Assembly (NCBI RefSeq): GCF_026319325.1
Contig: NZ_JAPDMU010000001.1
Coordinates: forward strand, 372,001 to 436,000
Length of the DNA stretch: 64,000 bases
Reading direction: 5' to 3'
From: Methylophaga sp. OBS3
Lineage (GTDB): Bacteria > Pseudomonadota > Gammaproteobacteria > Nitrosococcales > Methylophagaceae
Within the stretch, counting starts at the first letter, position 1; each line of letters starts with the position of its first letter. The position numbers and the translations under genes are program-made. This document shows, in pieces, positions 1 to 64,000 of this stretch. The notes beneath the pieces are model-generated. The model saw nothing but the letters and a program-made list of their open reading frames with translations. It did no database searches and was not told the origin of the DNA.

Positions 1-68
1 ATCACTGTCACAGAGACGCTTTTACCGATTAAAAACGCCTCCTTGGGCCGTCGCGTTAGAATTAACAT
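1..68 (-). CDS. csrA: CsrA carbon storage regulator, N-terminal part (cut by window edge)
   Basis: The reverse strand starts with ATG at 68, preceded by a strong AAGGAG ribosome site five bases away, and reads MLILTRRPKEAFLIG followed by KSVSVTV up to the window edge. This is the first beta strands of CsrA/RsmA, a small dimeric RNA-binding protein that represses translation by binding GGA motifs in mRNA leaders. The conserved L4 and R6-R7 RNA-contacting residues are present. The usual GE after RRP is KE here and the next positions differ from housekeeping CsrA, so it may be a second, divergent CsrA copy. Only 22 residues are visible. It is read in the same direction as the autotransporter, lying just downstream of it. 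Confidence 0.8.
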   Translation of the reverse strand, partial: MLILTRRPKEAFLIGKSVSVTV

Positions 69-125
69 TGCATCTCCTTGTGCTTAAGCAAATCTATTCA
101 TGACGCGCCATTGTTCCATTAAGGT

Positions 126-3100
126 TTAAAACACCACTCTCAAACTGACATTGGCATATTCGTCTTGATAGCCGTTTCGGGTAGTGATGTTATAGCCTGC
201 TGAAATATCGGTGCCATTGTTAAGCTGATAACGTGCCGAGACACCGGCATCGTATTGCCACTTAGCAGGTTTAATACCCCGCGTTTTGAACTGAGCACCG
301 CCACCGGCAAATGCAGCGGTTAAATCTGAACGGTCAGCCATCGCGTCATAACCGACACTGGCACCCAGACCCACAGACCAGTCATTAGCAAGGATATGGT
401 TAGTTCTTACCCCCAACCCCATCAGCAAACTATCAGCACTGTCATCTTCTACATCTAAGCTGAAGAGGGCGCTGCCTGATTCACGATAGTCATCGACTTT
501 GACATAAGTGTAATCAGTAAACAGATACGGACTCACCGAAGTGGTATCACTCAGGTTAAATCGACGGGCGAGTTCGGCGCCCAATTGGGTATGCCAGCTG
601 TCGTAATCCGCTTGTGCCACATCACCATTAAAAATCACCCGTCGACTGTCATAATCAGACAAACCCATGCCGGCTTTGAGTTTGAGGGTTGTGGTGTCAT
701 CGATTGTTTTGGTGGCATAGAGACTGGCGAGATAACTATCGACTTTGACATCTTGCGAGCCACTACCGGCACGGCTTTCAATCTTGCTATCGATATAAGA
801 GAACGCCATACCCACATTTAAGGAATCGGTGAGGGCTGTATCAGCCCCTAATGCCATACCATGATTATCAATGTCATAACCAGACACACGATGGCGCTGG
901 TCTTGGTCAGCCCAACTACCGAATGGGGTAAACCAGACATGTTTATTGGTGATGAGGTTGTTTGTTATTGCTGCTTGACGAGAATCAACCACGCGGCTGA
1001 AGGAGTCGACGATATCGGTGGTGGCCTGTGCGATGGCACCTGACATGGCTGGCAGAACCGATTCCACTGCACCGGCAACTTGTTGTTGGGTGGCAAGGGG
1101 TAATAGGGCACCGGCAATAGGGCTAAACGGATCATCAGTAATGACGTTATCAAGTGTGGTTGCCGCACCAAAAGTGGCGGGATTGGTCATTTGTGATAGT
1201 ACCGAGTTTGTTGCTGATAAAGACAGGGTTAAATCGATGGTATTACCATCTTGTACAGCGCCAAAATCAAATAATCTGGAGTTGTCGGCAACGTTAAAGC
1301 TGCCATCAGAGACAAGGGTGCCTGCTGTGACTACATCTTCAAGTAGACTGGTTGAAAACGCATAATTGGGGTCTGTCACATCGACAAAAATAGCGGCATT
1401 GGATGCAAATGTGGCGGTACCGGCGACATTTAAGCGGCCAAACGTCGAATCATCAGCAACACCGAGAGACAATACACCGGCGTTGGTTTGAGTGTAATCT
1501 CCACCCAGCGCTAAGGTGTCGCCGCTATGAATATCCAGTACACCACCGTCAGTGGTGAGTGTGCCGCGATATCCGGTTAAGTCACCGGTAAAGCGAGTCG
1601 TGCCGGCCAATAAATCAACTTGACCATAATTACTTGAACCTGAAATATCAGAAGATAACTGGTAGTCAGTCTCGGTGTGATTCAACACAAGGCTACTTGT
1701 AGCAGAAATCAATACAGTACCTGTTAATGTACCTGCACCAACAGCCGTCTCACCACGCGCGGCGCCAATATTGAGGGTTCCTGATCTATTTTGTAAGGCT
1801 TCGTTACCAACTTGGTATGCTGTCGCACTGACACTGGCGCCATTACTAACGGATAGAGAACCATTATCATTGTCGAACCCAACACGTATATTTCCAGTGC
1901 TTTCCAGGCTGGAACCAACCCCATCAACCAATACATGATTATCATCATCAATCAAAAGAAAATTGGTTATTACTCGGCCGCCATCCGTGACCCTTAATTC
2001 ACCACCACCATTCTGATCTACAGTAATACTATCGGCTCGTAAAAGTGAGCTCGCGCCATCAACCTTAATAAAGCCTGAAGAATCAATAGGGCCACCACCG
2101 ATGGTCAGTATGTCGTTAGTAATAAATGTACCGCCATTGGTGATATGAAGTTCGCCGCGTATACTTGAGCGGTAGTTAACGGTCAAACTACTATCTGTAC
2201 CATCGATATTCACGATACCGGTACTGCCGGCTTGGCGACCTAGAAAAAAATAATTACCAGTGGTCACACTGCCGCCATTGGTGATGTTTAGCTCGCCATC
2301 GCCATAATTACCAACCGTGAGATCAGCAGCGTTAGTCCAACTGCTATCCACGCCATCAATGTTCAGCGTACCTGAACCGCCTGCATTAGCACCCAGCGTC
2401 GCATTGTTTGTTTCGACTGCGCCACCATTGGTTATTGATAACTCGCCATCGCCAGATACGCCTAGTAACATATCGGCTGTACTCAACAAAGAATCCGTTC
2501 CATTAACAAAGATTGAGCCAGTACTGCCAGCCACATTGGCAATAAATAAATTACCGCCCATAGTCGCAGAGGCACCATTATTTAGTTGAAGTGAACCATT
2601 GCCCTCATCACCTAAAATCATGGTTGTTGCGACAGCAAGCTCAGAATCAGCACCGTCAATTGTTATGACACCATTACTTGACGAAAGATCTCCTACATGG
2701 ACGTTATTGGCTGATACAGCACCACCGTCAGTGATATTAAGTTGACCATTGCCCTGCTCACCAACCATAAGTTCAAGGTTGATCGTTAAACTGCTGCTAG
2801 CCCCATCCACGACAACAAGACCATTACTATCTGTTTGGGCGCCAATGATGGCGTCGTAGGCACTCACGTCACCACCATTGGTAATACTTAACTCACCATT
2901 ACCTGCAACACCAGTGGTAAGGTTATCGAGAATAGTCCAACTACTATCCGTACCATCAACGGATACCAAGCCAGTTCCACTCGTGGACTGACCAATACGG
3001 GCAAGTGCGCTATCAACGCTAGCGCCATTAGTGATTTCGAGGGTGCCATCTCCAGCATTACCAACTGATAACACACCGGAATCAAAGATTGAGCCGCTGC

Positions 3101-3674
3101 CATCAACAGTGACAAGGCCAGTGCTGCCTGCTAAATCTCCGATGAAAGTGCTACCGCTAACATCTGCATCCCCACTGTTAGTTATATTGACGGTGCCATT
3201 ACCTTCAGAACCAACGGTGAGGATTGTTGTTGTAAAAAGCGAGTTATCAACATTTAACAAGCCACTACCCGTTGGTAGTCCACCTAAGCGTGTCTGTCCG
3301 GCAACTAAAAGGCTATTGCCGTTATAAACGCTTAGAGTGCCACCATTATCTAAACCAAGTGTTAAGTTGGATATGGTATGCGATGAGTTTCTGACTTCGG
3401 CTTCGCCGCCGTTATTGATGCTTACGTCCACATTACTCGGAACAACGCTTCCGATATCCCAGTTTGCTCCATCATTGAAGTCGCCTGTGTCACCAATCCA
3501 TTTTGCCGACCATGCCGTATTGGACTGAGCAAATATGCTTGTTGTGATAATGGTTGCAGCGACTAGCGGTGTAGGGCGGGAAGCATTGTTTTTGCTTTTT
3601 CCTTTAGCAAGTTCACTGACGGCGATCCAAGTCTGAAGCGTGTCACTCCAGAGTGTTTTAAAAATTCTGTTCAT
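126..3674 (-). CDS. Type Va autotransporter with about eleven passenger repeats
   Basis: About 1182 residues. The chosen start (ATG at 3674) opens an extended signal peptide, MNRIFKTLWSDTLQTWIAVS, ending near an AWSA cleavage site; a longer frame back to 3713 would add 13 residues ahead of this typical start. The passenger carries about eleven repeats of roughly 50 residues with the pattern GxGxLxITNGGxV, then xIG, then VDGxxSS, then LxVG, which matches the T5SS/PEP-CTERM-associated repeat type that folds as a beta-helix. The last roughly 270 residues form an outer-membrane beta-barrel domain ending in a terminal phenylalanine (SLRVVF). It probably displays an adhesive rod on the cell surface. 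A LuxR-type regulator is encoded divergently upstream. Function and ligand cannot be read from sequence. Confidence 0.9.
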   Translation of the reverse strand: MNRIFKTLWSDTLQTWIAVSELAKGKSKNNASRPTPLVAATIITTSIFAQSNTAWSAKWIGDTGDFNDGANWDIGSVVPSNVDVSINNGGEAEVRNSSHTISNLTLGLDNGGTLSVYNGNSLLVAGQTRLGGLPTGSGLLNVDNSLFTTTILTVGSEGNGTVNITNSGDADVSGSTFIGDLAGSTGLVTVDGSGSIFDSGVLSVGNAGDGTLEITNGASVDSALARIGQSTSGTGLVSVDGTDSSWTILDNLTTGVAGNGELSITNGGDVSAYDAIIGAQTDSNGLVVVDGASSSLTINLELMVGEQGNGQLNITDGGAVSANNVHVGDLSSSNGVITIDGADSELAVATTMILGDEGNGSLQLNNGASATMGGNLFIANVAGSTGSIFVNGTDSLLSTADMLLGVSGDGELSITNGGAVETNNATLGANAGGSGTLNIDGVDSSWTNAADLTVGNYGDGELNITNGGSVTTGNYFFLGRQAGSTGIVNIDGTDSSLTVNYRSSIRGELHITNGGTFITNDILTIGGGPIDSSGFIKVDGASSLLRADSITVDQNGGGELRVTDGGRVITNFLLIDDDNHVLVDGVGSSLESTGNIRVGFDNDNGSLSVSNGASVSATAYQVGNEALQNRSGTLNIGAARGETAVGAGTLTGTVLISATSSLVLNHTETDYQLSSDISGSSNYGQVDLLAGTTRFTGDLTGYRGTLTTDGGVLDIHSGDTLALGGDYTQTNAGVLSLGVADDSTFGRLNVAGTATFASNAAIFVDVTDPNYAFSTSLLEDVVTAGTLVSDGSFNVADNSRLFDFGAVQDGNTIDLTLSLSATNSVLSQMTNPATFGAATTLDNVITDDPFSPIAGALLPLATQQQVAGAVESVLPAMSGAIAQATTDIVDSFSRVVDSRQAAITNNLITNKHVWFTPFGSWADQDQRHRVSGYDIDNHGMALGADTALTDSLNVGMAFSYIDSKIESRAGSGSQDVKVDSYLASLYATKTIDDTTTLKLKAGMGLSDYDSRRVIFNGDVAQADYDSWHTQLGAELARRFNLSDTTSVSPYLFTDYTYVKVDDYRESGSALFSLDVEDDSADSLLMGLGVRTNHILANDWSVGLGASVGYDAMADRSDLTAAFAGGGAQFKTRGIKPAKWQYDAGVSARYQLNNGTDISAGYNITTRNGYQDEYANVSLRVVF
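1780..3340 (-). repeat. Coding tandem repeats of the autotransporter passenger
   Basis: Inside the autotransporter gene, about eleven degenerate units of roughly 150 bp encode the GNGELSITNGG / VDGTDSSW type repeat. Units differ at many positions, so they are old repeats under protein-level constraint rather than recent DNA duplications. The boundaries given are approximate. On the opposite strand the repeats create several spurious open frames. Confidence 0.75.
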
Positions 3675-3754
3675 ATTCGTCTTTACGTTGTCATTACCAG
3701 TGTGGTTGAACATGAACGGTTAATTAGCGAGAGTTGCATCCATGCTCTGAGCCG

Positions 3755-3776
3755 TGCATTATCGATATGTAATGCA
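3755..3776. promoter_or_regulatory. Inverted repeat upstream of the autotransporter
   Basis: TGCATTA (3755-3761) and TAATGCA (3770-3776) form a 7 bp inverted repeat with an 8 bp spacer about 80 bp upstream of the autotransporter start. This is compatible with a dimeric regulator site for the autotransporter promoter. It differs in sequence from the palindrome near the luxR-type gene, so the two need not bind the same protein. Confidence 0.35.
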
Positions 3777-3945
3777 GCATATTTCCCTTTATCGCCGACA
3801 ATCTTGCCAAAGTTTGGTCAAATCGAAGTTTTTTTCAAATTATTGGATTGTCATTCGGCGACAACAAACGGCTTATAGCAGCTAGGCTGGTTAATAAAAC
3901 GTTTGTTCATCAGTGCATGTTAGGTAAATGCAAACTGCTGTGATA

Positions 3946-3961
3946 GTCACTGATCAGTGAC
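3946..3961. promoter_or_regulatory. Perfect 16 bp palindrome upstream of the LuxR-type gene
   Basis: GTCACTGATCAGTGAC is a perfect palindrome whose right end lies about 30 bp before the regulator start at 3991. Its position fits an operator used by the LuxR-type regulator itself (autoregulation) or by another dimeric factor. The assignment is an inference from symmetry and position only. Confidence 0.4.
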
Positions 3962-3990
3962 ACTTTTAGTTGTTGAGAGTAGAAACGGAC

Positions 3991-4776
3991 ATGGAAGACA
4001 TTCAAAAAAAAGCGATTCACAATCTTTGGGATGAGATGGCTGCAAGTAGTGCATCACGTTCACTGGATATGTTGGATACGACTTTAGGCAAGCTCGCCAA
4101 CATTGTAGGCGCTCAGCAAGCCTACTGGATCGGTGCGCTGCGTATTGATGCGATTGCTGATAATGATCCGGCTTATGGCTGGCGGGCACGTCATAATTAT
4201 TATCTGAAGCACACTGCCGAAAGAGAGGCGGTACGCAAAGAGCATTATCGTCGTCTTGACAGTGGTCAGGTTGACCCAAGCATTCTGGCAAATATCAAAC
4301 ATGCCGGTAATTTTAGGGTGAATATCAAACATGAGATGGTGCCACCAGAATGGTTTGAGTCAGAGTTTTATAAAACGTTGTTTGTGCCGTTTGAAATTCG
4401 TGACGTGATCTTTGTTGCCACGCCAGTTAGCCCTGATGTCGAATCATGGATGGTGTTTGAGCGTTGTGGTGATGATGCTGATAATTTTGGGGAAATTGAG
4501 CGCCAACTGCTCGACTATGCGTTACGTCCAACCCAATGGTTTCAAAAGCAACTTACTTTGCATCATGGGATCTACCTTGCCGAAGAAACCCTGACACCGG
4601 CTGAACGTCGCGTGTTAAGTGGACTGTTAACTGACAAAACCGAAGCTGAGATTGGTGAGGAATTGAGTTTAAGCCAAAGTACGGTTCACACATATTGTGT
4701 TCGTATTTGTCGCAAGTTTGGTGTGCGTGGACGTAGTGGGTTGATTTCATTATGGCTGGGTGAAACGCAAGATTAG
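3991..4776 (+). CDS. LuxR-family transcriptional regulator
   Basis: 261 residues. The C-terminal 60 residues form a LuxR/FixJ-type helix-turn-helix: LTPAERRVLSGLLTDKTEAE followed by IGEELSLSQSTVHTYCVRIC. The first roughly 185 residues are not a response-regulator receiver (no aspartate pocket pattern) and I do not recognise them as an acyl-homoserine-lactone domain; they may be a PAS/GAF-like sensing domain. ATG at 3991 is preferred over an in-frame TTG at 3970 because the latter has no ribosome site. It is divergent from the autotransporter, about 315 bp apart, and may control it. The signal is unknown. Confidence 0.8.
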   Translation: MEDIQKKAIHNLWDEMAASSASRSLDMLDTTLGKLANIVGAQQAYWIGALRIDAIADNDPAYGWRARHNYYLKHTAEREAVRKEHYRRLDSGQVDPSILANIKHAGNFRVNIKHEMVPPEWFESEFYKTLFVPFEIRDVIFVATPVSPDVESWMVFERCGDDADNFGEIERQLLDYALRPTQWFQKQLTLHHGIYLAEETLTPAERRVLSGLLTDKTEAEIGEELSLSQSTVHTYCVRICRKFGVRGRSGLISLWLGETQD

Positions 4777-4852
4777 GCTGCGTTTGATAACGCTGACGAA
4801 TCTCAATCAATGTCACGGTTGAGTTCGCTAATTGCTAACTAAAATCCGCTGT

Positions 4853-4918
4853 GCTAGTTTACGCGCCGACGCTTGGGGACGACCCCAAGATGTTTTGTTA
4901 ACTAGCGGGGACGACCCC
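4853..4918 (+). promoter_or_regulatory. Guanidine-II (mini-ykkC) riboswitch
   Basis: Two short hairpins with identical GGGG-ACGA-CCCC cores lie just ahead of the SMR gene: CTTGGGGACGACCCCAAG at 4872-4889 and GGGGACGACCCC at 4907-4918. Paired stems with ACGR tetraloops separated by a short linker (17 nt here) define the guanidine-II class, which turns on translation when guanidinium binds. The ribosome site GAGGTG (4924-4929) follows hairpin 2 by about five bases. In addition GCTAGTT (4853-4859) can pair with AACTAGC (4900-4906), enclosing hairpin 1 in a 7 bp helix that could be an alternative off state. Confidence 0.92.
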
Positions 4919-4934
4919 ATTTTGAGGTGTCGTT

Positions 4935-5252
4935 ATGAACTGGTTAATTCTTATCTTTGCAGGCTTACTTGAAGTTGTTTGGGCAGTCGGGCTCAAATAT
5001 ACCGAAGGTTTCTCAAAGCCAATTCCCTCAATAATCACCATCGCGGCCATGCTGGCGAGCGTTTATTTTCTGAGCGTTGCGATGCGGTCATTACCGTTAA
5101 GTATTGCTTATGCCGTGTGGGTTGGTATCGGCATGATTGGCGCTGTGATTTTTGGTGTGTTGGTATTTAAAGAGCCTTTAACACTATTTAAGCTGGTGAG
5201 TTTGCTGCTGATCACAACAGGTATTATCGGGCTAAAGCTGTCATCAGCTTAA
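4935..5252 (+). CDS. gdx: Guanidinium exporter, SMR family (Gdx/SugE)
   Basis: 105 residues with four hydrophobic helices and the SMR pattern: the essential glutamate in helix 1 ([16 protein letters not shown]), [15 protein letters not shown] in helix 3 and FKEP before helix 4. The lysine in [11 protein letters not shown] and the GIGMIGAV stretch fit the Gdx branch, which swaps two protons for one guanidinium, rather than the drug-exporting EmrE branch. The guanidine-II riboswitch in the leader makes this specific role very likely. It works as a dual-topology dimer in the inner membrane. It ends directly at the stop codon of the convergent metallopeptidase gene with no gap between them. Confidence 0.93.
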
Positions 5253-5756
5253 TTATTGGTACAGCTCACCAAATAACGCTAAATGCGTGAGATAGAGGCG
5301 GGTATCAAACTCTAGTTGATGGTAGTTAGGCTCCATGTGCATACAGAGTTTGTAAAACGCTTTGTTGTGCTCTTTCTCTTTCAAATGCGCGAGTTCGTGT
5401 ACCACAATCATGTTTAAAAACTCAGGAGGAGCGGTTTTGAAAATGCCGCCAATCCGCATCTCGTTTTTGGCTTTGAGTTTGCTGCCTTGAATACGTGTGA
5501 CGTAAGTATGTAAGCCCAATGCATGATGTAATACATCTAATTTGTCGTCATAGATAACCTTGCTTAGCGGGCTGGATTGGCGCAGGTATTGGTTCTTTAC
5601 GTCCATGACAAAGCCATACAGGGCTTTGTTGGTTTTGATGTCATGTGTCTCTGGGTATTTCTTGAGTAGAAACTGACCTAGCGTTTTGTTGGCAACCGCT
5701 GTTTCGACTTGGTCGAGTACCGGAGCAGGGTAGCCATTGAGATATTTTAGGTTCAT
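5253..5756 (-). CDS. YgjP-like (DUF45) zinc metallopeptidase-fold protein
   Basis: 167 residues. The zinc-binding motif HELAHLKEKEHNKAFY appears near residue 120, followed by the MEPNYHQLE stretch typical of the YgjP/WLM (DUF45) family. The family carries a gluzincin-type HExxH plus a further His and is generally soluble; E. coli YgjP has been linked to nucleotide or protein hydrolysis, but the role here is not settled. The motif residues are intact, so it is probably an active metalloenzyme. It lies tail to tail with gdx and upstream of nothing on its own strand, so it is likely a single-gene unit. Confidence 0.8.
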   Translation of the reverse strand: MNLKYLNGYPAPVLDQVETAVANKTLGQFLLKKYPETHDIKTNKALYGFVMDVKNQYLRQSSPLSKVIYDDKLDVLHHALGLHTYVTRIQGSKLKAKNEMRIGGIFKTAPPEFLNMIVVHELAHLKEKEHNKAFYKLCMHMEPNYHQLEFDTRLYLTHLALFGELYQ

Positions 5757-5825
5757 AAGCAGATTGTTTATTGGCTACCGGATTGGGTGATGTTGAAGGC
5801 TATTTTACGAGATTGAGGCAGATAC

Positions 5826-5854
5826 AAAAAAGCCGACTTAAAGCCGGCTTTTTT
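5826..5854 (-). terminator. Rho-independent terminator
   Basis: AAAAAGCCG and CGGCTTTTT arms with A and T tracts on both sides lie just past the stop of the DUF3144 gene on the reverse strand. Confidence 0.8.
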
Positions 5855-5874
5855 AATGACTGTGTGACCAGCGC

Positions 5875-6162
5875 TTATTTGGGATTGTACTCATCAAAGC
5901 GATCGATGTATTCATCGAGATTCGTCACCATCATTTCTGCAAAACGCTGAGCGAAATACTCAATGATTTTGTCTTTTTCCTCTTTTAGCTGTTCAGCACT
6001 TTCAAATTGCGGTGCTGTGCTAAATACATTAAAACGTGCGGCAGAAAACAGTAATGCCGAATTTACATTTTCGGCTTCTGTGTCTTGATGCTGCTGGTTA
6101 GCAAGGTCAATAAACTCATCACAACGTTGTTGAAACGTTTTTTCAGGGGCGTTTTCGCTCAT
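5875..6162 (-). CDS. DUF3144 family small acidic protein
   Basis: 95 residues, acidic, soluble, no signal peptide or membrane helix. The pattern CDEFIDLANQQ near the start, then SALLFSAARFNVF and a C-terminal FAQRFAEMMVTNLDEYIDRF resembles the DUF3144 family of uncharacterised proteobacterial proteins. The predicted fold is mostly helical. A clear intrinsic terminator follows it, and it starts just downstream of the cupin gene on the same strand (40 bp gap), so the two may be cotranscribed. No function can be assigned. Confidence 0.75.
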   Translation of the reverse strand: MSENAPEKTFQQRCDEFIDLANQQHQDTEAENVNSALLFSAARFNVFSTAPQFESAEQLKEEKDKIIEYFAQRFAEMMVTNLDEYIDRFDEYNPK

Positions 6163-6201
6163 TTTCTCTCTCGTTCGTTATAGTTAGTTTTGGTATTTGG
6201 A

Positions 6202-6552
6202 TTAACCAAAAATAGACTTTACACGATTGACCAAAATTTTCACCCGGCACAAGAAACATTTAATGAATTTGCCGTCTGCGTGTTTGAAGTGTTTTTTGAA
6301 GTTTTTGGTCACTTCCCATGTGCCTTTGAAGCCATTTGGGAAAATAACCAAATCACCGGCTTTAAAGCTCACCGCTGGGCTGCCATCTTCTGGTGTCATC
6401 ACACATTCACCCTCAAGGATGTATGCATATTCAGTGGTGACAAAGTGCCAAGGAAAAATTGAGACTTCTTTTTGCCATGTCGGCCAGTGTTTCACGCCGA
6501 GTTTCTTCAGTTTAGCTTCGCTTGGGTTGCTTTCTACGATGATTTGTTTCAT
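6202..6552 (-). CDS. Cupin domain protein (DUF861-like)
   Basis: 116 residues from ATG at 6552; an upstream in-frame extension lacks support. A single small cupin barrel is seen, with FPWHFVTTEYAYILEGE and PAVSFKAGDLVIFPNGFKG, resembling the DUF861 (cupin_3) family. Classic metal-binding histidines are only partly present. The family normally ends about where WEVTKNFKKHFK stands; here about 25 further basic residues (to VKSIFG) follow, which may be a divergent tail or the result of a late frameshift. Substrate unknown. Confidence 0.75.
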   Translation of the reverse strand: MKQIIVESNPSEAKLKKLGVKHWPTWQKEVSIFPWHFVTTEYAYILEGECVMTPEDGSPAVSFKAGDLVIFPNGFKGTWEVTKNFKKHFKHADGKFIKCFLCRVKILVNRVKSIFG

Positions 6553-7146
6553 GTCACTGCCTAATCTATTCACACCGACAATCGATATGATTTCAAGGGA
6601 AAGTAGGGTACGTGATTAGCGGTGATTTTCATAGAAAAGATGCCTCTTTAAGCAGTTAACCATGCAGCATCTAAGTCCGACAAACAAAGTAAAGTTTCAT
6701 GACTATTAAAAGAGCTTTTGATAAAGGTGCTAAGGCTGATGACTCTGCGAGAAAGTAACAAATCCCATGTTTTAATTAATTTTATCTGGCCTCTATAGAT
6801 TTAATTGATAGTCACCCGAATGATGAGGTAACAGCGCCTGATTGAGGCAATTAAAAGAGAAGGTATCTCAGAAAAAAAAGCTTTATTTGCGGCATTAGAA
6901 CCAATGAAAAAAGCTAAATTTCAAGATGTAAATTGCTGGTGTAAGAATTAAAGCTTTGTGGTTTATGCAGTGGACAAACTTGAAAAGACCTATCAAGTTA
7001 TTTTAGACGACCGCTAATCTAGCGATTGAAGAATGCGTTAGATTGCATTAGAAAATAACAATAAATGGCTTTTTATATTGTGTCTACTTGGCTCTAGACA
7101 ATAGAAAGTCGAGGTAAGTAGTAGTCGATATTTCCTAATTAAAAAT
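6553..7146. other. Gap with decayed coding sequence, no intact gene
   Basis: About 590 bases without a convincing gene. It contains short forward frames that start and stop quickly: 6699-6758 (MTIKRAFDKGAKADDSARK), a 38-codon stretch at 6838-6951 containing SEKKALFAALEPMKKAKF, and 6958-7017 (VVYAVDKLEKTYQVILDDR) in other frames. These look like remnants of one or two genes broken by frameshifts. I do not recognise the family. The sequence is clearly richer in A+T than the neighbouring housekeeping genes. Confidence 0.5.
6838..7017 (+). pseudogene. Possible frameshifted gene remnant, family unknown
   Basis: A forward frame from 6838 to 6951 (QRLIEAIKREGISEKKALF and on) lacks a start codon, being preceded by TAA, and ends at TAA; another frame 6958-7017 continues with VVYAVDKLEKTYQVI and ends at TAA. 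The charged, helix-like composition looks like real coding sequence, and the frame break between the two suggests decay. No domain could be named. Confidence 0.3.
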
Positions 7147-7569
7147 TTATTCTCGCAGTGTTTTCCAGGTTAATGAATCGATACTTCTGGAGAGTTGAGC
7201 ACTTTCCCTAAAAATACACTCCCCAGATAAGTTTGAAAAATCTCCGTTTCTTCTCGCAAAAACTGTATAACCAATTACTTCACTTTCAGTAGCAAAAACG
7301 ATCACATTGTGACTATCTGATTTGAGAGCATTTGTGTGCTTGTCAACATTCCATTCAAACCCTAAGGCCTCGCTACTTTGCTGATTGTATGGGCCAAAAA
7401 AGCAAACTTTTCCCCACTCATCTCCTGCTAAAGTTGAAAAATCTATCGATTGTCCTTTTGTTTCTTGCAACGCATTGAAAATTTCATCTTCTAATACACT
7501 TGATAAAAGGTATTGTTCACTGCAACCCAACAATGGTCCCAACATGATTAAAAGAAATTTTCTAATCAT
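7147..7569 (-). CDS. Hypothetical lipoprotein
   Basis: 140 residues from ATG at 7569, which overlaps the TGA of the upstream HxlR-type gene by one base (TGATG), suggesting coupled translation. The N-terminus IRKFLLIMLGPLLGC is a lipoprotein signal peptide with lipobox LLGC, so the mature protein is probably membrane-anchored in the periplasm. The rest has no recognised domain; two further cysteines (VCFFGP and GECIF) could form a disulfide. It may be part of the regulator's transcript rather than of the divergent SDR operon. Confidence 0.6.
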   Translation of the reverse strand: MIRKFLLIMLGPLLGCSEQYLLSSVLEDEIFNALQETKGQSIDFSTLAGDEWGKVCFFGPYNQQSSEALGFEWNVDKHTNALKSDSHNVIVFATESEVIGYTVFARRNGDFSNLSGECIFRESAQLSRSIDSLTWKTLRE

Positions 7570-7967
7570 CAATCTTGTTGTTTCATAATTTCTTTATTAT
7601 CAGCCCATTTCAGCATTGCATCTAGAACAGGACATAAAGATTGACCCCAGTCCGATAATCGGTATTCAACTTTGGGAGGAACTTGTTCATATACCCTCCT
7701 AATAACAACACCATCTTTCTCAAGCTGACGCAATTGTTGACTTAACATCTTCTGGGTGATGTTTGGTATCGATGCTTCTAACTCAGAAAAACGAAGAATT
7801 TTCCCTCCAAATAAATGAAATAAGATTAATAACTTCCATTTTCCCTCTAATATTTTGAGAGCTTCTTCAACACCTGCTGCTGCAGTAAATGGTGTCCAGT
7901 TTTTTTCTGCCAAGTGATGCGTCCTTAAGCCAATAAAACCATATAACTTACTAATAAGTAAGTACAT
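7569..7967 (-). CDS. HxlR-family (DUF24) transcriptional regulator
   Basis: 132 residues with a winged helix of the HxlR type: LEGKWKLLILFHLFGGKILR, then FSELEASIPNITQKMLSQQL, then RRVYEQVPPKVEYRLSDWG. These regulators act as dimers, often sense electrophiles or redox signals, and usually control a divergent oxidoreductase gene. Here the divergent unit encodes a SnoaL-like protein and an SDR. One cysteine (SLCPVL) is near the C-terminus; the N-terminal cysteine that is the redox switch in YodB/HypR is not seen. An inverted repeat AAGTAC/GTACTT overlaps its start region. ATG at 7967 is the only good start, although its ribosome site is weak. Confidence 0.85.
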   Translation of the reverse strand: MYLLISKLYGFIGLRTHHLAEKNWTPFTAAAGVEEALKILEGKWKLLILFHLFGGKILRFSELEASIPNITQKMLSQQLRQLEKDGVVIRRVYEQVPPKVEYRLSDWGQSLCPVLDAMLKWADNKEIMKQQD

Positions 7968-7986
7968 TACTTTTCTGTGCGTACTT
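7960..7986. promoter_or_regulatory. Inverted repeat in the HxlR/SnoaL-SDR divergent region
   Basis: AAGTAC (7960-7965) and GTACTT (7981-7986) are inverted with two helical turns between centres and overlap the HxlR-type start codon. This is a plausible autoregulatory operator. Only 6 bp per arm, so the call is tentative. Confidence 0.35.
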
Positions 7987-8048
7987 GTTTTCTTATGACC
8001 AAAGTTACATTCTTTTTCTATAAATTGGAATTTAATAGGAAGATAAGC

Positions 8049-8375
8049 ATGCTCACTGAACTACCTTTGCCAATACAATGCTTTTTCAATGCCGAGACTG
8101 TTAGCCCAGATGCTGTAGCAATGTGCTTCGATAAAAATGGTGAGGTTAAGGATGAAAAACAAACGTATAGCGGATATGACGCAATTAAAAAGTGGCATTA
8201 TGAATCTACAAAAAAATATAGCTACTCAGTAACGCCTATCAGTTTTGATAATATTGCCAACCACATAATCGTGTTATCAAAGGTCTCTGGTAACTTTGAC
8301 GGTAGCCCAATCAAGCTGCGGTATTTTTTTAGTTTAGTTGGTAACAAAATTTCTTCATTGGAGATCTGCCAATGA
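8049..8375 (+). CDS. SnoaL/NTF2-like protein
   Basis: 108 residues from ATG at 8049, preceded by AGGAAG. The pattern of an N-terminal helix followed by AVAMCFDKNGEVKDEKQTYS, GYDAIKKWHYES and a run of beta strands ending in SLEIC matches the SnoaL-like (NTF2 fold) superfamily, small cone-shaped barrels that bind or convert hydrophobic ligands. The stop overlaps the SDR start by four bases (ATGA), so the two are translationally coupled and probably act on the same substrate. The ligand is not known. Confidence 0.65.
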   Translation: MLTELPLPIQCFFNAETVSPDAVAMCFDKNGEVKDEKQTYSGYDAIKKWHYESTKKYSYSVTPISFDNIANHIIVLSKVSGNFDGSPIKLRYFFSLVGNKISSLEICQ

Positions 8376-9154
8376 GTTTTGAACTAAATCTCAATTCAAA
8401 AAAAGCCTTAGTAACTGGCTCAACAGGTGGGCTCGGTGAATCAGTAATTAAAAATCTAATGGATGCAGGCGTTGATATTATTGCAACAGCAAGGTCTAAA
8501 CCAGAACACCTTGATGATAGTGTCAACTTTATATCCAGTGATCTTTCTAGTGCTCGTGGTTGTGATGAGCTGACTGAATCAGTTATTCAAAAATTTGGCT
8601 ATGTAGATATTCTTATACACATTCTAGGCGGATCTTCAGCACCATCTGGAGGTTACGCGGTACTTGATGATGTTGAGTGGGAAAAGGAAATTAATCTTAA
8701 TCTCATGTCAGCGGTTCGTCTCGACAGAGCATTAGCGCCTGTAATGGTTTCAAGAAAGTCAGGTGTCATACTTCATGTAACCTCGATTCAAAACCGACTC
8801 CCTTTGCCAGAATCAACAACAGCTTACGCAGCCTCAAAAGCTGCATTGTCCACGTATAGTAAAAGCTTATCAAAAGAGATTTCACCTAAGGGGGTTCGTG
8901 TTGTTCGTGTTTCGCCTGGCTGGATTGAAACAGATGGAGCTATCAAACTGGTCGACAGAATTTCAAAGGGTTCTGAAGTAAGTTACGAACAAGCACGACA
9001 GATGATTATGGATTCTTTGGGAGGGATTCCTCTGGGGAGGCCTGCACAGCCAGCTGAAGTTGCAGACTTAATAACATTTTTGGTCTCATCACGGGCATCA
9101 TCAATTACGGGCGTTGAATATGTAATTGATGGCGGAACAATACCTACTGTCTAA
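8372..9154 (+). CDS. Short-chain dehydrogenase/reductase (SDR)
   Basis: 260 residues, classical SDR length. The cofactor motif TGSTGGLGESV is at residues 15-25, with ARSKP after beta 2 favouring NADP(H). The catalytic Ser (HVTSIQNR), and YAASK with Tyr and Lys are present; the usual NNAG structural motif is replaced by HILGGSS. The C-terminal SSITGVEYVIDGG is typical. It is the second gene of a two-gene unit divergent from the HxlR-type regulator and is followed by a strong terminator hairpin. Such sets often detoxify reactive carbonyls or quinones, but the substrate cannot be read. Confidence 0.88.
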   Translation: MSFELNLNSKKALVTGSTGGLGESVIKNLMDAGVDIIATARSKPEHLDDSVNFISSDLSSARGCDELTESVIQKFGYVDILIHILGGSSAPSGGYAVLDDVEWEKEINLNLMSAVRLDRALAPVMVSRKSGVILHVTSIQNRLPLPESTTAYAASKAALSTYSKSLSKEISPKGVRVVRVSPGWIETDGAIKLVDRISKGSEVSYEQARQMIMDSLGGIPLGRPAQPAEVADLITFLVSSRASSITGVEYVIDGGTIPTV

Positions 9155-9185
9155 ATTCCACTATATTCATTTCTATATACATCAT

Positions 9186-9212
9186 GGACGCCTAATGATT
9201 TAGGCGTCCTTA
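9186..9212 (+). terminator. Rho-independent terminator after the SDR gene
   Basis: GGACGCCTAA / TTAGGCGTCC with a TGAT loop is a perfect 10 bp stem, 30 bp past the SDR stop. Only a short T run follows. It also faces the end of the convergent cupin gene, so it may serve both. Confidence 0.7.
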
Positions 9213-9218
9213 ACGATG

Positions 9219-9692
9219 TTACTTTCTTGGATCATCACTAGGGTTGATGTAGGTTATATCCCACGGACCAGTCGCTATCAGTTCAACGATAGTCTCTTCA
9301 CCATTTGTCCAAACATAGTGGGCGTGCCCGGCGGGAAGTACAAAACTTTCACCCACATTTAATGTTTCACCTGATTCTTTATCAAAAACCTCTCCCATTC
9401 CATTTCCCAAGCTTCCTTTAAGTACTGTAATAACTTCTGTAAAGGGGTGAGTATGAGCTGGGATCGGATAATTAGCCGGAAATTTCAACCAAGCAATAAA
9501 AACGCCTGCTTTAGATGGGGCTCCAACGATAAGAGCACTTTTGGCACCTTTTGGAAGTAAGGGTTCATCATTCCAGATTATTTCATCAGCACGAAATGAC
9601 TTCATTTCTTCCGCAGTCATTCGTTCGATAGAGTCTTGAGCAAAGACAGAGCTAGTTATAAGCAATAAGATGGAGGATAGATAATATTTCAT
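9219..9692 (-). CDS. Exported cupin protein
   Basis: 157 residues from ATG at 9692; this start has AAGGA at 8 bases, whereas an ATG two codons upstream would be only 2 bases away. A signal peptide KYYLSSILLLITSSVFAQ ends at a VFA-Q cleavage site, so the protein is periplasmic. The cupin metal motif PIPAHTHPFTEVITVLKG is followed by the second motif LPAGHAHYVWTNGEE, giving a complete His set. Periplasmic cupins of this kind are often DUF4437 or ChrR-like and accompany stress enzymes. The next gene on the same strand is an exported catalase-related peroxidase, separated by a terminator. Confidence 0.75.
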   Translation of the reverse strand: MKYYLSSILLLITSSVFAQDSIERMTAEEMKSFRADEIIWNDEPLLPKGAKSALIVGAPSKAGVFIAWLKFPANYPIPAHTHPFTEVITVLKGSLGNGMGEVFDKESGETLNVGESFVLPAGHAHYVWTNGEETIVELIATGPWDITYINPSDDPRK

Positions 9693-9913
9693 TTGCATTT
9701 TCCTTAATTTTAGCTATGGATATAGGGAAATGTTATTTTTCCAAACATGATGAAAATACTCACCTGTTAAATGCATCAAATCTTATAAGGAAATGTCTTT
9801 TAATTAGTAAGTATTTTCCTTGATGTTTTTTTTGGTTAAATTTTATGTTGTTGATTATTTTTTTATTAAAAATATTGTTATCAATAATAAATCTATTTTT
9901 GATGTTGGTTAAA

Positions 9914-9942
9914 CAAAAAAAGCACCATATTGGTGCTTTTTT
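9914..9942 (-). terminator. Rho-independent terminator after the peroxidase gene
   Basis: AAAGCACCA-TAT-TGGTGCTTT flanked by A and T tracts lies just beyond the stop of the catalase-related peroxidase on the reverse strand. Confidence 0.8.
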
Positions 9943-9964
9943 GTGAACCTGAAATCGTTATGAA

Positions 9965-10975
9965 TTAATTTCCAGATAGTCTTCTTCCAAAGCTAACTGC
10001 GTAAGCGCCAGGCCTGCTTAGAAGAATTGGATCATTGCTTGGTTCAATCCCCTCAGGCAATGCAAGAGGGTTAAACATGTTGTCTTTTTCAAACATGACA
10101 GCATCTTTAACCATACCTGTTAATGTAATTGTTCCAAGCTCCACCTTTTCTCTTGAATCAGGCCAAATAACAGTGGGGTCATCAATCGGGTCGCCATCTT
10201 CTGATAATTGAACAAAAATTTTGTATTCAATATTGGCGTTACTTAGTTGTTTTGGTAGACCAGCCATAAGGTAATCTTCAGATAAACCTTCTTGTTCTTC
10301 TTCAGTCAAAAAGGCCGTTCCTACAGTTGGTTCTATAAAATACCTGCCATATCTTTCTACACCAGCATCATTTATGAATTTAAAAGCATTGACCCCATAA
10401 AATGGTTGTGTAGCAAAACTTTTAGGAGGCAATTTTGGTATTTCAACGAAGGTTTTAGCCGCTGGATGTTTGTCTAAGAATAATGCTATTGGTGACGGGG
10501 AAGGAGAGTCAGGTGATGTCTCCGCTATCGCCTTTAGCAAACCTAAAAAGTCTTCTGGTGTTGCTGCTGGGAAGCCATTGACAGAAATACAAACCAAATC
10601 TGTATAACCTTCATCTCCTAAATCGAATCGTATAGCCATTCCTTTAGGAAAGGAGCCGGGATTGTTGTCACCAATATTTGGTACGCCAGTGGCATTTGAG
10701 TAACGAACTATAATTGGACTTGAGCTGCCAACAAGGTGCAGAGCATTACTGATGCTTTTAGCTGTTGGGCTAGGCGTGAAGTAGCCCTCGGCAACGACTC
10801 CTTTCGCATGATTTTTTCGAATGCCGGGATGTTCTCCAGCAAGTTCAGTCATTGTGTTAACAAGTTGTTCTATTACTGGTGTGTCTTGTTCGGTTGCCGA
10901 TACGACAATTGTATGTAGTCCTAAAGCAATTCCTGCAGCAATATTAAAAAATGTTTTTCCGTATTTAATCGACAT
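9965..10975 (-). CDS. Periplasmic catalase-related peroxidase
   Basis: 336 residues from ATG at 10975, which has TTGGAGAAAG just upstream; the longer TTG-initiated form would use that site as coding sequence. An N-terminal signal peptide (FFNIAAGIALGLHTIVVSA) exports it. It is a short catalase-family haem protein: the distal His lies in RKNHAKGVVAEG, the distal Asn in ISVNGFPAATPEDF, and the proximal haem ligand in RPGAYAVSFGRR (RxxxY). It lacks the C-terminal domains of full catalases, so it is probably a peroxide-dependent peroxidase like SrpA. It sits in an AT-rich accessory stretch beside an exported cupin, in line with an extracytoplasmic oxidant-defence role. Confidence 0.87.
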   Translation of the reverse strand: MSIKYGKTFFNIAAGIALGLHTIVVSATEQDTPVIEQLVNTMTELAGEHPGIRKNHAKGVVAEGYFTPSPTAKSISNALHLVGSSSPIIVRYSNATGVPNIGDNNPGSFPKGMAIRFDLGDEGYTDLVCISVNGFPAATPEDFLGLLKAIAETSPDSPSPSPIALFLDKHPAAKTFVEIPKLPPKSFATQPFYGVNAFKFINDAGVERYGRYFIEPTVGTAFLTEEEQEGLSEDYLMAGLPKQLSNANIEYKIFVQLSEDGDPIDDPTVIWPDSREKVELGTITLTGMVKDAVMFEKDNMFNPLALPEGIEPSNDPILLSRPGAYAVSFGRRLSGN

Positions 10976-11148
10976 AACTTTCTCCAAGTTAAGATGATGT
11001 GATTATAGGTGTTGGAATGAATTCCTATTGCCAGAACCAGCTTCGTCTTTGAAGTGTAATTAACTCTTAAATAGGTTATTAATTATTATTTAATTAATTA
11101 AATATAATCAATATGATTATTTAACTTTGTAACCCAGTAGTTTCTCTT

Positions 11149-11204
11149 ATAAATATAAAGGAAATTCCTTGGTTTAAAGTTGGCTAGATAAATATAAAGG
11201 AAAT
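11149..11204 (+). repeat. 17 bp direct repeat, two copies 39 bp apart
   Basis: ATAAATATAAAGGAAAT occurs exactly at 11149-11165 and at 11188-11204. Seventeen identical bases so close together are unlikely by chance even in AT-rich DNA. They may be protein sites, or the trace of a local duplication in a decayed gene border. Confidence 0.7.
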
Positions 11205-11440
11205 AGTGTTAATGAGATTCTGTTAAGTTCAGACTTTTTTAGACGATTAACAGCCATTCAGCAAAAGGTTATTTTGTGCAAAGAATCGGTGGCTTTTCGA
11301 ATCAAGAAAACAGATGACGTTGATAGGGCTCTCAACTTCATAGAAGTTAATTAAATGGATTATCTTTAAGCGCTTATTACTGTCGATAGTATTTTAAGGT
11401 AGTAAAGCTGCAATTTATGATCTTTACTATAGTACTTATA

Positions 11441-11469
11441 AAAAAGCCGACACAAATGTCGGCTTTTTC
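11441..11469 (-). terminator. Rho-independent terminator of nrdAB
   Basis: GCCGACA-CAAA-TGTCGGC with A and T tracts on either side sits directly after the nrdB stop codon on the reverse strand. Confidence 0.85.
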
Positions 11470-11484
11470 GTATTTAACTTCTTA

Positions 11485-12642
11485 TTAGTCCCACTTCAGA
11501 CCGCCACCGGTTTGGTACTCGGTGACTTTGGTCTCAAAGAAGTTCTTTTCTTTACGCATATTGGCTTGTTCATCCAGCCAAGGCAGGCTGGCTTCAGCGC
11601 CTGGGAACGGTTCTTCAAAGCCAAGCTGTTTGGCACGGCGATTGGCGGTGTAACGGAACTGTTCGTGATGCGCTTCTTTTGAGTAACCCAAGATTGGGTC
11701 ACGCAAAATGTAGCCTGCGTAGGTGGCTTCGGCTGCGTCTGCTTCTTCAAACATGGTCTGAATTTTCTTCGGATCCAGTTTGACGTTTTCTTCTTTGATG
11801 ATTTGCTTACAAACGCGAATACCAAATGACGCATGCATTACTTCATCACGCATGATGTATTGCAGCTGCTCGGCAGTACCTTTCATCAGGCCACGACGTT
11901 GCAAAGCAAAGATCGGTGAGAAGCCATTATAGAACCAGCTACCTTCGAAAATACCCGCGAAGAACGCGTATGACATCACGAAGTTTTCGAGTTCGTCTGG
12001 ATCACGCAGATCGATATCGCTACGCAGAACGGTATTTAAACGATCATTAGCCAGCTTAATCTTTTGGTAAATCTCAGGTACCACACGGTAGCGGTTGTAG
12101 ATTTCTGCTTGGTCGAGACCGATGGTTTCGATGCAGTGCTGGTATGTCCATGTATGTAATGCTTCTTCATACACTTGACGCGCTTGGTAAATCTGTAACT
12201 CTGGCGCAGCCATTTTTTCCATAACTGCCAGACCAATGTTACGCATTGCCAAGATATCGGAAGTGGTCAGGTATGAGAGTACATTTTCATATACGTGACG
12301 TTCTTCCAGCGTCAGTTTGTGACGATAGTCGTGCACGTCCTGCGCCATGTTGATATCTAATGGTGTCCAGTGGTTTTTGTTGGCATTTAGGAAGTAGTTC
12401 CATGCCCATGGATACTTGAACGGTGCCAATTGGTTAATGTCAGCTGAACCGTTGATAACACGTTTGTCATCAACGTTGACCGGTTTAGCATTGGTCGGCG
12501 GTAATTCGCTGATTGATGCTTTTTCCGGTGCTGGTGTATCCAGTTCATTAGCCGCTTTGGCAGTGGCCGCGGGTGCGGCCGGTTTGTCAAAGTCGTCTTC
12601 TGTCGCCGTGACCGTGGCGAGCGGATCGTCCCAATTCAACAT
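11485..12642 (-). CDS. nrdB: Class Ia ribonucleotide reductase beta subunit
   Basis: 385 residues from ATG at 12642, which overlaps the nrdA stop by one base (TAATG). It makes the diferric-tyrosyl radical used by NrdA to reduce ribonucleotides. Metal ligands and radical residues are visible: TTSDILAMRNIG (Asp), YEEALHTWTYQHCIE (Glu, His and the radical Tyr), FFAGIFEGSWFYNG (Glu) and MRDEVMHASFGIRV (Glu, His). The C-terminal tail ends in EYQTGGGLKWD, the region that docks on NrdA. An Ala/Pro-rich stretch of about 50 residues near the N-terminus (PAAPAATAKAAN) is probably disordered. Cotranscribed with nrdA and closed by an intrinsic terminator. Confidence 0.96.
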   Translation of the reverse strand: MLNWDDPLATVTATEDDFDKPAAPAATAKAANELDTPAPEKASISELPPTNAKPVNVDDKRVINGSADINQLAPFKYPWAWNYFLNANKNHWTPLDINMAQDVHDYRHKLTLEERHVYENVLSYLTTSDILAMRNIGLAVMEKMAAPELQIYQARQVYEEALHTWTYQHCIETIGLDQAEIYNRYRVVPEIYQKIKLANDRLNTVLRSDIDLRDPDELENFVMSYAFFAGIFEGSWFYNGFSPIFALQRRGLMKGTAEQLQYIMRDEVMHASFGIRVCKQIIKEENVKLDPKKIQTMFEEADAAEATYAGYILRDPILGYSKEAHHEQFRYTANRRAKQLGFEEPFPGAEASLPWLDEQANMRKEKNFFETKVTEYQTGGGLKWD

Positions 12643-15509
12643 TATTGGCAAGCCTCGCAGTCTGGTTCTAGGATTGAACAGGCTTTTGGCGCGTCTTGTC
12701 CTTCACCTGAAATAAAGTCTTCTTCAACTGCTTTAACCGGTTTCAGTGCCGGTGGGGCAGTTGGTTTTGGTGTGCTGGCCGATGTTGGTGCCGCTGAGGT
12801 TTTCTCTTGACCAGTCGCACCCATTGAACGGAGGTAGTAAGTGGTTTTCAGACCACGTACCCACGCCAGTTTGTACAGGTTATCCATTTTCTTACCTGAT
12901 GGTTCAGCCATGTACAGGTTCAAGCTTTGTGCTTGATCAAGCCATTTTTGGCGGCGTGATGCAGCTTCAATCAACCAACGTGCGTCCATTTCAAAGGCAG
13001 TGGTGTACAGCGCTTTGAGTTCAGTTGGTACGCGGTCAATCGCTTGCAAGCTACCATCGTAGTATTTGAGGTCATTGATCATGACTTCATCCCACAGGCC
13101 GCGTGCTTTCAGGTCTTCAACCATGTATGGGTTGATGACGGTGAACTCACCTGACAGGTTCGATTTAACAAACAGGTTTTGGTAAGTCGGCTCAATTGAT
13201 TGGCTGACACCGCAGATGTTTGAAATCGTCGCTGTTGGCGCGATTGCCATGGTGTTTGAGTTACGCATGCCTTGGCGTTTGATTTTGTCACGCAGGGCAG
13301 GCCAGTCCATGGTTGAGCTTTCGTCTTGTTGCAGATACTCGCCACGTGCTTCTTTCAGGAGCTTGATAGAGTCGATTGGCAGAATACCTTTGCTCCATAA
13401 GCTACCCTCGTATGACTTGTATTTACCACGTTCTGCAGCTAAGTCAGACGATGCGTCGATAGCATAGTAGCTGATAGCTTCCATTGAATCATCGGCGAAT
13501 TTAACCGCTTCTTCTGAGCTGTATGGCATACGCAGTTTGTACAGTGCATCTTGGAAACCCATGATGCCAAGACCAACAGGGCGGTGCTGCAAGTTAGAGT
13601 GACGTGCTTGCGGTACGCTGTAGTAGTTGTACTCGATAACGTTGTCCAGCATACGCATGGCTGTTTTCACCGTGCGGTTCAGCTTTTCTTTATCCAGTTT
13701 ACCGTTTTCGTCGATGTGTCTAACAAGGTTGACTGAACCTAAGTTACAAACCGCGATTTCTTGGTCTGAGGTGTTCAGTGTGATTTCTGTACACAGGTTT
13801 GAGCTGTGAACGACACCAACGTGTTGTTGTGGGCTACGCAGGTTACATGGGTCTTTGAATGTGATCCATGGGTGGCCTGTTTCAAACAACATACCTAGCA
13901 TTTTGCGCCACAAGTCAGTAGCAGGCATGGTTTTGAAGTTACGAATTTCGCCACGAGCTGCTTTTTCTTCGTACTCGTTGTAGGCTTTTTCAAACGCTAA
14001 ACCAGTCAGATCATGCAGATCTTCAACTTCTTCTGGTGAGAACAGCGTCCATTGGCCTTCTTCAGCAACACGCTTCATGAATAAGTCTGGGATCCAGTTT
14101 GCTGTATTCATGTCGTGGGTACGACGACGGTCATCACCGGTGTTTTTACGCAGATCTAGGAATTCTTCAACGTCGATGTGCCATGTTTCTAAGTAAGCAC
14201 AGACCGCACCTTTACGTTTACCACCTTGGTTAACGGCAACAGCAGTGTCGTTAGCGACTTTCAGGAACGGTACAACACCTTGTGATTTACCGTTGGTGCC
14301 TTTGATGTGTGCACCCAGACCACGAACACGGCTCCAGTCGTTACCCAGACCACCGGCGTATTTAGACAGTAGGGCGTTATCACGCATTGCACTGTAAATA
14401 CCGCTCAGGTCATCAGGAACCGTTGTCAGGTAGCAAGATGATAATTGTGGACGCAACGTACCTGAGTTAAACAGGGTTGGCGTTGAGCTCATGAAGTCAA
14501 AGCTAGACAGCAGGTTATAGAACTCAATGGCACGTGCTTCACGATCAAGTTCATTGATAGCCAGACCCATCGCGACACGCATATAGAATGCTTGTGGTAA
14601 TTCGAAACGGGTACCGTCGTAGTGAATGAAGTAACGGTCGTACAGCGTTTGCAGGCCAAGGTAAGTAAAGTTGAAGTCGTTTTCAGCTTTCAGTGCTTGA
14701 CCCAGTTTGTCTAAGTCAAACAGGCTCAGTTCGCTGTCGAGCAGTTCGTGTTCGATAGCCGTTTTGATGTATGACTTGAAGTACTCTGGGTATTGATCAG
14801 CCATTTCTTGTTGTGAGGCTTGGCGCGGTGTATGGAATACAAAGCTCAGCGCTTCACGACGGATGCTGTCCATCAGTAAACGTGCTGCCAGTGTGCTATA
14901 GGCAGGATCTTTTTCGATGAATGTACGAGCAGCCATAACCAGTGCTTTTTCGACGTCTTTTTCTTTAACACCATCGAAAATGTTGCGTTGGGTATCACGC
15001 AGGATTGCAGCGCTATCGACTTCAGCCAGACCTTCACACGCTTCTTCAATCAGATTACGCAAACGTCCAACATCTAACGGCTGGCGAGTGCCGTCTGCTG
15101 TGGTGACGTGTAATGTTGATTCGTTAGCTGGTTGTGGATGTTTCTTTTCTTCTTCAGCACGTTTTTGTGATTGCTGCTCACGGTAAACAACATAAGAGCG
15201 GGCGATTTTGTATTCACCAGCACGCATCAGTGCCAACTCAACTTGGTCTTGGATATCTTCGATATGGACAGTGCCACCATCTTCCAAACGGCGTAATAAA
15301 TTTTCGCTGACTTGTTTGGTCAGTTCGGCAACGGTTTCGTGAATACGTCGACTATCTTTGGCGGCATCGCCTTCAACGGCCAAAAATGCCTTAGTCATTG
15401 CTACGGCAATTTTGCTACTGTCAAAGTCGGTTACCTTGCCATTACGACGAATGACTTTATAACCGTTTTCGGAGGAGGGTTGAGTGTATGTTGCTGCTTC
15501 GCTCGCCAT
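12642..15509 (-). CDS. nrdA: Class Ia ribonucleotide reductase alpha subunit
   Basis: 955 residues from ATG at 15509 (MASEAATYTQ); a longer frame to 15590 would run through the NrdR boxes and is rejected. Two ATP-cone domains are seen, the first at roughly residues 20-105 (YKVIRRNGKVTDFDSSKI) and the second at roughly 125-215 (LHVTTADGTRQPLDVGRLRN), as in Pseudomonas NrdA; cones set activity by ATP/dATP. Catalytic residues: LSSCYLTTVPDD, SNLCTEITLNT (Asn, Cys, Glu) and AVCNLGSVNL (second active-site Cys). The C-terminal redox pair is in EPDCEACQ. The upstream region carries two NrdR boxes and a DnaA box, so expression is probably tied to dNTP level and replication. Confidence 0.97.
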   Translation of the reverse strand: MASEAATYTQPSSENGYKVIRRNGKVTDFDSSKIAVAMTKAFLAVEGDAAKDSRRIHETVAELTKQVSENLLRRLEDGGTVHIEDIQDQVELALMRAGEYKIARSYVVYREQQSQKRAEEEKKHPQPANESTLHVTTADGTRQPLDVGRLRNLIEEACEGLAEVDSAAILRDTQRNIFDGVKEKDVEKALVMAARTFIEKDPAYSTLAARLLMDSIRREALSFVFHTPRQASQQEMADQYPEYFKSYIKTAIEHELLDSELSLFDLDKLGQALKAENDFNFTYLGLQTLYDRYFIHYDGTRFELPQAFYMRVAMGLAINELDREARAIEFYNLLSSFDFMSSTPTLFNSGTLRPQLSSCYLTTVPDDLSGIYSAMRDNALLSKYAGGLGNDWSRVRGLGAHIKGTNGKSQGVVPFLKVANDTAVAVNQGGKRKGAVCAYLETWHIDVEEFLDLRKNTGDDRRRTHDMNTANWIPDLFMKRVAEEGQWTLFSPEEVEDLHDLTGLAFEKAYNEYEEKAARGEIRNFKTMPATDLWRKMLGMLFETGHPWITFKDPCNLRSPQQHVGVVHSSNLCTEITLNTSDQEIAVCNLGSVNLVRHIDENGKLDKEKLNRTVKTAMRMLDNVIEYNYYSVPQARHSNLQHRPVGLGIMGFQDALYKLRMPYSSEEAVKFADDSMEAISYYAIDASSDLAAERGKYKSYEGSLWSKGILPIDSIKLLKEARGEYLQQDESSTMDWPALRDKIKRQGMRNSNTMAIAPTATISNICGVSQSIEPTYQNLFVKSNLSGEFTVINPYMVEDLKARGLWDEVMINDLKYYDGSLQAIDRVPTELKALYTTAFEMDARWLIEAASRRQKWLDQAQSLNLYMAEPSGKKMDNLYKLAWVRGLKTTYYLRSMGATGQEKTSAAPTSASTPKPTAPPALKPVKAVEEDFISGEGQDAPKACSILEPDCEACQ

Positions 15510-15552
15510 AAGGATATCCCTGCGTTGTGTGGTAAAGGCTGAAATCATCAAA

Positions 15553-15568
15553 CCACAACAAATTGTGG
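15553..15568. promoter_or_regulatory. NrdR box 1
   Basis: CCACAACAAATTGTGG is a 16 bp near-palindrome that fits the NrdR consensus (acaCwAtATaTwGtgt) at nearly all strongly conserved positions. It is 44 bp upstream of the nrdA start. NrdR is an ATP-cone repressor of ribonucleotide reductase genes. Confidence 0.85.
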
Positions 15569-15584
15569 TTGTGAATAGATTGAA

Positions 15585-15600
15585 CCACAAGATAGTGTGT
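15585..15600. promoter_or_regulatory. NrdR box 2
   Basis: CCACAAGATAGTGTGT matches the same 16 bp NrdR pattern and starts exactly 32 bp from box 1, about three helical turns. This spacing is characteristic of functional NrdR box pairs and strongly supports the assignment of both boxes. Confidence 0.85.
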
Positions 15601-15649
15601 TTTTAAAGCATGTGCAAGGGGATTAGCTGCACATAAATTGTGCATGATT

Positions 15650-15658
15650 TGTGGATAA
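15650..15658 (-). promoter_or_regulatory. Perfect DnaA box upstream of nrdA
   Basis: TGTGGATAA is the complement of the strong DnaA box TTATCCACA. It lies about 140 bp upstream of the nrdA start. In E. coli DnaA binds such boxes ahead of nrdAB and couples its transcription to replication, so a similar role is plausible here. Confidence 0.65.
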
Positions 15659-15661
15659 CTA

Positions 15662-15794
15662 CAGTGGGATCAGGACGCAGCCCAAACGGGCTGCGCGATC
15701 CACTGAAAGTGATCATTTTGGTGCCGCTAAAAAAATTTTTTTTAGCGATGCTAAGGATCAATCACTTAGCTTTTTTGATCTGCCTAGATCAAAA
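15662..15794. other. Cluster of four stem-loops
   Basis: Four hairpins follow one another: 15662-15705 (outer CAGTG/CACTG and GATC/GATC, inner CGCAGCCC/GGGCTGCG), 15725-15747 (CGCTAAAAAAA/TTTTTTTAGCG), 15750-15770 (GCTAAG/CTTAGC followed by six T on the plus strand) and 15773-15794 (TTTTGATCT/AGATCAAAA). They lie between the stop of a membrane-protein gene and the nrdA promoter. They could be terminators for the reverse-strand gene, or part of a small structured RNA on the plus strand ending at the T run near 15776. Confidence 0.55.
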
Positions 15795-15831
15795 TTTGCA
15801 AGCCCTAAGTGTGGTGCGCGATGCGCAAGAA

Positions 15832-16359
15832 TTAGCTGGCTTTGCTGACGTAAATTGCCTTGTCTTCCAGAATTTCACTCGCCAATTCGGTCGCTTCACG
15901 ATTATTGGTGTGCACGATGACCGTCCACTGATTTTTGCGGCTAGCTTCGATAGTTTCCGTAATAAGCGGATCATGATTTGGTCGCAGCGTTAACGCACCC
16001 GCAGCCATCATGCCGATAAACAAACCCAATAAACTCAATACGGCAATCGTCATGATTGGGCTTGCTTGAGTGAAGGTTGGGCCGGTGGCTGTCAAAATGC
16101 TGGCGAAGATGATACCAGCAAATAAACCGATAAGTCCTAATACACCGTGAGAGCGCACCATGGTTTTGGCATAACCATGACTTTCTGGCTCAATTTTTTG
16201 GCTGAGCTTAGGATCATTTGGCTTAATGATATTGATGAGTTTGCTTGTGAAATGCCCGGCTTTGAGTAATGCATGCCGAGCATCACGTGCTTCAGATTCG
16301 TTTTTAAAGATAGCCGCGACTTTCGACGGATAATCTTCTTGAACAACATTGACTGCCAT
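15832..16359 (-). CDS. Conserved hypothetical inner-membrane protein
   Basis: 175 residues from ATG at 16359, with AAGGAGA eight bases upstream. A cytoplasmic N-terminal region (VAAIFKNESEARDARHALLK) resembles the ferredoxin-like domain of YflT/general-stress-protein 17M type proteins; two hydrophobic segments follow (about residues 79-99, GVLGLIGLFAGIIFASI, and about 110-132, MTIAVLSLLGLFIGMMAAGA) with a glycine-zipper look. The C-terminus (WTVIVHTNNREATELASEIL) again looks like a small alpha/beta domain. Such proteins are common in gammaproteobacteria and are often stress-linked. No enzymatic motif is present. Confidence 0.6.
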   Translation of the reverse strand: MAVNVVQEDYPSKVAAIFKNESEARDARHALLKAGHFTSKLINIIKPNDPKLSQKIEPESHGYAKTMVRSHGVLGLIGLFAGIIFASILTATGPTFTQASPIMTIAVLSLLGLFIGMMAAGALTLRPNHDPLITETIEASRKNQWTVIVHTNNREATELASEILEDKAIYVSKAS

Positions 16360-16494
16360 GATGATGTCTCCTTTATTTATGTGCAGCCAGCACAAAATGA
16401 AAATGACATATACCTAATGTATAGAGGCAACTTGGCAGATTTAAAGTTCTTACGCTATGACAGAATCCTCATTTTCTTGAAATAAACTACTTAA

Positions 16495-18657
16495 TTAACG
16501 GGCACTTACTTGGAACACACCAACCAATTGGTTCAGTTTTTGTGCTGTGTTACGTACCGATGACGAACGGTATTGCAGGGCATTCACCGCACTTTGTAAC
16601 TGATCGGCTGAGGCACCCACCTGACGTGCCGTATCACCATGCACATGGCTGTTGTGGTCCATTTGTTTGATGGTTTCAAAGATCTTTTCAACCAGTTGAT
16701 GCAGCTGACCGTTTTCACTGTTGTTTTGCTGGGTCATCTTCAGATTACGATCAACGTTTTCAACACCGCTTTCCATAAAGTTAACCGCTTCCTGGGTTTC
16801 TTGTTGCATACCTTCGATCATCTTGCGGATTTCATCAGCAGAGTTAGCAGTGCGTGACGCCAGATTACGCACTTCGTCAGCCACTACTGAGAAACCACGA
16901 CCATGTTCACCGGCACGCGCTGCTTCAATCGCAGCATTTAATGCCAGCAGATTGGTTTGGTTAGTGATATCAGTAATAACACTGATGATATTGCTAATTT
17001 CTGAGGTACGCATATTCAGTGATTTGACAGCAGTTGCTGTGGTTTCAACGACGTTCAAGATCTCTTGGGTACCGCTACGCGCACTTTCATATTGCTGACG
17101 TGCTTGCTCAACCACATCATCCATGGCTTTTTTCATGGCTTCGGCGGTTGTTGATGCCTGACTGATATCCTGAATTTGTTCATTAATCAGGGTAAGCATC
17201 TTATTGATGGCTTCAGCCACTTCACCAGAAACCTGATAGGCCTCGCGGTTGGTGCTGAGCATCGCATCATTGGTGATACGGACATCATGACTGGTACCGA
17301 TGACCTGACCGACAATGCCATCGAGATTATCGATAAAGCTGTTGATCCAGCGGCCCATATCGCCCGTTTCATCTGGAACCAGTTTGTTATTGTCTAAACG
17401 CTGACTCAGGTTACCTTCACCTTCGGCAATTTCTTGAATAACCCGTGTCATCTGATTAAGACGATCGGCCAATTTCTTGGTTTGTGATTTACGCATCCAC
17501 AGGGCAATCAGCAGTAACATACCGACTGAAATACCATCGATGGCTAATTGTGGCAGGGTAGTGAAGTAGTGCAATGCGCTGTTCACACCTAACAAAGCCA
17601 CCATGCCAGTGACAAAGCCTTTCATTAACATCGCACTGACACTACGGCGACGATAGACTTCTTCAAGGTCACCTTCACACATCATGCCCCAGCGATCTGG
17701 CGAGCCTTTTAATTGGAAGGTGACACCTTTACCGATAACCGGAATATGTCGGTAATCAGAGTAACCCGGATAAGTGACAAACAGGTTTTGACCATTTTTG
17801 ATGGTTTCACGAACCCCCGGATGTAATTGACCGGTAGCAGGATCTGTAAAGCGAATTTCAAATTCAGTTTGTTGATTAACCTTAACGACACCAAACTGCG
17901 TATGAATACCGCTTTTTAGGTTTTCACCATGTGAAAACGAGTTATCTTCAAAACGGGAACGCGAAAGGGCGATACCTTGCTGGACGGTGCTATCAAAGCG
18001 CGACTCCACCATAAAGATGTAGTTATCACCGGACTCTGGATAGATATGACCCGCTTCACGCTGTATCAAATCACTCATCACGTCATTTGGGATGCGACCA
18101 CATAATACGGCTTCAGTTTTACCATTCAATTTGATTGGCTGATAAAACATCAGTGTGACAGCATCATGGAATTTAGAACTTGAAGGACCAATCTCTAAAG
18201 TCATGTTGTCGACGTAAGGACCGTGTAAAAAGCTTTCTTCTAGGCCTTTTGCTAATGCTTTTTCGCAAGAACGAGAGCTTGAGACTTTACGGCCGATATG
18301 TGAAGCATGTGTTGAATGCAGAACTTCACCTTCAGGGCATACGACAAACAGTTCAGAAAAGTCACCCTGGCTTTTCAGCGTGTCTGCCAAGAGCTGAGCA
18401 TCAACACTTGGATAGCTCTCAGCGAGCGTTTCCGAAAGTTGCTCCATTTCTTCCCAGATACGATTTGACCATTGCTCAAGAATTTTTACTCGTGTTGCCG
18501 CAATACCCTCAAATGTATGCTCGACATCGGCATAAATATCTTTGTTTAAAAAGCAGCTCCATGCCATTTTAAATTTGCCGGTAGCGCCAAACCATGGCAG
18601 CCAGCTTCGCTCACTTCGGCTTAATTGCATTTGAGCGCTTTTTAAATTTTGCGACAT
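16495..18657 (-). CDS. Methyl-accepting chemotaxis protein with mid-protein membrane hairpin
   Basis: 720 residues from ATG at 18657 with AGGAAG upstream. The C-terminal signalling domain is clear: [19 protein letters not shown] and [15 protein letters not shown] form the hairpin tip that binds CheA/CheW. A HAMP-like region (about residues 395-450) precedes it. The only hydrophobic helices are two adjacent ones at about residues 345-395; there is no N-terminal membrane helix or signal peptide. The first roughly 340 residues, which have a Cache-like look ([20 protein letters not shown]), would therefore be cytoplasmic, as in Aer-type receptors. No other chemotaxis genes are adjacent. The ligand is unknown. 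Confidence 0.9.
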
Positions 18658-18797
18658 GCACTTACTTCCTAATTGGTGTAAATAATTAATAACAAGCAAA
18701 ACTCGCGCCAAAATAGAACATCGTAAAGTGTTGATTTAAATATGAAGAGAGCAGTTTGCGCACCATAATGGCGCGCAATATACATGTGCTTGATATG

Positions 18798-18816
18798 ATG
18801 CGGTGCAAAACCGCAT
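18798..18816 (-). terminator. Hairpin after the peroxiredoxin gene
   Basis: ATGCGGT-GCAAA-ACCGCAT is a perfect 7 bp stem just past the peroxiredoxin stop codon on the reverse strand. There is no T tract, so a terminator role is uncertain. Confidence 0.4.
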
Positions 18817-18827
18817 TAATAGTGGGG

Positions 18828-19295
18828 TTAAATTGATTTGATAGCGGTTAAGACTTCTTCAACGTGACCTTTGACTTTAACGCCGCGCCATTCTTCACGG
18901 AGAACACCTTGCTCATCAATCAAAAATGTACTGCGAACAATCCCCATATATTCGCGACCATAAAGTTTTTTCAGCTGGATCACACCAAATAAATTACAAA
19001 CGGTTTCCTCTTCATCAGATAGTAAGTCAAAGGGAAAACATTGTTTGCTCTTAAAGTTTTCATGTTTTTTGATGCTGTCGCGGGATACACCTAAAATCAC
19101 GGTGTTTAGTTGTTCAAACTCAGCAATGTGATCACGAAATTGTTGACCTTCGAGTGTGCAGCCAGGTGTGCTGTCTTTGGGATAAAAATAAATTAAGACG
19201 TTTTCACCGCGCAGCGATGATAAAGAAATGTTTTTATCGCCTGTACTTGGCAGTTCAAAATCAGGCACTGGGTTATTAAGAGTCACTTTGCTCAT
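18828..19295 (-). CDS. bcp: Thioredoxin-dependent peroxiredoxin, BCP/PrxQ family
   Basis: 155 residues from ATG at 19295. It reduces hydrogen peroxide and organic hydroperoxides in the cytoplasm. The peroxidatic cysteine is in FYPKDSTPGCTLEGQQFRD (about residue 46). In the alpha-2 type of this family a resolving cysteine sits five residues later; here that position is a glutamine, and the remaining cysteines are in KQCFPFD and ETVCNLFG, so it is either 1-Cys or uses a distant partner. It is divergent from dapA, with the two starts about 115 bp apart, an arrangement common in gammaproteobacteria. Confidence 0.9.
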   Translation of the reverse strand: MSKVTLNNPVPDFELPSTGDKNISLSSLRGENVLIYFYPKDSTPGCTLEGQQFRDHIAEFEQLNTVILGVSRDSIKKHENFKSKQCFPFDLLSDEEETVCNLFGVIQLKKLYGREYMGIVRSTFLIDEQGVLREEWRGVKVKGHVEEVLTAIKSI

Positions 19296-19410
19296 TGTTT
19301 TTATCCTTGGCTTTAGATTGAATTCTTTAAATCGTGAAGTCAGTCCGATCTTGTCATCCTGAGACCGGCAAAGTACCATGCCAGTTTAATTTTCTCGGAG
19401 TCCGACAGAT

Positions 19411-20292
19411 ATGTTCAGTGGCAGTATGGTAGCACTGGTAACCCCCATGCGTGCAGATGGCTCGCTGGACAGTGATAGCCTGCGCAAACTGGTCGAGTTT
19501 CATATCGAAAATGGCACCGATGCAATCGTGGCTGTCGGTACGACCGGAGAATCAGCAACACTCACCGTTGAAGAACATTGTGATGTTATCCGCCAAGTAG
19601 TGGAGCAGACCAATGGCCGTGTTCCTGTTATTGCTGGAACGGGCGCAAACTCAACTGCAGAAGCTATCGAGCTTTCTCAGTGTGCGCGTGATTTAGGTGT
19701 TGCTGCCGTCTTGTTGGTAACACCTTATTATAATAGACCAACGCAGGAAGGCTTATATCTACACTTCAAAGCAATAGCCGAAGCTGTTGATATCCCTCAA
19801 ATTTTATATAACGTCCCAAGCCGTACGGCTTGTGATTTATTGCCTGAAACCGTGGGTCGTCTTGCCAAAATCGATAATATCGTTGGTATAAAAGAAGCCA
19901 CGGGTGATGTGCGCCGTGTTCAGTTAATCAAAGACCTTGTCGATGATAAATTTGAGCTTTACACCGGTGAAGATGGCAATACAGTTGATTTTATTTTGGC
20001 TGGTGGTAAAGGTGTTATTTCCGTCACAGCCAATGTCGCCCCTAAACTTATGCATGAAATGTGTGTTGCAGCAATTGCAGGTGAAGCTGACAAAGCACGT
20101 GCAATCAATGATAAGCTTGCGCCATTGCATCAAACTTTGTTTAGTGAAGCGAACCCTATTCCTGTGAAGTGGGCGCTGCATGAAATGGGCCTGATTCCCG
20201 AAGGGATACGCCTGCCTATGACGGTGTTGTCGGAACAGTTTCATCAACCGGTTCGTGATGCGTTAGCATCGGCCGGGGTCTTGAATCCATAA
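19411..20292 (+). CDS. dapA: 4-hydroxy-tetrahydrodipicolinate synthase
   Basis: 293 residues, full length. It condenses pyruvate with aspartate semialdehyde, the first committed step to diaminopimelate and lysine. Family signatures are present: VGTTGESATL for substrate binding, PYYNRPTQEGLY, the active-site Tyr in ILYNVPSRTACDL and the Schiff-base Lys in VGIKEATGD. A GGAG site precedes the ATG. It heads the dapA-bamC-MBL-purC unit, whose genes abut or overlap; dapA-bamC linkage is a long-known gammaproteobacterial arrangement. Confidence 0.97.
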   Translation: MFSGSMVALVTPMRADGSLDSDSLRKLVEFHIENGTDAIVAVGTTGESATLTVEEHCDVIRQVVEQTNGRVPVIAGTGANSTAEAIELSQCARDLGVAAVLLVTPYYNRPTQEGLYLHFKAIAEAVDIPQILYNVPSRTACDLLPETVGRLAKIDNIVGIKEATGDVRRVQLIKDLVDDKFELYTGEDGNTVDFILAGGKGVISVTANVAPKLMHEMCVAAIAGEADKARAINDKLAPLHQTLFSEANPIPVKWALHEMGLIPEGIRLPMTVLSEQFHQPVRDALASAGVLNP

Positions 20293-20293
20293 A

Positions 20294-21343
20294 ATGAGTG
20301 AACATTTATCAATGAACGCAAAACGTTTAAAAACAAGTGCTTGGCTAGTCGCCACTACGTTAGCTGTTAGTAGCTGTGGAATGCTGCCATCGCTGGAAGA
20401 AGTCGCCCCGGATAACACGCAAAAATATCGTAAAGCGGAAACCATGCCGCCTTTAGATGTGCCGCCTGATTTAAGCGTCAATCGTATTAACGATAACATC
20501 GCTGGTAACGAAAATCGTTCGGCTACATATTCTGAATACGAAGAAGCCGCAACCAACCCATTAGCTGCACGTTACAACATTCTGCCTGATGAAAAACCTG
20601 CTTTGGCAGGTACTGAAGGTAACCGTCATCTGGTAGTTCCAGGTGAGCCTGATGTCACTTGGCAGCGTATTGAAAATTTCTGGTCAACACGCGATATCGA
20701 TATCGCTCGTCAAGAACGTCGCATGGGGTTGATGGATACCACTGCTGACGCTGATGGTTATGCCTATCGTCTTCGTATGGATAAAGGTGATGTGAACCGT
20801 TCATCACTCATCTACTTAAACGGTCGTGATAGCGACAATGCCAATGTCACTAAAGACGAAGCTATGCTCCGTCAATTAGCTGATTTCTTGGGTATTTTGT
20901 ATCAAGAAGATAAAGCGGAATTAGCCGCTAGTCAGCCACAAACATTAACTAGCACAATGCCTAAAGTCGTCTTATTAGACGAAGGCGAAAACATGCAGGC
21001 GCTGCAAGTTGATCAATTATTCAGTGATGTTTGGGATCGTGTAGGTCGTGTTCTGGATAGTCGTGGTTTCGCGGTTGAAGATCGTGATCGTTCACGTGGT
21101 CTGTACTTCGTTCGTTACCTCGACCCATTCTTAGAAGCTGAGCAGCAAGAAGAAGGTTTCTTCAGTGGTCTGGCTTTCTGGCGTGATGATGTTGAAACTT
21201 CACCTGAAGAGTACTACTACATTCGCTTAGGTTCTGAAGGTGATAGCACACGTATTACCGTTTTAGATGCCGAAGAAGTTCGTAGTAAGAGTGACACCGC
21301 TAAACGTCTGTTGGCGCTGATTCAGGAACAACTGACGCAATAA
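20294..21343 (+). CDS. bamC: Outer membrane assembly lipoprotein BamC
   Basis: 349 residues. The lipoprotein signal ends in lipobox AVSSC, followed by an unstructured lasso-like stretch (KAETMPPLDVPPDLSV) that in E. coli BamC wraps BamD. Two helix-grip domains follow, in accord with the NlpB/DapX family. It is an accessory part of the beta-barrel assembly machine at the inner face of the outer membrane. The start is one base past the dapA stop, and its last base is shared with the start of the next gene (TAATG). An internal ATG at 20312 is an alternative start. Confidence 0.9.
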   Translation: MSEHLSMNAKRLKTSAWLVATTLAVSSCGMLPSLEEVAPDNTQKYRKAETMPPLDVPPDLSVNRINDNIAGNENRSATYSEYEEAATNPLAARYNILPDEKPALAGTEGNRHLVVPGEPDVTWQRIENFWSTRDIDIARQERRMGLMDTTADADGYAYRLRMDKGDVNRSSLIYLNGRDSDNANVTKDEAMLRQLADFLGILYQEDKAELAASQPQTLTSTMPKVVLLDEGENMQALQVDQLFSDVWDRVGRVLDSRGFAVEDRDRSRGLYFVRYLDPFLEAEQQEEGFFSGLAFWRDDVETSPEEYYYIRLGSEGDSTRITVLDAEEVRSKSDTAKRLLALIQEQLTQ

Positions 21344-22104
21344 TGCAGTTTGCCTCTCTTGGCAGTGGTAGTCGTGGTAACGGCACACTGATCCGCGAGG
21401 CAGACACCATGATTCTGGTGGATTGTGGTTTTTCAGCGAAAGAAGCTGAAAAGCGACTCCACCAGCATCATTTAAGTGCGAAAGACCTTGCCGCAATAGT
21501 TATCACTCATGAACATGCTGATCATATTCAGGGTGTTCGGGTACTTGCCCGTAAATATCAAATTCCCGTTTATGCCACTGCTGGCACAGCTGGTTGTTTA
21601 GCCGCCGATGTTATCGACTTGGTACATGAATTTAGTTGTCATGAGTCTTTTACGATTAACGATCTTAATGTACAGCCTTTTCCTGTACCACATGATGCGC
21701 GTGAGCCAACACAATTTGTGTTTTCTAATGGCCATACCAAATTAGGGCTTTTGACAGACGTAGGCAGCATTACGCCCGTTATCGAAGCAGCGCTAGATGC
21801 CTGTGATGGTCTGCTATTAGAAGCAAATCACGATTTGATGATGCTGGCCAATGGGGATTACCCAGAGTCATTAAAGCAACGTGTTGGTGGACGCTTTGGT
21901 CACTTAAATAACGTGCAATCTGCCACATTACTTGAGAAAATTAACACTTCGCGTTTGCAGCATATTATTGCCATGCATATCAGTGAGAAAAATAACTCTC
22001 CTGATTTGGTTTTGCCTTTATTTGCTGATGCACTTAACTGTACGCAAGATTGGATCGGTATTGCCGATCAAGATGCCGGTTTTGGCTGGCGAGAACTAAC
22101 TTAA
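21343..22104 (+). CDS. MBL-fold metallohydrolase (YycJ/VicX-like)
   Basis: 253 residues. The metallo-beta-lactamase metal motif THEHADHIQGV is at about residues 50-60, with an early Asp in VDCGFS and further ligands in GLLTDVGS and MHISEKNN. The opening FASLGSGSRGNGTLI is characteristic of the YycJ/WalJ group, proposed to be 5'-to-3' exonucleases acting in DNA repair. It lies between bamC and purC in a tight unit, a common gammaproteobacterial order. The biochemical role here is inferred from family only. Confidence 0.85.
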   Translation: MQFASLGSGSRGNGTLIREADTMILVDCGFSAKEAEKRLHQHHLSAKDLAAIVITHEHADHIQGVRVLARKYQIPVYATAGTAGCLAADVIDLVHEFSCHESFTINDLNVQPFPVPHDAREPTQFVFSNGHTKLGLLTDVGSITPVIEAALDACDGLLLEANHDLMMLANGDYPESLKQRVGGRFGHLNNVQSATLLEKINTSRLQHIIAMHISEKNNSPDLVLPLFADALNCTQDWIGIADQDAGFGWRELT

Positions 22105-22122
22105 CGCTTAACGGAATTTCCC

Positions 22123-22833
22123 ATGGAAAAACGACAAGAACTCTACGCTGGTAAAGCAAAAAGCGTCTTCGCGACTGATGATGCTGATTATGTAGTACTG
22201 AGCTTTCGTGATGACACCTCAGCTTTTGATGGCGAAAAAGTTGAACAACTTAGCCATAAAGGTGAAGTAAATAACAAGTTTAATGCCTTCATTATGCAGA
22301 CGCTAGCTGATGCTGGTATTGAAACGCATTTTGAGAAACTGCTGAACGATACCGAGTCAGTTGTTAAACGCATGAACATGATTCCAGTTGAATGTGTTGT
22401 GCGTAATGTTGCTTCGGGCAGTTTAGTTCGTCGCTTAGGCGTGGAAGATGGTATGGAGCTAAATCCTCCCGTCTTCGAGTTTTTCTTGAAAAACGATGCA
22501 CTGCATGACCCAATGGTCAATGAATACCACATCGCAACATTTGGTTGGGCTACCGATAGTCAAGTACAACAAATGAAGCAACTTACTTTTAAAGTAAACG
22601 AAGTGTTGAAAAAGCTATTTGCTGATGCCGGCATGGTGTTGGTTGACTACAAATTAGAGTTTGGTGTCTTCCATGACCGCGTCATTTTAGGTGATGAATT
22701 CAGTCCTGATGGTTGCCGTTTATGGGATGCTGAAACACGCAAGAAACTTGATAAAGACCGTTTCCGTCAAGGCTTAGGTGGTGTTATCGAAGCTTATGAA
22801 GAAGTTGCCCGTCGCATTGGTGTACCTTTGTAG
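22123..22833 (+). CDS. purC: Phosphoribosylaminoimidazole-succinocarboxamide synthase
   Basis: 236 residues, the usual length of bacterial PurC. It ligates aspartate to CAIR with ATP in purine synthesis. Recognised stretches are [13 protein letters not shown] (phosphate loop), [31 protein letters not shown] and [11 protein letters not shown], followed by [12 protein letters not shown]. It ends the dapA-bamC-MBL-purC unit and is followed by a strong terminator. Confidence 0.97.
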
Positions 22834-22857
22834 TGCTCAGTTTATAAAGTGATTAAC

Positions 22858-22890
22858 CAAAGCCCGGCATGTCCGGGCTTTGTTGTTTTG
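22858..22890 (+). terminator. Rho-independent terminator after purC
   Basis: CAAAGCCCGG-CATGT-CCGGGCTTTG is a perfect 10 bp stem followed by TTGTTTTG, 24 bp past the purC stop. Confidence 0.85.
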
Positions 22891-22996
22891 GGCTCAGGAT
22901 TTTTCTGAGCTAAATTAGGTAAAACTCGCTATTGCTTGATGTTGATTATGCGTAAATTAGGAAGCATAGTAATTTTTAACAACAGGAGATGGCGTT

Positions 22997-23068
22997 ATGT
23001 GGACCAAACCAGAATACTCAGATATGCGTTTCGGTTTTGAAGTAACAATGTACATCTGCAATCGTTAA
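22997..23068 (+). CDS. pqqA: PQQ precursor peptide PqqA, copy 1
   Basis: 23 codons starting ATG at 22997, with ACAGGAGA about 8 bases upstream. The peptide begins [13 protein letters not shown] and ends EVTMYICNR. The Glu and Tyr of the E-x-x-x-Y motif (E15, Y19) are the two residues that the radical SAM enzyme PqqE crosslinks to build pyrroloquinoline quinone. PQQ is the cofactor of methanol dehydrogenase. No pqqB, C, D or E gene is in this window, so the precursor is supplied from here to enzymes encoded elsewhere. An identical peptide is encoded 174 bp downstream. Confidence 0.93.
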
Positions 23069-23070
23069 AC

Positions 23071-23160
23071 ATGACTAATTATCAACCGTCAGAAATTGGT
23101 TTTATGGATTGGCTAAAGCACCCAATGCAGTGCACCTGTCCAATTTGTAGTGCAAATTAA
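23071..23160 (+). CDS. 29-residue Cys-rich peptide between two pqqA copies
   Basis: An ATG two bases after the first pqqA stop opens a frame of 29 residues starting [18 protein letters not shown] and ending [10 protein letters not shown]. Three cysteines (CxCxxC) in the last third could bind a metal or be modified. There is no Shine-Dalgarno of its own, so translation would rely on re-initiation after pqqA. Its TAA stop runs straight into AAGGAG, the ribosome site of the second pqqA, leaving no free spacer in the array. I do not recognise it as a known peptide; it could be an unrelated short protein, a second ribosomal-peptide precursor, or a chance frame. Confidence 0.45.
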
Positions 23161-23170
23161 GGAGCTCATT

Positions 23171-23242
23171 ATGTGGACTAAACCAGAATATTCAGACATG
23201 CGTTTTGGCTTTGAAGTAACAATGTATATCTGCAATCGTTAA
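23171..23242 (+). CDS. pqqA: PQQ precursor peptide PqqA, copy 2
   Basis: 23 codons from ATG at 23171 with a good AAGGAG site eight bases ahead. The peptide is identical to copy 1, including E15 and Y19, although the two genes differ at six third-codon positions, all silent. The flanking DNA is not similar, so the duplication is not recent and the peptide sequence has been held constant. Multiple pqqA copies are known in some methylotrophs and are thought to raise precursor dosage. A terminator follows. Confidence 0.93.
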
Positions 23243-23260
23243 TCAAGCTTTATAAATACA

Positions 23261-23291
23261 AAAAAGCCTCGCTAGTGCGGGGCTTTTTTTG
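23261..23291 (+). terminator. Rho-independent terminator after the pqqA array
   Basis: AAGCCTCGC-TAGT-GCGGGGCTT with one mismatch and a seven-T tract, about 20 bp past the second pqqA stop. It marks the array as its own short transcript. Confidence 0.85.
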
Positions 23292-23426
23292 TTTGAAATT
23301 CAGTTAAGTGAACTTGTTCAACGAACCTGATGTGCACAACCGTTATGATATGGCTACAATGAAGCTGACACATTAGTGATTCACTAATGTGTTTATAAAG
23401 AATTTATAACAAAGGGAGCGATATCT

Positions 23427-23567
23427 ATGCGGCAAATGATGATTTTGCTGGCAACCGTGATGGTTATCAGTGTCAGTGCATGTCATAAAGTACACAAACC
23501 CATGCCACCAGGTCATGATCCGGATGGTCCTGGCAATAGTGAGAATGCTCCCGGCCACAATAAATAG
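23427..23567 (+). CDS. Small lipoprotein, His/Pro/Gly-rich
   Basis: 46 residues from ATG at 23427 with AAAGGGAG seven bases ahead. The N-terminus MRQMMILLATVMVISVSAC is a short lipoprotein signal with lipobox VSAC; the mature part (about 27 residues) is rich in His, Pro, Gly and Asn, for example HKVHKPMPPGHDPDGPG. It would be lipid-anchored and could bind metal through its histidines, though this is only a composition-based guess. A shared terminator follows directly. It lies between the pqqA array and the convergent metG gene. Confidence 0.65.
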   Translation: MRQMMILLATVMVISVSACHKVHKPMPPGHDPDGPGNSENAPGHNK

Positions 23568-23570
23568 GCC

Positions 23571-23602
23571 AAAAAAAAGCCCCGATTGTTCGGGGCTTTT
23601 TT
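23571..23602. terminator. Bidirectional terminator between small lipoprotein and metG
   Basis: GCCCCG-ATTGTT-CGGGGC flanked by eight A on one side and six T on the other. It serves the lipoprotein gene on the plus strand and metG on the minus strand. Confidence 0.85.
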
Positions 23603-23603
23603 G

Positions 23604-25628
23604 TTATTTAACGCGCATACCGGGCGTGGCACCATCATCCGGATTTAAGATAAACAAATCTTTACCACCAGGACCTGCCGCTAAGACCATGCCTTCTGAC
23701 ATACCAAATCGCATCTTACGAGGGGCTAGATTAGCGACCATGACCGTGAGTTTGCCAATCAAGTCTTCAGGTTGGTAAGCCGATTTGATACCAGCAAAGA
23801 CCTGACGTTCACCGGCGCCGATATCTAAAGTCAGTTTCAGTAATTTGTCTGCACCTTCGACATGTTCTGCATTGACGATCTTGGCAATACGCAAGTCGAT
23901 TTTGGCAAAGTCATCAAACTGAATTTCATCAGCAATTGGATCGATATAGCTTGCTGGCGCTTTGTTAGTGATTTTTTGTTCAGCTTGCAGAGTTTCGCGA
24001 GACTCTTCGATGATGGCATCGATTTTATCTTGTTCCACACGTGTCATTAATGGTTTGAAAGCATTAATGGTTTGGCCTAACAGTGGCGTATTGATATCAG
24101 CCCAAGTTAGTGGGGCAATATTCAAGAAGGCTTCTGCCTGCTCAGCTGTTTTTGGTAATACCGGTTTGAGGTAAGCCACCAAAACGCGGAACAGATTAAT
24201 ACCCATGCTGCAAATTTGCTGAACTTCAGCATCTTTGCCTTCTTCTTTAGCAACAACCCAAGGCTTTTGCTCATCAATGTACTGATTCGCTTTATCAGCC
24301 AGTGCCATGATGTCACGCATAGCCTGACCAAACTCACGCTGTTCATAACGCTGAGCAATATTGTCAGCTTGCTCAGTAAAGCTAGCGAATAACTCTGGGT
24401 CAGCTAAGGTATCTGTTAATTTACCGTCAAAACGTTTGTGAATAAAACCAGCACAACGACTAGCGATATTGACAACTTTACCGACTAAGTCAGCATTGAT
24501 ACGGCTTTGGAAATCAGCAAAGCTTAAGTCGATATCATCAATACCACTACCCAGTTTGGCAGCAAAGTAATAGCGCAAATATTCTGGGTTGAGGTGGTTC
24601 AGATAAGTACGGGCTTTAATGAAAGTGCCGCGTGACTTAGACATTTTCTTACCATCAACAGTTAAGAAGCCGTGCGCATAAATGCGGTTCGGTAATCTGA
24701 AACCGGCACCTTGGAGCATGGCAGGCCAAAACAGCGCGTGGAAATAGATAATATCTTTACCAATGAAATGCACCATTTCGGTTTTACTGTCGGCGTTCAT
24801 GAATTCATTGAAATCAACACCGCTACGATCACAATAATTCTTGAAGCTGGCTAAATAACCAATCGGGGCATCCATCCAGACATAAAAGAATTTGTTCGGG
24901 GCATCTGGAATTTCAAAACCAAAGTAGGGCGCATCACGTGAAATATCCCAGTCTTGCAAACCTGACTCAAACCATTCGCCAAGCTTACGACCAACTTCAG
25001 TTTGCAGATGATCGCCTTGCGTCCATTCACGCAGTAATGACTCAAAGTTACCGAGTTTAAAAAAGTAATGTTCTGAGTCTTTTGTGATTGGGGTTGCACC
25101 AGAAACTGCTGAAACAGGGTTTTTCAGTTCGGTCGGATCGTAAGTAGCACCACAAGCCTCACAGTTATCACCGTATTGATCAGCAGCACCACATTTTGGA
25201 CATTCGCCACGAATAAAACGATCCGGCAGAAACATTTCTTTTTCTGGATCGTAAGCTTGGCTGATGGTGCGGCTTTCAATATTGCCGGCATCGCGGTTTG
25301 CTAAATAAATTTGGCTGGCTAAAGTGCGGTTTTCTTCGCTATGGGTGCTGTGATAATTATCAAAGCCGATAGTGAATTCAGCAAAGTCAGCTTGGTGTTC
25401 TTTGCTGACATTGGCAATTAATTGCTCTGGTGTGATGCCTTCATTTTGCGCACGCAACATGATTGGTGTGCCATGCGCATCATCAGCACAAACATAGTGA
25501 ACATCATGGCCACGCATTTTCTGAAAGCGAACCCAGATATCAGTTTGAATGTATTCCACTAAGTGGCCGAGGTGGATTGAGCCATTGGCATAGGGTAAAG
25601 CGCTGGTGACCAGAATTTTGCGTTGCAT
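23604..25628 (-). CDS. metG: Methionyl-tRNA synthetase
   Basis: 674 residues, the long bacterial form. Signatures of class I synthetases are present: HIGH-type [11 protein letters not shown] near the start and [10 protein letters not shown] in the middle. The zinc knuckle [18 protein letters not shown] is intact. The anticodon-binding helical domain follows, and the last roughly 105 residues ([20 protein letters not shown]) are an EMAP II-like tRNA-binding domain that makes the enzyme a dimer. It charges initiator and elongator tRNA-Met. Ends at a bidirectional terminator. Confidence 0.98.
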
Positions 25629-25790
25629 GTATAAACCGAAATTAAGGGCGTTAGAAAACCGTCAAAGATACCAGAATTCGCGCATTGACTCTATTTTGTC
25701 AGTATTTTGCGGATGTGTTTGAAAAGTGCTGTGGATTACATTAGATTGGCAAAAACACAACTTATTCGGCGTTATGCCTGAGGGGCCATA

Positions 25791-26294
25791 ATGGATTTAA
25801 GTCTGCACGATATTCATGCTGACTCGATTGACTTGGCATTAGATAAAGCGCGGCAATATCGGTCATTACTTGAACCCGAAATTGCAGAAAGCATTTGTCT
25901 CGATGTGCTTAACATTGATCCTTACAATCAGTCGGCGTTAGTTATATACATCTTGGCCTTGACTGACCAAATCAGTATCAGTGGCAGTCAGTCACCTTTT
26001 CAAGCCATCGAAAACGCCATTTCTCAATTGCAAAGTGATTACAAACGGCTTTACTACACTGGCATTTTTCACGAACGCCGAGCCAGATTTATGTTGTCGC
26101 AACCGATGTCTCGTGCCTTTGCTTACGACTATTTTGTAAAAGCCCTTGAGTGTTATGCCCAAGCAGAAAAAATGCGTCCTGAGCATAATGATGAAGCTAT
26201 TCTGCGCTGGAATAGCTGCGTAAGAACTATTGAAAGAGAAAAGCTACAGCCAGTGTCTGAGCATGACCAAGTCTTGATGAGTCGGGAAAGTTAA
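25791..26294 (+). CDS. Helical-repeat (TPR-like) hypothetical protein
   Basis: 167 residues, soluble, all-helical in appearance. The stretch EPEIAESICLDVLNIDPYNQ followed by SALVIYILALTD has the spacing of a tetratricopeptide-type repeat, and AFAYDYFVKALECYAQAEKM is a second such unit. It is likely a protein-interaction module. Its stop overlaps the start of the sdhC-like gene by one base (TAATG), so it is translated with the succinate dehydrogenase operon and may help its assembly or regulation; this is inferred from position only. Confidence 0.55.
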   Translation: MDLSLHDIHADSIDLALDKARQYRSLLEPEIAESICLDVLNIDPYNQSALVIYILALTDQISISGSQSPFQAIENAISQLQSDYKRLYYTGIFHERRARFMLSQPMSRAFAYDYFVKALECYAQAEKMRPEHNDEAILRWNSCVRTIEREKLQPVSEHDQVLMSRES

Positions 26295-26884
26295 TGGCGT
26301 TGTTACAAGTTAAAAAGCGCCTCATGGCGTTAGCTGGGCTCGTGTTAACAGCCTTTTTAGTGTTTCACATGCTCAGCAACTTGAGCTTTGTCAGCCCTCA
26401 AGTATTTAATGACTTTTACGCTTTCTATAATCACCCATTAATTCGTTGGCCTTTATGGTTACTGGTGTCAGCAGCGTTATTGATGCACGTTATCGTGGCG
26501 GTGCAAATTCGTCTGCACAATGCCAAAGCGCGACCCGTTGCATACAAACACCGTCAACATCATTGGATACCGTCATGGTTGGTGACCAGCGTGATTAGCT
26601 TTATTTTGCTATTTATCATCTGGCATATGGCGCAAATGTGGTCTTTTACCGGTGATGATATTTACCAACAAACACAAAGCTTATTTGACTGTGGTTGGCA
26701 GTTACTGATTTATCTCGGCGGTTTAGCGTTGATGGCAATGCACTTATTGCACGCTTTACCCAATGTTTTACAAACCTTAGGCAAGACTTCAAAACAATGC
26801 CTATGGCTGAGTTCAGCAACGATTGTGTTGTTAATGTTAGGTTTTGCAGTAGTGCCGGTTTTAGCCTATTGGAGCGTGCAATGA
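26294..26884 (+). CDS. sdhC: Succinate dehydrogenase/fumarate reductase cytochrome b subunit (class B type)
   Basis: 196 residues with five hydrophobic helices, the topology of the single-polypeptide di-haem anchor (b558) in Bacillus and epsilonproteobacterial enzymes. Histidines suited to haem ligation are in [35 protein letters not shown] and [10 protein letters not shown]. It anchors SdhAB to the membrane and passes electrons to quinone. Overlaps SdhA by four bases (ATGA). Typical gammaproteobacterial SDH uses two small anchors (SdhC plus SdhD), so this arrangement is unlike E. coli. Confidence 0.85.
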
Positions 26885-28821
26885 GCGACGAAATGCAACT
26901 CGACGGTCATTGCCCAAAAGGCCAACTGGATCAACGCTGGACACAGCATAAATACAATTTACGAGTCGTAAGCCCAGCAAACAGAAAACATTACCGTGTG
27001 ATTGTCGTAGGGACTGGCTTAGCGGGCGCATCAGCAGCGGCATCACTTGCTGAAATGGGCTATCAAGTTAAAACATTTTGTTTTCAAGATAGCCCGCGTC
27101 GTGCCCACAGTATTGCGGCACAAGGAGGTATTAATGCCGCGAAAAATTATCACAATGATGGTGATAGCGTCTGGCGGCTTTTCTACGACATGATTAAGGG
27201 CGGTGATTTTCGGGCTCGTGAGTCAAACGTGTTTCGCCTCGCAGAGCTTAGTACGGCGATCATTGATCAAGCTGTCGCTCAAGGTGTGCCATTTGCGCGC
27301 GAATACAGTGGCTATTTAGCCAACCGTTCGTTTGGTGGTGCACAGGTTTCGCGGACGTTTTATGCGCGTGGTCAAACCGGTCAGCAGTTACTTTTGGGTG
27401 CTTATCAGGCGATGAGTCGGCAAATCGCCGAAGGGCATATTGAGCATCATTCTAGGACGGAAATGCAAGACTTGATCATGATTGATGGTCAGGCCAAAGG
27501 CATTATTACGCGTGATTTATTAACCGGTGAACTGACCAGTCACTTAGCTGATTGTGTGCTGTTGTGTACTGGTGGTTATAGCAACGCGTTTTATCTCTCT
27601 ACCAATGCGAAAGGCTGTAATACTTCGGCTATTTGGCGTGCCCATAAACACGGTGCGTTGTTTGCTAATCCTTGTTTTACGCAGATCCATCCAACCTGTA
27701 TTCCACAACATGGTGAATTACAGTCCAAATTAACCTTAATGAGCGAATCACTTCGCAATGATGGTCGGATTTGGGCACCCAAAAATCCGGCTGATTGTGG
27801 ACGCGACCCACGTGAGATTTTAGAGCACGACCGTGATTACTTCTTAGAACGAATGTATCCCGCATTTGGCAATTTAGTGCCAAGAGATATTGCTTCGCGA
27901 GCCGTTAAGCATATTTGTGACGAGGGCCGTGGTGTTGGCCATGAAATTAATGGCCAGAAGTTAGGTGTATATCTGGATTTTGCTGATGCCATCAAAGAGC
28001 AGGGCGCCGACGTCATTAATGAAAAATACGGCAATCTGTTTGAGATGTACCAGCGTATTACTGCCGAAGATCCAACCCAAGTACCTATGCGTATTTATCC
28101 TGCGGTGCATTACACCATGGGTGGTTTGTGGGTCGATTACAACTTAATGACCACGATTGATGGTTTGTTTGCCGGTGGTGAAGCCAACTTTTCAGATCAT
28201 GGTGCAAACCGTTTAGGTGCGAGTGCATTAATGCAAGGCTTGGCGGACGGCTATTTCATTTTACCGGCGACGATTTCAGATTATTTAGCGCGTCAAAAAC
28301 CGCTTAGTGATAATGATTATCCTGAAGTAACCCAAGCCATGGCCGAAGTACGTGCACGGCTCGATTTATTATTAAAAGCACCAGAAGCCAAATATTCGCC
28401 AGATCATTTTCATCGGCAGCTTGGCAAAATCCTGTGGGATAACTGTGGTATGGCCAGAAATGCAGACGCTTTAGGAAAGGCCGTTGGCGAAATCACCGAT
28501 TTACGCAAACAATTTTGGCGGCAAGTTAAAGTCACCGGTGATGATCAACAAATCAACCAGACACTTGAGCGCGCAGGTCGGGTAGCTGATTTTATGGAGC
28601 TTGCTGAGCTGATGTGTCTTGATGCACTACAACGTGAAGAGTCATGTGGTTGTCATGCAAGGGTTGAGCATTTAACGCCGACAGGTGAAGTACAGCGCCG
28701 AGATATTGATTACTCTTATGTCTCCGCTTGGCGTTATACCGGTAATGTCAGTAAACCTGAGCTGATAAAAGAACCGCTACATTTTGATTTTGTAAGTCCA
28801 GGCATACGGAATTACCAATGA
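26881..28821 (+). CDS. sdhA: Succinate dehydrogenase/fumarate reductase flavoprotein subunit
   Basis: 646 residues from ATG at 26881; an upstream extension of the frame would overlap sdhC deeply and is rejected. The FAD-binding motif [20 protein letters not shown] is followed by [15 protein letters not shown], whose His binds FAD covalently. Active-site stretches [24 protein letters not shown] and [10 protein letters not shown] are present, as is [10 protein letters not shown]. The HPT-SES-RN pattern and total length fit the class B (Bacillus/Wolinella-like) branch. It oxidises succinate to fumarate. The stop overlaps sdhB by four bases. Confidence 0.93.
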
Positions 28822-29543
28822 ATTTTATTTTGCATATTTGGCGTCAAAATTCGCCACAACAGACCGGTGAGTTTGTGCGTTACGAACTGGATGTTGCTGA
28901 GGATTCATCATTCTTGGAAATGCTCGATGCCTTGAATGAACATCTCATTGAAAAGGGTGAAGATCCCGTTACCTTTGATCATGACTGCCGCGAAGGTATT
29001 TGCGGTAGCTGTAGTTTGGTCATTAATGGTGAGCCGCATGGTCGCCATAAAGCCACGACTACTTGTCAGCAATATATGCGTGATTATCAAGATCAAAATG
29101 AGTTGTGGATTGAGCCTTGGCGGGCAGCGGCATTTCCTGTGATTAAAGATTTGGTTGTGGATCGCAGTGCGTTTGACCGTATTATTCAGGCGGGTGGTTA
29201 TATCCCTGTTCGAACCGGTGCCGCGCCTGAGGCGAATACACAACCTGTCGCCAAACCTGTTGCTGATAAAGCTTTTGATGCAGCAACCTGTATTGGCTGC
29301 GGCGCCTGTGTAGCGGTTTGTCCAAATGCTTCTGCAACTCTATTTATTGCAGCCAAAGTCAGTCATCTATCTAGCCTGCCACAAGGGCAATTAGATAATA
29401 AACGGCCAGCAAAAATGCTGGCACGTATGGAAGCAGAAGGTTTTGGTAGTTGCAGTAACTATCGTGAGTGCGAACGTGTATGTCCTAAACAAATTCGCAC
29501 TGACACGATAAGCACCATGAACCGATTGTTATATCGTGGCTAA
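28818..29543 (+). CDS. sdhB: Succinate dehydrogenase/fumarate reductase iron-sulfur subunit
   Basis: 241 residues. The [2Fe-2S] ligands are in CREGICGSC plus the later TTTCQQY; the [4Fe-4S] and [3Fe-4S] ligands are in [12 protein letters not shown] and, after about 45 residues, [15 protein letters not shown]. It carries electrons from SdhA to the anchor. The order C-A-B, the lengths and the CxxCxxC pattern again match class B enzymes. It ends four bases before the stop of the convergent methyltransferase gene. Confidence 0.93.
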
Positions 29544-29546
29544 GGC

Positions 29547-30359
29547 TTACTCTGGCTTAACGAATTTCAAAGTCATTCGATCACTTTCGCCAATTGCTCT
29601 GTATGCTGCTTTATCTGCCTCATCGACGCGAAGATTAGGCAGTAAAGTCCAGACACCGTTTGGATGATCTGTATCGTCGTTAGCATTTGCATTGATATCG
29701 GATTTAGCAACTAACTCAAAACCGGCTTTTTCGGCTAATTCAATAACTAAACTTTCAGTTAAATAACCCGTTTTTTTCATCGTGGCGAGATCAGTATCTG
29801 GTTTAGCGCGATGATCGGTTACCCCTAAGATGCCGCCCGGCTTTAACGCATTAAACATAGATACAAACGCTTCATCTGCGATATCACCTTGCACCCAGTT
29901 ATGCACATTACGGAAAGTCAAAACGGCATCTAGTGAGTTATCTGGTGCGATTTGCCAGTGGCCGGGGCCAAACTCAATGATGCTGACATTGCCCAACTCA
30001 TTAACGTTATTGGTTAGCCAACTGTTATAAGCCTCACGAATGCCATGTCGCCAGTCTGGGCCCATATCATTAGGAAAGCCTGCGGCAATCAATGAACCAT
30101 CGCCTTGTTTTATCCATGGCGCAAGGATTTCGGTATACCAGCCACGCCCAGGCCAAATCTCAGCCACTTTCATATCCGACGTTACCCCAAAAAACGTCAG
30201 CGTTTCATAAGGATGACGATATTGATCTCGGGCACTGTTTTCAGCGTTACGCTGCTCATTGACAATGACATCTTTTAATTTTGCATCTGCCAAAACTATT
30301 GTTGGTGCAGCAATTAGCAAACTACAGCTCAGAGTTAACGCATTCATCGTTTTTGACAT
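29547..30359 (-). CDS. Exported SAM-methyltransferase-fold protein
   Basis: 270 residues from ATG at 30359. An N-terminal signal peptide (MNALTLSCSLLIAAPTIVLA) ends at a VLA-D site. After it comes a class I methyltransferase fold: MKVAEIWPGRGWYTEILAPW in place of the usual ExGxGxG loop, then DAVLTFRNVHNW, then FNALKPGGILGVTDHRA. Proteins like this are widespread in proteobacteria and are annotated as methyltransferases, yet a periplasmic location with no SAM makes catalysis doubtful. The glycine loop is altered to WPGRG. It is convergent with sdhB and divergent from the sucrose operon. Confidence 0.8.
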   Translation of the reverse strand: MSKTMNALTLSCSLLIAAPTIVLADAKLKDVIVNEQRNAENSARDQYRHPYETLTFFGVTSDMKVAEIWPGRGWYTEILAPWIKQGDGSLIAAGFPNDMGPDWRHGIREAYNSWLTNNVNELGNVSIIEFGPGHWQIAPDNSLDAVLTFRNVHNWVQGDIADEAFVSMFNALKPGGILGVTDHRAKPDTDLATMKKTGYLTESLVIELAEKAGFELVAKSDINANANDDTDHPNGVWTLLPNLRVDEADKAAYRAIGESDRMTLKFVKPE

Positions 30360-30561
30360 GATATTTCCGAAAATTATGAACAATCTGCCTTTTCCGACCA
30401 GACATTGAGCAAATAGTTTGCCGATTGATTTGTCTTCTGCCGGTAGAGCAGGTAGGTTTATTAATAGAATCAAAGTGAGTGTTTTTGCCTAAGCTATGGC
30501 GATGCGCTTCTGTTCACTATCAGGAAGGTGGTGAAGCTTAACTGGAGAACAACGCAACCGT

Positions 30562-32712
30562 ATGAAAGACAACGCGACACCTTTGTATATTGCACTTATC
30601 AGTGTTCATGGCCTAATCAGAGGTGAGGACTTAGAACTTGGCCGTGATGCAGATACCGGTGGTCAGACGCTGTATGTGCTAGAGCTTGCCCAAGCATTAT
30701 CCGAACAACCCAACGTTGCCAAAGTCGAGTTAATAACGCGTCTTATCGATGATGACGCGGTTGATGATGACTACGCTGCCCCGATTGAACAAATCAACGA
30801 TAAGTTAAGTATTGTTCGTATTGAAGCAGGGCCAAAGGGTTATATCCATAAAGAACAACTTTGGGAACATATTGATAGTTTTGCCGATAATCTCGTCAGT
30901 TATTTCAGACACCAAGATTCGCTACCGACATTAATTCATAGCCACTATGCAGATGCAGGTCTAGTTGGTGCGCATGTTGCTAATCAGCTTGGTATTTCAC
31001 TGGTACATACCGGTCATTCTCTTGGTCGTGTCAAAAGACGGCGTTTACTAGCAAGCGGGGTAGATACCACGCAACTTGAGCTGCTGTACAACATGGGCAG
31101 ACGTATAGAAGCTGAAGAAATCACCTTGGCGACAGCCGAGCAGGTGATAACCAGCACCCATCAAGAAATCGAAGAACAATACGAGCTATATGATCATTAT
31201 CAACCGGAAAAAATGCGTGTTATTCCACCGGGAACCAATGTTCAGCAGTTTATTCCACCGCGTGGAGATGAAGAACATACCGAGCTTTATGAGACATTAA
31301 CGCGCAGTCTCACCAATCCAGATCGACCATTAATTTTGGCCTTGTCTCGACCGGATAAACGTAAAAATATCGTGGCTTTAATGACGGCGTATGGTGAAAA
31401 CAAAGCGCTGCAACAGATGGCAAATTTATTAATCATTGCGGGTAATCGTGATGATATTGAAGAGCTCGATAATGGTGCCCGAGAGGTGTTTCAAGAATTG
31501 CTCATTGCCATGGACCGCTATGATTTATATGGCAAAGTCGCAATGCCAAAACATCATCGACGGGATCAAGTCCCCCAGATTTATCGTATAGCGGCGGCTA
31601 GCGGTGGCGTCTTTGTAAACCCTGCCTTAACCGAGCCTTTTGGTTTAACCCTGATAGAAGCAGCAGCAAGTGGTTTACCGATTGTGGCAACCGAAGACGG
31701 TGGGCCCAGAGATATTATGGCCAACTGTGGAAATGGTGAGTTAATCGATCCATTAGAAAGCACAACTATCAGCGATGCTATCGAAAAACTTTTATCTGAC
31801 AAAGCCTATTGGCAGCAATGCCAAAAGAATGGGCTTAATGGTGTCCGAGCCCATTATTCTTGGCAAGCGCATGCGCAGAAGTATCTTGAATTAATACAGC
31901 CGATTGCTGAGAAAAATGGTCGTCAGCAGCTGCCAGCAGTTATTCGGAGTCCATCACGCGTCGAGAGAGCTTTGGTCAGTGACCTAGATTTAAACCTGCT
32001 TGGCGATGATGCTTCGCTAAAACAGTTAGTGGATTTAATGCGGCAACATCGTAAAACCACTAAGTTTGTGATTGCGACCGGTAGACGTCTTGATCAGGCG
32101 CTGAAACTGATGAAAAAACACGGTATCCCCGAGCCAGATATTTTGATCACCAGTTCCGGTAGTGAGATTTATTACGCACCTAAACTCACCCCTGATACCG
32201 CATGGGCCAAACATATCGATCATTTGTGGCAACCACACAAAGTGCGTGAGTTACTTGAGGGGTTATCAGGACTTAGTCGTCAACCTAAAGAAGAGCAGAG
32301 TCAGTTTAAGCTGAGTTATTTCATCGACCCACAACAAATTAACTTCGAGGAAATTAAACGGTTATTGCATCGGGAAGAGCAATCGGTACATGTGCAAATG
32401 GCCTTTGGTCAGTTTTTAGATATTTTGCCTTTACGTGCCTCTAAAGGGATGGCGTTACGTTATGTTGCTGATCGTTGGCAGTTACCGCTTGAACGTATTT
32501 TTGTTGCCGGGGGCAGTGGCGCAGATGAAGACATGATGCGCGGTAATATGCTCGCTGCTGTGGTGGCAAACAGGCACCATGAAGAATTGTCACAGCTAGA
32601 AGATACCTCCCATATTTATTTTGCTAAAGCTGCCCATGCAGCGGGCATTTTAGAAGCATTAGATCACTATCAATTTTTTAAAAATGAAAAACAGGACATC
32701 AATCCGCTATGA
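30562..32712 (+). CDS. sps: Sucrose-phosphate synthase with degenerate phosphatase-like domain
   Basis: 716 residues. Residues up to about 460 are a GT4 glycosyltransferase: GEDLELGRDADTGGQTLYV at the sugar-phosphate loop, HTGHSLGRVKRRRL, and the donor-site EPFGLTLIEAAASGLP. It joins UDP/ADP-glucose to fructose 6-phosphate. The remaining roughly 240 residues are a HAD domain like sucrose-phosphate phosphatase, but the catalytic DxDxT is SDLDLNLL and the GDSGND motif is GGSGADEDMM, so it has probably lost activity. First gene of a sucrose operon; its stop overlaps spp by four bases. Sucrose is likely made as compatible solute. Confidence 0.93.
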   Translation: MKDNATPLYIALISVHGLIRGEDLELGRDADTGGQTLYVLELAQALSEQPNVAKVELITRLIDDDAVDDDYAAPIEQINDKLSIVRIEAGPKGYIHKEQLWEHIDSFADNLVSYFRHQDSLPTLIHSHYADAGLVGAHVANQLGISLVHTGHSLGRVKRRRLLASGVDTTQLELLYNMGRRIEAEEITLATAEQVITSTHQEIEEQYELYDHYQPEKMRVIPPGTNVQQFIPPRGDEEHTELYETLTRSLTNPDRPLILALSRPDKRKNIVALMTAYGENKALQQMANLLIIAGNRDDIEELDNGAREVFQELLIAMDRYDLYGKVAMPKHHRRDQVPQIYRIAAASGGVFVNPALTEPFGLTLIEAAASGLPIVATEDGGPRDIMANCGNGELIDPLESTTISDAIEKLLSDKAYWQQCQKNGLNGVRAHYSWQAHAQKYLELIQPIAEKNGRQQLPAVIRSPSRVERALVSDLDLNLLGDDASLKQLVDLMRQHRKTTKFVIATGRRLDQALKLMKKHGIPEPDILITSSGSEIYYAPKLTPDTAWAKHIDHLWQPHKVRELLEGLSGLSRQPKEEQSQFKLSYFIDPQQINFEEIKRLLHREEQSVHVQMAFGQFLDILPLRASKGMALRYVADRWQLPLERIFVAGGSGADEDMMRGNMLAAVVANRHHEELSQLEDTSHIYFAKAAHAAGILEALDHYQFFKNEKQDINPL

Positions 32713-33566
32713 GTGAACGTTTGTTGTTGTGTACAGATATGGATCGGACTGTTATTCCAAATGGTATGCAACCTGAGCATGCACAAGCGCGGCGTCGTTT
32801 TCGTGCGTTTTGTCAGCAAGAAAATGTGCTCCTTGCGTACGTTACCGGACGTCATCGCCAGTTAGTTGAAAAGGCAATACGAAGTTATCACCTGCCTCAA
32901 CCAGACTATGTCATCACTGATGTCGGCACTAAAATTTATAAAAAGCATCAAGGATGGCAGGAGCTTGAAAGCTGGAAGTCAGAAATTGATAAAGATTGGA
33001 ATGGCCATAGCCACCATGACTTAAAACAGATTTTAAAAAGTATCAAAAGTCTGAAATTACAGGAATTGAGTAAACAGAACACACATAAACTCAGTTATTA
33101 CCTGCCTTTGTACCAAGATAAAACACCCGTCATTCAAGAGATGCAAAAGCGTCTGGAAAACGAGGGCATTAATGCCTCTGTGATGTGGAGTATTGATGAG
33201 CTCACCAATATTGGATTGATTGATGTGTTGCCCAAACATGCCACTAAATTGCATTCAATCGAGTTTTTACAATCGCAATTAGGCTATGAGCATGACGAGG
33301 TTATTTTTGCGGGTGATAGTGGCAATGATATGCCGGTATTAGCAAGTAATGTGCAATCTATTTTGGTCAACAATGCCAGTGCTGAAATTAAGACCTTGGC
33401 ATATCAACTTGCCAGTGATGCTGGTCGCTTAGAACAGCTTTTTATCGCTAGGGAAGATGGTCCGCTTGGGATGAATGGAAATTACAGTGCAGGCGTTTTG
33501 CAGGGTGTTTGGCACTATGCACCAGCATTTCGTCACACACTACAAACGGAGACATTCTATGACTGA
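32709..33566 (+). CDS. spp: Sucrose-6-phosphate phosphatase
   Basis: 285 residues, HAD superfamily, type IIB cap. The nucleophile motif CTDMDRTVIPNG (DxDxT) and the metal motif GDSGNDMPVLASN are intact, unlike the related domain of the synthase before it. VTGRHRQLV and DVGTKIY are typical of SPP. It removes phosphate from sucrose 6-phosphate and pulls synthesis forward. Its last eight bases overlap the fructokinase start in another frame. Confidence 0.93.
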   Translation: MSERLLLCTDMDRTVIPNGMQPEHAQARRRFRAFCQQENVLLAYVTGRHRQLVEKAIRSYHLPQPDYVITDVGTKIYKKHQGWQELESWKSEIDKDWNGHSHHDLKQILKSIKSLKLQELSKQNTHKLSYYLPLYQDKTPVIQEMQKRLENEGINASVMWSIDELTNIGLIDVLPKHATKLHSIEFLQSQLGYEHDEVIFAGDSGNDMPVLASNVQSILVNNASAEIKTLAYQLASDAGRLEQLFIAREDGPLGMNGNYSAGVLQGVWHYAPAFRHTLQTETFYD

Positions 33567-34431
33567 TTCAGCCAAGCTTTTGGTTTTTGGCGAAGCTTTA
33601 TTTGACTGTTTTTCTGATCAGCAGAAGTTAGGTGGTGCGCCGTTTAATGTCGCTTGGCATTTGCAGGCATTAGGTGATTCACCACTATTTGTTTCCAGTG
33701 TTGGTGATGATGAATTAGGTCAGAAGATCCAATCTGCTATGCAAAAATGGCAAATGACTCTTGATGGTTTACAAGTTAATCAAACATACCCAACAGGCAC
33801 CGTCGAGGTAACGTTAAAAGGCAGTGAGCCGAGTTACGACATTAAAGATAACGTTGCCTATGACTTTATTGATAAAGCCAAGCTGCCAACGCCGCGCAAT
33901 GATGCCGTTGTTTATCATGGTAGTCTGGCACTGCGTCACCCTGCCAATCAACAAGCTTTAAATCACTTAACACAGGCCCCCACGGTTTCGGTATTTGTTG
34001 ATGTCAATTTACGCTCGCCATGGTGGGATAAAGAATCGTTATTTGGCTGGCTTGAGCGTGCTCGCTGGGTCAAATTAAATGCTGATGAGCTGGTCGAGTT
34101 AGGATTTAACTCTGCCGACATTGAGCAAGATATGATTCGTATGCAAAGTCACTTTCAACTCGAACAATTGATTGTGACGCAAGGTGAAAAGGGCGCAATG
34201 GTGCGCTGTAATGATGGGCAGTTGTATCAGTTCCCCCCCGGTAAAGCAGACAGTGTGGTCGATTGTGTTGGTGCCGGTGATGCGTTTTCGGCAATGTATA
34301 TTCATGGCTTGTTACAAGGTTTGCCAATATCGCAGATTTTGCCAAAGGCACAATCGTTTGCCGCTGCCGTGGTTGGTTTGCAGGGCGCATTTACTGATGA
34401 CACTGAATTTTATCAGCCGTTTATGAGCTAA
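33559..34431 (+). CDS. fruK: Fructokinase (PfkB family)
   Basis: 290 residues from ATG at 33559 with GGAGA upstream; the frame is open further back but lies inside spp. PfkB signatures: LVFGEALFDCF, KLGGAPFNVAWHL near the start and DCVGAGDAFSAMYIHGLLQG with the catalytic Asp near the end. It phosphorylates fructose, returning sugar from sucrose breakdown to fructose 6-phosphate. Between spp and amylosucrase, the same order as described for sucrose clusters of halotolerant methylotrophs. Confidence 0.92.
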   Translation: MTDSAKLLVFGEALFDCFSDQQKLGGAPFNVAWHLQALGDSPLFVSSVGDDELGQKIQSAMQKWQMTLDGLQVNQTYPTGTVEVTLKGSEPSYDIKDNVAYDFIDKAKLPTPRNDAVVYHGSLALRHPANQQALNHLTQAPTVSVFVDVNLRSPWWDKESLFGWLERARWVKLNADELVELGFNSADIEQDMIRMQSHFQLEQLIVTQGEKGAMVRCNDGQLYQFPPGKADSVVDCVGAGDAFSAMYIHGLLQGLPISQILPKAQSFAAAVVGLQGAFTDDTEFYQPFMS

Positions 34432-34445
34432 GACTTTTAAAATTT

Positions 34446-36401
34446 ATGTACGAACAACAATCTCACTCTTTACTCAATGCCATTCTTAATCAGATTGAGC
34501 CGGAATTTTCCCGGGTCGATCTACGGTATTTCTATACCCGTCTGGGCGCTAACTTTTACGCGATACATTCCTTGTTTGAAAAGCTGTATGGCAAAAGGCC
34601 TGACTTTGCTGAGCAAGCGCAACGTCTGGTTGAAACAATGGCAAGGCAATACATCAATCGCTCTGAGGAATTACGTCAGCTAGATATTGAGCGTGAGCAA
34701 GACTATAACTGGTTTCTTAGTCAGAAGTGGGTAGGTATGGCCATGTATGCCAATGGTTTTGCCAAAAACCTGCAAGGCATGCGCGAGCATTTGCATTACT
34801 TCCAAGATTTAGGCGTCAACTTACTGCATATCATGCCAATCATGCGTTGTCCTGAAGGCAAAAGTGATGGAGGTTATGCGGTCAGTGATTTTAGGCAAAT
34901 TGACCCGCGTGTCGGTAATCTCGATGACTTAAGTGAGTTATCTGCCGATATGCGGCAACGTGATATGTTGTTGGTGCTTGATGTGGTACTCAATCACACG
35001 TCTGATGAACATGAGTGGGCAGAAAAAGCCAAAGCAGGTTATTCGCCTTATCCGGATTATTATTACACCTTTGAAAACCGTCATGTGCCGGATATGTTTG
35101 AGCAAAGCATGCCAGAAGTATTTCCAGAAACTGCGCCCGGTAATTTTACCTGGAATGAACAGATGCAACGCTGGGTAATGACGGTTTTCAATGAGTATCA
35201 GTGGGATCTGAATTACAGCAATCCTGCGGTATTTATTGAAATGCTCGATGTGATTTTATTCTGGGCAAATCAAGGCGCTGATATTTTGCGTTTGGATGCT
35301 GTGGCATTTCTATGGAAGAAAATTGGCAGTGCCTGTCAAAATGAACGTGAAGCCCATCTGATTTTGCAGTTAATGAAAGATTGTTGTCAGGTGACGGCAC
35401 CGGGTGTGTTATTCATTGCTGAAGCAATTGTGGCACCCGTCGAAGTTATCAAATACTTTGGTGAAGATGCGGTTATCGCCAAAGAGTGTGAGATCGCCTA
35501 CAACGCGACTTTTATGGCGTTAATGTGGGATGCGGTCGCCACCAAAAATGCCAAGTTGCTTAATGAAGGTATCAAGAGTCTGCCGGTGAAGTTAGAGCGG
35601 GCAACATGGCTTAATTATATTCGTTGTCATGATGATATTGGTTTAGGCATTGATGATCGCGATATCGAGCAGGCTGGCTATGAACCGTTCCAGCATCGTC
35701 GTTTTTTAATTGATTACTTCACTGGAAAATTTGCTGATTCCCATGCCAAGGGCGTGCCTTTTGGGCAAAACGATAAAACCGGTGATACCCGTATATCTGG
35801 ATCATTGGCTTCATTGGTAGGGCTGCAATATGCAATTGAGCAGAACGATCCGAAAGCCATTGATGAATCAATTAAGGTCATCTTATTACTGCACAATCTG
35901 ATCTTGTCTTTCGGTGGTCTGCCATTGCTTTATTACGGTGATGAAATCGGCACAATCAATGATGAAAGTTATAAATCTGATCCCGTCAAAATGGATGATT
36001 CGCGGTGGGTTCACCGACCATTTATTGATTGGCAAAAAGCCGAGTTGAGACACAGCTCGGGCACGGTTGAATATGCCATTTTCAGTCAGTTAAAAACCAT
36101 GATTGCAGTGCATAAAGAATTAGAGGCTTTTGCTGACTTTAATAACCGTGAATTATTAGACGTGACTAACCCGCATTTATTTGTGTTTGAGCGCTACCAC
36201 ATTCAAAAACCAAGCGAACGCGTATTGTTAGTCAGTAATTTTGACGCGAACCCTCAAATGCTTGAGTTGTCAGAACTAAGTCAATGGTCATCACCACAAA
36301 CAGATCAATTGGTTGATGCTGTTACCGGTCAACGTCCAGAACAGTTTGATAATGCGCTAGTTGTGCCGGGCTATAGTTTTTACTGGTTAGTTGAGCAATA
36401 G
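34446..36401 (+). CDS. ams: Amylosucrase / sucrose hydrolase (GH13_4)
   Basis: 651 residues, the size of amylosucrases. Catalytic residues of the GH13 barrel: the Asp nucleophile in LRLDAVAFLWKKIG, the acid Glu in LFIAEAIVAPVEV and the transition-state Asp in IRCHDDIGLGID. DVVLNHTSDEHEWA is the first conserved region. It splits sucrose, transferring glucose to a glucan or to water and releasing fructose for the preceding fructokinase. It lets the cell recycle sucrose and perhaps store glycogen. Last gene of the sucrose operon. Confidence 0.92.
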   Translation: MYEQQSHSLLNAILNQIEPEFSRVDLRYFYTRLGANFYAIHSLFEKLYGKRPDFAEQAQRLVETMARQYINRSEELRQLDIEREQDYNWFLSQKWVGMAMYANGFAKNLQGMREHLHYFQDLGVNLLHIMPIMRCPEGKSDGGYAVSDFRQIDPRVGNLDDLSELSADMRQRDMLLVLDVVLNHTSDEHEWAEKAKAGYSPYPDYYYTFENRHVPDMFEQSMPEVFPETAPGNFTWNEQMQRWVMTVFNEYQWDLNYSNPAVFIEMLDVILFWANQGADILRLDAVAFLWKKIGSACQNEREAHLILQLMKDCCQVTAPGVLFIAEAIVAPVEVIKYFGEDAVIAKECEIAYNATFMALMWDAVATKNAKLLNEGIKSLPVKLERATWLNYIRCHDDIGLGIDDRDIEQAGYEPFQHRRFLIDYFTGKFADSHAKGVPFGQNDKTGDTRISGSLASLVGLQYAIEQNDPKAIDESIKVILLLHNLILSFGGLPLLYYGDEIGTINDESYKSDPVKMDDSRWVHRPFIDWQKAELRHSSGTVEYAIFSQLKTMIAVHKELEAFADFNNRELLDVTNPHLFVFERYHIQKPSERVLLVSNFDANPQMLELSELSQWSSPQTDQLVDAVTGQRPEQFDNALVVPGYSFYWLVEQ

Positions 36402-36428
36402 TTTTCTAAAGAGCGAGCGAGGGTGTGA

Positions 36429-37742
36429 ATGTCGAAGACCGGACTTTTCTGGTTTCAAAATGATTTGCGTTTGCATGATCATCCCGCGCTTTGGCAGATG
36501 CAACAATGCGATCGTCTGATTTGTGTCTTTTGCTTTGACCCCAATTGGTATCGACCCAACAGCTTTAATGCAAAAGCGATGGGTAAAATACGAGATACAT
36601 TCTTAAAACAAGCCGTTGTAGATCTTTCAGCACAACTCAAAACTGCTGGTCAGCAACTATTGGTGATTGAATCGCGTCCCGATGAAGTCATAGCTGAGTT
36701 GATTGCGCGTTATCAAGTTTCTATTGTTGGTCAAAGTAAACATCCCGGCGTTTATGAAAATCGCTATTGGCAACGGCTAAAGCAGCAATTTCCCGATACC
36801 CATTTTTATCAGGTAGATTCCGCCACACTTTTTGATGAGTCAAATCTGCCTTTTTTACTGCCTGAGTTACCTAAAACATTTAGCCAGTTTCGAAAGTTGG
36901 TTGAGAAACTTCCCGTTAACAGACCATTGGCAACCATCACGCATTTACCCGCATCACCAGATGACTTTTCTAGCATAGATAACTTCACCTTAGATGACAT
37001 TAACAGCCATTTTCCTGGTGGAGAACAAGCCGCCTTAGCACAGGTGAAAAACTATTTTGATAGTGCTGCACCAGCAAGTTACAAAGAAACGCGAAATGAA
37101 TTAGATGGCTGGCAAAATTCCAGCAAGTTTTCGCCATGGTTAGCCCAAGGCAGCCTGTCAGTTAGAACCTTATTTGCAAGACTAAAAAGTTACGAGCAAG
37201 AAAAAGTCGCTAACGAATCAACTTATTGGCTGTATTTTGAGTTGTTATGGCGAGAGTATTTTCAGTGGTATGCACACCAGCATAAAAATAAGTTATTTGA
37301 TTTGCATGGCATTACAGGCAAAACAGGCCGAGCTTGTTATTACCCTGAACGCTATCAACGTTGGTGTCATGGCAATACGCCTTATCCATTAGTGAATGCA
37401 TTGATGAATGAACTCAACGAAACCGGCTACATGAGTAATCGTGGTCGACAAATAGTCGCCAGTTGTTTTATTCATGAACTCAAGCTCGATTGGCGCTTTG
37501 GTGCTGCCTATTTTGAACAACAACTAATTGATTATGATGTCGCCAGTAATTGGGGTAATTGGCAGTATATTGCAGGCGTTGGTGCTGATCCGCGTGGTGG
37601 ACGTCACTTTAATATTCAGAAACAAACAGATCAGTATGATCCGAATGGTCATTTCATCAGCAAATGGCGTGGCGATAATGGTAATACCGTATTAGATTCA
37701 GTTGATGCTGCAGACTGGCCAATCATGCCGCCAGGTCGCTAA
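36429..37742 (+). CDS. Cryptochrome DASH family photolyase
   Basis: 437 residues. N-terminal photolyase domain with [19 protein letters not shown]-binding C-terminal domain with [31 protein letters not shown] and [16 protein letters not shown]. The ending [19 protein letters not shown] is diagnostic of the DASH branch, which repairs cyclobutane dimers in single-stranded DNA or acts as a light sensor with FAD and MTHF. Its last base is shared with the start of a second photolyase-family gene. Follows the sucrose operon by 27 bp, so it may be read through from it. Confidence 0.92.
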
Positions 37743-39211
37743 TGGCGAAACAGCAGATAAATATCGTTTGGTTTAAGCGAGATTTAAGACTCAGTGACCA
37801 CGCGCCGCTAGCGGCTGCCTGTCAGCAAGATTTGCCGATTCTGTTTTTGTATATCTTTGAACCAATCCTGCTTGATGATCCGCACTACAGTGAGCGTCAT
37901 TGGCGTTTTGTATGGCAATCGCTCTCCGATATGAATCATCGTCTGAAACGCTTTAATACGCAGATCAATATCGCCAAAGGCGACGCATTAGCGGTATTTG
38001 AGACATTAAACCATTCATTCCAAATACATACACTATACAGTCATGAGGAAATTGGACTTGATAATACTTTTCAACGAGATAAGACATTAGCGAGATTTTG
38101 TGAACAAAACCGAATTAGTTGGTTAGAAACACCGCTCGGTGCAGTGATGCGAGCTGCCAAAGATCGCGATGACTGGGATAAACACTGGCATAGCGTAATG
38201 CGCGCAGATATGGCTGCGCCAGCGATGAGACAAGCCCGTTTTATCAGCGCGCCTGACTTAACAGCGATAAAGCCAGCCGAAAGTTGGCTTTTACCACACC
38301 CACAAATGCAAATAGGGGGTGAAAAAGCAGCGTGGGAAGTATTGGAAGACTTTTTTATAGAGCGTGGCCAAAATTACCATCGTCACATTTCTAGTCCCTC
38401 TTTAAGTCGAGAGGCATGCTCGAGAATGTCACCTTATCTGGCATGGGGCAATATCAGTCTCAGACAGATGTATCGCCGTTTGCTGGCAGACTGGCAAAAG
38501 CCCGGTTGGCGCCGTCCATTGTCAGCGTTGTCTTCAAGGCTCCATTGGCATTGTCACTTTATCCAAAAGTTTGAAAGTGAGTGTGCAATGGAGTTTCGCC
38601 CAGTGAATCGAGGTTATAACGACTTTCCCTGGCGAGCGGGAGAAAAGGCTGAAGAAGATTATCTGCGCTGGGAGCAGGGTGTAACAGGCTACCCATTGGT
38701 TGATGCATGTATGCGATGTCTTGATGCGACGGGATTTATTAATTTTCGTATGCGAGCGATGTTAGTGAGTTTTCTTTGTCACCAGCTACTACTGGATTGG
38801 CGACGCGGTGTTAACCACTTAGCGCGACTATTTCTCGATTTTGAACCCGGAATTCATTACCCACAGTTTCAAATGCAAGCAGGAGTGACGGGAACCAATA
38901 CCATTCGTATTTACAATCCTGTGAAACAATCTGAAGAACAAGACCCTGACGGTAAGTTTATTCGTCGTTGGTGTCCTGAACTGGCTGCATTACCAAATGA
39001 TTTAATTCATTCCCCATGGCAACTAACGCCAATGGAGCAGCAGATGTATGGTGTCGTTTTGGGACAAGATTACCCGCATCCTGTTGTTGAGCTCCAGACT
39101 TCTAGTAAACAAGCGCGTGAGACATTATGGTCTTGGCGTAAACAGCCTACTGTAAAGCAAGAAAACCAACGAATATTACGTCGACATGTCCGTTTAGACA
39201 GTCGGCGCTAA
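37742..39211 (+). CDS. Photolyase/cryptochrome family flavoprotein
   Basis: 489 residues. Antenna domain starts [23 protein letters not shown] domain includes [36 protein letters not shown] and [18 protein letters not shown]. The ending [20 protein letters not shown] and IRRWCPEL sets it apart from class I CPD photolyases; it belongs to a bacterial cryptochrome-like branch of unclear substrate. Overlaps the DASH gene by one base (TAATG), so the two are a coupled pair for light-driven repair or signalling. Confidence 0.85.
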
Positions 39212-39279
39212 TCAGATTTGCCGGTTAGACTGTCTGCCATGATAATAGGCGCCATAATTTTTAATCAGCGGAGTTAACA

Positions 39280-40251
39280 ATGACCTTGGCATTTGCAGCC
39301 GTAATCGTTGGATTAGTATTTCTTGTCTGGAGTGCCGACAAATTTATCGAGGGTGCTGCGGTTACTGCAAAGTATTTCGGGATGTCACCGTTATTGATCG
39401 GTATGTTGATTATCGGTTTCGGTACCTCAGCGCCAGAAATGGTGGTGTCAGCATTAGCATCAATGCAAGGTAATCCCGGTATTGCATTAGGTAACGCCTA
39501 TGGTTCAAACATCACCAATATTGCGTTGATATTGGGTTTAACGGCGGTCATCAGTCCAATTCTTGTTCACTCACAAGTGCTTCGTAAAGAAATGCCAATT
39601 CTGATTGGTGTGACAGCCTTGGCTGCATTTCAATTGGCTGACGGCCAGTTATCAAGAATGGATGCAGTGGTCTTAATGGTCGTGTTTTTCATCATTATGG
39701 GCTGGAGTGTTTACCAAGGGATGGGTGGCAAAACCGACAGCATGGGCGATGAAATGCAGGGCGAGGTCGATGCCTACGATATGCCGCTTAAAAAAGCGCT
39801 GTTTTGGTTAGTCACTGGGCTCATTATCTTAGTACTAAGCTCACGGTTACTGGTGTGGGGTGCTGTTGATATTGCTGTCGCACTGGGTGTGAGTGATCTT
39901 ATTATTGGTTTGACGATTGTGGCTATCGGTACGTCATTGCCAGAGCTTGCTTCATCCTTAATGGCTATTAAGAAGGGTGAGCACGATATGGCAATTGGTA
40001 ATGTGATTGGCTCAAACTTGTTTAATACGCTAACCGTGGTCGGTATCGCTGGCTTAATTAGCCCGATGGCGATTGATCCTTCTGTACTTAGCCGTGATGT
40101 CGCTGTGATGTCTGGTTTAACGTTATTGCTGTTTGTGTTTGCTTATGGCTTTAGAGGACGTCAGGGTAGAATCAATCGTATTGAGGGTAGCATCTTATTA
40201 GCTGCATTTATTGCTTACACAAGCTATCTCATCACGACCGTTATTATCTAA
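39280..40251 (+). CDS. Calcium/sodium antiporter, CaCA family (YrbG-like)
   Basis: 323 residues with about ten hydrophobic helices. The two inverted alpha repeats are clear: LIIGFGTSAPEMVVSA followed by GNAYGSNITNIALILG in the first half, and IVAIGTSLPELASSL followed by IGNVIGSNLFNTLTVVG in the second; the acidic residue in each pair coordinates cations. It exchanges Ca2+ for Na+ or H+ across the inner membrane. Preceded by a GGAG site and followed by a strong terminator. Confidence 0.92.
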   Translation: MTLAFAAVIVGLVFLVWSADKFIEGAAVTAKYFGMSPLLIGMLIIGFGTSAPEMVVSALASMQGNPGIALGNAYGSNITNIALILGLTAVISPILVHSQVLRKEMPILIGVTALAAFQLADGQLSRMDAVVLMVVFFIIMGWSVYQGMGGKTDSMGDEMQGEVDAYDMPLKKALFWLVTGLIILVLSSRLLVWGAVDIAVALGVSDLIIGLTIVAIGTSLPELASSLMAIKKGEHDMAIGNVIGSNLFNTLTVVGIAGLISPMAIDPSVLSRDVAVMSGLTLLLFVFAYGFRGRQGRINRIEGSILLAAFIAYTSYLITTVII

Positions 40252-40259
40252 ATGGTTTC

Positions 40260-40303
40260 ACCACTGTCTGGCATTCGCCAGACAGTGGTTATTCATCTTT
40301 TTT
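40260..40303. terminator. Strong bidirectional terminator between antiporter and rimO
   Basis: A perfect 13 bp stem, ACCACTGTCTGGC pairing with GCCAGACAGTGGT around an ATTC loop, lies 9 bp past the antiporter stop and just before the convergent rimO stop. A T-rich run follows on the plus strand. Confidence 0.85.
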
Positions 40304-41612
40304 AGACTAGATGTGCCCACATATCGTGCTCATCAGCGTCTTCAAATTCGACTTCAACAATATCACCAACTTTTAGGTGTGTTGCGTTATCAATAAAGAC
40401 TAAACCATCGATATCAGGTGCATCTGCACGGCTTCGGCCTACAGCACCTTCTTCAACAACTTCATCAATGATGACCCAATCGCGTTTACCAATCTTGGCT
40501 TGTAAACGATTGGCACTGATTTCTGCTTGCTTAGCCATAAAGCGAGCGAGGCGTTCTTCTTTCACACTTTCTGGCACAGGATCTGGCAATTCATTCGCTA
40601 CCGCACCCTCAACAGGTGAGTATTTAAAAGCGCCAGCTTTATCTAATTGTGCGGCGTCTAAGAAGTCGAGTAATTCTTCAAACTCTTCTTCTGTTTCACC
40701 CGGAAAACCAACGATAAAAGTACTTCTCAGCGTGATTTCTGGACAGATTTTCCGCCATGCCTGAATACGCTCTAGGTTATTTTGTGATGACGCTGGGCGT
40801 TTCATCAGTTTTAAAATGCGCGGGCTGGCATGTTGGAATGGGATATCAAGGTAAGGCAAGATTTTGCCTTCTGCCATCAATGGAATAACATCATCAACAT
40901 GCGGGTAGGGGTAAACATAGTGCATACGTACCCAAACACCCAATTCACCTAATGCTTTGGCAAGCTCTGTGAAACGCGTAGCAATTTGTTGTCCTTGCCA
41001 TTCGTATTCCGCGTATTTCACATCGACTCCGTAAGCGCTGGTATCTTGCGAAACAACAAGAATTTCTTTTACACCCGCATCAGCCAAACGTTTAGCTTCA
41101 GCAACGACTTGGTTAACTGGACGACTGACCAAATCACCACGCATTGAGGGAATGATGCAGAAAGTACAACGGTGATTACAGCCTTCTGAAATTTTCAGAT
41201 AGGCATAGTGACGAGGTGTTAGCTTGATGCCTTCTGGTGGCACTAAACTGGTGAAAGGATCGTGTGGTTGTGGCAAGTGTTTGTGAACTGCGCCGACAAC
41301 TTCCTCAAGGGCATGAGCGCCTGTGATTTCTAGAACTTGCGGGTGTTTTTCTCGAATACTGTTATCGCGGCTACCCAAGCAACCTGTAACAATAACTTTG
41401 CCATTTTTGGCAATGGCTTCGCCGATACTATTTAATGACTCTTCGACAGCCGAATCAATAAAACCACAGGTATTTACCACAACTAAATCTGCGTCGTCGT
41501 AACTGTTAGAAATGTCGTAACCTTCGGCGCGAAGTTTGGTAATGATGCGTTCGCTATCCACGAGCGCTTTAGGACAACCAAGGCTGACAAATCCGACTTG
41601 AGGGGCTTTCAT
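40302..41612 (-). CDS. rimO: Ribosomal protein S12 methylthiotransferase
   Basis: 436 residues from ATG at 41612 with AGGT upstream; a TTG five codons earlier is an unlikely start. N-terminal UPF0004 domain with its auxiliary cluster cysteines in [22 protein letters not shown] and VTGCLG; radical SAM cluster in [12 protein letters not shown]-terminal TRAM domain. It adds a methylthio group to an aspartate of ribosomal protein S12. RimO rather than MiaB is supported by [10 protein letters not shown] and by [12 protein letters not shown]. Confidence 0.95.
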
Positions 41613-41687
41613 GTGCTTGACCTGCAATACAAAAAATTGGCGCGTAGTTTAACGGTTTTTGGGTTTGTCGTGTGATTTGTATGGTTA

Positions 41688-42245
41688 TTAAAACGATTGC
41701 GTTTGATAGACCTGAACCCGAAGATTGTCAGGCCATTCGTCTTCACTTAAACCCGCCTTACGTTTGAGTTGTGTCACGAAATCTTGTTTGTTGGGTAACT
41801 GTTGCCATGTGTGCGGTAGAAAAGTGGCTTGTTTATCACCAATAGAAAAAATAACGCCATCGACATTGGGTGTTAGTTTGTTGAGTAAGTCCTGTTGATC
41901 TTTGACAAACAAAGGCTGGGGTTCTTCTAAAACAGAAATATGTAATTCGCAGTGAACCCATTCAGTCGCTGTTAGCGGTTCAAAACGGTAGTCATTAAAG
42001 CCAGCCGAGAAGCCATTATTATTTACATCCTCGGCTAGTGAACGGTGAGGATTAAGCGTGCCGATACAGCCACGCAATTCACCACGTTTATGGATAGTGA
42101 CAAAGCAGGCGCCAACTTCTCGTAATGCGGGTGGCAAGTGACTGATATCGGGCTGCGGAGGCCGATCATGTTGCAGACCAAACTCAATTGCCGCAGCCGC
42201 GATATCTCTCAACTGATGTTGTTCGGCTAGCGTTAAACTTCGCAT
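41688..42245 (-). CDS. amrA: AMMECR1 domain protein (AmmeMemoRadiSam system protein A)
   Basis: 185 residues. The AMMECR1 signature RGCIGTLNPHRSLAEDV is preceded by ACFVTIHKRGEL and followed by FNDYRFEPLTATEW. This fold occurs in all domains of life and in bacteria is usually found beside Memo (protein B) and a radical SAM enzyme, together proposed to make a modified product of unknown identity. Here it follows the Memo gene with a 9 bp gap, so the two are one operon; the radical SAM member is not nearby. Function unproven. Confidence 0.88.
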   Translation of the reverse strand: MRSLTLAEQHQLRDIAAAAIEFGLQHDRPPQPDISHLPPALREVGACFVTIHKRGELRGCIGTLNPHRSLAEDVNNNGFSAGFNDYRFEPLTATEWVHCELHISVLEEPQPLFVKDQQDLLNKLTPNVDGVIFSIGDKQATFLPHTWQQLPNKQDFVTQLKRKAGLSEDEWPDNLRVQVYQTQSF

Positions 42246-42254
42246 AACCTATAA

Positions 42255-43061
42255 CTATTCAAATACATAGGCACCATAACCTACCACGCTGTCTTTTTTA
42301 CCCGCTGTGTCGCCAGAGTTACATAAACTCAAAACCTTGCCAGTTAAATGCTGCTGCCGGGCATAATCAATAAAGCCTCGAATGCCAACATAACCACACG
42401 CGTGATAGGCATCAATGTCATTTTCATCAAGACTAATAATGGCTTGTGAAGTGAATTGATCAATACGTCGTGCACTTTCGTAATCAAGGTAGTGACTCAG
42501 GTCTGAACTGACGACAATCAAAGTATCGTCAGCATCATCTTGCATGGCTGTTTGTATTGCTTGGGAAACAGCGCTAGTATTGGCATCACCGGTAATAATT
42601 GGCACAATTTCAAATTGGTCGAGTACGTATTGTAAAAAGGGCAATTGCACTTCGATGCTATGTTCGGTCTCGTGAGCACTTTCAAAAAAACGCACACCTT
42701 CGAGAGCTGATAAGCGAGCGATAGCCGCTTTATCAACGGCAACACTGCCGAGTGGTGTGGCAAAATAATCAGCAGCTGAAATAGCGATACCTTTAAAAGG
42801 CACACGATGAGAGGGACCCAAGACGATCACGCGCTGGATCTGCTCTTTAAAGTGTTGAAGTAACTGATAGGCTTTGGCAAATACTTTACCGGCATAGCTA
42901 TATCCGGCATGTGGCACAATCAACGCTCTAGGAAAATGATGACTTGCGTGAGGCAGCGAAGCAAACTGCTGGCTAAGCAAGGTTTCCAATTCCGTGGCCC
43001 TGGCCGGATAAAACAAACCGGCAACTGCGCTTGGGCGAATGGTCGGGCGAATCGTATTCAT
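42255..43061 (-). CDS. amrB: Memo-family dioxygenase-fold protein (AmmeMemoRadiSam system protein B)
   Basis: 268 residues from ATG at 43061, which has AGGAGG seven bases upstream; an ATG at 43076 lies ahead of that site and is rejected. Features of the Memo fold, related to class III extradiol dioxygenases: AVAGLFYPARATELE at the start, LIVPHAGYSYAGKVFAKAY with a metal-site His, VLGPSHRVPF, and VSSDLSHYLDYESA. It is operon partner of the AMMECR1 gene. Structured RNA may lie in its leader. Confidence 0.9.
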   Translation of the reverse strand: MNTIRPTIRPSAVAGLFYPARATELETLLSQQFASLPHASHHFPRALIVPHAGYSYAGKVFAKAYQLLQHFKEQIQRVIVLGPSHRVPFKGIAISAADYFATPLGSVAVDKAAIARLSALEGVRFFESAHETEHSIEVQLPFLQYVLDQFEIVPIITGDANTSAVSQAIQTAMQDDADDTLIVVSSDLSHYLDYESARRIDQFTSQAIISLDENDIDAYHACGYVGIRGFIDYARQQHLTGKVLSLCNSGDTAGKKDSVVGYGAYVFE

Positions 43062-43412
43062 GACAATCCTCCTCATTCAGGCATATTTTAAAGTTACTCT
43101 GCCGACATCCTAGGCAGAGCCAGATCCGGCTCAGAAGTGATGTTCTAACCTTCTAAATATCGGATCAACGAGTATCTCCCCACTTGCTAATAAATTCAAG
43201 TGTCTGTTTTAAATGATAAAACAAGCGGTTTAGGCGCTAACCTGTTAAGCATTGGCAGACAAGGCTTTGGCTAATATTTGGCTTTTGAAAATTTTATTTA
43301 TGGCAATTTTTTTCAGTGTGACATAACGCAAATTTTACTATTTTTAAAAAAAGTAACTGCGAGCTTCCTTTTGAACTTGATGCTTGTGGGCAATTTAACA
43401 AGTATCAAATCA
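43062..43412. other. Gap between Memo start and LysR end
   Basis: About 350 bases without a gene. It contains two overlapping hairpins near 43097-43132 (listed separately); the rest, rich in A+T with runs such as CTATTTTTAAAAAAAG, shows no reading frame or clear terminator that I can support. Confidence 0.6.
43097..43132 (-). promoter_or_regulatory. Two mutually exclusive hairpins in the Memo gene leader
   Basis: CTCTGCC (43097-43103) pairs with GGCAGAG (43113-43119), and GAGCC (43117-43121) pairs with GGCTC (43128-43132). The GAG at 43117-43119 is shared, so only one stem can form at a time. They lie 36-71 bases upstream of the Memo start on its own strand. They may be a regulatory leader or simple chance pairing. 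Confidence 0.3.
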
Positions 43413-44321
43413 TTAGCATTGTAACCATGGGCTATTGTCAGCGAAGGTTTCTTGTAGAAACTCAATTAAGACTTCACATCTTCTTGGTAAATAACGGCTG
43501 CCAGGCGTCACAGCATAGATTCCGACGGTATCATTGGTCTGGAATTCATTGAGTACTCTAACTAATTGACCACTATTAATGGCTTGATAACAAATGAAGT
43601 CAGGAGATCGAATAATCCCACGACCATTAACGGCTGCTTGGCAGAGAAACTGACCATTATTTGCAAGCATGCCACCGTTAACTGCTACTTCAATGGATTC
43701 GCCATTTTTTTGAAACGCCCAACTCTCATGGCGGCTACGGTAATGCAATGTGGTATGGCCGTCATTTAAATCTTCGGGTTGTGACGGATAGCCATGTTCT
43801 GCCAAGTAGTCAGGGCTAGCACAAACAATAATGCGGCTTTGAGAAAGGCGTTTGGCGCGCATAGATGAATCAGCGAGTTGTTGGCTGATGCGGATAGCTA
43901 AATCAAAACCATCCGCCACTAAATCCACAAATTTGTCACTAAAATCCACATCCAGTTCAATTTGCGGATGACGCTGTTGAAAGGTCATTAACGCAGGCGC
44001 CATATGTTCAAGACCAAAAGTTAATGGCACCGCAATTCGTAGTCTGCCTTGAAGCTCATTTTTGTTTTCAGCGACTCGGGCTTCTGCTTCAGCAATATCA
44101 TCAAGTAATCGCAAACATGATTGGTAATAACGTTGCCCCGCCTCAGTAAGCATTTGGCGACGGGTTGTGCGTTGCAGCAGCGTGACATTCAGTCGCTTCT
44201 CTAATTCTTTTAAGCGTCGACTTACCGCCGATTTGACGGTATCTAATTGATCAGCCGCCTTGCTAATACTCCCGGCTTCAACGATCCGCTTAAAAATCTG
44301 CATATCTTCGACTGGATTCAT
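43413..44321 (-). CDS. LysR-family transcriptional regulator
   Basis: 302 residues, typical LysR length. The N-terminal helix-turn-helix is AGSISKAADQLDTVKSAVSR followed by RLKELEKRLNVTLLQRTTRR. The remainder is the periplasmic-binding-like effector domain (RIAVPLTFGLEHMAPAL). It is divergent from azoR and probably controls the azoR-pirin pair, as in many proteobacteria where such sets respond to quinones or other electrophiles. An imperfect inverted repeat sits right at its start. Confidence 0.9.
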   Translation of the reverse strand: MNPVEDMQIFKRIVEAGSISKAADQLDTVKSAVSRRLKELEKRLNVTLLQRTTRRQMLTEAGQRYYQSCLRLLDDIAEAEARVAENKNELQGRLRIAVPLTFGLEHMAPALMTFQQRHPQIELDVDFSDKFVDLVADGFDLAIRISQQLADSSMRAKRLSQSRIIVCASPDYLAEHGYPSQPEDLNDGHTTLHYRSRHESWAFQKNGESIEVAVNGGMLANNGQFLCQAAVNGRGIIRSPDFICYQAINSGQLVRVLNEFQTNDTVGIYAVTPGSRYLPRRCEVLIEFLQETFADNSPWLQC

Positions 44322-44324
44322 TTT

Positions 44325-44347
44325 ATTGTTCTAATAATGTGGACAAT
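44325..44347. promoter_or_regulatory. Imperfect inverted repeat at the LysR/azoR divergent region
   Basis: ATTGTTC (44325-44331) and GGACAAT (44341-44347) are inverted with one mismatch and contain the T-N11-A spacing seen in LysR operators. It lies immediately upstream of the LysR start and about 90 bp upstream of azoR. Confidence 0.4.
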
Positions 44348-44436
44348 AAGTTCTTTATATCATGGTTTTTATAATTTTTTGTAACGATAAACTTATCAAC
44401 GTGATTAATTTATTTCGTTTGCATAGGAGTTAGATC

Positions 44437-45018
44437 ATGGGTAATTCAACCGTTTTACTAGTAAATGCGAGTAGTCGCTACCAAGACTCATTAACACGCG
44501 TGGTAGCCACTGAAATTGCACAGCACCTTGCTAAGCAAAGTGACTTACTACTTCAAGAGCGTGATGTTGCGACAGGTTTACCTTTTATCAATGAAGAATG
44601 GGTCAATGCCAATTTCACTGATCCATCAGAGCGCAGTGATGCACAAAAGCAAACATTGTCTCAATCAGATTTGCTGGTACAAGAGTTACAAAGTGCTAAC
44701 CAACTCGTTATTGGTGTACCTGTTTATAATTTCAGTATTCCGGCCACACTTAAAGCTTGGATCGATTTGGTCGCAAGAGCAAGAGAAACATTTCGTTACA
44801 CTGAGAATGGCCCTGAAGGTTTGTTAAAAACGCATAAAACTTGGTTGGTCGCTGCATCAGGTGGTGTGCCTATCGGTAGTGATATGGACTTTGCCACACG
44901 TTATTTACGACAAGTTTTAGGTTTTTTAGGCATTACTGATGTCACCGTTGTGAATGCGAATGATTGGGTCAATAATCAGGACCGGCAACAGCTGTTAGCT
45001 GATTTGCCTGTAAGTTAG
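44437..45018 (+). CDS. azoR: FMN-dependent NADH-azoreductase
   Basis: 193 residues, flavodoxin-like fold. VNASSRYQDSLTRVVATEIA is the FMN phosphate loop, and GVPVYNFSIPATLKAWIDLV is the hallmark of AzoR. ASGGVPIGSDMDFAT and YLRQVLGFLGITDV complete the family pattern. AzoR reduces quinones and azo compounds by two-electron transfer and protects against thiol stress. GGAG precedes the start. Followed nine bases later by a pirin gene; divergent from a LysR regulator. Confidence 0.93.
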   Translation: MGNSTVLLVNASSRYQDSLTRVVATEIAQHLAKQSDLLLQERDVATGLPFINEEWVNANFTDPSERSDAQKQTLSQSDLLVQELQSANQLVIGVPVYNFSIPATLKAWIDLVARARETFRYTENGPEGLLKTHKTWLVAASGGVPIGSDMDFATRYLRQVLGFLGITDVTVVNANDWVNNQDRQQLLADLPVS

Positions 45019-45027
45019 GAGATAGAC

Positions 45028-45870
45028 ATGACACAAATACGTGAAGTTAAAAAATGGATTCGTGGTCAAATGACCTCAGATGGCGCTGGAGTAAGTTTAC
45101 GTCGACTGATCGCCTCTCACGAATTGGACATGCTGGATCCTTTCCTGTTGTTTGATGCGTTTGGCAGCAGTAATCCTGATGATTACATTGCCGGTTTTCC
45201 ACCACATCCACATCGTGGGTTTGAGACTGTTACTTATATGCTTGCTGGAAAAATGCGTCATGAAGACAGTGCCGGTAATGCCGGTGTAATTGAAACCGGT
45301 GGTGTGCAATGGATGACAGCAGGTAAAGGCATCATTCACTCTGAAAAACCTGAGCAAGAGCAAGGACTATTGGCTGGATTTCAGTTATGGGTCAATTTGC
45401 CAGCATCACAAAAAATGATAGCGCCTCGTTATCAAGAGATGCCAGCTAAAGACATTCCTGAAGAAATTCATGATGATGGTTTGCAAATTCGGGTTGTTGC
45501 GGGTGAGACGAAGCAGGGCACACAAGGTGTCATTGATAATAGTTTTATCGAACCTGTGTACTTTGTGGTGAATGCCCCTGTTGGCAGTGTGCTTAATGAA
45601 CAGGTTCCAGCTAGTCACAACGGCTTTGTGTATGTTGCTAAAGGCCGTGTGCAAATTGGTAGTCGTGAAGCGAGTGTGCCAGAGAGAAGTTTGGCAGTTT
45701 TAGCTGAAGGTGACAGTGTTCAGATCCGTGCCGAAGAAGACAGCATATATATTGTTGTTGCTGGCAAACCATTAAATGAGCCTGTAGAACGCGCCGGTCC
45801 ATTTGTCATGAACACAAGAGCACAATTGGAACAGGCATTTGATGATTATCGAAACGGACGTTTTGCTTAA
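45028..45870 (+). CDS. Pirin family protein
   Basis: 280 residues, bicupin. The N-terminal cupin metal site is GFPPHPHRGFETVTYMLAGK (His, His) with VQWMTAGKGIIHSEKPEQE supplying the further His and Glu. Bacterial pirins of this type (YhhW-like) can act as quercetin dioxygenases or interact with central-metabolism enzymes. AGGAG precedes the ATG. It is cotranscribed with azoR, pointing to a shared role in quinone or flavonoid stress. Confidence 0.92.
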   Translation: MTQIREVKKWIRGQMTSDGAGVSLRRLIASHELDMLDPFLLFDAFGSSNPDDYIAGFPPHPHRGFETVTYMLAGKMRHEDSAGNAGVIETGGVQWMTAGKGIIHSEKPEQEQGLLAGFQLWVNLPASQKMIAPRYQEMPAKDIPEEIHDDGLQIRVVAGETKQGTQGVIDNSFIEPVYFVVNAPVGSVLNEQVPASHNGFVYVAKGRVQIGSREASVPERSLAVLAEGDSVQIRAEEDSIYIVVAGKPLNEPVERAGPFVMNTRAQLEQAFDDYRNGRFA

Positions 45871-45980
45871 GTGTTAAAACACAACTCAAGTCGCGCCTGA
45901 AGAAAACCGGATTTCTAAGGGCGTGTATCTTGAGAAGCTAAAGAGTTTTTAATCATTTTGTTATTTAGCGCAAAGGCTAA

Positions 45981-46397
45981 TTACTCAGTAGCTTCTGTTT
46001 CAGTTGGTTCACGGCTGATGATTTCATGTTTAATGAACTCAAGATTTTCAGGAACAGGATCACAACTGGTTGCTGGCGTTCGACAACTCGCACAAGCGTA
46101 AGCATGCCAACTGGCATCAATAACTTTATCTCGTAACTCTACATCTTCGATTTGCCCAGCGGTTCCAATCATTGAGCGAGCACGGGTCAGGATGAAGTCA
46201 TACATACCCTTGCATTGCATCATTTGAATTGGATCTTCGGTATCTGTGTATTGCTGATGAATTTCCAAACCAGCTTGATAAAGGTATTTCATCTCAACAT
46301 AGACAAGTTTGAGAGGATCACCTTCGCCAAGTTGTGAAACTGCACCAGCATTGCTGAGTGCTGGAATCAAAAGAAAAAATAGCGCCCATCGCTTCAT
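45981..46397 (-). CDS. Hypothetical periplasmic protein with cysteine cluster
   Basis: 138 residues with a clear signal peptide (MKRWALFFLLIPALSNA). The mature part is mostly helical and holds five cysteines: QCKGMYDFILTRAR and then YACASCRTPATSCDPVP, of which the CxxC plus one nearby suggest disulfides or metal binding. The C-terminus is Glu/Thr-rich and flexible. I do not recognise the family. It is divergent from the ogt-alkB pair, with about 120 bp between starts. Confidence 0.6.
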   Translation of the reverse strand: MKRWALFFLLIPALSNAGAVSQLGEGDPLKLVYVEMKYLYQAGLEIHQQYTDTEDPIQMMQCKGMYDFILTRARSMIGTAGQIEDVELRDKVIDASWHAYACASCRTPATSCDPVPENLEFIKHEIISREPTETEATE

Positions 46398-46485
46398 TGT
46401 TTTCTCCCTAATTTATGTATTTATTTTTGTATATTACAGAGGCTGTGTGAATTATGTGCATAGTGTCAAGTTTTTCGGCTTAACG

Positions 46486-46517
46486 ATAACTGAATGACAG
46501 CGTACAATTTCAGTTAT
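46486..46517 (+). promoter_or_regulatory. Inverted repeat overlapping the ogt start codon
   Basis: ATAACTGAA (46486-46494) and TTCAGTTAT (46509-46517) are exactly complementary over 9 bp, with the second arm covering the A and T of the ogt ATG. In RNA it would hide the start codon in a stem with a 14-base loop; in DNA it could be an operator. No normal Shine-Dalgarno precedes ogt. Confidence 0.4.
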
Positions 46518-47022
46518 GGATCACGCTGATAATATTGAATATCAGATCGGGCTTTGTAGTCTCGGCCCTGTTCTGGTTGCGGCATCTAAACAAGGAATTT
46601 GTGCGGTACTGTTAACGGTACCAGGTGCAAGTCTTGTTGATGATTTATTAAATCGTTTCCCCGAGGCTAAACCAGCCAAAGACAATGCACTAATGGATTA
46701 TCTTCAGCGTGTTATTCACTATATAGAATCCCCCGACCAACCCATTGAATTGCCACTTGATATGCAAGGTAGTAATTTTCAACAGCAAGTTTGGCAGGCT
46801 TTACGACAAATCCCATGCGGTAAACAAGTGAGTTACTCTGAACTTGCAGCTCAGATAGGCAAACCCGGCGCATTTAGAGCCGTTGCCAGTGCCTGTGCAA
46901 GAAATCCATTAGCTGTCATCGTACCCTGTCATCGTGTGATACATAAATCTGGCTCGATGTCTGGTTATTACTGGGGTGTAGCAACCAAACGTGCTTTACA
47001 AGCCCGTGAGGCCAAATTCTGA
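46516..47022 (+). CDS. ogt: Methylated-DNA--protein-cysteine methyltransferase
   Basis: 168 residues. The acceptor cysteine is in LAVIVPCHRVIHKSGSMSG, and the helix-turn-helix and arginine finger are in IGKPGAFRAVASACARNP. It removes O6-alkyl groups from guanine in a suicidal single-turnover reaction. No N-terminal Ada zinc domain is present, so it is the stand-alone Ogt form. The stop is followed at once by the GTG start of alkB, making a direct-reversal repair pair. Confidence 0.93.
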   Translation: MDHADNIEYQIGLCSLGPVLVAASKQGICAVLLTVPGASLVDDLLNRFPEAKPAKDNALMDYLQRVIHYIESPDQPIELPLDMQGSNFQQQVWQALRQIPCGKQVSYSELAAQIGKPGAFRAVASACARNPLAVIVPCHRVIHKSGSMSGYYWGVATKRALQAREAKF

Positions 47023-47667
47023 GTGAGTACAGGTGATTTATTTGCTCAAGATGCGCCATGTATCGAAATCGCGGCCGATGTTTATCTTCTAAAACAGTTC
47101 ATCTTGCACGATGCTTCAGCACTGATTACTGAGATAGAAAAAGTTTTTCAACAAGCGCCACCAAGAAAGATGTTAACGCCAGGTGGCTATTCAATGTCAG
47201 CAGCAATAAGTAATTGTGGTAATTATGGTTGGGTGACTGACAAAAATGGTTATCGTTATAGTCAGCAAGATCCGTTAACTGGTAAACACTGGCCGATGAT
47301 GCCTGCTTTATTTAAAAGGCTGGCTAGTCAGGCTGCTGCACTAGCGGGTTTTACAGATTTTCAACCTGATGCTTGTTTAATCAATAGTTACGAACCCGGT
47401 AGCAAAATGGGCTTACATCAAGACAAGGATGAGTTGGATTTTAATCAACCTATCGTGTCTTTCTCTCTGGGCTTACCCGTTACCTTCCAGTTTGGTGGAA
47501 AACAACGAAATTCACCTAAACAAAATATTGAGTTAAGCCATGGTGATGTCATTGTCTGGGGGAGGCAAAAGCGGCTTAACTATCACGGAGTATTAACGTT
47601 AAAAGTTGGCGAACACCCAGTGATAGGTGCTCGGAGAATTAACTTAACCTTTCGACGTGCTCGCTAG
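47023..47667 (+). CDS. alkB: Alpha-ketoglutarate-dependent DNA/RNA demethylase AlkB
   Basis: 214 residues starting at GTG 47023, directly after the ogt stop. The iron ligands are the His and Asp of GLHQDKDELDFNQP and the His of LNYHGV; the 2-oxoglutarate salt bridge comes from GARRINLTFRRAR. The nucleotide-recognition lid is in TPGGYSMSAAISNCG, which fits AlkB rather than the human-type homologues. It oxidatively removes methyl groups from 1-methyladenine and 3-methylcytosine. With ogt it covers both O- and N-alkylation damage. Confidence 0.94.
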   Translation: MSTGDLFAQDAPCIEIAADVYLLKQFILHDASALITEIEKVFQQAPPRKMLTPGGYSMSAAISNCGNYGWVTDKNGYRYSQQDPLTGKHWPMMPALFKRLASQAAALAGFTDFQPDACLINSYEPGSKMGLHQDKDELDFNQPIVSFSLGLPVTFQFGGKQRNSPKQNIELSHGDVIVWGRQKRLNYHGVLTLKVGEHPVIGARRINLTFRRAR

Positions 47668-47670
47668 TGA

Positions 47671-48675
47671 TTAGCTAGCTAAACCCACTTTTCGAGCAAG
47701 CTCCATGGTTCGCATGCTATAGCCATATTCATTGTCATACCAAGCAAATACTTTCACTTGGGTTTGATTTACAACCATGGTCGATAAGGCGTCGATAATG
47801 CTTGACCGTGGATCACCACGAAAATCTGATGATACGAGTGGTTTTTCTTCATAACCGAGAATGTCTTTAAGGTAAGTGTCGGCAGCATTTTTAAGTAATG
47901 AATTAACCTCATCTGCTGAAGTTGGGTGGCTCACTTCAAAAACACAATCGGTTAGCGATGCATTAGCAAGCGGTACTCGAATCGCGTGTCCATTCAACAG
48001 TCCTTTCAATTCTGGAAATATTTCAGTTATGGCCGTTGCGCTTCCCGTGGTGGTTGGGATCAGATTATTGCTCGACATCCGGGCACGGCGTAAATCTTTA
48101 TGGGGCGTATCCAAAATGGATTGGGTATTGGTTAAATCATGAATGGTGGTAATCATGCCGTGCTTGATACCCAATTTCTCATGAATCACTTTAACGACAG
48201 GGGCAAGACAATTTGTCGTACACGAAGCGGCTGTGACAATGCTATGTTTGTCGGCATTAAATAAATCATCGTTTACGCCCATTACGACATTTAATACGCC
48301 GTCTTGTTTGACGGGGGCTGTCACTACAACACGTTTTACACCTTGTTTCAGGTAAGCCTGTAATAAGTCGGTATCACGCATTTTTCCAGATGCTTCAATG
48401 ACTACGTCACAAGCAGACCAGTCAGTGTCTTCGATTAATTTGTTATTGCTAACTGTTATCAGTTTGTCATTGATGATGATGTTGTGATCTTTGGCACCTG
48501 CTTGGTGTTGCCAGCGTCCATGTACCGAGTCGAAGTTTAAAAGGTGTGCCAAGGTTGTAGCATCACCAGCAGGATCGTTGATTTGCACAAACTCAATTTC
48601 TGGCCAAGTCCAAGCTAGACGAAGACATAAACGACCGATGCGGCCAAAACCATTAATACCTACTTTAATTGTCAT
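47671..48675 (-). CDS. Glyceraldehyde-3-phosphate dehydrogenase, ArsJ-associated type
   Basis: 334 residues. NAD-binding [17 protein letters not shown]; catalytic Cys in [14 protein letters not shown]; His in [10 protein letters not shown]. The stretch [20 protein letters not shown] followed by FDSVHGRW is the pattern of the GAPDH subgroup linked to arsenate resistance, in which the enzyme makes 1-arseno-3-phosphoglycerate that ArsJ exports. It follows the ACR3 gene with nine bases between, supporting an arsenic role. No arsJ is present in the window. It could still serve in normal glycolysis, but the neighbour argues against it. Confidence 0.85.
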
Positions 48676-48684
48676 TGAGTTGCC

Positions 48685-49719
48685 TTAATCAGATGTGGTT
48701 TTGTCTGGAAACCATTGTTGTGTACGGTTGGCGAGATAAACCAAGCTAAGCATGACCGGTACCTCAACAAGTACGCCCACAACTGTAGCTAATGCAGCGC
48801 CAGAGTTCAGACCAAAAACAGAAATGGCAACAGCCACAGCCATTTCAAAAAAGTTTGAAGTACCAATCAGGCATGCAGGGGCTGCTATGTTGTGTGGTAA
48901 GCGCATTTTTTTGGCAGCAAAATAGCCAAGCGCAAAAATACCATAGGTCTGTAGTAACAGTGGAATAGCAATCAACAAGATGATGAGCGGCTGCGCCAAA
49001 ATCGTTGTGGCTTGCAGCCCAAATAACAATGCAACGGTTGCTAATAAACCGAGAATTGACCAAGGTTTAATGTGGTGTAAGAAAGATTGTAATGCTGCTT
49101 CACCGGCTTTATGAATAATACGTTGACGCGTGATGATGCCGGCAATCAGAGGTAAAACCACATAAAGCAGTACCGATAACAACAGTGTTTGCCAAGGCAC
49201 TGTTAAGTCGGTAACCCCAAGCAAGATACTAGCGATCGGCGCAAAGGCGATGATCATGATCACATCATTAAGTGAGACCTGAACCAAAGTGTAATTGGCA
49301 TCACCTTTAACCAACTGGCTCCAAACGAAGACCATAGCAGTGCAGGGCGCAACGCCCAGTAAGATCATGCCTGCAATATATTCATCAGCCGATTGCGGAT
49401 CGACCCAGCCAGCAAAAAAGACTTTAAAAAATACCCAACCAAGTGCTGCCATCGTAAAAGGTTTGATAAGCCAATTTATGACCAGCGTTAATACAATCCC
49501 TTGCGGTTTTTTTGTCACGTCTTTGATGGCTGTGAAGTCAACTTGCACCATCATCGGATAAATCATTAGCCAGATAAAAATGGCAATGACGACATTGACA
49601 TGGGCAAACTCAAGACCGGCGATAAATTGAAATTGTTCGGGAAAAAATGTGCCTAGTGATAGCCCCAAACCAATGCTTATACTGACCCAAAGTGTTAAGT
49701 AGCGTTCAAAGATGCCCAT
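48685..49719 (-). CDS. acr3: Arsenite efflux permease, ACR3 family
   Basis: 344 residues with ten hydrophobic helices. ACR3 signatures are present: [17 protein letters not shown], the essential Cys in [33 protein letters not shown] and [19 protein letters not shown]. It exports arsenite (and perhaps antimonite) using the proton gradient. It forms a two-gene unit with the ArsJ-type GAPDH; neither an ArsR regulator nor an ArsC reductase is adjacent. Confidence 0.94.
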
Positions 49720-49789
49720 GATTATGCCTTACGAAAATTGGCTTTTAGGTTTAGGTAATTTCATCCCGACTTACCTAAAAAACGATATG

Positions 49790-50008
49790 TTATTCGACGA
49801 GCTGTAAAACCTCATCACCTAGTTGGATTTGATCACCTGCAACTAGTTTACGAGCTTTGCGAGTTTCGACTTCACCATTGACCAATACATGACCATCGGC
49901 GACGAGTTGTTTGGCTTCAGCACCACTACTGGCGAGGCCTTCAAACTTAAGCACTTTAAATAAAGCAACTGGACTGGTGTGGAGTTTAACTTCAGTAATG
50001 TTGGACAT
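49790..50008 (-). CDS. S4-domain RNA-binding protein (YbcJ-like)
   Basis: 72 residues, almost wholly an S4 domain: ALFKVLKFEGLASSGAEAKQ followed by LVADGHVLVNGEVETRKARK and a final LGDEVLQLVE. Small S4 proteins of the YbcJ type bind structured RNA and may take part in ribosome assembly or rescue. No catalytic domain is fused. It lies upstream of acr3 on the same strand, with 70 bp between, but is unlikely to be functionally linked to arsenic. Confidence 0.85.
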   Translation of the reverse strand: MSNITEVKLHTSPVALFKVLKFEGLASSGAEAKQLVADGHVLVNGEVETRKARKLVAGDQIQLGDEVLQLVE

Positions 50009-50096
50009 TGCGTTACCTTGAAATAAGAAATGCTAATTAGCCGATGTTTTTTCTTGTGAAATCAATACATAATCGCCAAGTCTAGGGAGGGCGTCT

Positions 50097-50405
50097 ATGA
50101 AGTTGATTGTTAATTTAATGCAGTTACTCATTATCGCGGTACTGCTTTACCCATTTTTTTATTTATGGGAAACCGATCGTATCGAAACAGTGTGTAAACG
50201 CTATGAAGTGGGAATGTCACCGACAGAAGTGACGAAACAAGCGGAGCGTTACTTTTTAAAATGGCAAGAATTGCCAAAGTCTGATGATAACTGGCATCTG
50301 CAAATTGTATCGCGCGCCTCTTTATCAGGCTATACCTGTGATATTCATGGGGTAGGTAACAAGATGGCGTCTGCCAGAGTGGCAGAGGGTGCGGGTAGCC
50401 AGTAA
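50097..50405 (+). CDS. Hypothetical membrane-anchored protein
   Basis: 102 residues. One N-terminal hydrophobic helix (LMQLLIIAVLLYPFFYLW) is followed by a small soluble domain with two cysteines (IETVCKRYEVGMS and SGYTCDIHGVG), which may pair in the periplasm. The DTEVTKQAE-like amphipathic stretch (SPTEVTKQAERYFLKW) resembles small outer-membrane-assembly-like folds, but I cannot name a family. It is convergent with oadB; its stop lies inside a hairpin. Confidence 0.5.
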   Translation: MKLIVNLMQLLIIAVLLYPFFYLWETDRIETVCKRYEVGMSPTEVTKQAERYFLKWQELPKSDDNWHLQIVSRASLSGYTCDIHGVGNKMASARVAEGAGSQ

Positions 50406-50417
50406 AACCGGCTACCC
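50393..50417. terminator. Hairpin between convergent genes
   Basis: GGGTAGCC (50393-50400) pairs with GGCTACCC (50410-50417), overlapping the stop of the small membrane protein and lying just past the oadB stop. There is no T tract, so it is at best a weak or factor-dependent terminator. Confidence 0.45.
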
Positions 50418-50427
50418 ACGAACATCC

Positions 50428-51567
50428 TTACATTACGGTTGAAGCGTAATTAATCAAGATACCTGCAGCTACAGCAGAACCAATAACGCCAGCGACGTTT
50501 GGTCCCATTGCGTGCATCAGCAAGAAGTTATGTTTATCAGCTTCTAAACCTAGCTTATTAGATACCCGTGCTGCCATTGGAACAGCAGAAACACCCGCAG
50601 AACCAATCAATGGGTTAATTGGTTCTTTGATAAGTTTGTTTAAGATCTTGGCCATGATAACGCCTGATGCGGTACCAATTGAGAAGGCCGCCATACCCAG
50701 TAACAAAATACCAAGTGTGGTTGGGTTCAAGAATGACTCGGCATTTAACTTAGAGCCAACAGCCAGACCCAAGAAAATCGTGACAGTATTAATCAAAGAG
50801 TTTTGCGTGGTGTTGCTTAAACGATCAACAACCGCACATTCTTTCATCAAATTACCAAAACAGAACATACCTAATAGTGGTGCGGCATCTGGCAGTAAAA
50901 AAGCGACCAAAATTAATAGCAACAATGGGAAGATAATCTTCTCGCGCTGTGACACTTCACGCTGCTGATGCATACGGATTTTGCGTTCTTTTTCTGTAGT
51001 CAGGGCACGCATAATCGGCGGCTGAATTAATGGCACCAAAGCCATGTATGAGTATGAAGCAACCGCAATCGCACCCAGTAAATCTGGTGCTAATTTACTA
51101 GCAACATAAATAGATGTCGGACCATCTGCACCACCGATAATACCGATAGCAGCGGCATCAGCCAGACTGAAATCGAAGATGCCAATCGCCGATAGTAAAA
51201 CGGCGCCCATTAACGTGGCGAAAATACCAAACTGTGCTGCAGCACCTAAGAATAAGGTTTTCGGATTAGCAAGAAGTGGCCCGAAGTCGGTCATCGCACC
51301 GACACCCATAAAGATGATTAATGGGAAAGCACCACTTTCGATACCAACGGTGTAGAAAATATGCAAAATACCGCCAACTTCAGCCAATCCTGCGCCAGGG
51401 ATATTTGCTAAAACACCACCAAAACCGATTGGCACTAACAGCAAAGGTTCAAAGTTTTTCTTGATGGCAAGGTAAAGCAGCAACATGCCGATCAAAATCA
51501 TGATGCCTTGACCCAGTTCCATTTGATGCAGGCCGGTGGCATCCCAGAGTGTTTGTAATTTTTCCAT
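50428..51567 (-). CDS. oadB: Oxaloacetate decarboxylase Na+ pump, beta subunit
   Basis: 379 residues with about ten membrane helices. Key sites of the Na+ channel are present: [20 protein letters not shown] (the Asp-containing helix IIIa region) and [20 protein letters not shown] with the functional Ser-containing helix. It couples carboxybiotin decarboxylation to outward Na+ transport. It is the last gene of oadGAB, nine bases after oadA. Confidence 0.94.
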
Positions 51568-51576
51568 GGTAAGCCT

Positions 51577-53340
51577 TTATGAAATGGTTACAAGGACGTC
51601 ACCCACCTTAGTGGTATCGCCCGGTTTAACAAATACACCCGAAACGGTGCCTGATTTTTCAGCAACGATTTGGGTTTCCATTTTCATGGCTTCCAGAATC
51701 AGCAGTACGTCACCTTCTTGAACAGCTTGGCCGCTGCTGACTAATACTTTCCAGATGTTGCCAGATAGTGGTGCTTTAACTGGTTCACCTTCGCCTGCGA
51801 CAGCTTTTGGCTTGCTAGCAACTTGGCTGATATCACCGCCCTCATTAACTTCAACAACGTATTGTTCGCCGTTAACTGAGATTGTGTAAGTCTCAGAGCC
51901 ACCAGATTGTGCACGAGCCGCTGCCGCTGCTGAAGCCAACGTTGGTGCTTTTTCAAAGGCATCTGGGTTACCACGGTTTTTCAGGAATTTCAGTGCGGTT
52001 TGATGGAACAGTGCATAGGTCAGCACATCATCAATTTTTTGATCGCCGTCTTCTAGCTTGAAGCCTTCTTCGGCAGCCAAATTTTCTAACTCTGTGGTTA
52101 GGCTATCAAGTTCTGGCTCGATATTGTCTGCTGGACGGCAAGTGATAGGTTGTGCACCTTGGAGAACACGTTCTTGCAAGGCTTTATCAAATGCTGCAGG
52201 TGCAGCACCATATTCACCACGTAGCAAACCTTGAGTTTCTTCAGTGATGGTTTTATATCTTTCGCCGGTTAACACGTTGATAACGGCTTGTGTACCAACG
52301 ATTTGCGATGTTGGTGTCACTAAAGGAATAAAGCCTAAGTCTTCACGAACGCGAGGAATTTCTTTTAATACCTCATCCATACGGTCTAAGGCATTTTGCT
52401 CACGCAGTTGGTTTTCCATATTGGTCAACATACCGCCTGGCACTTGTGCGACCAAAATACGTGAATCAACACCACGCAGTGAGCCTTCAAAGGCCGCATA
52501 TTTCTTACGAACTTCACGGAAATACGCAGCCACTTCTTCAAGTAGCTCAATATTCAGGCCGGTATCACGTTCGGTGTCTTGAAAAATGGCAACAACTGAT
52601 TCAGTCGCTGAGTGACCATAAGTCATGGACATTGAAGAAATCGCGCTATCAACATTGTCGATACCTGCTTCAACACATTTCATGATGGTGGCGGTAGAAA
52701 GACCGGTAGTTGCATGCGATTGCATGTGAATAGGGATGGAGATAGTTTCTTTCAGACTTTTAACTAATTCGTAGGCTTTGTAAGGTTTGAGCAAACCAGC
52801 CATATCTTTAATACATAACGAGTCGGCGCCCATTTCCTCGATGCGTTTGGCCATGTCTAGCCACATTTGCAAATCATGCACTGGGCTGAGTGTGTAAGCC
52901 ATGGTGCCTTGAGCATGTTTGCCGGTTTCTTTAACCGCTTTCAGGGCAACTTCTAAATTACGTGGGTCGTTCATCGCATCAAAGACACGGAAAACATCAA
53001 CACCATTTACTGCGGCACGCTCAACAAATTTTCTGACCACATCATCAGCGTAATGGCGATAGCCTAAAAGATTTTGACCACGTAACAACATTTGCTGTTG
53101 GGTGTTTGGCATTGCGGCCTTAAGGCTGCGGATACGGTGCCAAGGATCTTCACCTAAATAACGAATACAGGCATCGAATGTAGCACCGCCCCAGCTTTCT
53201 ACAGACCAGAAACCAACTTGGTCCAGTTTGTCGGCAATTGGAAGCATGTCATCAAGACGGAGGCGGGTAGCGAATAAGGATTGGTGTGCATCTCGCAATA
53301 CGACATCGGTAATTCCGAGAGCTTGCTTTTGGTCAGTCAT
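51577..53340 (-). CDS. oadA: Oxaloacetate decarboxylase, alpha subunit
   Basis: 587 residues. The N-terminal carboxyltransferase barrel starts [18 protein letters not shown], with [10 protein letters not shown] and [12 protein letters not shown] for metal binding. A Ser/Ala-rich linker near residue 475 leads to the C-terminal biotinyl domain with the biotin lysine in [15 protein letters not shown]. It transfers CO2 from oxaloacetate to biotin, passing it to OadB. The family overlaps with pyruvate carboxylase B, but the neighbouring beta and gamma subunits settle the role. Confidence 0.95.
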
Positions 53341-53378
53341 GGTGGGGCCTTAAACAGTAATCAGTGACGGAGAAAGCA

Positions 53379-53657
53379 TTATTTATGCTTGGCGCGATAG
53401 CGGTGGATGGCACCTGAGAGAACACTTATCAGATTGGCATCTTTAGGCGGGCTGCTAGGTTCTGTTGAAATACCAACAACCGCGGTGGGTTGTGGAATAC
53501 CTTCAGCAGGCAAGATACCAACGCGTTTTTCGTAAAAGGTGATAACCCGAGACATCAGGGCGGTCACCATTACCAAAACCGTTAGAAAAACAAAAACAAA
53601 CCCCATACCAATAAGCATGAGATTAAAACCTTCGGCGATTAACGCATTTGCGTCCAT
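53379..53657 (-). CDS. oadG: Oxaloacetate decarboxylase, gamma subunit
   Basis: 92 residues. One membrane helix (LMLIGMGFVFVFLTVLVMVT) is followed by a Pro-rich cytoplasmic tail and a basic C-terminus (IHRYRAKHK). OadG assembles the complex and binds zinc in other species. First gene of oadGAB, 38 bp before oadA. The whole unit gives a Na+ gradient from oxaloacetate, useful in a marine organism. Confidence 0.9.
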   Translation of the reverse strand: MDANALIAEGFNLMLIGMGFVFVFLTVLVMVTALMSRVITFYEKRVGILPAEGIPQPTAVVGISTEPSSPPKDANLISVLSGAIHRYRAKHK

Positions 53658-53939
53658 GTTCCGTCTCCGTATTGAGGACGGCTTAACTATCCAATCTCAC
53701 TAAGGCAAATTCTTTGCGTAATCAGATAGTTAAACCAAAACAGCCGCACATTATAGCATTCTTGAGGCTCGAGACCTATTTTGCAGTACAAATTAATAGT
53801 TTGCGGTAGTTCACATTAAAATACAGTCGATATTTAATGTGCAAATTAACCAACAAAGCCACTGACTTAACCTATTGTCATCCTTATACTGTGAGTGTTT
53901 TTCGATTATGTGATTATTGAGCAAGGAGCATTTTGGCAG

Positions 53940-55316
53940 ATGACGCCCAGCAGTGAAGATTTATGGTTTTTGCCGTTAGGCGGCTGTGGTGAAATCGGGA
54001 TGAACCTTAATCTATATGGCCATAATGGCCGCTGGTTAATGGTTGATTGTGGTGTTACCTTTGAGTCTGACACCGATGAAGATGGGCTGCCAATGAGTGG
54101 TAGTGCCCATGTGCAAATGGCTGATCCGCAGTTTATTGCTGAACGTCATACCTTGCTGGATGGTTTAGTGATAACCCATGCTCATGAGGATCATGTCGGT
54201 GCCGTGGCGTATTTGTGGCCTCAACTAAAATGCCCGATCTATACCACCGCATTTACTGCCGAAATATTACGGCGAAAACTTGCCGAAGCGAATCTGTTAG
54301 AACAAGTTCCGCTGTTTATCGTCGACCCGTCCGAGAAAAGACAGGTTGGTGTTTTTGAACTCAGTTGGTTGAAGCTGACACACTCCATTCCTGAACCATT
54401 TGCGTTATTGATCTCAACCCCAGTTGGCAAAGTCTTTCACACTGCAGACTGGAAGCTAGATAAAGCACCTGTATTAGGTTTGCCGTACAACGCCGCTGAT
54501 TTTCAGGCACTAGCCAAAGCTGAAGTGAATGCCATGGTATGTGATTCGACTAATGCCAATGTTCAAGGTTGGTCGGCAACAGAGGGCAGTCTGCATAAAG
54601 GCTTGTTAAAACATATCGAGCAGGCCAAAGGGCGAGTTGTTGTTACGTGTTTTGGAAGCAACATTGCCCGTTTGCATACGCTTGCCACAATTGCGCAGCA
54701 AACCGGTAGGCATCTTGGTTTATTAGGCCGCTCATTATTAAATACGGTCTCCGCCGCGAAATTTACAGGGTTTTGGAATGGTGTTGAAACCTTAGTTGAT
54801 CCATCACATTTGGGGTACTTACCAAGGCATACGGTTTTATTGATTGCGACAGGTAGTCAGGGAGAGCCACGCACAGCGCTGAATCGTTTGAGTATGAATA
54901 CCTTTCGAGATCTTCAATTGGAACCTGGCGATACCGTTATTTTTAGCTCGAAGGTCATCCCCGGTAATGAGCAAGCAATCGAGGCATTAGTTGAGCGCCT
55001 TAAAGCAATGCAGATTGATGTTATCGATGAAAGTAATAGTGCATTGCCGATACATGCATCAGGACATCCCGCAGCAGATGAATTAAAAGCCATGTATCAA
55101 TGGGTTCAACCTGATTGTGCTATTCCGGTTCATGGCGAAATGATGCACATGAAAGCGAATGCGAATGTGGCTAAAGCGGTTGGCGTTCGCCAGCAATTAG
55201 TTGGTCAAAATGGCGATATGTTTTATATCGCGCCCGCTATCGGCATTCGGCGTAATGCCGTAAAAACGGGGCGACTTGGTCTGAAGCCTGGTGGCAAGCT
55301 TGTTAAAGTTTATTAA
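53940..55316 (+). CDS. RNase J-like MBL-fold hydrolase
   Basis: 458 residues from ATG at 53940, with AAGGAG 11 bases upstream; a GTG at 53895 is a weaker alternative. The opening FLPLGGCGEIGMNLNLYGHN and the metal motif VITHAHEDHVGAVAYL are those of the RNase J / beta-CASP group. GSQGEPRTALNRLS and the C-terminal IPVHGEMMHMKANANVAKAV are further family marks. RNase J proteins usually have about 550 residues with a C-terminal domain; this short form lacks it. RNA processing is likely but not certain. It overlaps the next, convergent gene by four bases. Confidence 0.85.
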   Translation: MTPSSEDLWFLPLGGCGEIGMNLNLYGHNGRWLMVDCGVTFESDTDEDGLPMSGSAHVQMADPQFIAERHTLLDGLVITHAHEDHVGAVAYLWPQLKCPIYTTAFTAEILRRKLAEANLLEQVPLFIVDPSEKRQVGVFELSWLKLTHSIPEPFALLISTPVGKVFHTADWKLDKAPVLGLPYNAADFQALAKAEVNAMVCDSTNANVQGWSATEGSLHKGLLKHIEQAKGRVVVTCFGSNIARLHTLATIAQQTGRHLGLLGRSLLNTVSAAKFTGFWNGVETLVDPSHLGYLPRHTVLLIATGSQGEPRTALNRLSMNTFRDLQLEPGDTVIFSSKVIPGNEQAIEALVERLKAMQIDVIDESNSALPIHASGHPAADELKAMYQWVQPDCAIPVHGEMMHMKANANVAKAVGVRQQLVGQNGDMFYIAPAIGIRRNAVKTGRLGLKPGGKLVKVY

Positions 55317-55528
55317 GCTTTAGCATCCAGCATCGGGGTCCGACGGTCAGCCGAAACGCGACGTTCAATGACCGGCTTTTGCTTTTTCTTACGGCGGTCA
55401 CGACGACGGCGTCTATCCTCATTAACAACCCACGGACTATCTGTGGTTAATGTCTCTGGCTTGCGGACACTTTCACTAGGTGGCGCGTAACTATAGCTGT
55501 GTCGATAAACACGCGGTATCTCAATCAT
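55313..55528 (-). CDS. Small arginine/lysine-rich hypothetical protein
   Basis: 71 residues. The middle VVNEDRRRRRDRRKKKQKPV is extremely basic, and the protein also has Tyr/Pro-rich and Thr-rich flanks, so it is likely disordered and perhaps binds nucleic acid. The last bases are shared with the convergent RNase J-like gene. I do not recognise a family; short length and unusual composition make the call uncertain. Confidence 0.5.
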   Translation of the reverse strand: MIEIPRVYRHSYSYAPPSESVRKPETLTTDSPWVVNEDRRRRRDRRKKKQKPVIERRVSADRRTPMLDAKA

Positions 55529-55768
55529 ACTCGCTACTCAAATTATCCCTACAACAACGCTATCGGTCTGATTTTAAATAACTTTAATTAAATGTGAGAT
55601 CTCTGTGAAACCCTTGTGACAGAAAGGTTATGGGCGATATTGTTGCGTTTTATCAAAAGGAATGAGTAAAAATCAGATGAATATTTAAATGTTTTTAAAG
55701 GGCAAATTTCCCGATGCAATCAGGTGTAAAGTTAAGTATAAAAACCTACGGTTCGATAGGAGAGAGAA

Positions 55769-57892
55769 ATGGCCAGTGTATTAAAAACAACCCACCACGG
55801 TGGTTGCCCGCATGATTGCCCTGATACCTGCTCAATGGTGTATCACGTTGAAAATGGAAAACTTGTCAGCGTTAAAGGAAATGCTGAGCATCCAATGACT
55901 CGTGGCGGCCTATGTGTAAAGCTCAAAGACTATGAGCAGCGTCATTATCACCCTGATCGTCTATTACATCCTATGCGTCGTGTTGGTCCTAAAGGTAGTG
56001 GCCAATTTGAACAAATTACTTGGGATGAAGCCTTAGATGAAATCACCACTCGTTGGCAGGCAATTATTGCTGAGCACGGTCCTCAAGCCATCATTCCTTA
56101 TAGTTACCTAGGTAATCAGGGACTTGTTCATGGATTAAATGGCGCTGATGCCTTTTTTAATCGCTTAGGTGCCACTGTCTGTGAACGAACTTTCTGTGGG
56201 GAGGGGTCCTGTACAGCTTGGTTGTTAACTGTTGGACCGACGGCAGGTGTGGATCCTGAAAGTTTTATCCATGCTAACTACATTATTATTTGGGGCTGTA
56301 ACTCTGTCAGTACCAACCTGCATCACTGGCATATCGTTAAAGATGCCCAAAAACGTGGTGCCAAAGTGGTTGTCATTGATCCGTATAAATCTCGCACAGC
56401 CAAAGAAGCGGACTGGCATATTGCGCCACGGCCAGGGACTGATGGTGCACTTGCGATGGCAATGATGCATACCATTATCGAACAAGGTCTACATGACGCT
56501 GACTATGTAGAGAATTACACAGTGGGTTTTGAGGCATTGGCTGAGCGCGTTAAAACACGTACACCGGAATGGGCTGCTGAGATCACTGGAATTCCTGCCG
56601 AAGATATTCGAAAACTTGCTATTGCTTATGCCACTACACAGCCAGCCGCGATTCGTCTGGGCGTTGCCCTAGAAAGAAACTATGGTGGTGGTCAGGCAAT
56701 TCGTGCAATTACCTGTTTGCCAGCATTAACAGGGGCATGGCGTCATGTTGGCGGTGGTGCATTACAGTTTCCTGTTTGGGAGCACCCGTATAAATTTGAT
56801 GTGATTTGCCGACCAGATTTAATTCCTGAAGGGACACAAGTCGTTAACGCTATCCAGATTGGTCGTGCTTTAACTGGCGAACTTGATTTGCAAGTGCCGA
56901 TTAAATCCATGATGTGTTGGAATGCTAACCCAGTAACCCAAGCTGCTGAAACCGACAAAATTGTTGAAGGTTTGATGCGTGAAGATCTATTTATGGTGTC
57001 TGCTGAACATTTCCTGTCAGATACCGCGTCTTATGCTGATATCGTTCTGCCTGCCACAATGGGCGCTGAACATGAAGATATGGTGCTCTCATGGGGGCAT
57101 TTATATCTCACTTATAACGAAAAATGTGTTGAAGCACCGGGCGAGGCTCTACCTAACCAAGAAATTTTCCGTCGTTTAGCTGCTAAAATGGGGTTTGAAG
57201 AAGATAATTTCAAATGGTCAGACAGTGAGTGTTTAGAGCAATACGTTGATTGGCAATCACCAGCCTGTGATGGAATTGATCTTGAATACCTACGTCAACA
57301 TGGTTATGCCCGTTTAACTGTGGGTACACGTGATGACCGAGCCCCCCACAAACAAGGTAACTTTCCAACGCCAACTGGCAAATGTCATTTCGAGGTGGAA
57401 GGGGCAACGAATTTCGTTGCAGGCCCATTCCGGCAAATGTATGACGGTTTTCAGCCGGGTGAGGCGTTAGATAGTCTCCCAGACTATGTTCCTTCCCGAG
57501 AAACGCCACAAACCAATCCAGAATTGGCAGAACGTTACCCGCTCAACATTATTTCGCCTAAGAGCCATGGCTTTTTGAACTCTTGTTACGCCAATATGGA
57601 TAACAAAATCAAAGCACAAGGTGAGCAGTTTGTATTGATTAATGCATTGGATGCCGAGCTACGCAATGTGCAGCAAGGCGACAAAATCCGAGTATTTAAT
57701 GACCGTGGCGCGTTTGAAGGTGTTGCCCAAATTACTGATGATGTGAACCCCGGGCTTGTCGTGGCAACATTAGGGTATTGGCGTCAGTTGAACAAAGGCA
57801 CGGTAAATTGTGTCAGTTCCGCTGAATTTGTAGATATGGGGCATGCACCAACCTTTACTGACAATCTTGTGCAAGTTGCTTTGGTTGATTAG
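55769..57892 (+). CDS. Molybdopterin-dependent oxidoreductase (DMSO reductase family)
   Basis: 707 residues. An N-terminal [4Fe-4S] site is formed by GCPHDCPDTCSM and GGLCVKL. The molybdopterin domain follows; ERTFCGEGSCTAW is where the Mo-ligating residue of the family is expected, probably the Cys. YIIIWGCNSVSTNLHHW, VVIDPYKSRTAKEADWHIAP and RPGTDGALAMAM are cofactor-binding stretches. There is no Tat signal peptide, so it is cytoplasmic, and no partner iron-sulfur or membrane subunit is next to it. Substrate (for example formate or an N-/S-oxide) cannot be told. GGAG lies ahead of the start. Confidence 0.88.
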   Translation: MASVLKTTHHGGCPHDCPDTCSMVYHVENGKLVSVKGNAEHPMTRGGLCVKLKDYEQRHYHPDRLLHPMRRVGPKGSGQFEQITWDEALDEITTRWQAIIAEHGPQAIIPYSYLGNQGLVHGLNGADAFFNRLGATVCERTFCGEGSCTAWLLTVGPTAGVDPESFIHANYIIIWGCNSVSTNLHHWHIVKDAQKRGAKVVVIDPYKSRTAKEADWHIAPRPGTDGALAMAMMHTIIEQGLHDADYVENYTVGFEALAERVKTRTPEWAAEITGIPAEDIRKLAIAYATTQPAAIRLGVALERNYGGGQAIRAITCLPALTGAWRHVGGGALQFPVWEHPYKFDVICRPDLIPEGTQVVNAIQIGRALTGELDLQVPIKSMMCWNANPVTQAAETDKIVEGLMREDLFMVSAEHFLSDTASYADIVLPATMGAEHEDMVLSWGHLYLTYNEKCVEAPGEALPNQEIFRRLAAKMGFEEDNFKWSDSECLEQYVDWQSPACDGIDLEYLRQHGYARLTVGTRDDRAPHKQGNFPTPTGKCHFEVEGATNFVAGPFRQMYDGFQPGEALDSLPDYVPSRETPQTNPELAERYPLNIISPKSHGFLNSCYANMDNKIKAQGEQFVLINALDAELRNVQQGDKIRVFNDRGAFEGVAQITDDVNPGLVVATLGYWRQLNKGTVNCVSSAEFVDMGHAPTFTDNLVQVALVD

Positions 57893-57972
57893 GGAGTCAA
57901 CTTTCTGATTGAAAATGAGTCATAAGATGATTGAAAGCTTATAACAAAACCTCAATCAGAAAGGAAACTACC

Positions 57973-58506
57973 ATGCGTAAATTATTCTTGGGTTGTATGT
58001 TGCTGATGCCTTTTTCGGTGATGGCTGAGGAACAATGTCCGGCGTTTCTCGATTATGAGTTACCTAAGTTGCACGCCGACGAGACAGTAAATCTATGTGA
58101 TGTTGCCGCGGGTAAACCGTTATTAATTGTTAATACGGCCAGTCATTGTGGCTACACGCGTCAGTTTGAGGGCTTGGAATCATTACATCAGCAATATAAA
58201 GATAAGGGTCTGATGGTGGTGGGTTTTGCCAGTAATGACTTTAATCAAGAAGCCAAAACAGAAGAAGAAGCGAATCGTGTTTGTCGTGAAAACTTTGGTG
58301 TGACTTTCACCATGATTGCCCCGAGCTTTGTGACAGGCCAGCGAGCTAACCCTGTTTTTCAAGAAATAAACAAACAAAGCCAACAGCCTAGCTGGAATTT
58401 CAGCAAATACGTTGTTGATGCAGAAGGCAACGTGGTTGCAGCGTTTCCAAGTAAAGTCGAGCCAGATAGCAAAGAAATGCAACAGGCTATCGAGTCGGTT
58501 CTTTAA
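57973..58506 (+). CDS. Exported glutathione peroxidase family protein
   Basis: 177 residues from ATG at 57973, with AAAGGAA upstream. A signal peptide RKLFLGCMLLMPFSVMA ends at VMA-E, so it acts in the periplasm. The peroxidatic residue is a Cys in VNTASHCGYTRQFEGL, with the Gln equivalent lost or shifted and the Trp/Asn pair in QPSWNFSKYVV. It reduces peroxides, probably with thioredoxin-like partners rather than glutathione. It is convergent with the PPTase gene with no gap. Confidence 0.88.
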   Translation: MRKLFLGCMLLMPFSVMAEEQCPAFLDYELPKLHADETVNLCDVAAGKPLLIVNTASHCGYTRQFEGLESLHQQYKDKGLMVVGFASNDFNQEAKTEEEANRVCRENFGVTFTMIAPSFVTGQRANPVFQEINKQSQQPSWNFSKYVVDAEGNVVAAFPSKVEPDSKEMQQAIESVL

Positions 58507-59226
58507 TCACTCAATCCACTCAAACGCAGATGGCCGCCAATTAAAATCAAGGTTAGGTGGCGAGATGTTTTCTTGCCACCAAGCAATAGATTGTTGGTTG
58601 GTGAAACAGGTTAGAGCATCTATTGCTGAATCAACAAATAAAGCCAGCTGGTAACTTTGGTTAGTCAGATCAATTGACGTATAGCTGTTACTTTCACGGA
58701 GTTTTTGTACGGGAATACCCGATAGCGAAAGTGTATCTTGTTGCTTAGGAAAGGCTTTGAAATAAGCTTCTTTCATTGTCCAGCTTGTGTAGAAACTGTC
58801 AGGGTTTGGATGCTGTTGAAAGTCGTTAAACTCTCCGGCCGACATAAATAACGCGGCAGTTTTTAACCAGTCACGTTGTTGCTTTATTTCGATATCTACC
58901 CCTACGGCAACATCGGCTAAAGCCAATCCAATCCAATCCTCACTGTGCGACAAACTAAAAAGAATATTGCTCGGTAAGTTTATGATTTCAGGTGGTAAGT
59001 TACCTTGCTCAATGAGCTGCCAAAAATGAAGTGGTTTATCGAAGTGCTGAGATAACGCTTGGCGAATTAATAGTCGACTAACGAGATAAGTGTGCTTTCT
59101 TTTAATGGTTTTAATTTTGCTCAAGCGTGTGAGCTCTGAATTAGATAACCATGAGGGTGACGTACTGCTTGGCAATGGATTTATTTCACTGGTATTTAAT
59201 AACCAAAGCTTTGCAAAATTAGCCAA
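58507..59226 (-). CDS. 4'-phosphopantetheinyl transferase
   Basis: 239 residues, the Sfp-like size. The magnesium and catalytic motifs are VAVGVDIEIKQQRDW and SWTMKEAYFKAFPKQ. It moves the phosphopantetheine arm from CoA to carrier proteins. It is divergent from the aryl-polyene-type operon (starts about 220 bp apart), and the carrier protein in that operon is its probable target. Confidence 0.92.
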   Translation of the reverse strand: MANFAKLWLLNTSEINPLPSSTSPSWLSNSELTRLSKIKTIKRKHTYLVSRLLIRQALSQHFDKPLHFWQLIEQGNLPPEIINLPSNILFSLSHSEDWIGLALADVAVGVDIEIKQQRDWLKTAALFMSAGEFNDFQQHPNPDSFYTSWTMKEAYFKAFPKQQDTLSLSGIPVQKLRESNSYTSIDLTNQSYQLALFVDSAIDALTCFTNQQSIAWWQENISPPNLDFNWRPSAFEWIE

Positions 59227-59318
59227 TTGTTATCTCATCATCTTTGGATTTAGGGCTTTCCCTTATAGCCGCGACTAAGACGACCAAGGCAAAATCAGTA
59301 TATTGCATCGCTAGTATC

Positions 59319-59350
59319 GTCTCAATTTAGCATGCTTGCATTAGTGAGAC
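59319..59350. promoter_or_regulatory. Inverted repeat in the PPTase/ketosynthase-like divergent region
   Basis: GTCTCA (59319-59324) and TGAGAC (59345-59350) are inverted around a TTTAGCATGCTTGCATTA-like core in the space between the two divergent starts. It might be an operator for the cluster; only 6 bp per arm. Confidence 0.25.
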
Positions 59351-59445
59351 ATCAACGTAAAATCAGGCCGGATATGTTTTACTTCGCCTATTAACGATGC
59401 AAAGTAGAACCCAATAATAATAAATAAGCGAGTGAGGGACGTTGT

Positions 59446-60180
59446 GTGATTGATCTTAAGCTGGAGTCCTGGTCAGCAATGGCTCCTGGCATAGAGGATA
59501 TTGATGCATGGCGTTTTTGGTTTTCTAACAAAAACGACGAAGGGCGCGATGAAATACCACCGCCCAAACTTAAGCAAATATCGCCTATGTTAAGACGTCG
59601 TTTTACGACATTAGGCAAATACGCAGCAACAGCGGCTTTGGCTGAAATGGCAGAAGACAATATGTTGCCAACCATTTATGCCTCCAGACACGGTGATACG
59701 CCGTTAACACTCTCGCTATTACTAGACATTGGCCGAGGTGATGATTTATCACCAACCAGCTTTAGCCTTGCTGTGCATAATGCAGTTGGTGGTCTGTTAT
59801 CTATTGCCAGAAAAGATGTTTCCCCTATGACAGCAATTGCCAGCACGGAAAACTTACTGCTGGCAACACTCCACGAAGCGGTGGCTCAACTAGAGTCCTA
59901 TGAAAAAGTCTTGTGTGTTGTCTATGACGTACCGTTACCGGATGTCTATGATGACTACGCAGATAGTTTGCCATTTCCAGTCGCGTTGGCTTTTGTATTA
60001 AGTCGCAGCGATGCAGAGGGGATTTCACTTAACTTAGTACCAAACGGGATGCCAGACAATGTGGTCTCATCTGAGCAATGTTTATTAGATTTTATTGCTT
60101 TCTTGTCAGGAAATACGCAACAAATATCTCTGACAACCAAAGCACAGCAATGGACGCTGGCTAGGTTAGAGAATGCTTAA
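59446..60180 (+). CDS. Beta-ketoacyl synthase-like chain length factor
   Basis: 244 residues from GTG at 59446 with GAGGGA ahead. Only an N-terminal ketosynthase-like domain is present (YASRHGDTPLTLSLLLDIGR, PTSFSLAVHNAVGGLLSIAR), as in the Ketoacyl-synt_2 family found at the start of aryl polyene clusters. The catalytic Cys of active ketosynthases is not seen, so it likely partners an active synthase encoded beyond the window. First gene of the operon; overlaps the next by eight bases. Confidence 0.82.
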   Translation: MIDLKLESWSAMAPGIEDIDAWRFWFSNKNDEGRDEIPPPKLKQISPMLRRRFTTLGKYAATAALAEMAEDNMLPTIYASRHGDTPLTLSLLLDIGRGDDLSPTSFSLAVHNAVGGLLSIARKDVSPMTAIASTENLLLATLHEAVAQLESYEKVLCVVYDVPLPDVYDDYADSLPFPVALAFVLSRSDAEGISLNLVPNGMPDNVVSSEQCLLDFIAFLSGNTQQISLTTKAQQWTLARLENA

Positions 60181-60955
60181 GTTTTTTGAACGTCTATGGC
60201 GATTGATAGCAACAGCTATCAGTTTTGTTGTATTTGGTCTCGGTGGTTTAATAATTTCGCTGGTATTGGCACCAGCTATTTATGTGGTATCACCTAACCA
60301 ATTAATACGGCACCGGCGTGGTAAAGCCTTATTACATTATGCATTTCGTTTGTTTCTTCAAATATTAAAATGGCTGGGTGTGTTAACTTTTGAAGTCCAT
60401 GGCCTTGAGAAGTTATCAAAAGCCCAACTGGTATTAGCCAATCATCCAACATTAATTGATGTGATTTTTTTGATGGCGATGGTACCGAATGCCAGTTGTA
60501 TTGTTAAAAGTAGCCTGTCGAGAAATTTATTTACCGGCAGTCCGGTCAAAAGTGCAGGTTATATCATTAATGATGACTCAGCCCGTGTCATGACTGATGC
60601 GGCTGCAGCAGCATTTTCAAATGGGGAAGCATTAATTGTTTTTCCCGAAGGCACAAGATCTAAGCCTGATAAACCCCTAACGCTAAAACGTGGCGCAGCC
60701 TACATAGCCGTTAAAACCCAAGCTGATGTGACATTGGTGTTGATACGTTGTGAGCCAGTTACGCTGGTAAAGGGGCAAGCTTGGTATAAAGTACCGATGA
60801 CAAGACCACACTTTACGATAAGCGTGACGGGGGAATTTCCTACCGATTCTTTCGTGGCAATGGAAAAACCATCGGTGGCCGCACGTCAAATGACTTTAGC
60901 GTTAACCAATTACTTTAATAAGGAGATAGGGTTAAGTGAGCGATCTACATACTGA
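60173..60955 (+). CDS. 1-acyl-sn-glycerol-3-phosphate acyltransferase family protein
   Basis: 260 residues. One N-terminal membrane segment (IATAISFVVFGLGGLIISLV) and the PlsC motifs: NHPTLIDVIFL (NHxxxxD form) and VFPEGTRSKPDKPL. It likely moves the finished acyl or polyene chain to a lipid or sugar acceptor. In aryl polyene clusters a gene of this class stands at this place. Its stop overlaps the ACP start by 20 bases. Confidence 0.88.
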   Translation: MLKFFERLWRLIATAISFVVFGLGGLIISLVLAPAIYVVSPNQLIRHRRGKALLHYAFRLFLQILKWLGVLTFEVHGLEKLSKAQLVLANHPTLIDVIFLMAMVPNASCIVKSSLSRNLFTGSPVKSAGYIINDDSARVMTDAAAAAFSNGEALIVFPEGTRSKPDKPLTLKRGAAYIAVKTQADVTLVLIRCEPVTLVKGQAWYKVPMTRPHFTISVTGEFPTDSFVAMEKPSVAARQMTLALTNYFNKEIGLSERSTY

Positions 60956-61196
60956 AATTAAACAGATGATCATCGAAAGTCTCGATTTAGAAGATATCGA
61001 AGTAGATGATATTGATAGTGATGAGCCTTTATTTGTCGATGGCTTGGGACTCGACTCAATTGACGCCCTAGAAATCGGTCTGGCATTACAAAAGCAATAT
61101 GGGATCAAGTTAAAAGCGGACTCTGCTGAAACTCGCCAACACTTTGCCAATGTTAGTGCACTGGTTAAGTTAGTTGAAGAACATCGAACTAAGTAG
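60936..61196 (+). CDS. Acyl carrier protein
   Basis: 86 residues from GTG at 60936, preceded by AAGGAGA at nine bases. The phosphopantetheine serine is in FVDGLGLDSIDALEIGLALQ. Acidic helices on both sides are typical. It is dedicated to the polyene pathway. Most aryl polyene clusters carry two ACP genes in a row; here only one is found before the membrane-protein gene. Confidence 0.92.
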   Translation: MSDLHTEIKQMIIESLDLEDIEVDDIDSDEPLFVDGLGLDSIDALEIGLALQKQYGIKLKADSAETRQHFANVSALVKLVEEHRTK

Positions 61197-61252
61197 TTTT
61201 TTCAATTTGTGCGAGTCCTAAATACGGCTAACCAATACCTATGTGGTAATAC

Positions 61253-61798
61253 ATGAAGGCAATTTTCCGGCTTTTAATCATACTGCTATCGGTTGCCTAT
61301 CCCTTTATCGTCTATTGGGGCTTAAGTCAGCAGCACCAATCTATCGTCATGGTATTGCTCTGTGCTTTATTGCTCAGCCGTATCGTATTAGCGAAGTCCC
61401 GAGCAGAACGCAGCATGGTTGTCGCGATGACTGTGATAGTCGCTGTGGTGCTGTGGTTTAACAAGGATGTTGGTTTGTTGTTTTATCCTGTCATTATAAA
61501 TTTGCTGTTCTTGATGATGTTTGCAGGTAGCCTCGTTGTGGGTATGCCAGTTATAGAACGTTTAGCACGTATTCGAGAGCCCAATTTGCCACCTGAAGGT
61601 GTTCGTTATACAAGACGAGTCACCTATGCATGGTGCCTATTTTTTGTCCTTAATGCAGCTTTATCAATGCTTACGGTTGTTTGGGCAGATCCTCAGATTT
61701 GGCTGCTCTATAACGGCATCATCGCCTATTTTTTAATGGGCGCTATGTTTATTGGTGAGTGGCTGATTCGACGACGTGTAAGAGTTGCTACACCATGA
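61253..61798 (+). CDS. COG4648-like membrane protein
   Basis: 181 residues with about five hydrophobic helices, for example FRLLIILLSVAYPFIVYWGL and MVVAMTVIVAVVLWF. The loop RIREPNLPPEGVRYTRRVTY is conserved in the COG4648 family, which appears in aryl polyene clusters between the ACP and the ligase. The role is unknown; export or anchoring of the product is a guess. Overlaps the next gene by four bases. Confidence 0.82.
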   Translation: MKAIFRLLIILLSVAYPFIVYWGLSQQHQSIVMVLLCALLLSRIVLAKSRAERSMVVAMTVIVAVVLWFNKDVGLLFYPVIINLLFLMMFAGSLVVGMPVIERLARIREPNLPPEGVRYTRRVTYAWCLFFVLNAALSMLTVVWADPQIWLLYNGIIAYFLMGAMFIGEWLIRRRVRVATP

Positions 61799-63477
61799 CG
61801 ATAAAAAGACGTTTATCCCAATGGTGGGCTGTAACAGACAACACTATCGTTGCAGTTTCTGCTGATGAACAGGTTGATTGGCAAAGCTTTCAACAAAATG
61901 TCAGTGACTGGGTTGCTGTGCTTGCCGAACAACCAGGTAACAAGTGGGCGGTATATCACGATGATGCCTGTCAGTTTTTGGCGATGGTGTTTGCCTTATG
62001 GCAAGTGGGTAAAACGGCAGTAGTTGCTGGTGATAACTTAACGGGTACGGAAACACATTTACAGTCTCTAGTAGATGGCTTTATCGGTGAGTTTCATGCT
62101 GCCACGTTGCAACCAGCAGCAAATGCAAAGCCATCAACTTGGCACACATTACCAAATGATTTCGTAGCACTGAATTTGTTTACTTCAGGCTCTACCGGCC
62201 AGCCTGAAATGGTTAAAAAAACCATGATGCATTTAGAGCAAGAACTGGATGCGCTCACAGACTTTATTAGTGAAGAAGATCACGTCACCTTAGCCACAGT
62301 GAGTCATCAACATTTATATGGGCTGACATTTCGGTTATTGCTGCCATTTTGTATGCAACAGCCTTTTGCTAAATGTTTGCTGGCGTATCCAGAAGATATT
62401 ATTCAGGCGGCTAAAGCACACAAGCGATTTAGTTTAATTTCTAGTCCGGCGCATCTAGCCCGGATGACACAAGATCAAGACTGGCAATCAATTAGTCAAC
62501 GATGCGTAAAAGTGATTTCTTCAGCTGCCCCATTACTACGCCAAGATAGTCTCGATGTCTCGACTTATCTTGAGGCTGATGTTTTAGAGATTTATGGGAG
62601 TACTGAAACGGGAGCGATTGCTTGGCGTTGTCAGCAAAAAACTCAGCAAGATGCGTTATGGCAACCATTGGCTCATGTCGCTGTTATGGCAAACCCAGAT
62701 CAAACCATTATGGTAAAACTTACGGCAGAAAAGGCAGAGATTCCGCTTGCCGATCGAGTTGAGTTTAAGTCTACGGGAGAGTTCAAGTTACTTGGCCGAA
62801 AAGATCAGATCGTCAAAGTTGAAGGTAAGCGATTATCACTCTCTGAGCTAGAAGATAAGTTATTAGCACTTGGCTTATTTGATGTGGTAAAAGCGCTTGT
62901 TTTAAACCGAAAAAGACATGAAACGGTGATAGCTGCAGTGCTATCTGAAGTTGGACAAGAAGTATTGCGCAAACAAGGGCGAAAGGCTTTTGTAAGTTAT
63001 TTAAAACAACACCTTGCGATGCACTTTGAAAGTGTTTTAATACCAAGGCGTTGGCGGTTTGTGTCGGCGTTGCCAACCAATAGTCAGGGAAAATTAACCC
63101 TTCAATCCGTGACTGCCTTGTTTGATAAAACTGATAATAAGTGGCCGATTTTGTTGGCGGAGAAAGCCGAGGATGGGGTCATTTTATTGTCCTGTTCATT
63201 GCCCGAAAATCTGACATATTTTGATGGCCATTTTGCCGAACAGGCGGTTTTACCTGGTGTTGTCCAAGTGCATTGGGCCGCCAAATATGGCCAAGAATTT
63301 TTTGCGATCAAAAGTGCTTTTAAGCGACTTGAGGTCATCAAGTTTCAGCAATTGATGTTACCCGGTCAGCTGTTTACTTTATCGCTTCGTTTTGACTCCG
63401 ATAAAGCCAAATTACATTTTATGTATGAATCAGACAGCGGTGTGCACTCATCAGGGCGAATTTGCTATGGCGACTGA
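61795..63477 (+). CDS. AMP-dependent ligase fused to a hotdog dehydratase-like domain
   Basis: 560 residues from ATG at 61795 (ATGA overlap with the previous stop). Residues 1-440 are an ANL-family acyl/aryl ligase: NLFTSGSTGQPEMVKKTMM is the ATP loop, EIYGSTETGAI the adenylate site and LLGRKDQIVKVEGKRLSLSE the hinge. The last roughly 110 residues (ENLTYFDGHFAEQAVLPGVV) are a FabZ/ApeI-like hotdog domain with a complete FDGHF loop. In E. coli the aryl polyene ligase (ApeH) and dehydratase (ApeI) are separate genes. The ligase would load the aryl starter (such as 4-hydroxybenzoate or cinnamate) on ACP. Confidence 0.87.
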   Translation: MTIKRRLSQWWAVTDNTIVAVSADEQVDWQSFQQNVSDWVAVLAEQPGNKWAVYHDDACQFLAMVFALWQVGKTAVVAGDNLTGTETHLQSLVDGFIGEFHAATLQPAANAKPSTWHTLPNDFVALNLFTSGSTGQPEMVKKTMMHLEQELDALTDFISEEDHVTLATVSHQHLYGLTFRLLLPFCMQQPFAKCLLAYPEDIIQAAKAHKRFSLISSPAHLARMTQDQDWQSISQRCVKVISSAAPLLRQDSLDVSTYLEADVLEIYGSTETGAIAWRCQQKTQQDALWQPLAHVAVMANPDQTIMVKLTAEKAEIPLADRVEFKSTGEFKLLGRKDQIVKVEGKRLSLSELEDKLLALGLFDVVKALVLNRKRHETVIAAVLSEVGQEVLRKQGRKAFVSYLKQHLAMHFESVLIPRRWRFVSALPTNSQGKLTLQSVTALFDKTDNKWPILLAEKAEDGVILLSCSLPENLTYFDGHFAEQAVLPGVVQVHWAAKYGQEFFAIKSAFKRLEVIKFQQLMLPGQLFTLSLRFDSDKAKLHFMYESDSGVHSSGRICYGD

Positions 63478-64000
63478 TCACACTTTTCAGCCGGCCATTG
63501 TAGTGCCGGTTTATAACCATGAAGTTGCTATACCGAACACACTGAGTAATCTTTTGAAAAGTGGTTTGCCGATTTTGCTGGTGGACGATGGCAGTGATTC
63601 GGTTTGTGAGCAGGTTTTACAAACATTAGCTACAGAAAATAGTGAGCGGGTCTTTTTACACCGTTTACCTTATAACTCAGGTAAAGGCGCCGCAGTTAAA
63701 GCGGGGCTCCGGTGGTTGGCGAATGCAGGGTATAGCCATGGATTACAAATTGATGCTGATGGTCAGCACGATGCCAATGATGTACCAAAATTTATTGCAG
63801 CAGCTGAGTCAAACCCAGAGCACGTGGTGACTGGCTATCCGCAATATGATGATTCTGTGCCATTGGTGCGGTTTTATTGTCGTTATTTAACACATGTGTT
63901 GGTGTGGTTAAGCACATTGTCGTTTGAGGTTAAAGATACGATGTGTGGTTTTCGTGTCTATCCGATAAAGCCGATTTTGCCATTACTAGCTAAGTGTGGC
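63467..64000 (+). CDS. Family 2 glycosyltransferase, N-terminal part (cut by window edge)
   Basis: 178 codons from ATG at 63467, overlapping the ligase gene by 11 bases and open to the window end. GT-A motifs: AIVVPVYNHEVAIPNTL, LLVDDGSDSV, NSGKGAAVKAGL and the DxD site IDADGQHDANDV. MCGFRVYPIKPI is typical of the dolichol-phosphate-mannose-like group. In aryl polyene clusters a glycosyltransferase, often joined to an acyltransferase, follows the ligase/dehydratase; the joined part, if any, lies outside. Confidence 0.88.
   Translation, partial: MATDHTFQPAIVVPVYNHEVAIPNTLSNLLKSGLPILLVDDGSDSVCEQVLQTLATENSERVFLHRLPYNSGKGAAVKAGLRWLANAGYSHGLQIDADGQHDANDVPKFIAAAESNPEHVVTGYPQYDDSVPLVRFYCRYLTHVLVWLSTLSFEVKDTMCGFRVYPIKPILPLLAKCG

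Follow-up and report, generated by a model that had tools for sequence, protein, structure and literature searches.

A Cys-rich small peptide gene following pqqA in some Methylophaga genomes, a possible accessory factor of PQQ production

Layout of the pqqA cassette

The window, a stretch of 64,000 nucleotides from the genome of Methylophaga sp. OBS3 (G000), contains a short cassette in which two pqqA genes bracket a small open reading frame, referred to below as the companion. The features of the cassette are as follows.

22894..22908, no strand assigned: predicted, probable operator palindrome TCAGGATTTTTCTGA, one mismatch (on the minus strand) from the consensus TCAGGAAAATCCTGA, 103 nt upstream of pqqA1
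22984..22988, plus strand: ribosome-binding site AGGAG of pqqA1, read from the sequence
22997..23068, plus strand: pqqA copy 1 (pqqA1), 23-residue PqqA precursor (PF08042, 1.6e-11; TIGR02107, 1e-13)
23071..23160, plus strand: companion peptide gene of 29 codons, conserved in 5 of 24 genomes of the genus, with silent-only variation at nine codons
23159..23164, plus strand: ribosome-binding site AAGGAG of pqqA2, read from the sequence, overlapping the companion stop codon
23171..23242, plus strand: pqqA copy 2 (pqqA2), peptide identical to the pqqA1 product with six silent differences, from sequence comparison
About 23260..23289, plus strand: intrinsic terminator hairpin and T run (folding energy of −19.7 kcal/mol, z of −5.6 for 23255-23297)

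The two pqqA genes encode the same 23 residues and differ silently at the third positions of codons 3, 7, 9, 12, 13, and 19. The companion ATG lies two bases past the TAA of pqqA1, and the companion's stop codon (TAA) shares bases with the AAGGAG of pqqA2. The sequence reproduces exactly what the original prediction stated on these points. Both flanking genes are full members of the PqqA family, scoring 44.3 bits against a cut-off of 21.1 for PF08042 and 50.7 bits against a cut-off of 20 for TIGR02107. The cassette was also predicted to have its own terminator, and it does; a simple terminator scan of the window left the hairpin unlisted, and it was found from the folding energy. No ribosome-binding site of its own was seen in the sequence upstream of the companion ATG. 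The neighbors of the cassette are presumably purC and metG, as judged from their protein sequences. Just downstream, at 23427-23567, there is a 46-residue lipoprotein-like frame with a Cys after a signal-like start and a terminator of its own.

Conservation of the companion peptide

Homologues of the companion were found in 5 of the 24 Methylophaga genomes (G000, G001, G003, G013, and G020, the last being M. muralis Bur 1). When 95 genomes, including that of OBS3 itself, were searched, four additional copies were retrieved (E below 1e-6). A profile run over the 24 genus genomes gave the five companions with E values no higher than 2e-19, and no other match had an E value below 0.02. Conservation in relatives and the absence of frameshifts had been set beforehand as the check on the frame, and the outcome was divided: none of the five copies is frameshifted, and the gene is absent from the other 19 genomes, 11 of which are rated at least 99% complete. 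As G001 and G020 are close kin, and likewise G003 and G013, the five copies amount to approximately three independent lineages.

Thirteen positions are invariant across the five peptides, and twelve of them fall within the C-terminal motif M12-x-W-L-x-H-P-M-x-C-x-C-P-I-C-x-A28. The invariant residues include five potential ligands (H17, M19, C21, C23, and C26) spanning ten residues. Counted over all pairs, the first, second, and third codon positions differed 72, 52, and 135 times across 28 codons, and 26, 16, and 77 times within codons 12-28. At nine C-terminal codons (15, 17, 18, 21, 23, 24, 25, 26, and 28), variation was silent only. Four pairs had dS values short of saturation and gave dN/dS ratios of 0.04, 0.16, 0.32, and 0.66, and the other six pairs had pS values of 0.90-1.08 versus pN values of 0.27-0.31. 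Judged by these comparisons, the companion frame is a real small protein gene under purifying selection, and the prediction of a conserved, selected gene paired with pqqA is borne out by the five genomes and the nine silent-only codons. The pair at 0.66 and the poor conservation of the first 11 residues weigh against this reading. The frame is short and present in only 5 of 24 genomes, as would be expected of a chance open frame in the spacer DNA of pqqA genes; the probability of this explanation is close to nil, as the silent-only codons and the codon-position bias over five genomes refute it in practice.

The companion is not itself a PqqA: no PqqA family model matched it at E up to 10, and the Glu-x3-Tyr pair of PqqA occurs in none of the five aligned peptides. 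As no PqqA model matches it, a role as a decoy, one of the roles suggested for it, is unlikely. Another suggestion, that it might be a second radical-SAM substrate, found no support, as the Glu-x3-Tyr pair is missing and the window holds no PqqE-type gene.

Linkage to pqqA and chromosomal sites

All five companions lie directly behind a pqqA stop codon, at a gap of 2 nt in three genomes and 4 nt in two, and no copy lacking a preceding pqqA was found. The pqqA-companion-pqqA sandwich occurs in G000, G013, and G003. In G001 and G020, pqqA and the companion are followed by a terminator-like hairpin without a second pqqA, so that the expectation of a companion always placed between two pqqA copies holds for three of the five cassettes. 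Because no ribosome site of its own was seen and the spacing is only 2-4 nt, the companion is probably made by re-initiation after PqqA.

The same geometry could mean that the frame works mainly through its translation, either by governing the ratio of PqqA1 to PqqA2 as a coupling or leader device, with its residues mattering little, or as a Cys-sensing leader. The tight spacing to pqqA1 and a stop codon overlapping or near the ribosome site of pqqA2 in three genomes fit such a device. We consider it quite improbable, as in two of the five cassettes (G001 and G020) the terminator follows the frame with no gene in between, and residue identity, beyond a mere open frame, is kept at 13 positions. 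The likeness to a transcription-attenuation leader fails in these same two genomes, in which a regulated downstream gene is absent, and the Rfam leader matches are below their gathering scores.

The cassettes occupy three unrelated chromosomal sites, and no neighbor gene of at least 50 residues was shared between the three sites within the stretches compared. When the G013/G003 stretches were compared with those of G001/G020 (up to 12 kb), the sole cross-match was a frame over the cassette itself. We take the G013/G003 neighbors to be an acetate-kinase-like gene some kilobases upstream and a LysR-type regulator gene and carboxylase genes downstream, and the G001/G020 neighbors to be FecR/TonB-receptor-like genes and a DUF945-like gene. 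In G016 and G007, which are relatives of G020, both flanks of the G020 site are present at a distance of 237 and 147 nt, respectively, versus 443 nt in G020, and the pqqA-companion unit is absent; the G016 site was also aligned. On a PqqE tree of 21 genomes (without G001, G010, and G015), which was used since rpoB was found in only 14 of the 24 genomes, the four carriers did not form one clade and required three changes. Hence, pqqA and the companion have been gained, lost, or moved as one unit.

The companion might instead be a selfish or hitch-hiking small gene spreading with pqqA repeats, the role of which is unrelated to PQQ, such as a stress or metal-tolerance peptide on a pqqA promoter. 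The patchy distribution on the tree, the three sites, and the empty sites in close relatives of G020 all fit this explanation; we judge it somewhat unlikely, as the companion was never found apart from a preceding pqqA.

In G013 and G003, both cassette pqqA genes encode a variant peptide (MWTAPAYQD...) that is absent from the other pqqA genes of these genomes. The cassette pqqA of G001 and G020 has N8, versus S8 in their other copies. A third, convergent pqqA faces the cassette from about 0.9 kb in G013 (L169, about 5900-7100) and G003 (L170). Their relatives G005, G006, and G002 have kept the convergent pqqA and the genes beyond it, and the peptide gene is absent from them.

Dispersed pqqA genes and a shared palindrome

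All 24 genomes of the genus contain pqqA. A total of 118 genes scored above the family cut-off (122 rows minus four spurious frames), with 2 to 9 per genome, and 101 of them encode the identical 23-residue peptide, which agrees with the long-term selection on PqqA that had been read from the window alone. The OBS3 genome has five pqqA genes at four places, all for this same 23-residue peptide, and a pqqE at C7:3001 behind the fifth copy at C7:804. As none of its three PqqE-like matches is within the range of the window on contig C3, the cassette does not have the adjacent pqqE of a pqqABCDE operon. The predicted lack of pqqBCDE genes nearby thus holds for pqqE. The cassette differs from such an operon both in this respect and in containing a gene outside the PqqA family.

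A terminator-like hairpin follows the stop codon by 13-33 nt in 96 of the 118 pqqA genes, some of which precede pqqE, as on C7 of the OBS3 genome. The other 22 comprise the five first copies of the cassettes, one gene with a hairpin at 81 nt, and 16 genes about 2-3 kb from a pqqE (15 without a hairpin within 400 nt and one with a hairpin at 231 nt).

The available excerpts of reports on methylotrophs (PMC11317620, PMC4109929, and PMC9851590) describe several pqqA genes, most of them away from pqqBCDE, in Methylophilaceae, Methylovorus MP688, and Methylorubrum extorquens; in the first of these, PqqA supply in MP688 is stated to have been reported as rate-determining. The pqqA copies of Methylophaga are multiple and dispersed in the same manner. 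Unlike these systems, as far as the excerpts (PMC11317620, PMC4109929, and PMC9851590) describe them, the cassettes carry a companion gene between or after the pqqA copies. Among the matches listed from the open-licence literature on multiple pqqA genes, no such peptide was described in the parts available, which is in line with the initial view of the middle peptide as undescribed.

Of the 115 first-copy pqqA genes, 109, including that of the window cassette, carry the palindrome TCAGGAAAATCCTGA with no more than 3 mismatches in their upstream 150 nt. This count describes rather than tests the association, as these upstream sequences also supplied the pattern. In the controls, the reversed pattern never came below 5 mismatches, and one shuffle per sequence never came below 4. 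A whole-genome scan served as an independent and fairer test: sites with at most 1 mismatch preceded pqqA in 3 of 3 cases in G000, 4 of 4 in G020, and 4 of 7 in G007, and one of the three G000 sites is that of the window cassette. We conclude that the palindrome is probably the operator of a pqqA regulon. Its position upstream of the cassette would place the companion in this PQQ-precursor regulon. The palindrome is missing before the second pqqA copies of the three sandwiches (6-7 mismatches), which fits transcription of each sandwich as a single unit. The palindrome has 1 mismatch in three of the five cassettes and is degenerate (4 mismatches) in G001 and G020, the two with a single pqqA, which speaks against the operon model proposed below. 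As a genus-wide element before nearly every pqqA, the palindrome makes the control of the dispersed copies directly testable.

The palindrome mostly precedes the dispersed pqqA genes (L069-L168) by about 100-130 nt. G007 also encodes a second, divergent PqqA (MQWKDPAYCDLRLGFEVTAYVFVR; L148 2998-3072, G007:C1:461749) directly before a second pqqE (G007:C1:462217), and the same palindrome with 1 mismatch lies upstream of this gene. A described regulatory RNA near the cassette was considered and rejected, as all 31 Rfam matches at E up to 1 were below the gathering score. Table 4 of PMC12530212 names a c-di-GMP riboswitch next to a pqqA of M. nitratireducenticrescens; none was listed at E up to 1 for the surroundings of the window cassette (22700-23700).

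Searches beyond the genus

A pattern scan of one genome each of 84,980 species found no companion homologue outside the genus; it returned four Methylophaga loci and one spurious frame, and with its two short patterns, its reach is limited to close relatives. This spurious frame, a Pseudoduganella locus (L173), was rejected as a homologue, as the resemblance is confined to 13 residues of a longer frame, the remainder of which is unlike the companion. The pattern scan likewise detected no homologue among viral contigs and plasmids, and the companion matched no entry of Pfam, NCBIfam, PHROGs, or PDB. A viral, plasmid, or phage-family origin was therefore set aside, with nothing found in viral contigs, plasmids, or PHROGs.

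When 369 genomes of the class were searched with the profile, all matches outside the genus were weak: 29 of the 31 matching genomes had weak matches alone (E of 0.0047 to 0.1). In the 18 of these 29 for which loci were available and inspected, none had the full motif and none had PqqA beside it; two stray matches to a loose pqqA-like pattern (L178 and L191) were dismissed as not PqqA. A partial likeness, HP-M-x(1-2)-C, was seen at four weak loci (L175, L178, L179, and L181), with C-x-C in three. The nearest, L175, reads ...FLKHPMQKCNCPSFVCF at the end of a 90-residue frame. We attribute the likeness of these 18 loci to chance, with a small probability that L175 is a remote relative.

Proposed role of the companion

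The usual account of PQQ synthesis requires nothing beyond PqqA-E and a protease. With pqqA in all 24 genomes and the companion in only 5, PQQ synthesis cannot generally depend on the companion. The cluster of one His, one Met, and three Cys in the companion, all invariant and confined to ten residues, points to soft-metal or thiol chemistry. Small metal-binding peptides with CPxC-type motifs exist, and the companion resembles them in this cluster of predicted ligands; it differs from them in matching no solved structure and no Pfam, NCBIfam, or PHROGs entry, and this lack of any matching family or structure tells against a metal- or thiol-binding role.

MNIO (DUF692) peptides, which include methanobactin and bufferins, offer another comparison. 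The companion is similarly small with a Cys-rich end, and an MNIO gene (PF05114, C3:761162) is present in the OBS3 genome; unlike in those systems, this gene is about 366 kb away, and the presence of MNIO genes does not follow that of the companion. The companion could be the precursor of a second peptide natural product. An enzyme encoded elsewhere, such as an MNIO/DUF692 oxidase or PqqE, would modify its Cys-rich end in trans, and the product would be set free as a small metallophore or cofactor. Its size, its place beside a known precursor, and its variable N-terminal half with a conserved Cys-rich C-terminus suit a leader-core layout, and MNIO genes are present in 20 of the 24 genomes, including four of the five carriers (the fifth, G001, is 55% complete). 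We regard this explanation as unlikely, given that 16 of the 20 genomes with MNIO genes have no companion, that the distant OBS3 MNIO gene has other genes around it and no such peptide was seen there, that the companion offers no Glu-x3-Tyr to PqqE, and that no neighbor gene is common to the three sites in the compared stretches, so that no enzyme travels with the companion. An MNIO or PqqE-type neighbor was also sought beside the cassette and rejected.

Among the functions suggested in the original prediction, a metal-binding helper is the most likely on the basis of the peptide composition. The more specific proposal that the companion is a PQQ-related metal- or thiol-binding helper is tentative, and we rate it somewhat below an even chance. 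Candidate partners by pathway knowledge are PqqE, an iron-sulphur enzyme, PqqB, a metal enzyme, and PqqA itself.

Under this proposal, the cassette would be one short operon of the dispersed Methylophaga pqqA regulon. As read from the sequence, a regulator would probably bind the palindrome near 22900 and drive a single transcript carrying pqqA1, the companion, pqqA2, and the terminator. PqqA1 would be translated from its own ribosome site, and ribosomes stopping at its TAA would restart at the companion ATG 2 nt further on; the conserved 2-4 nt spacing suggests that companion output would thereby be tied in ratio to PqqA. The second gene, pqqA2, with its own ribosome site, would raise the precursor dose. 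The companion end, W-L-x-H-P-M-x-C-x-C-P-I-C-x-A, might bind a soft metal (Cu(I), Zn, or Fe) or act as a cytoplasmic thiol partner, and the companion might help PQQ production through metal supply to, or shielding of, PqqE or PqqB, or through the handling of PqqA.

More broadly, some Methylophaga may possess in the companion an accessory factor for PQQ production that has gone unrecognized. Such a metallo- or thiol-peptide of roughly 28 residues, translationally locked to PqqA, would act in the maturation of PqqA or in the handling of PQQ or metal, or would itself be the precursor of a second peptide cofactor. To this broader reading, we assign a probability only just short of even. As a small protein under selection that was seen only immediately after pqqA, the companion would add either a new participant to PQQ synthesis or a second peptide to the output of the pqqA message, and it can be deleted in one of its carriers, the cultured organism M. 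muralis Bur 1.
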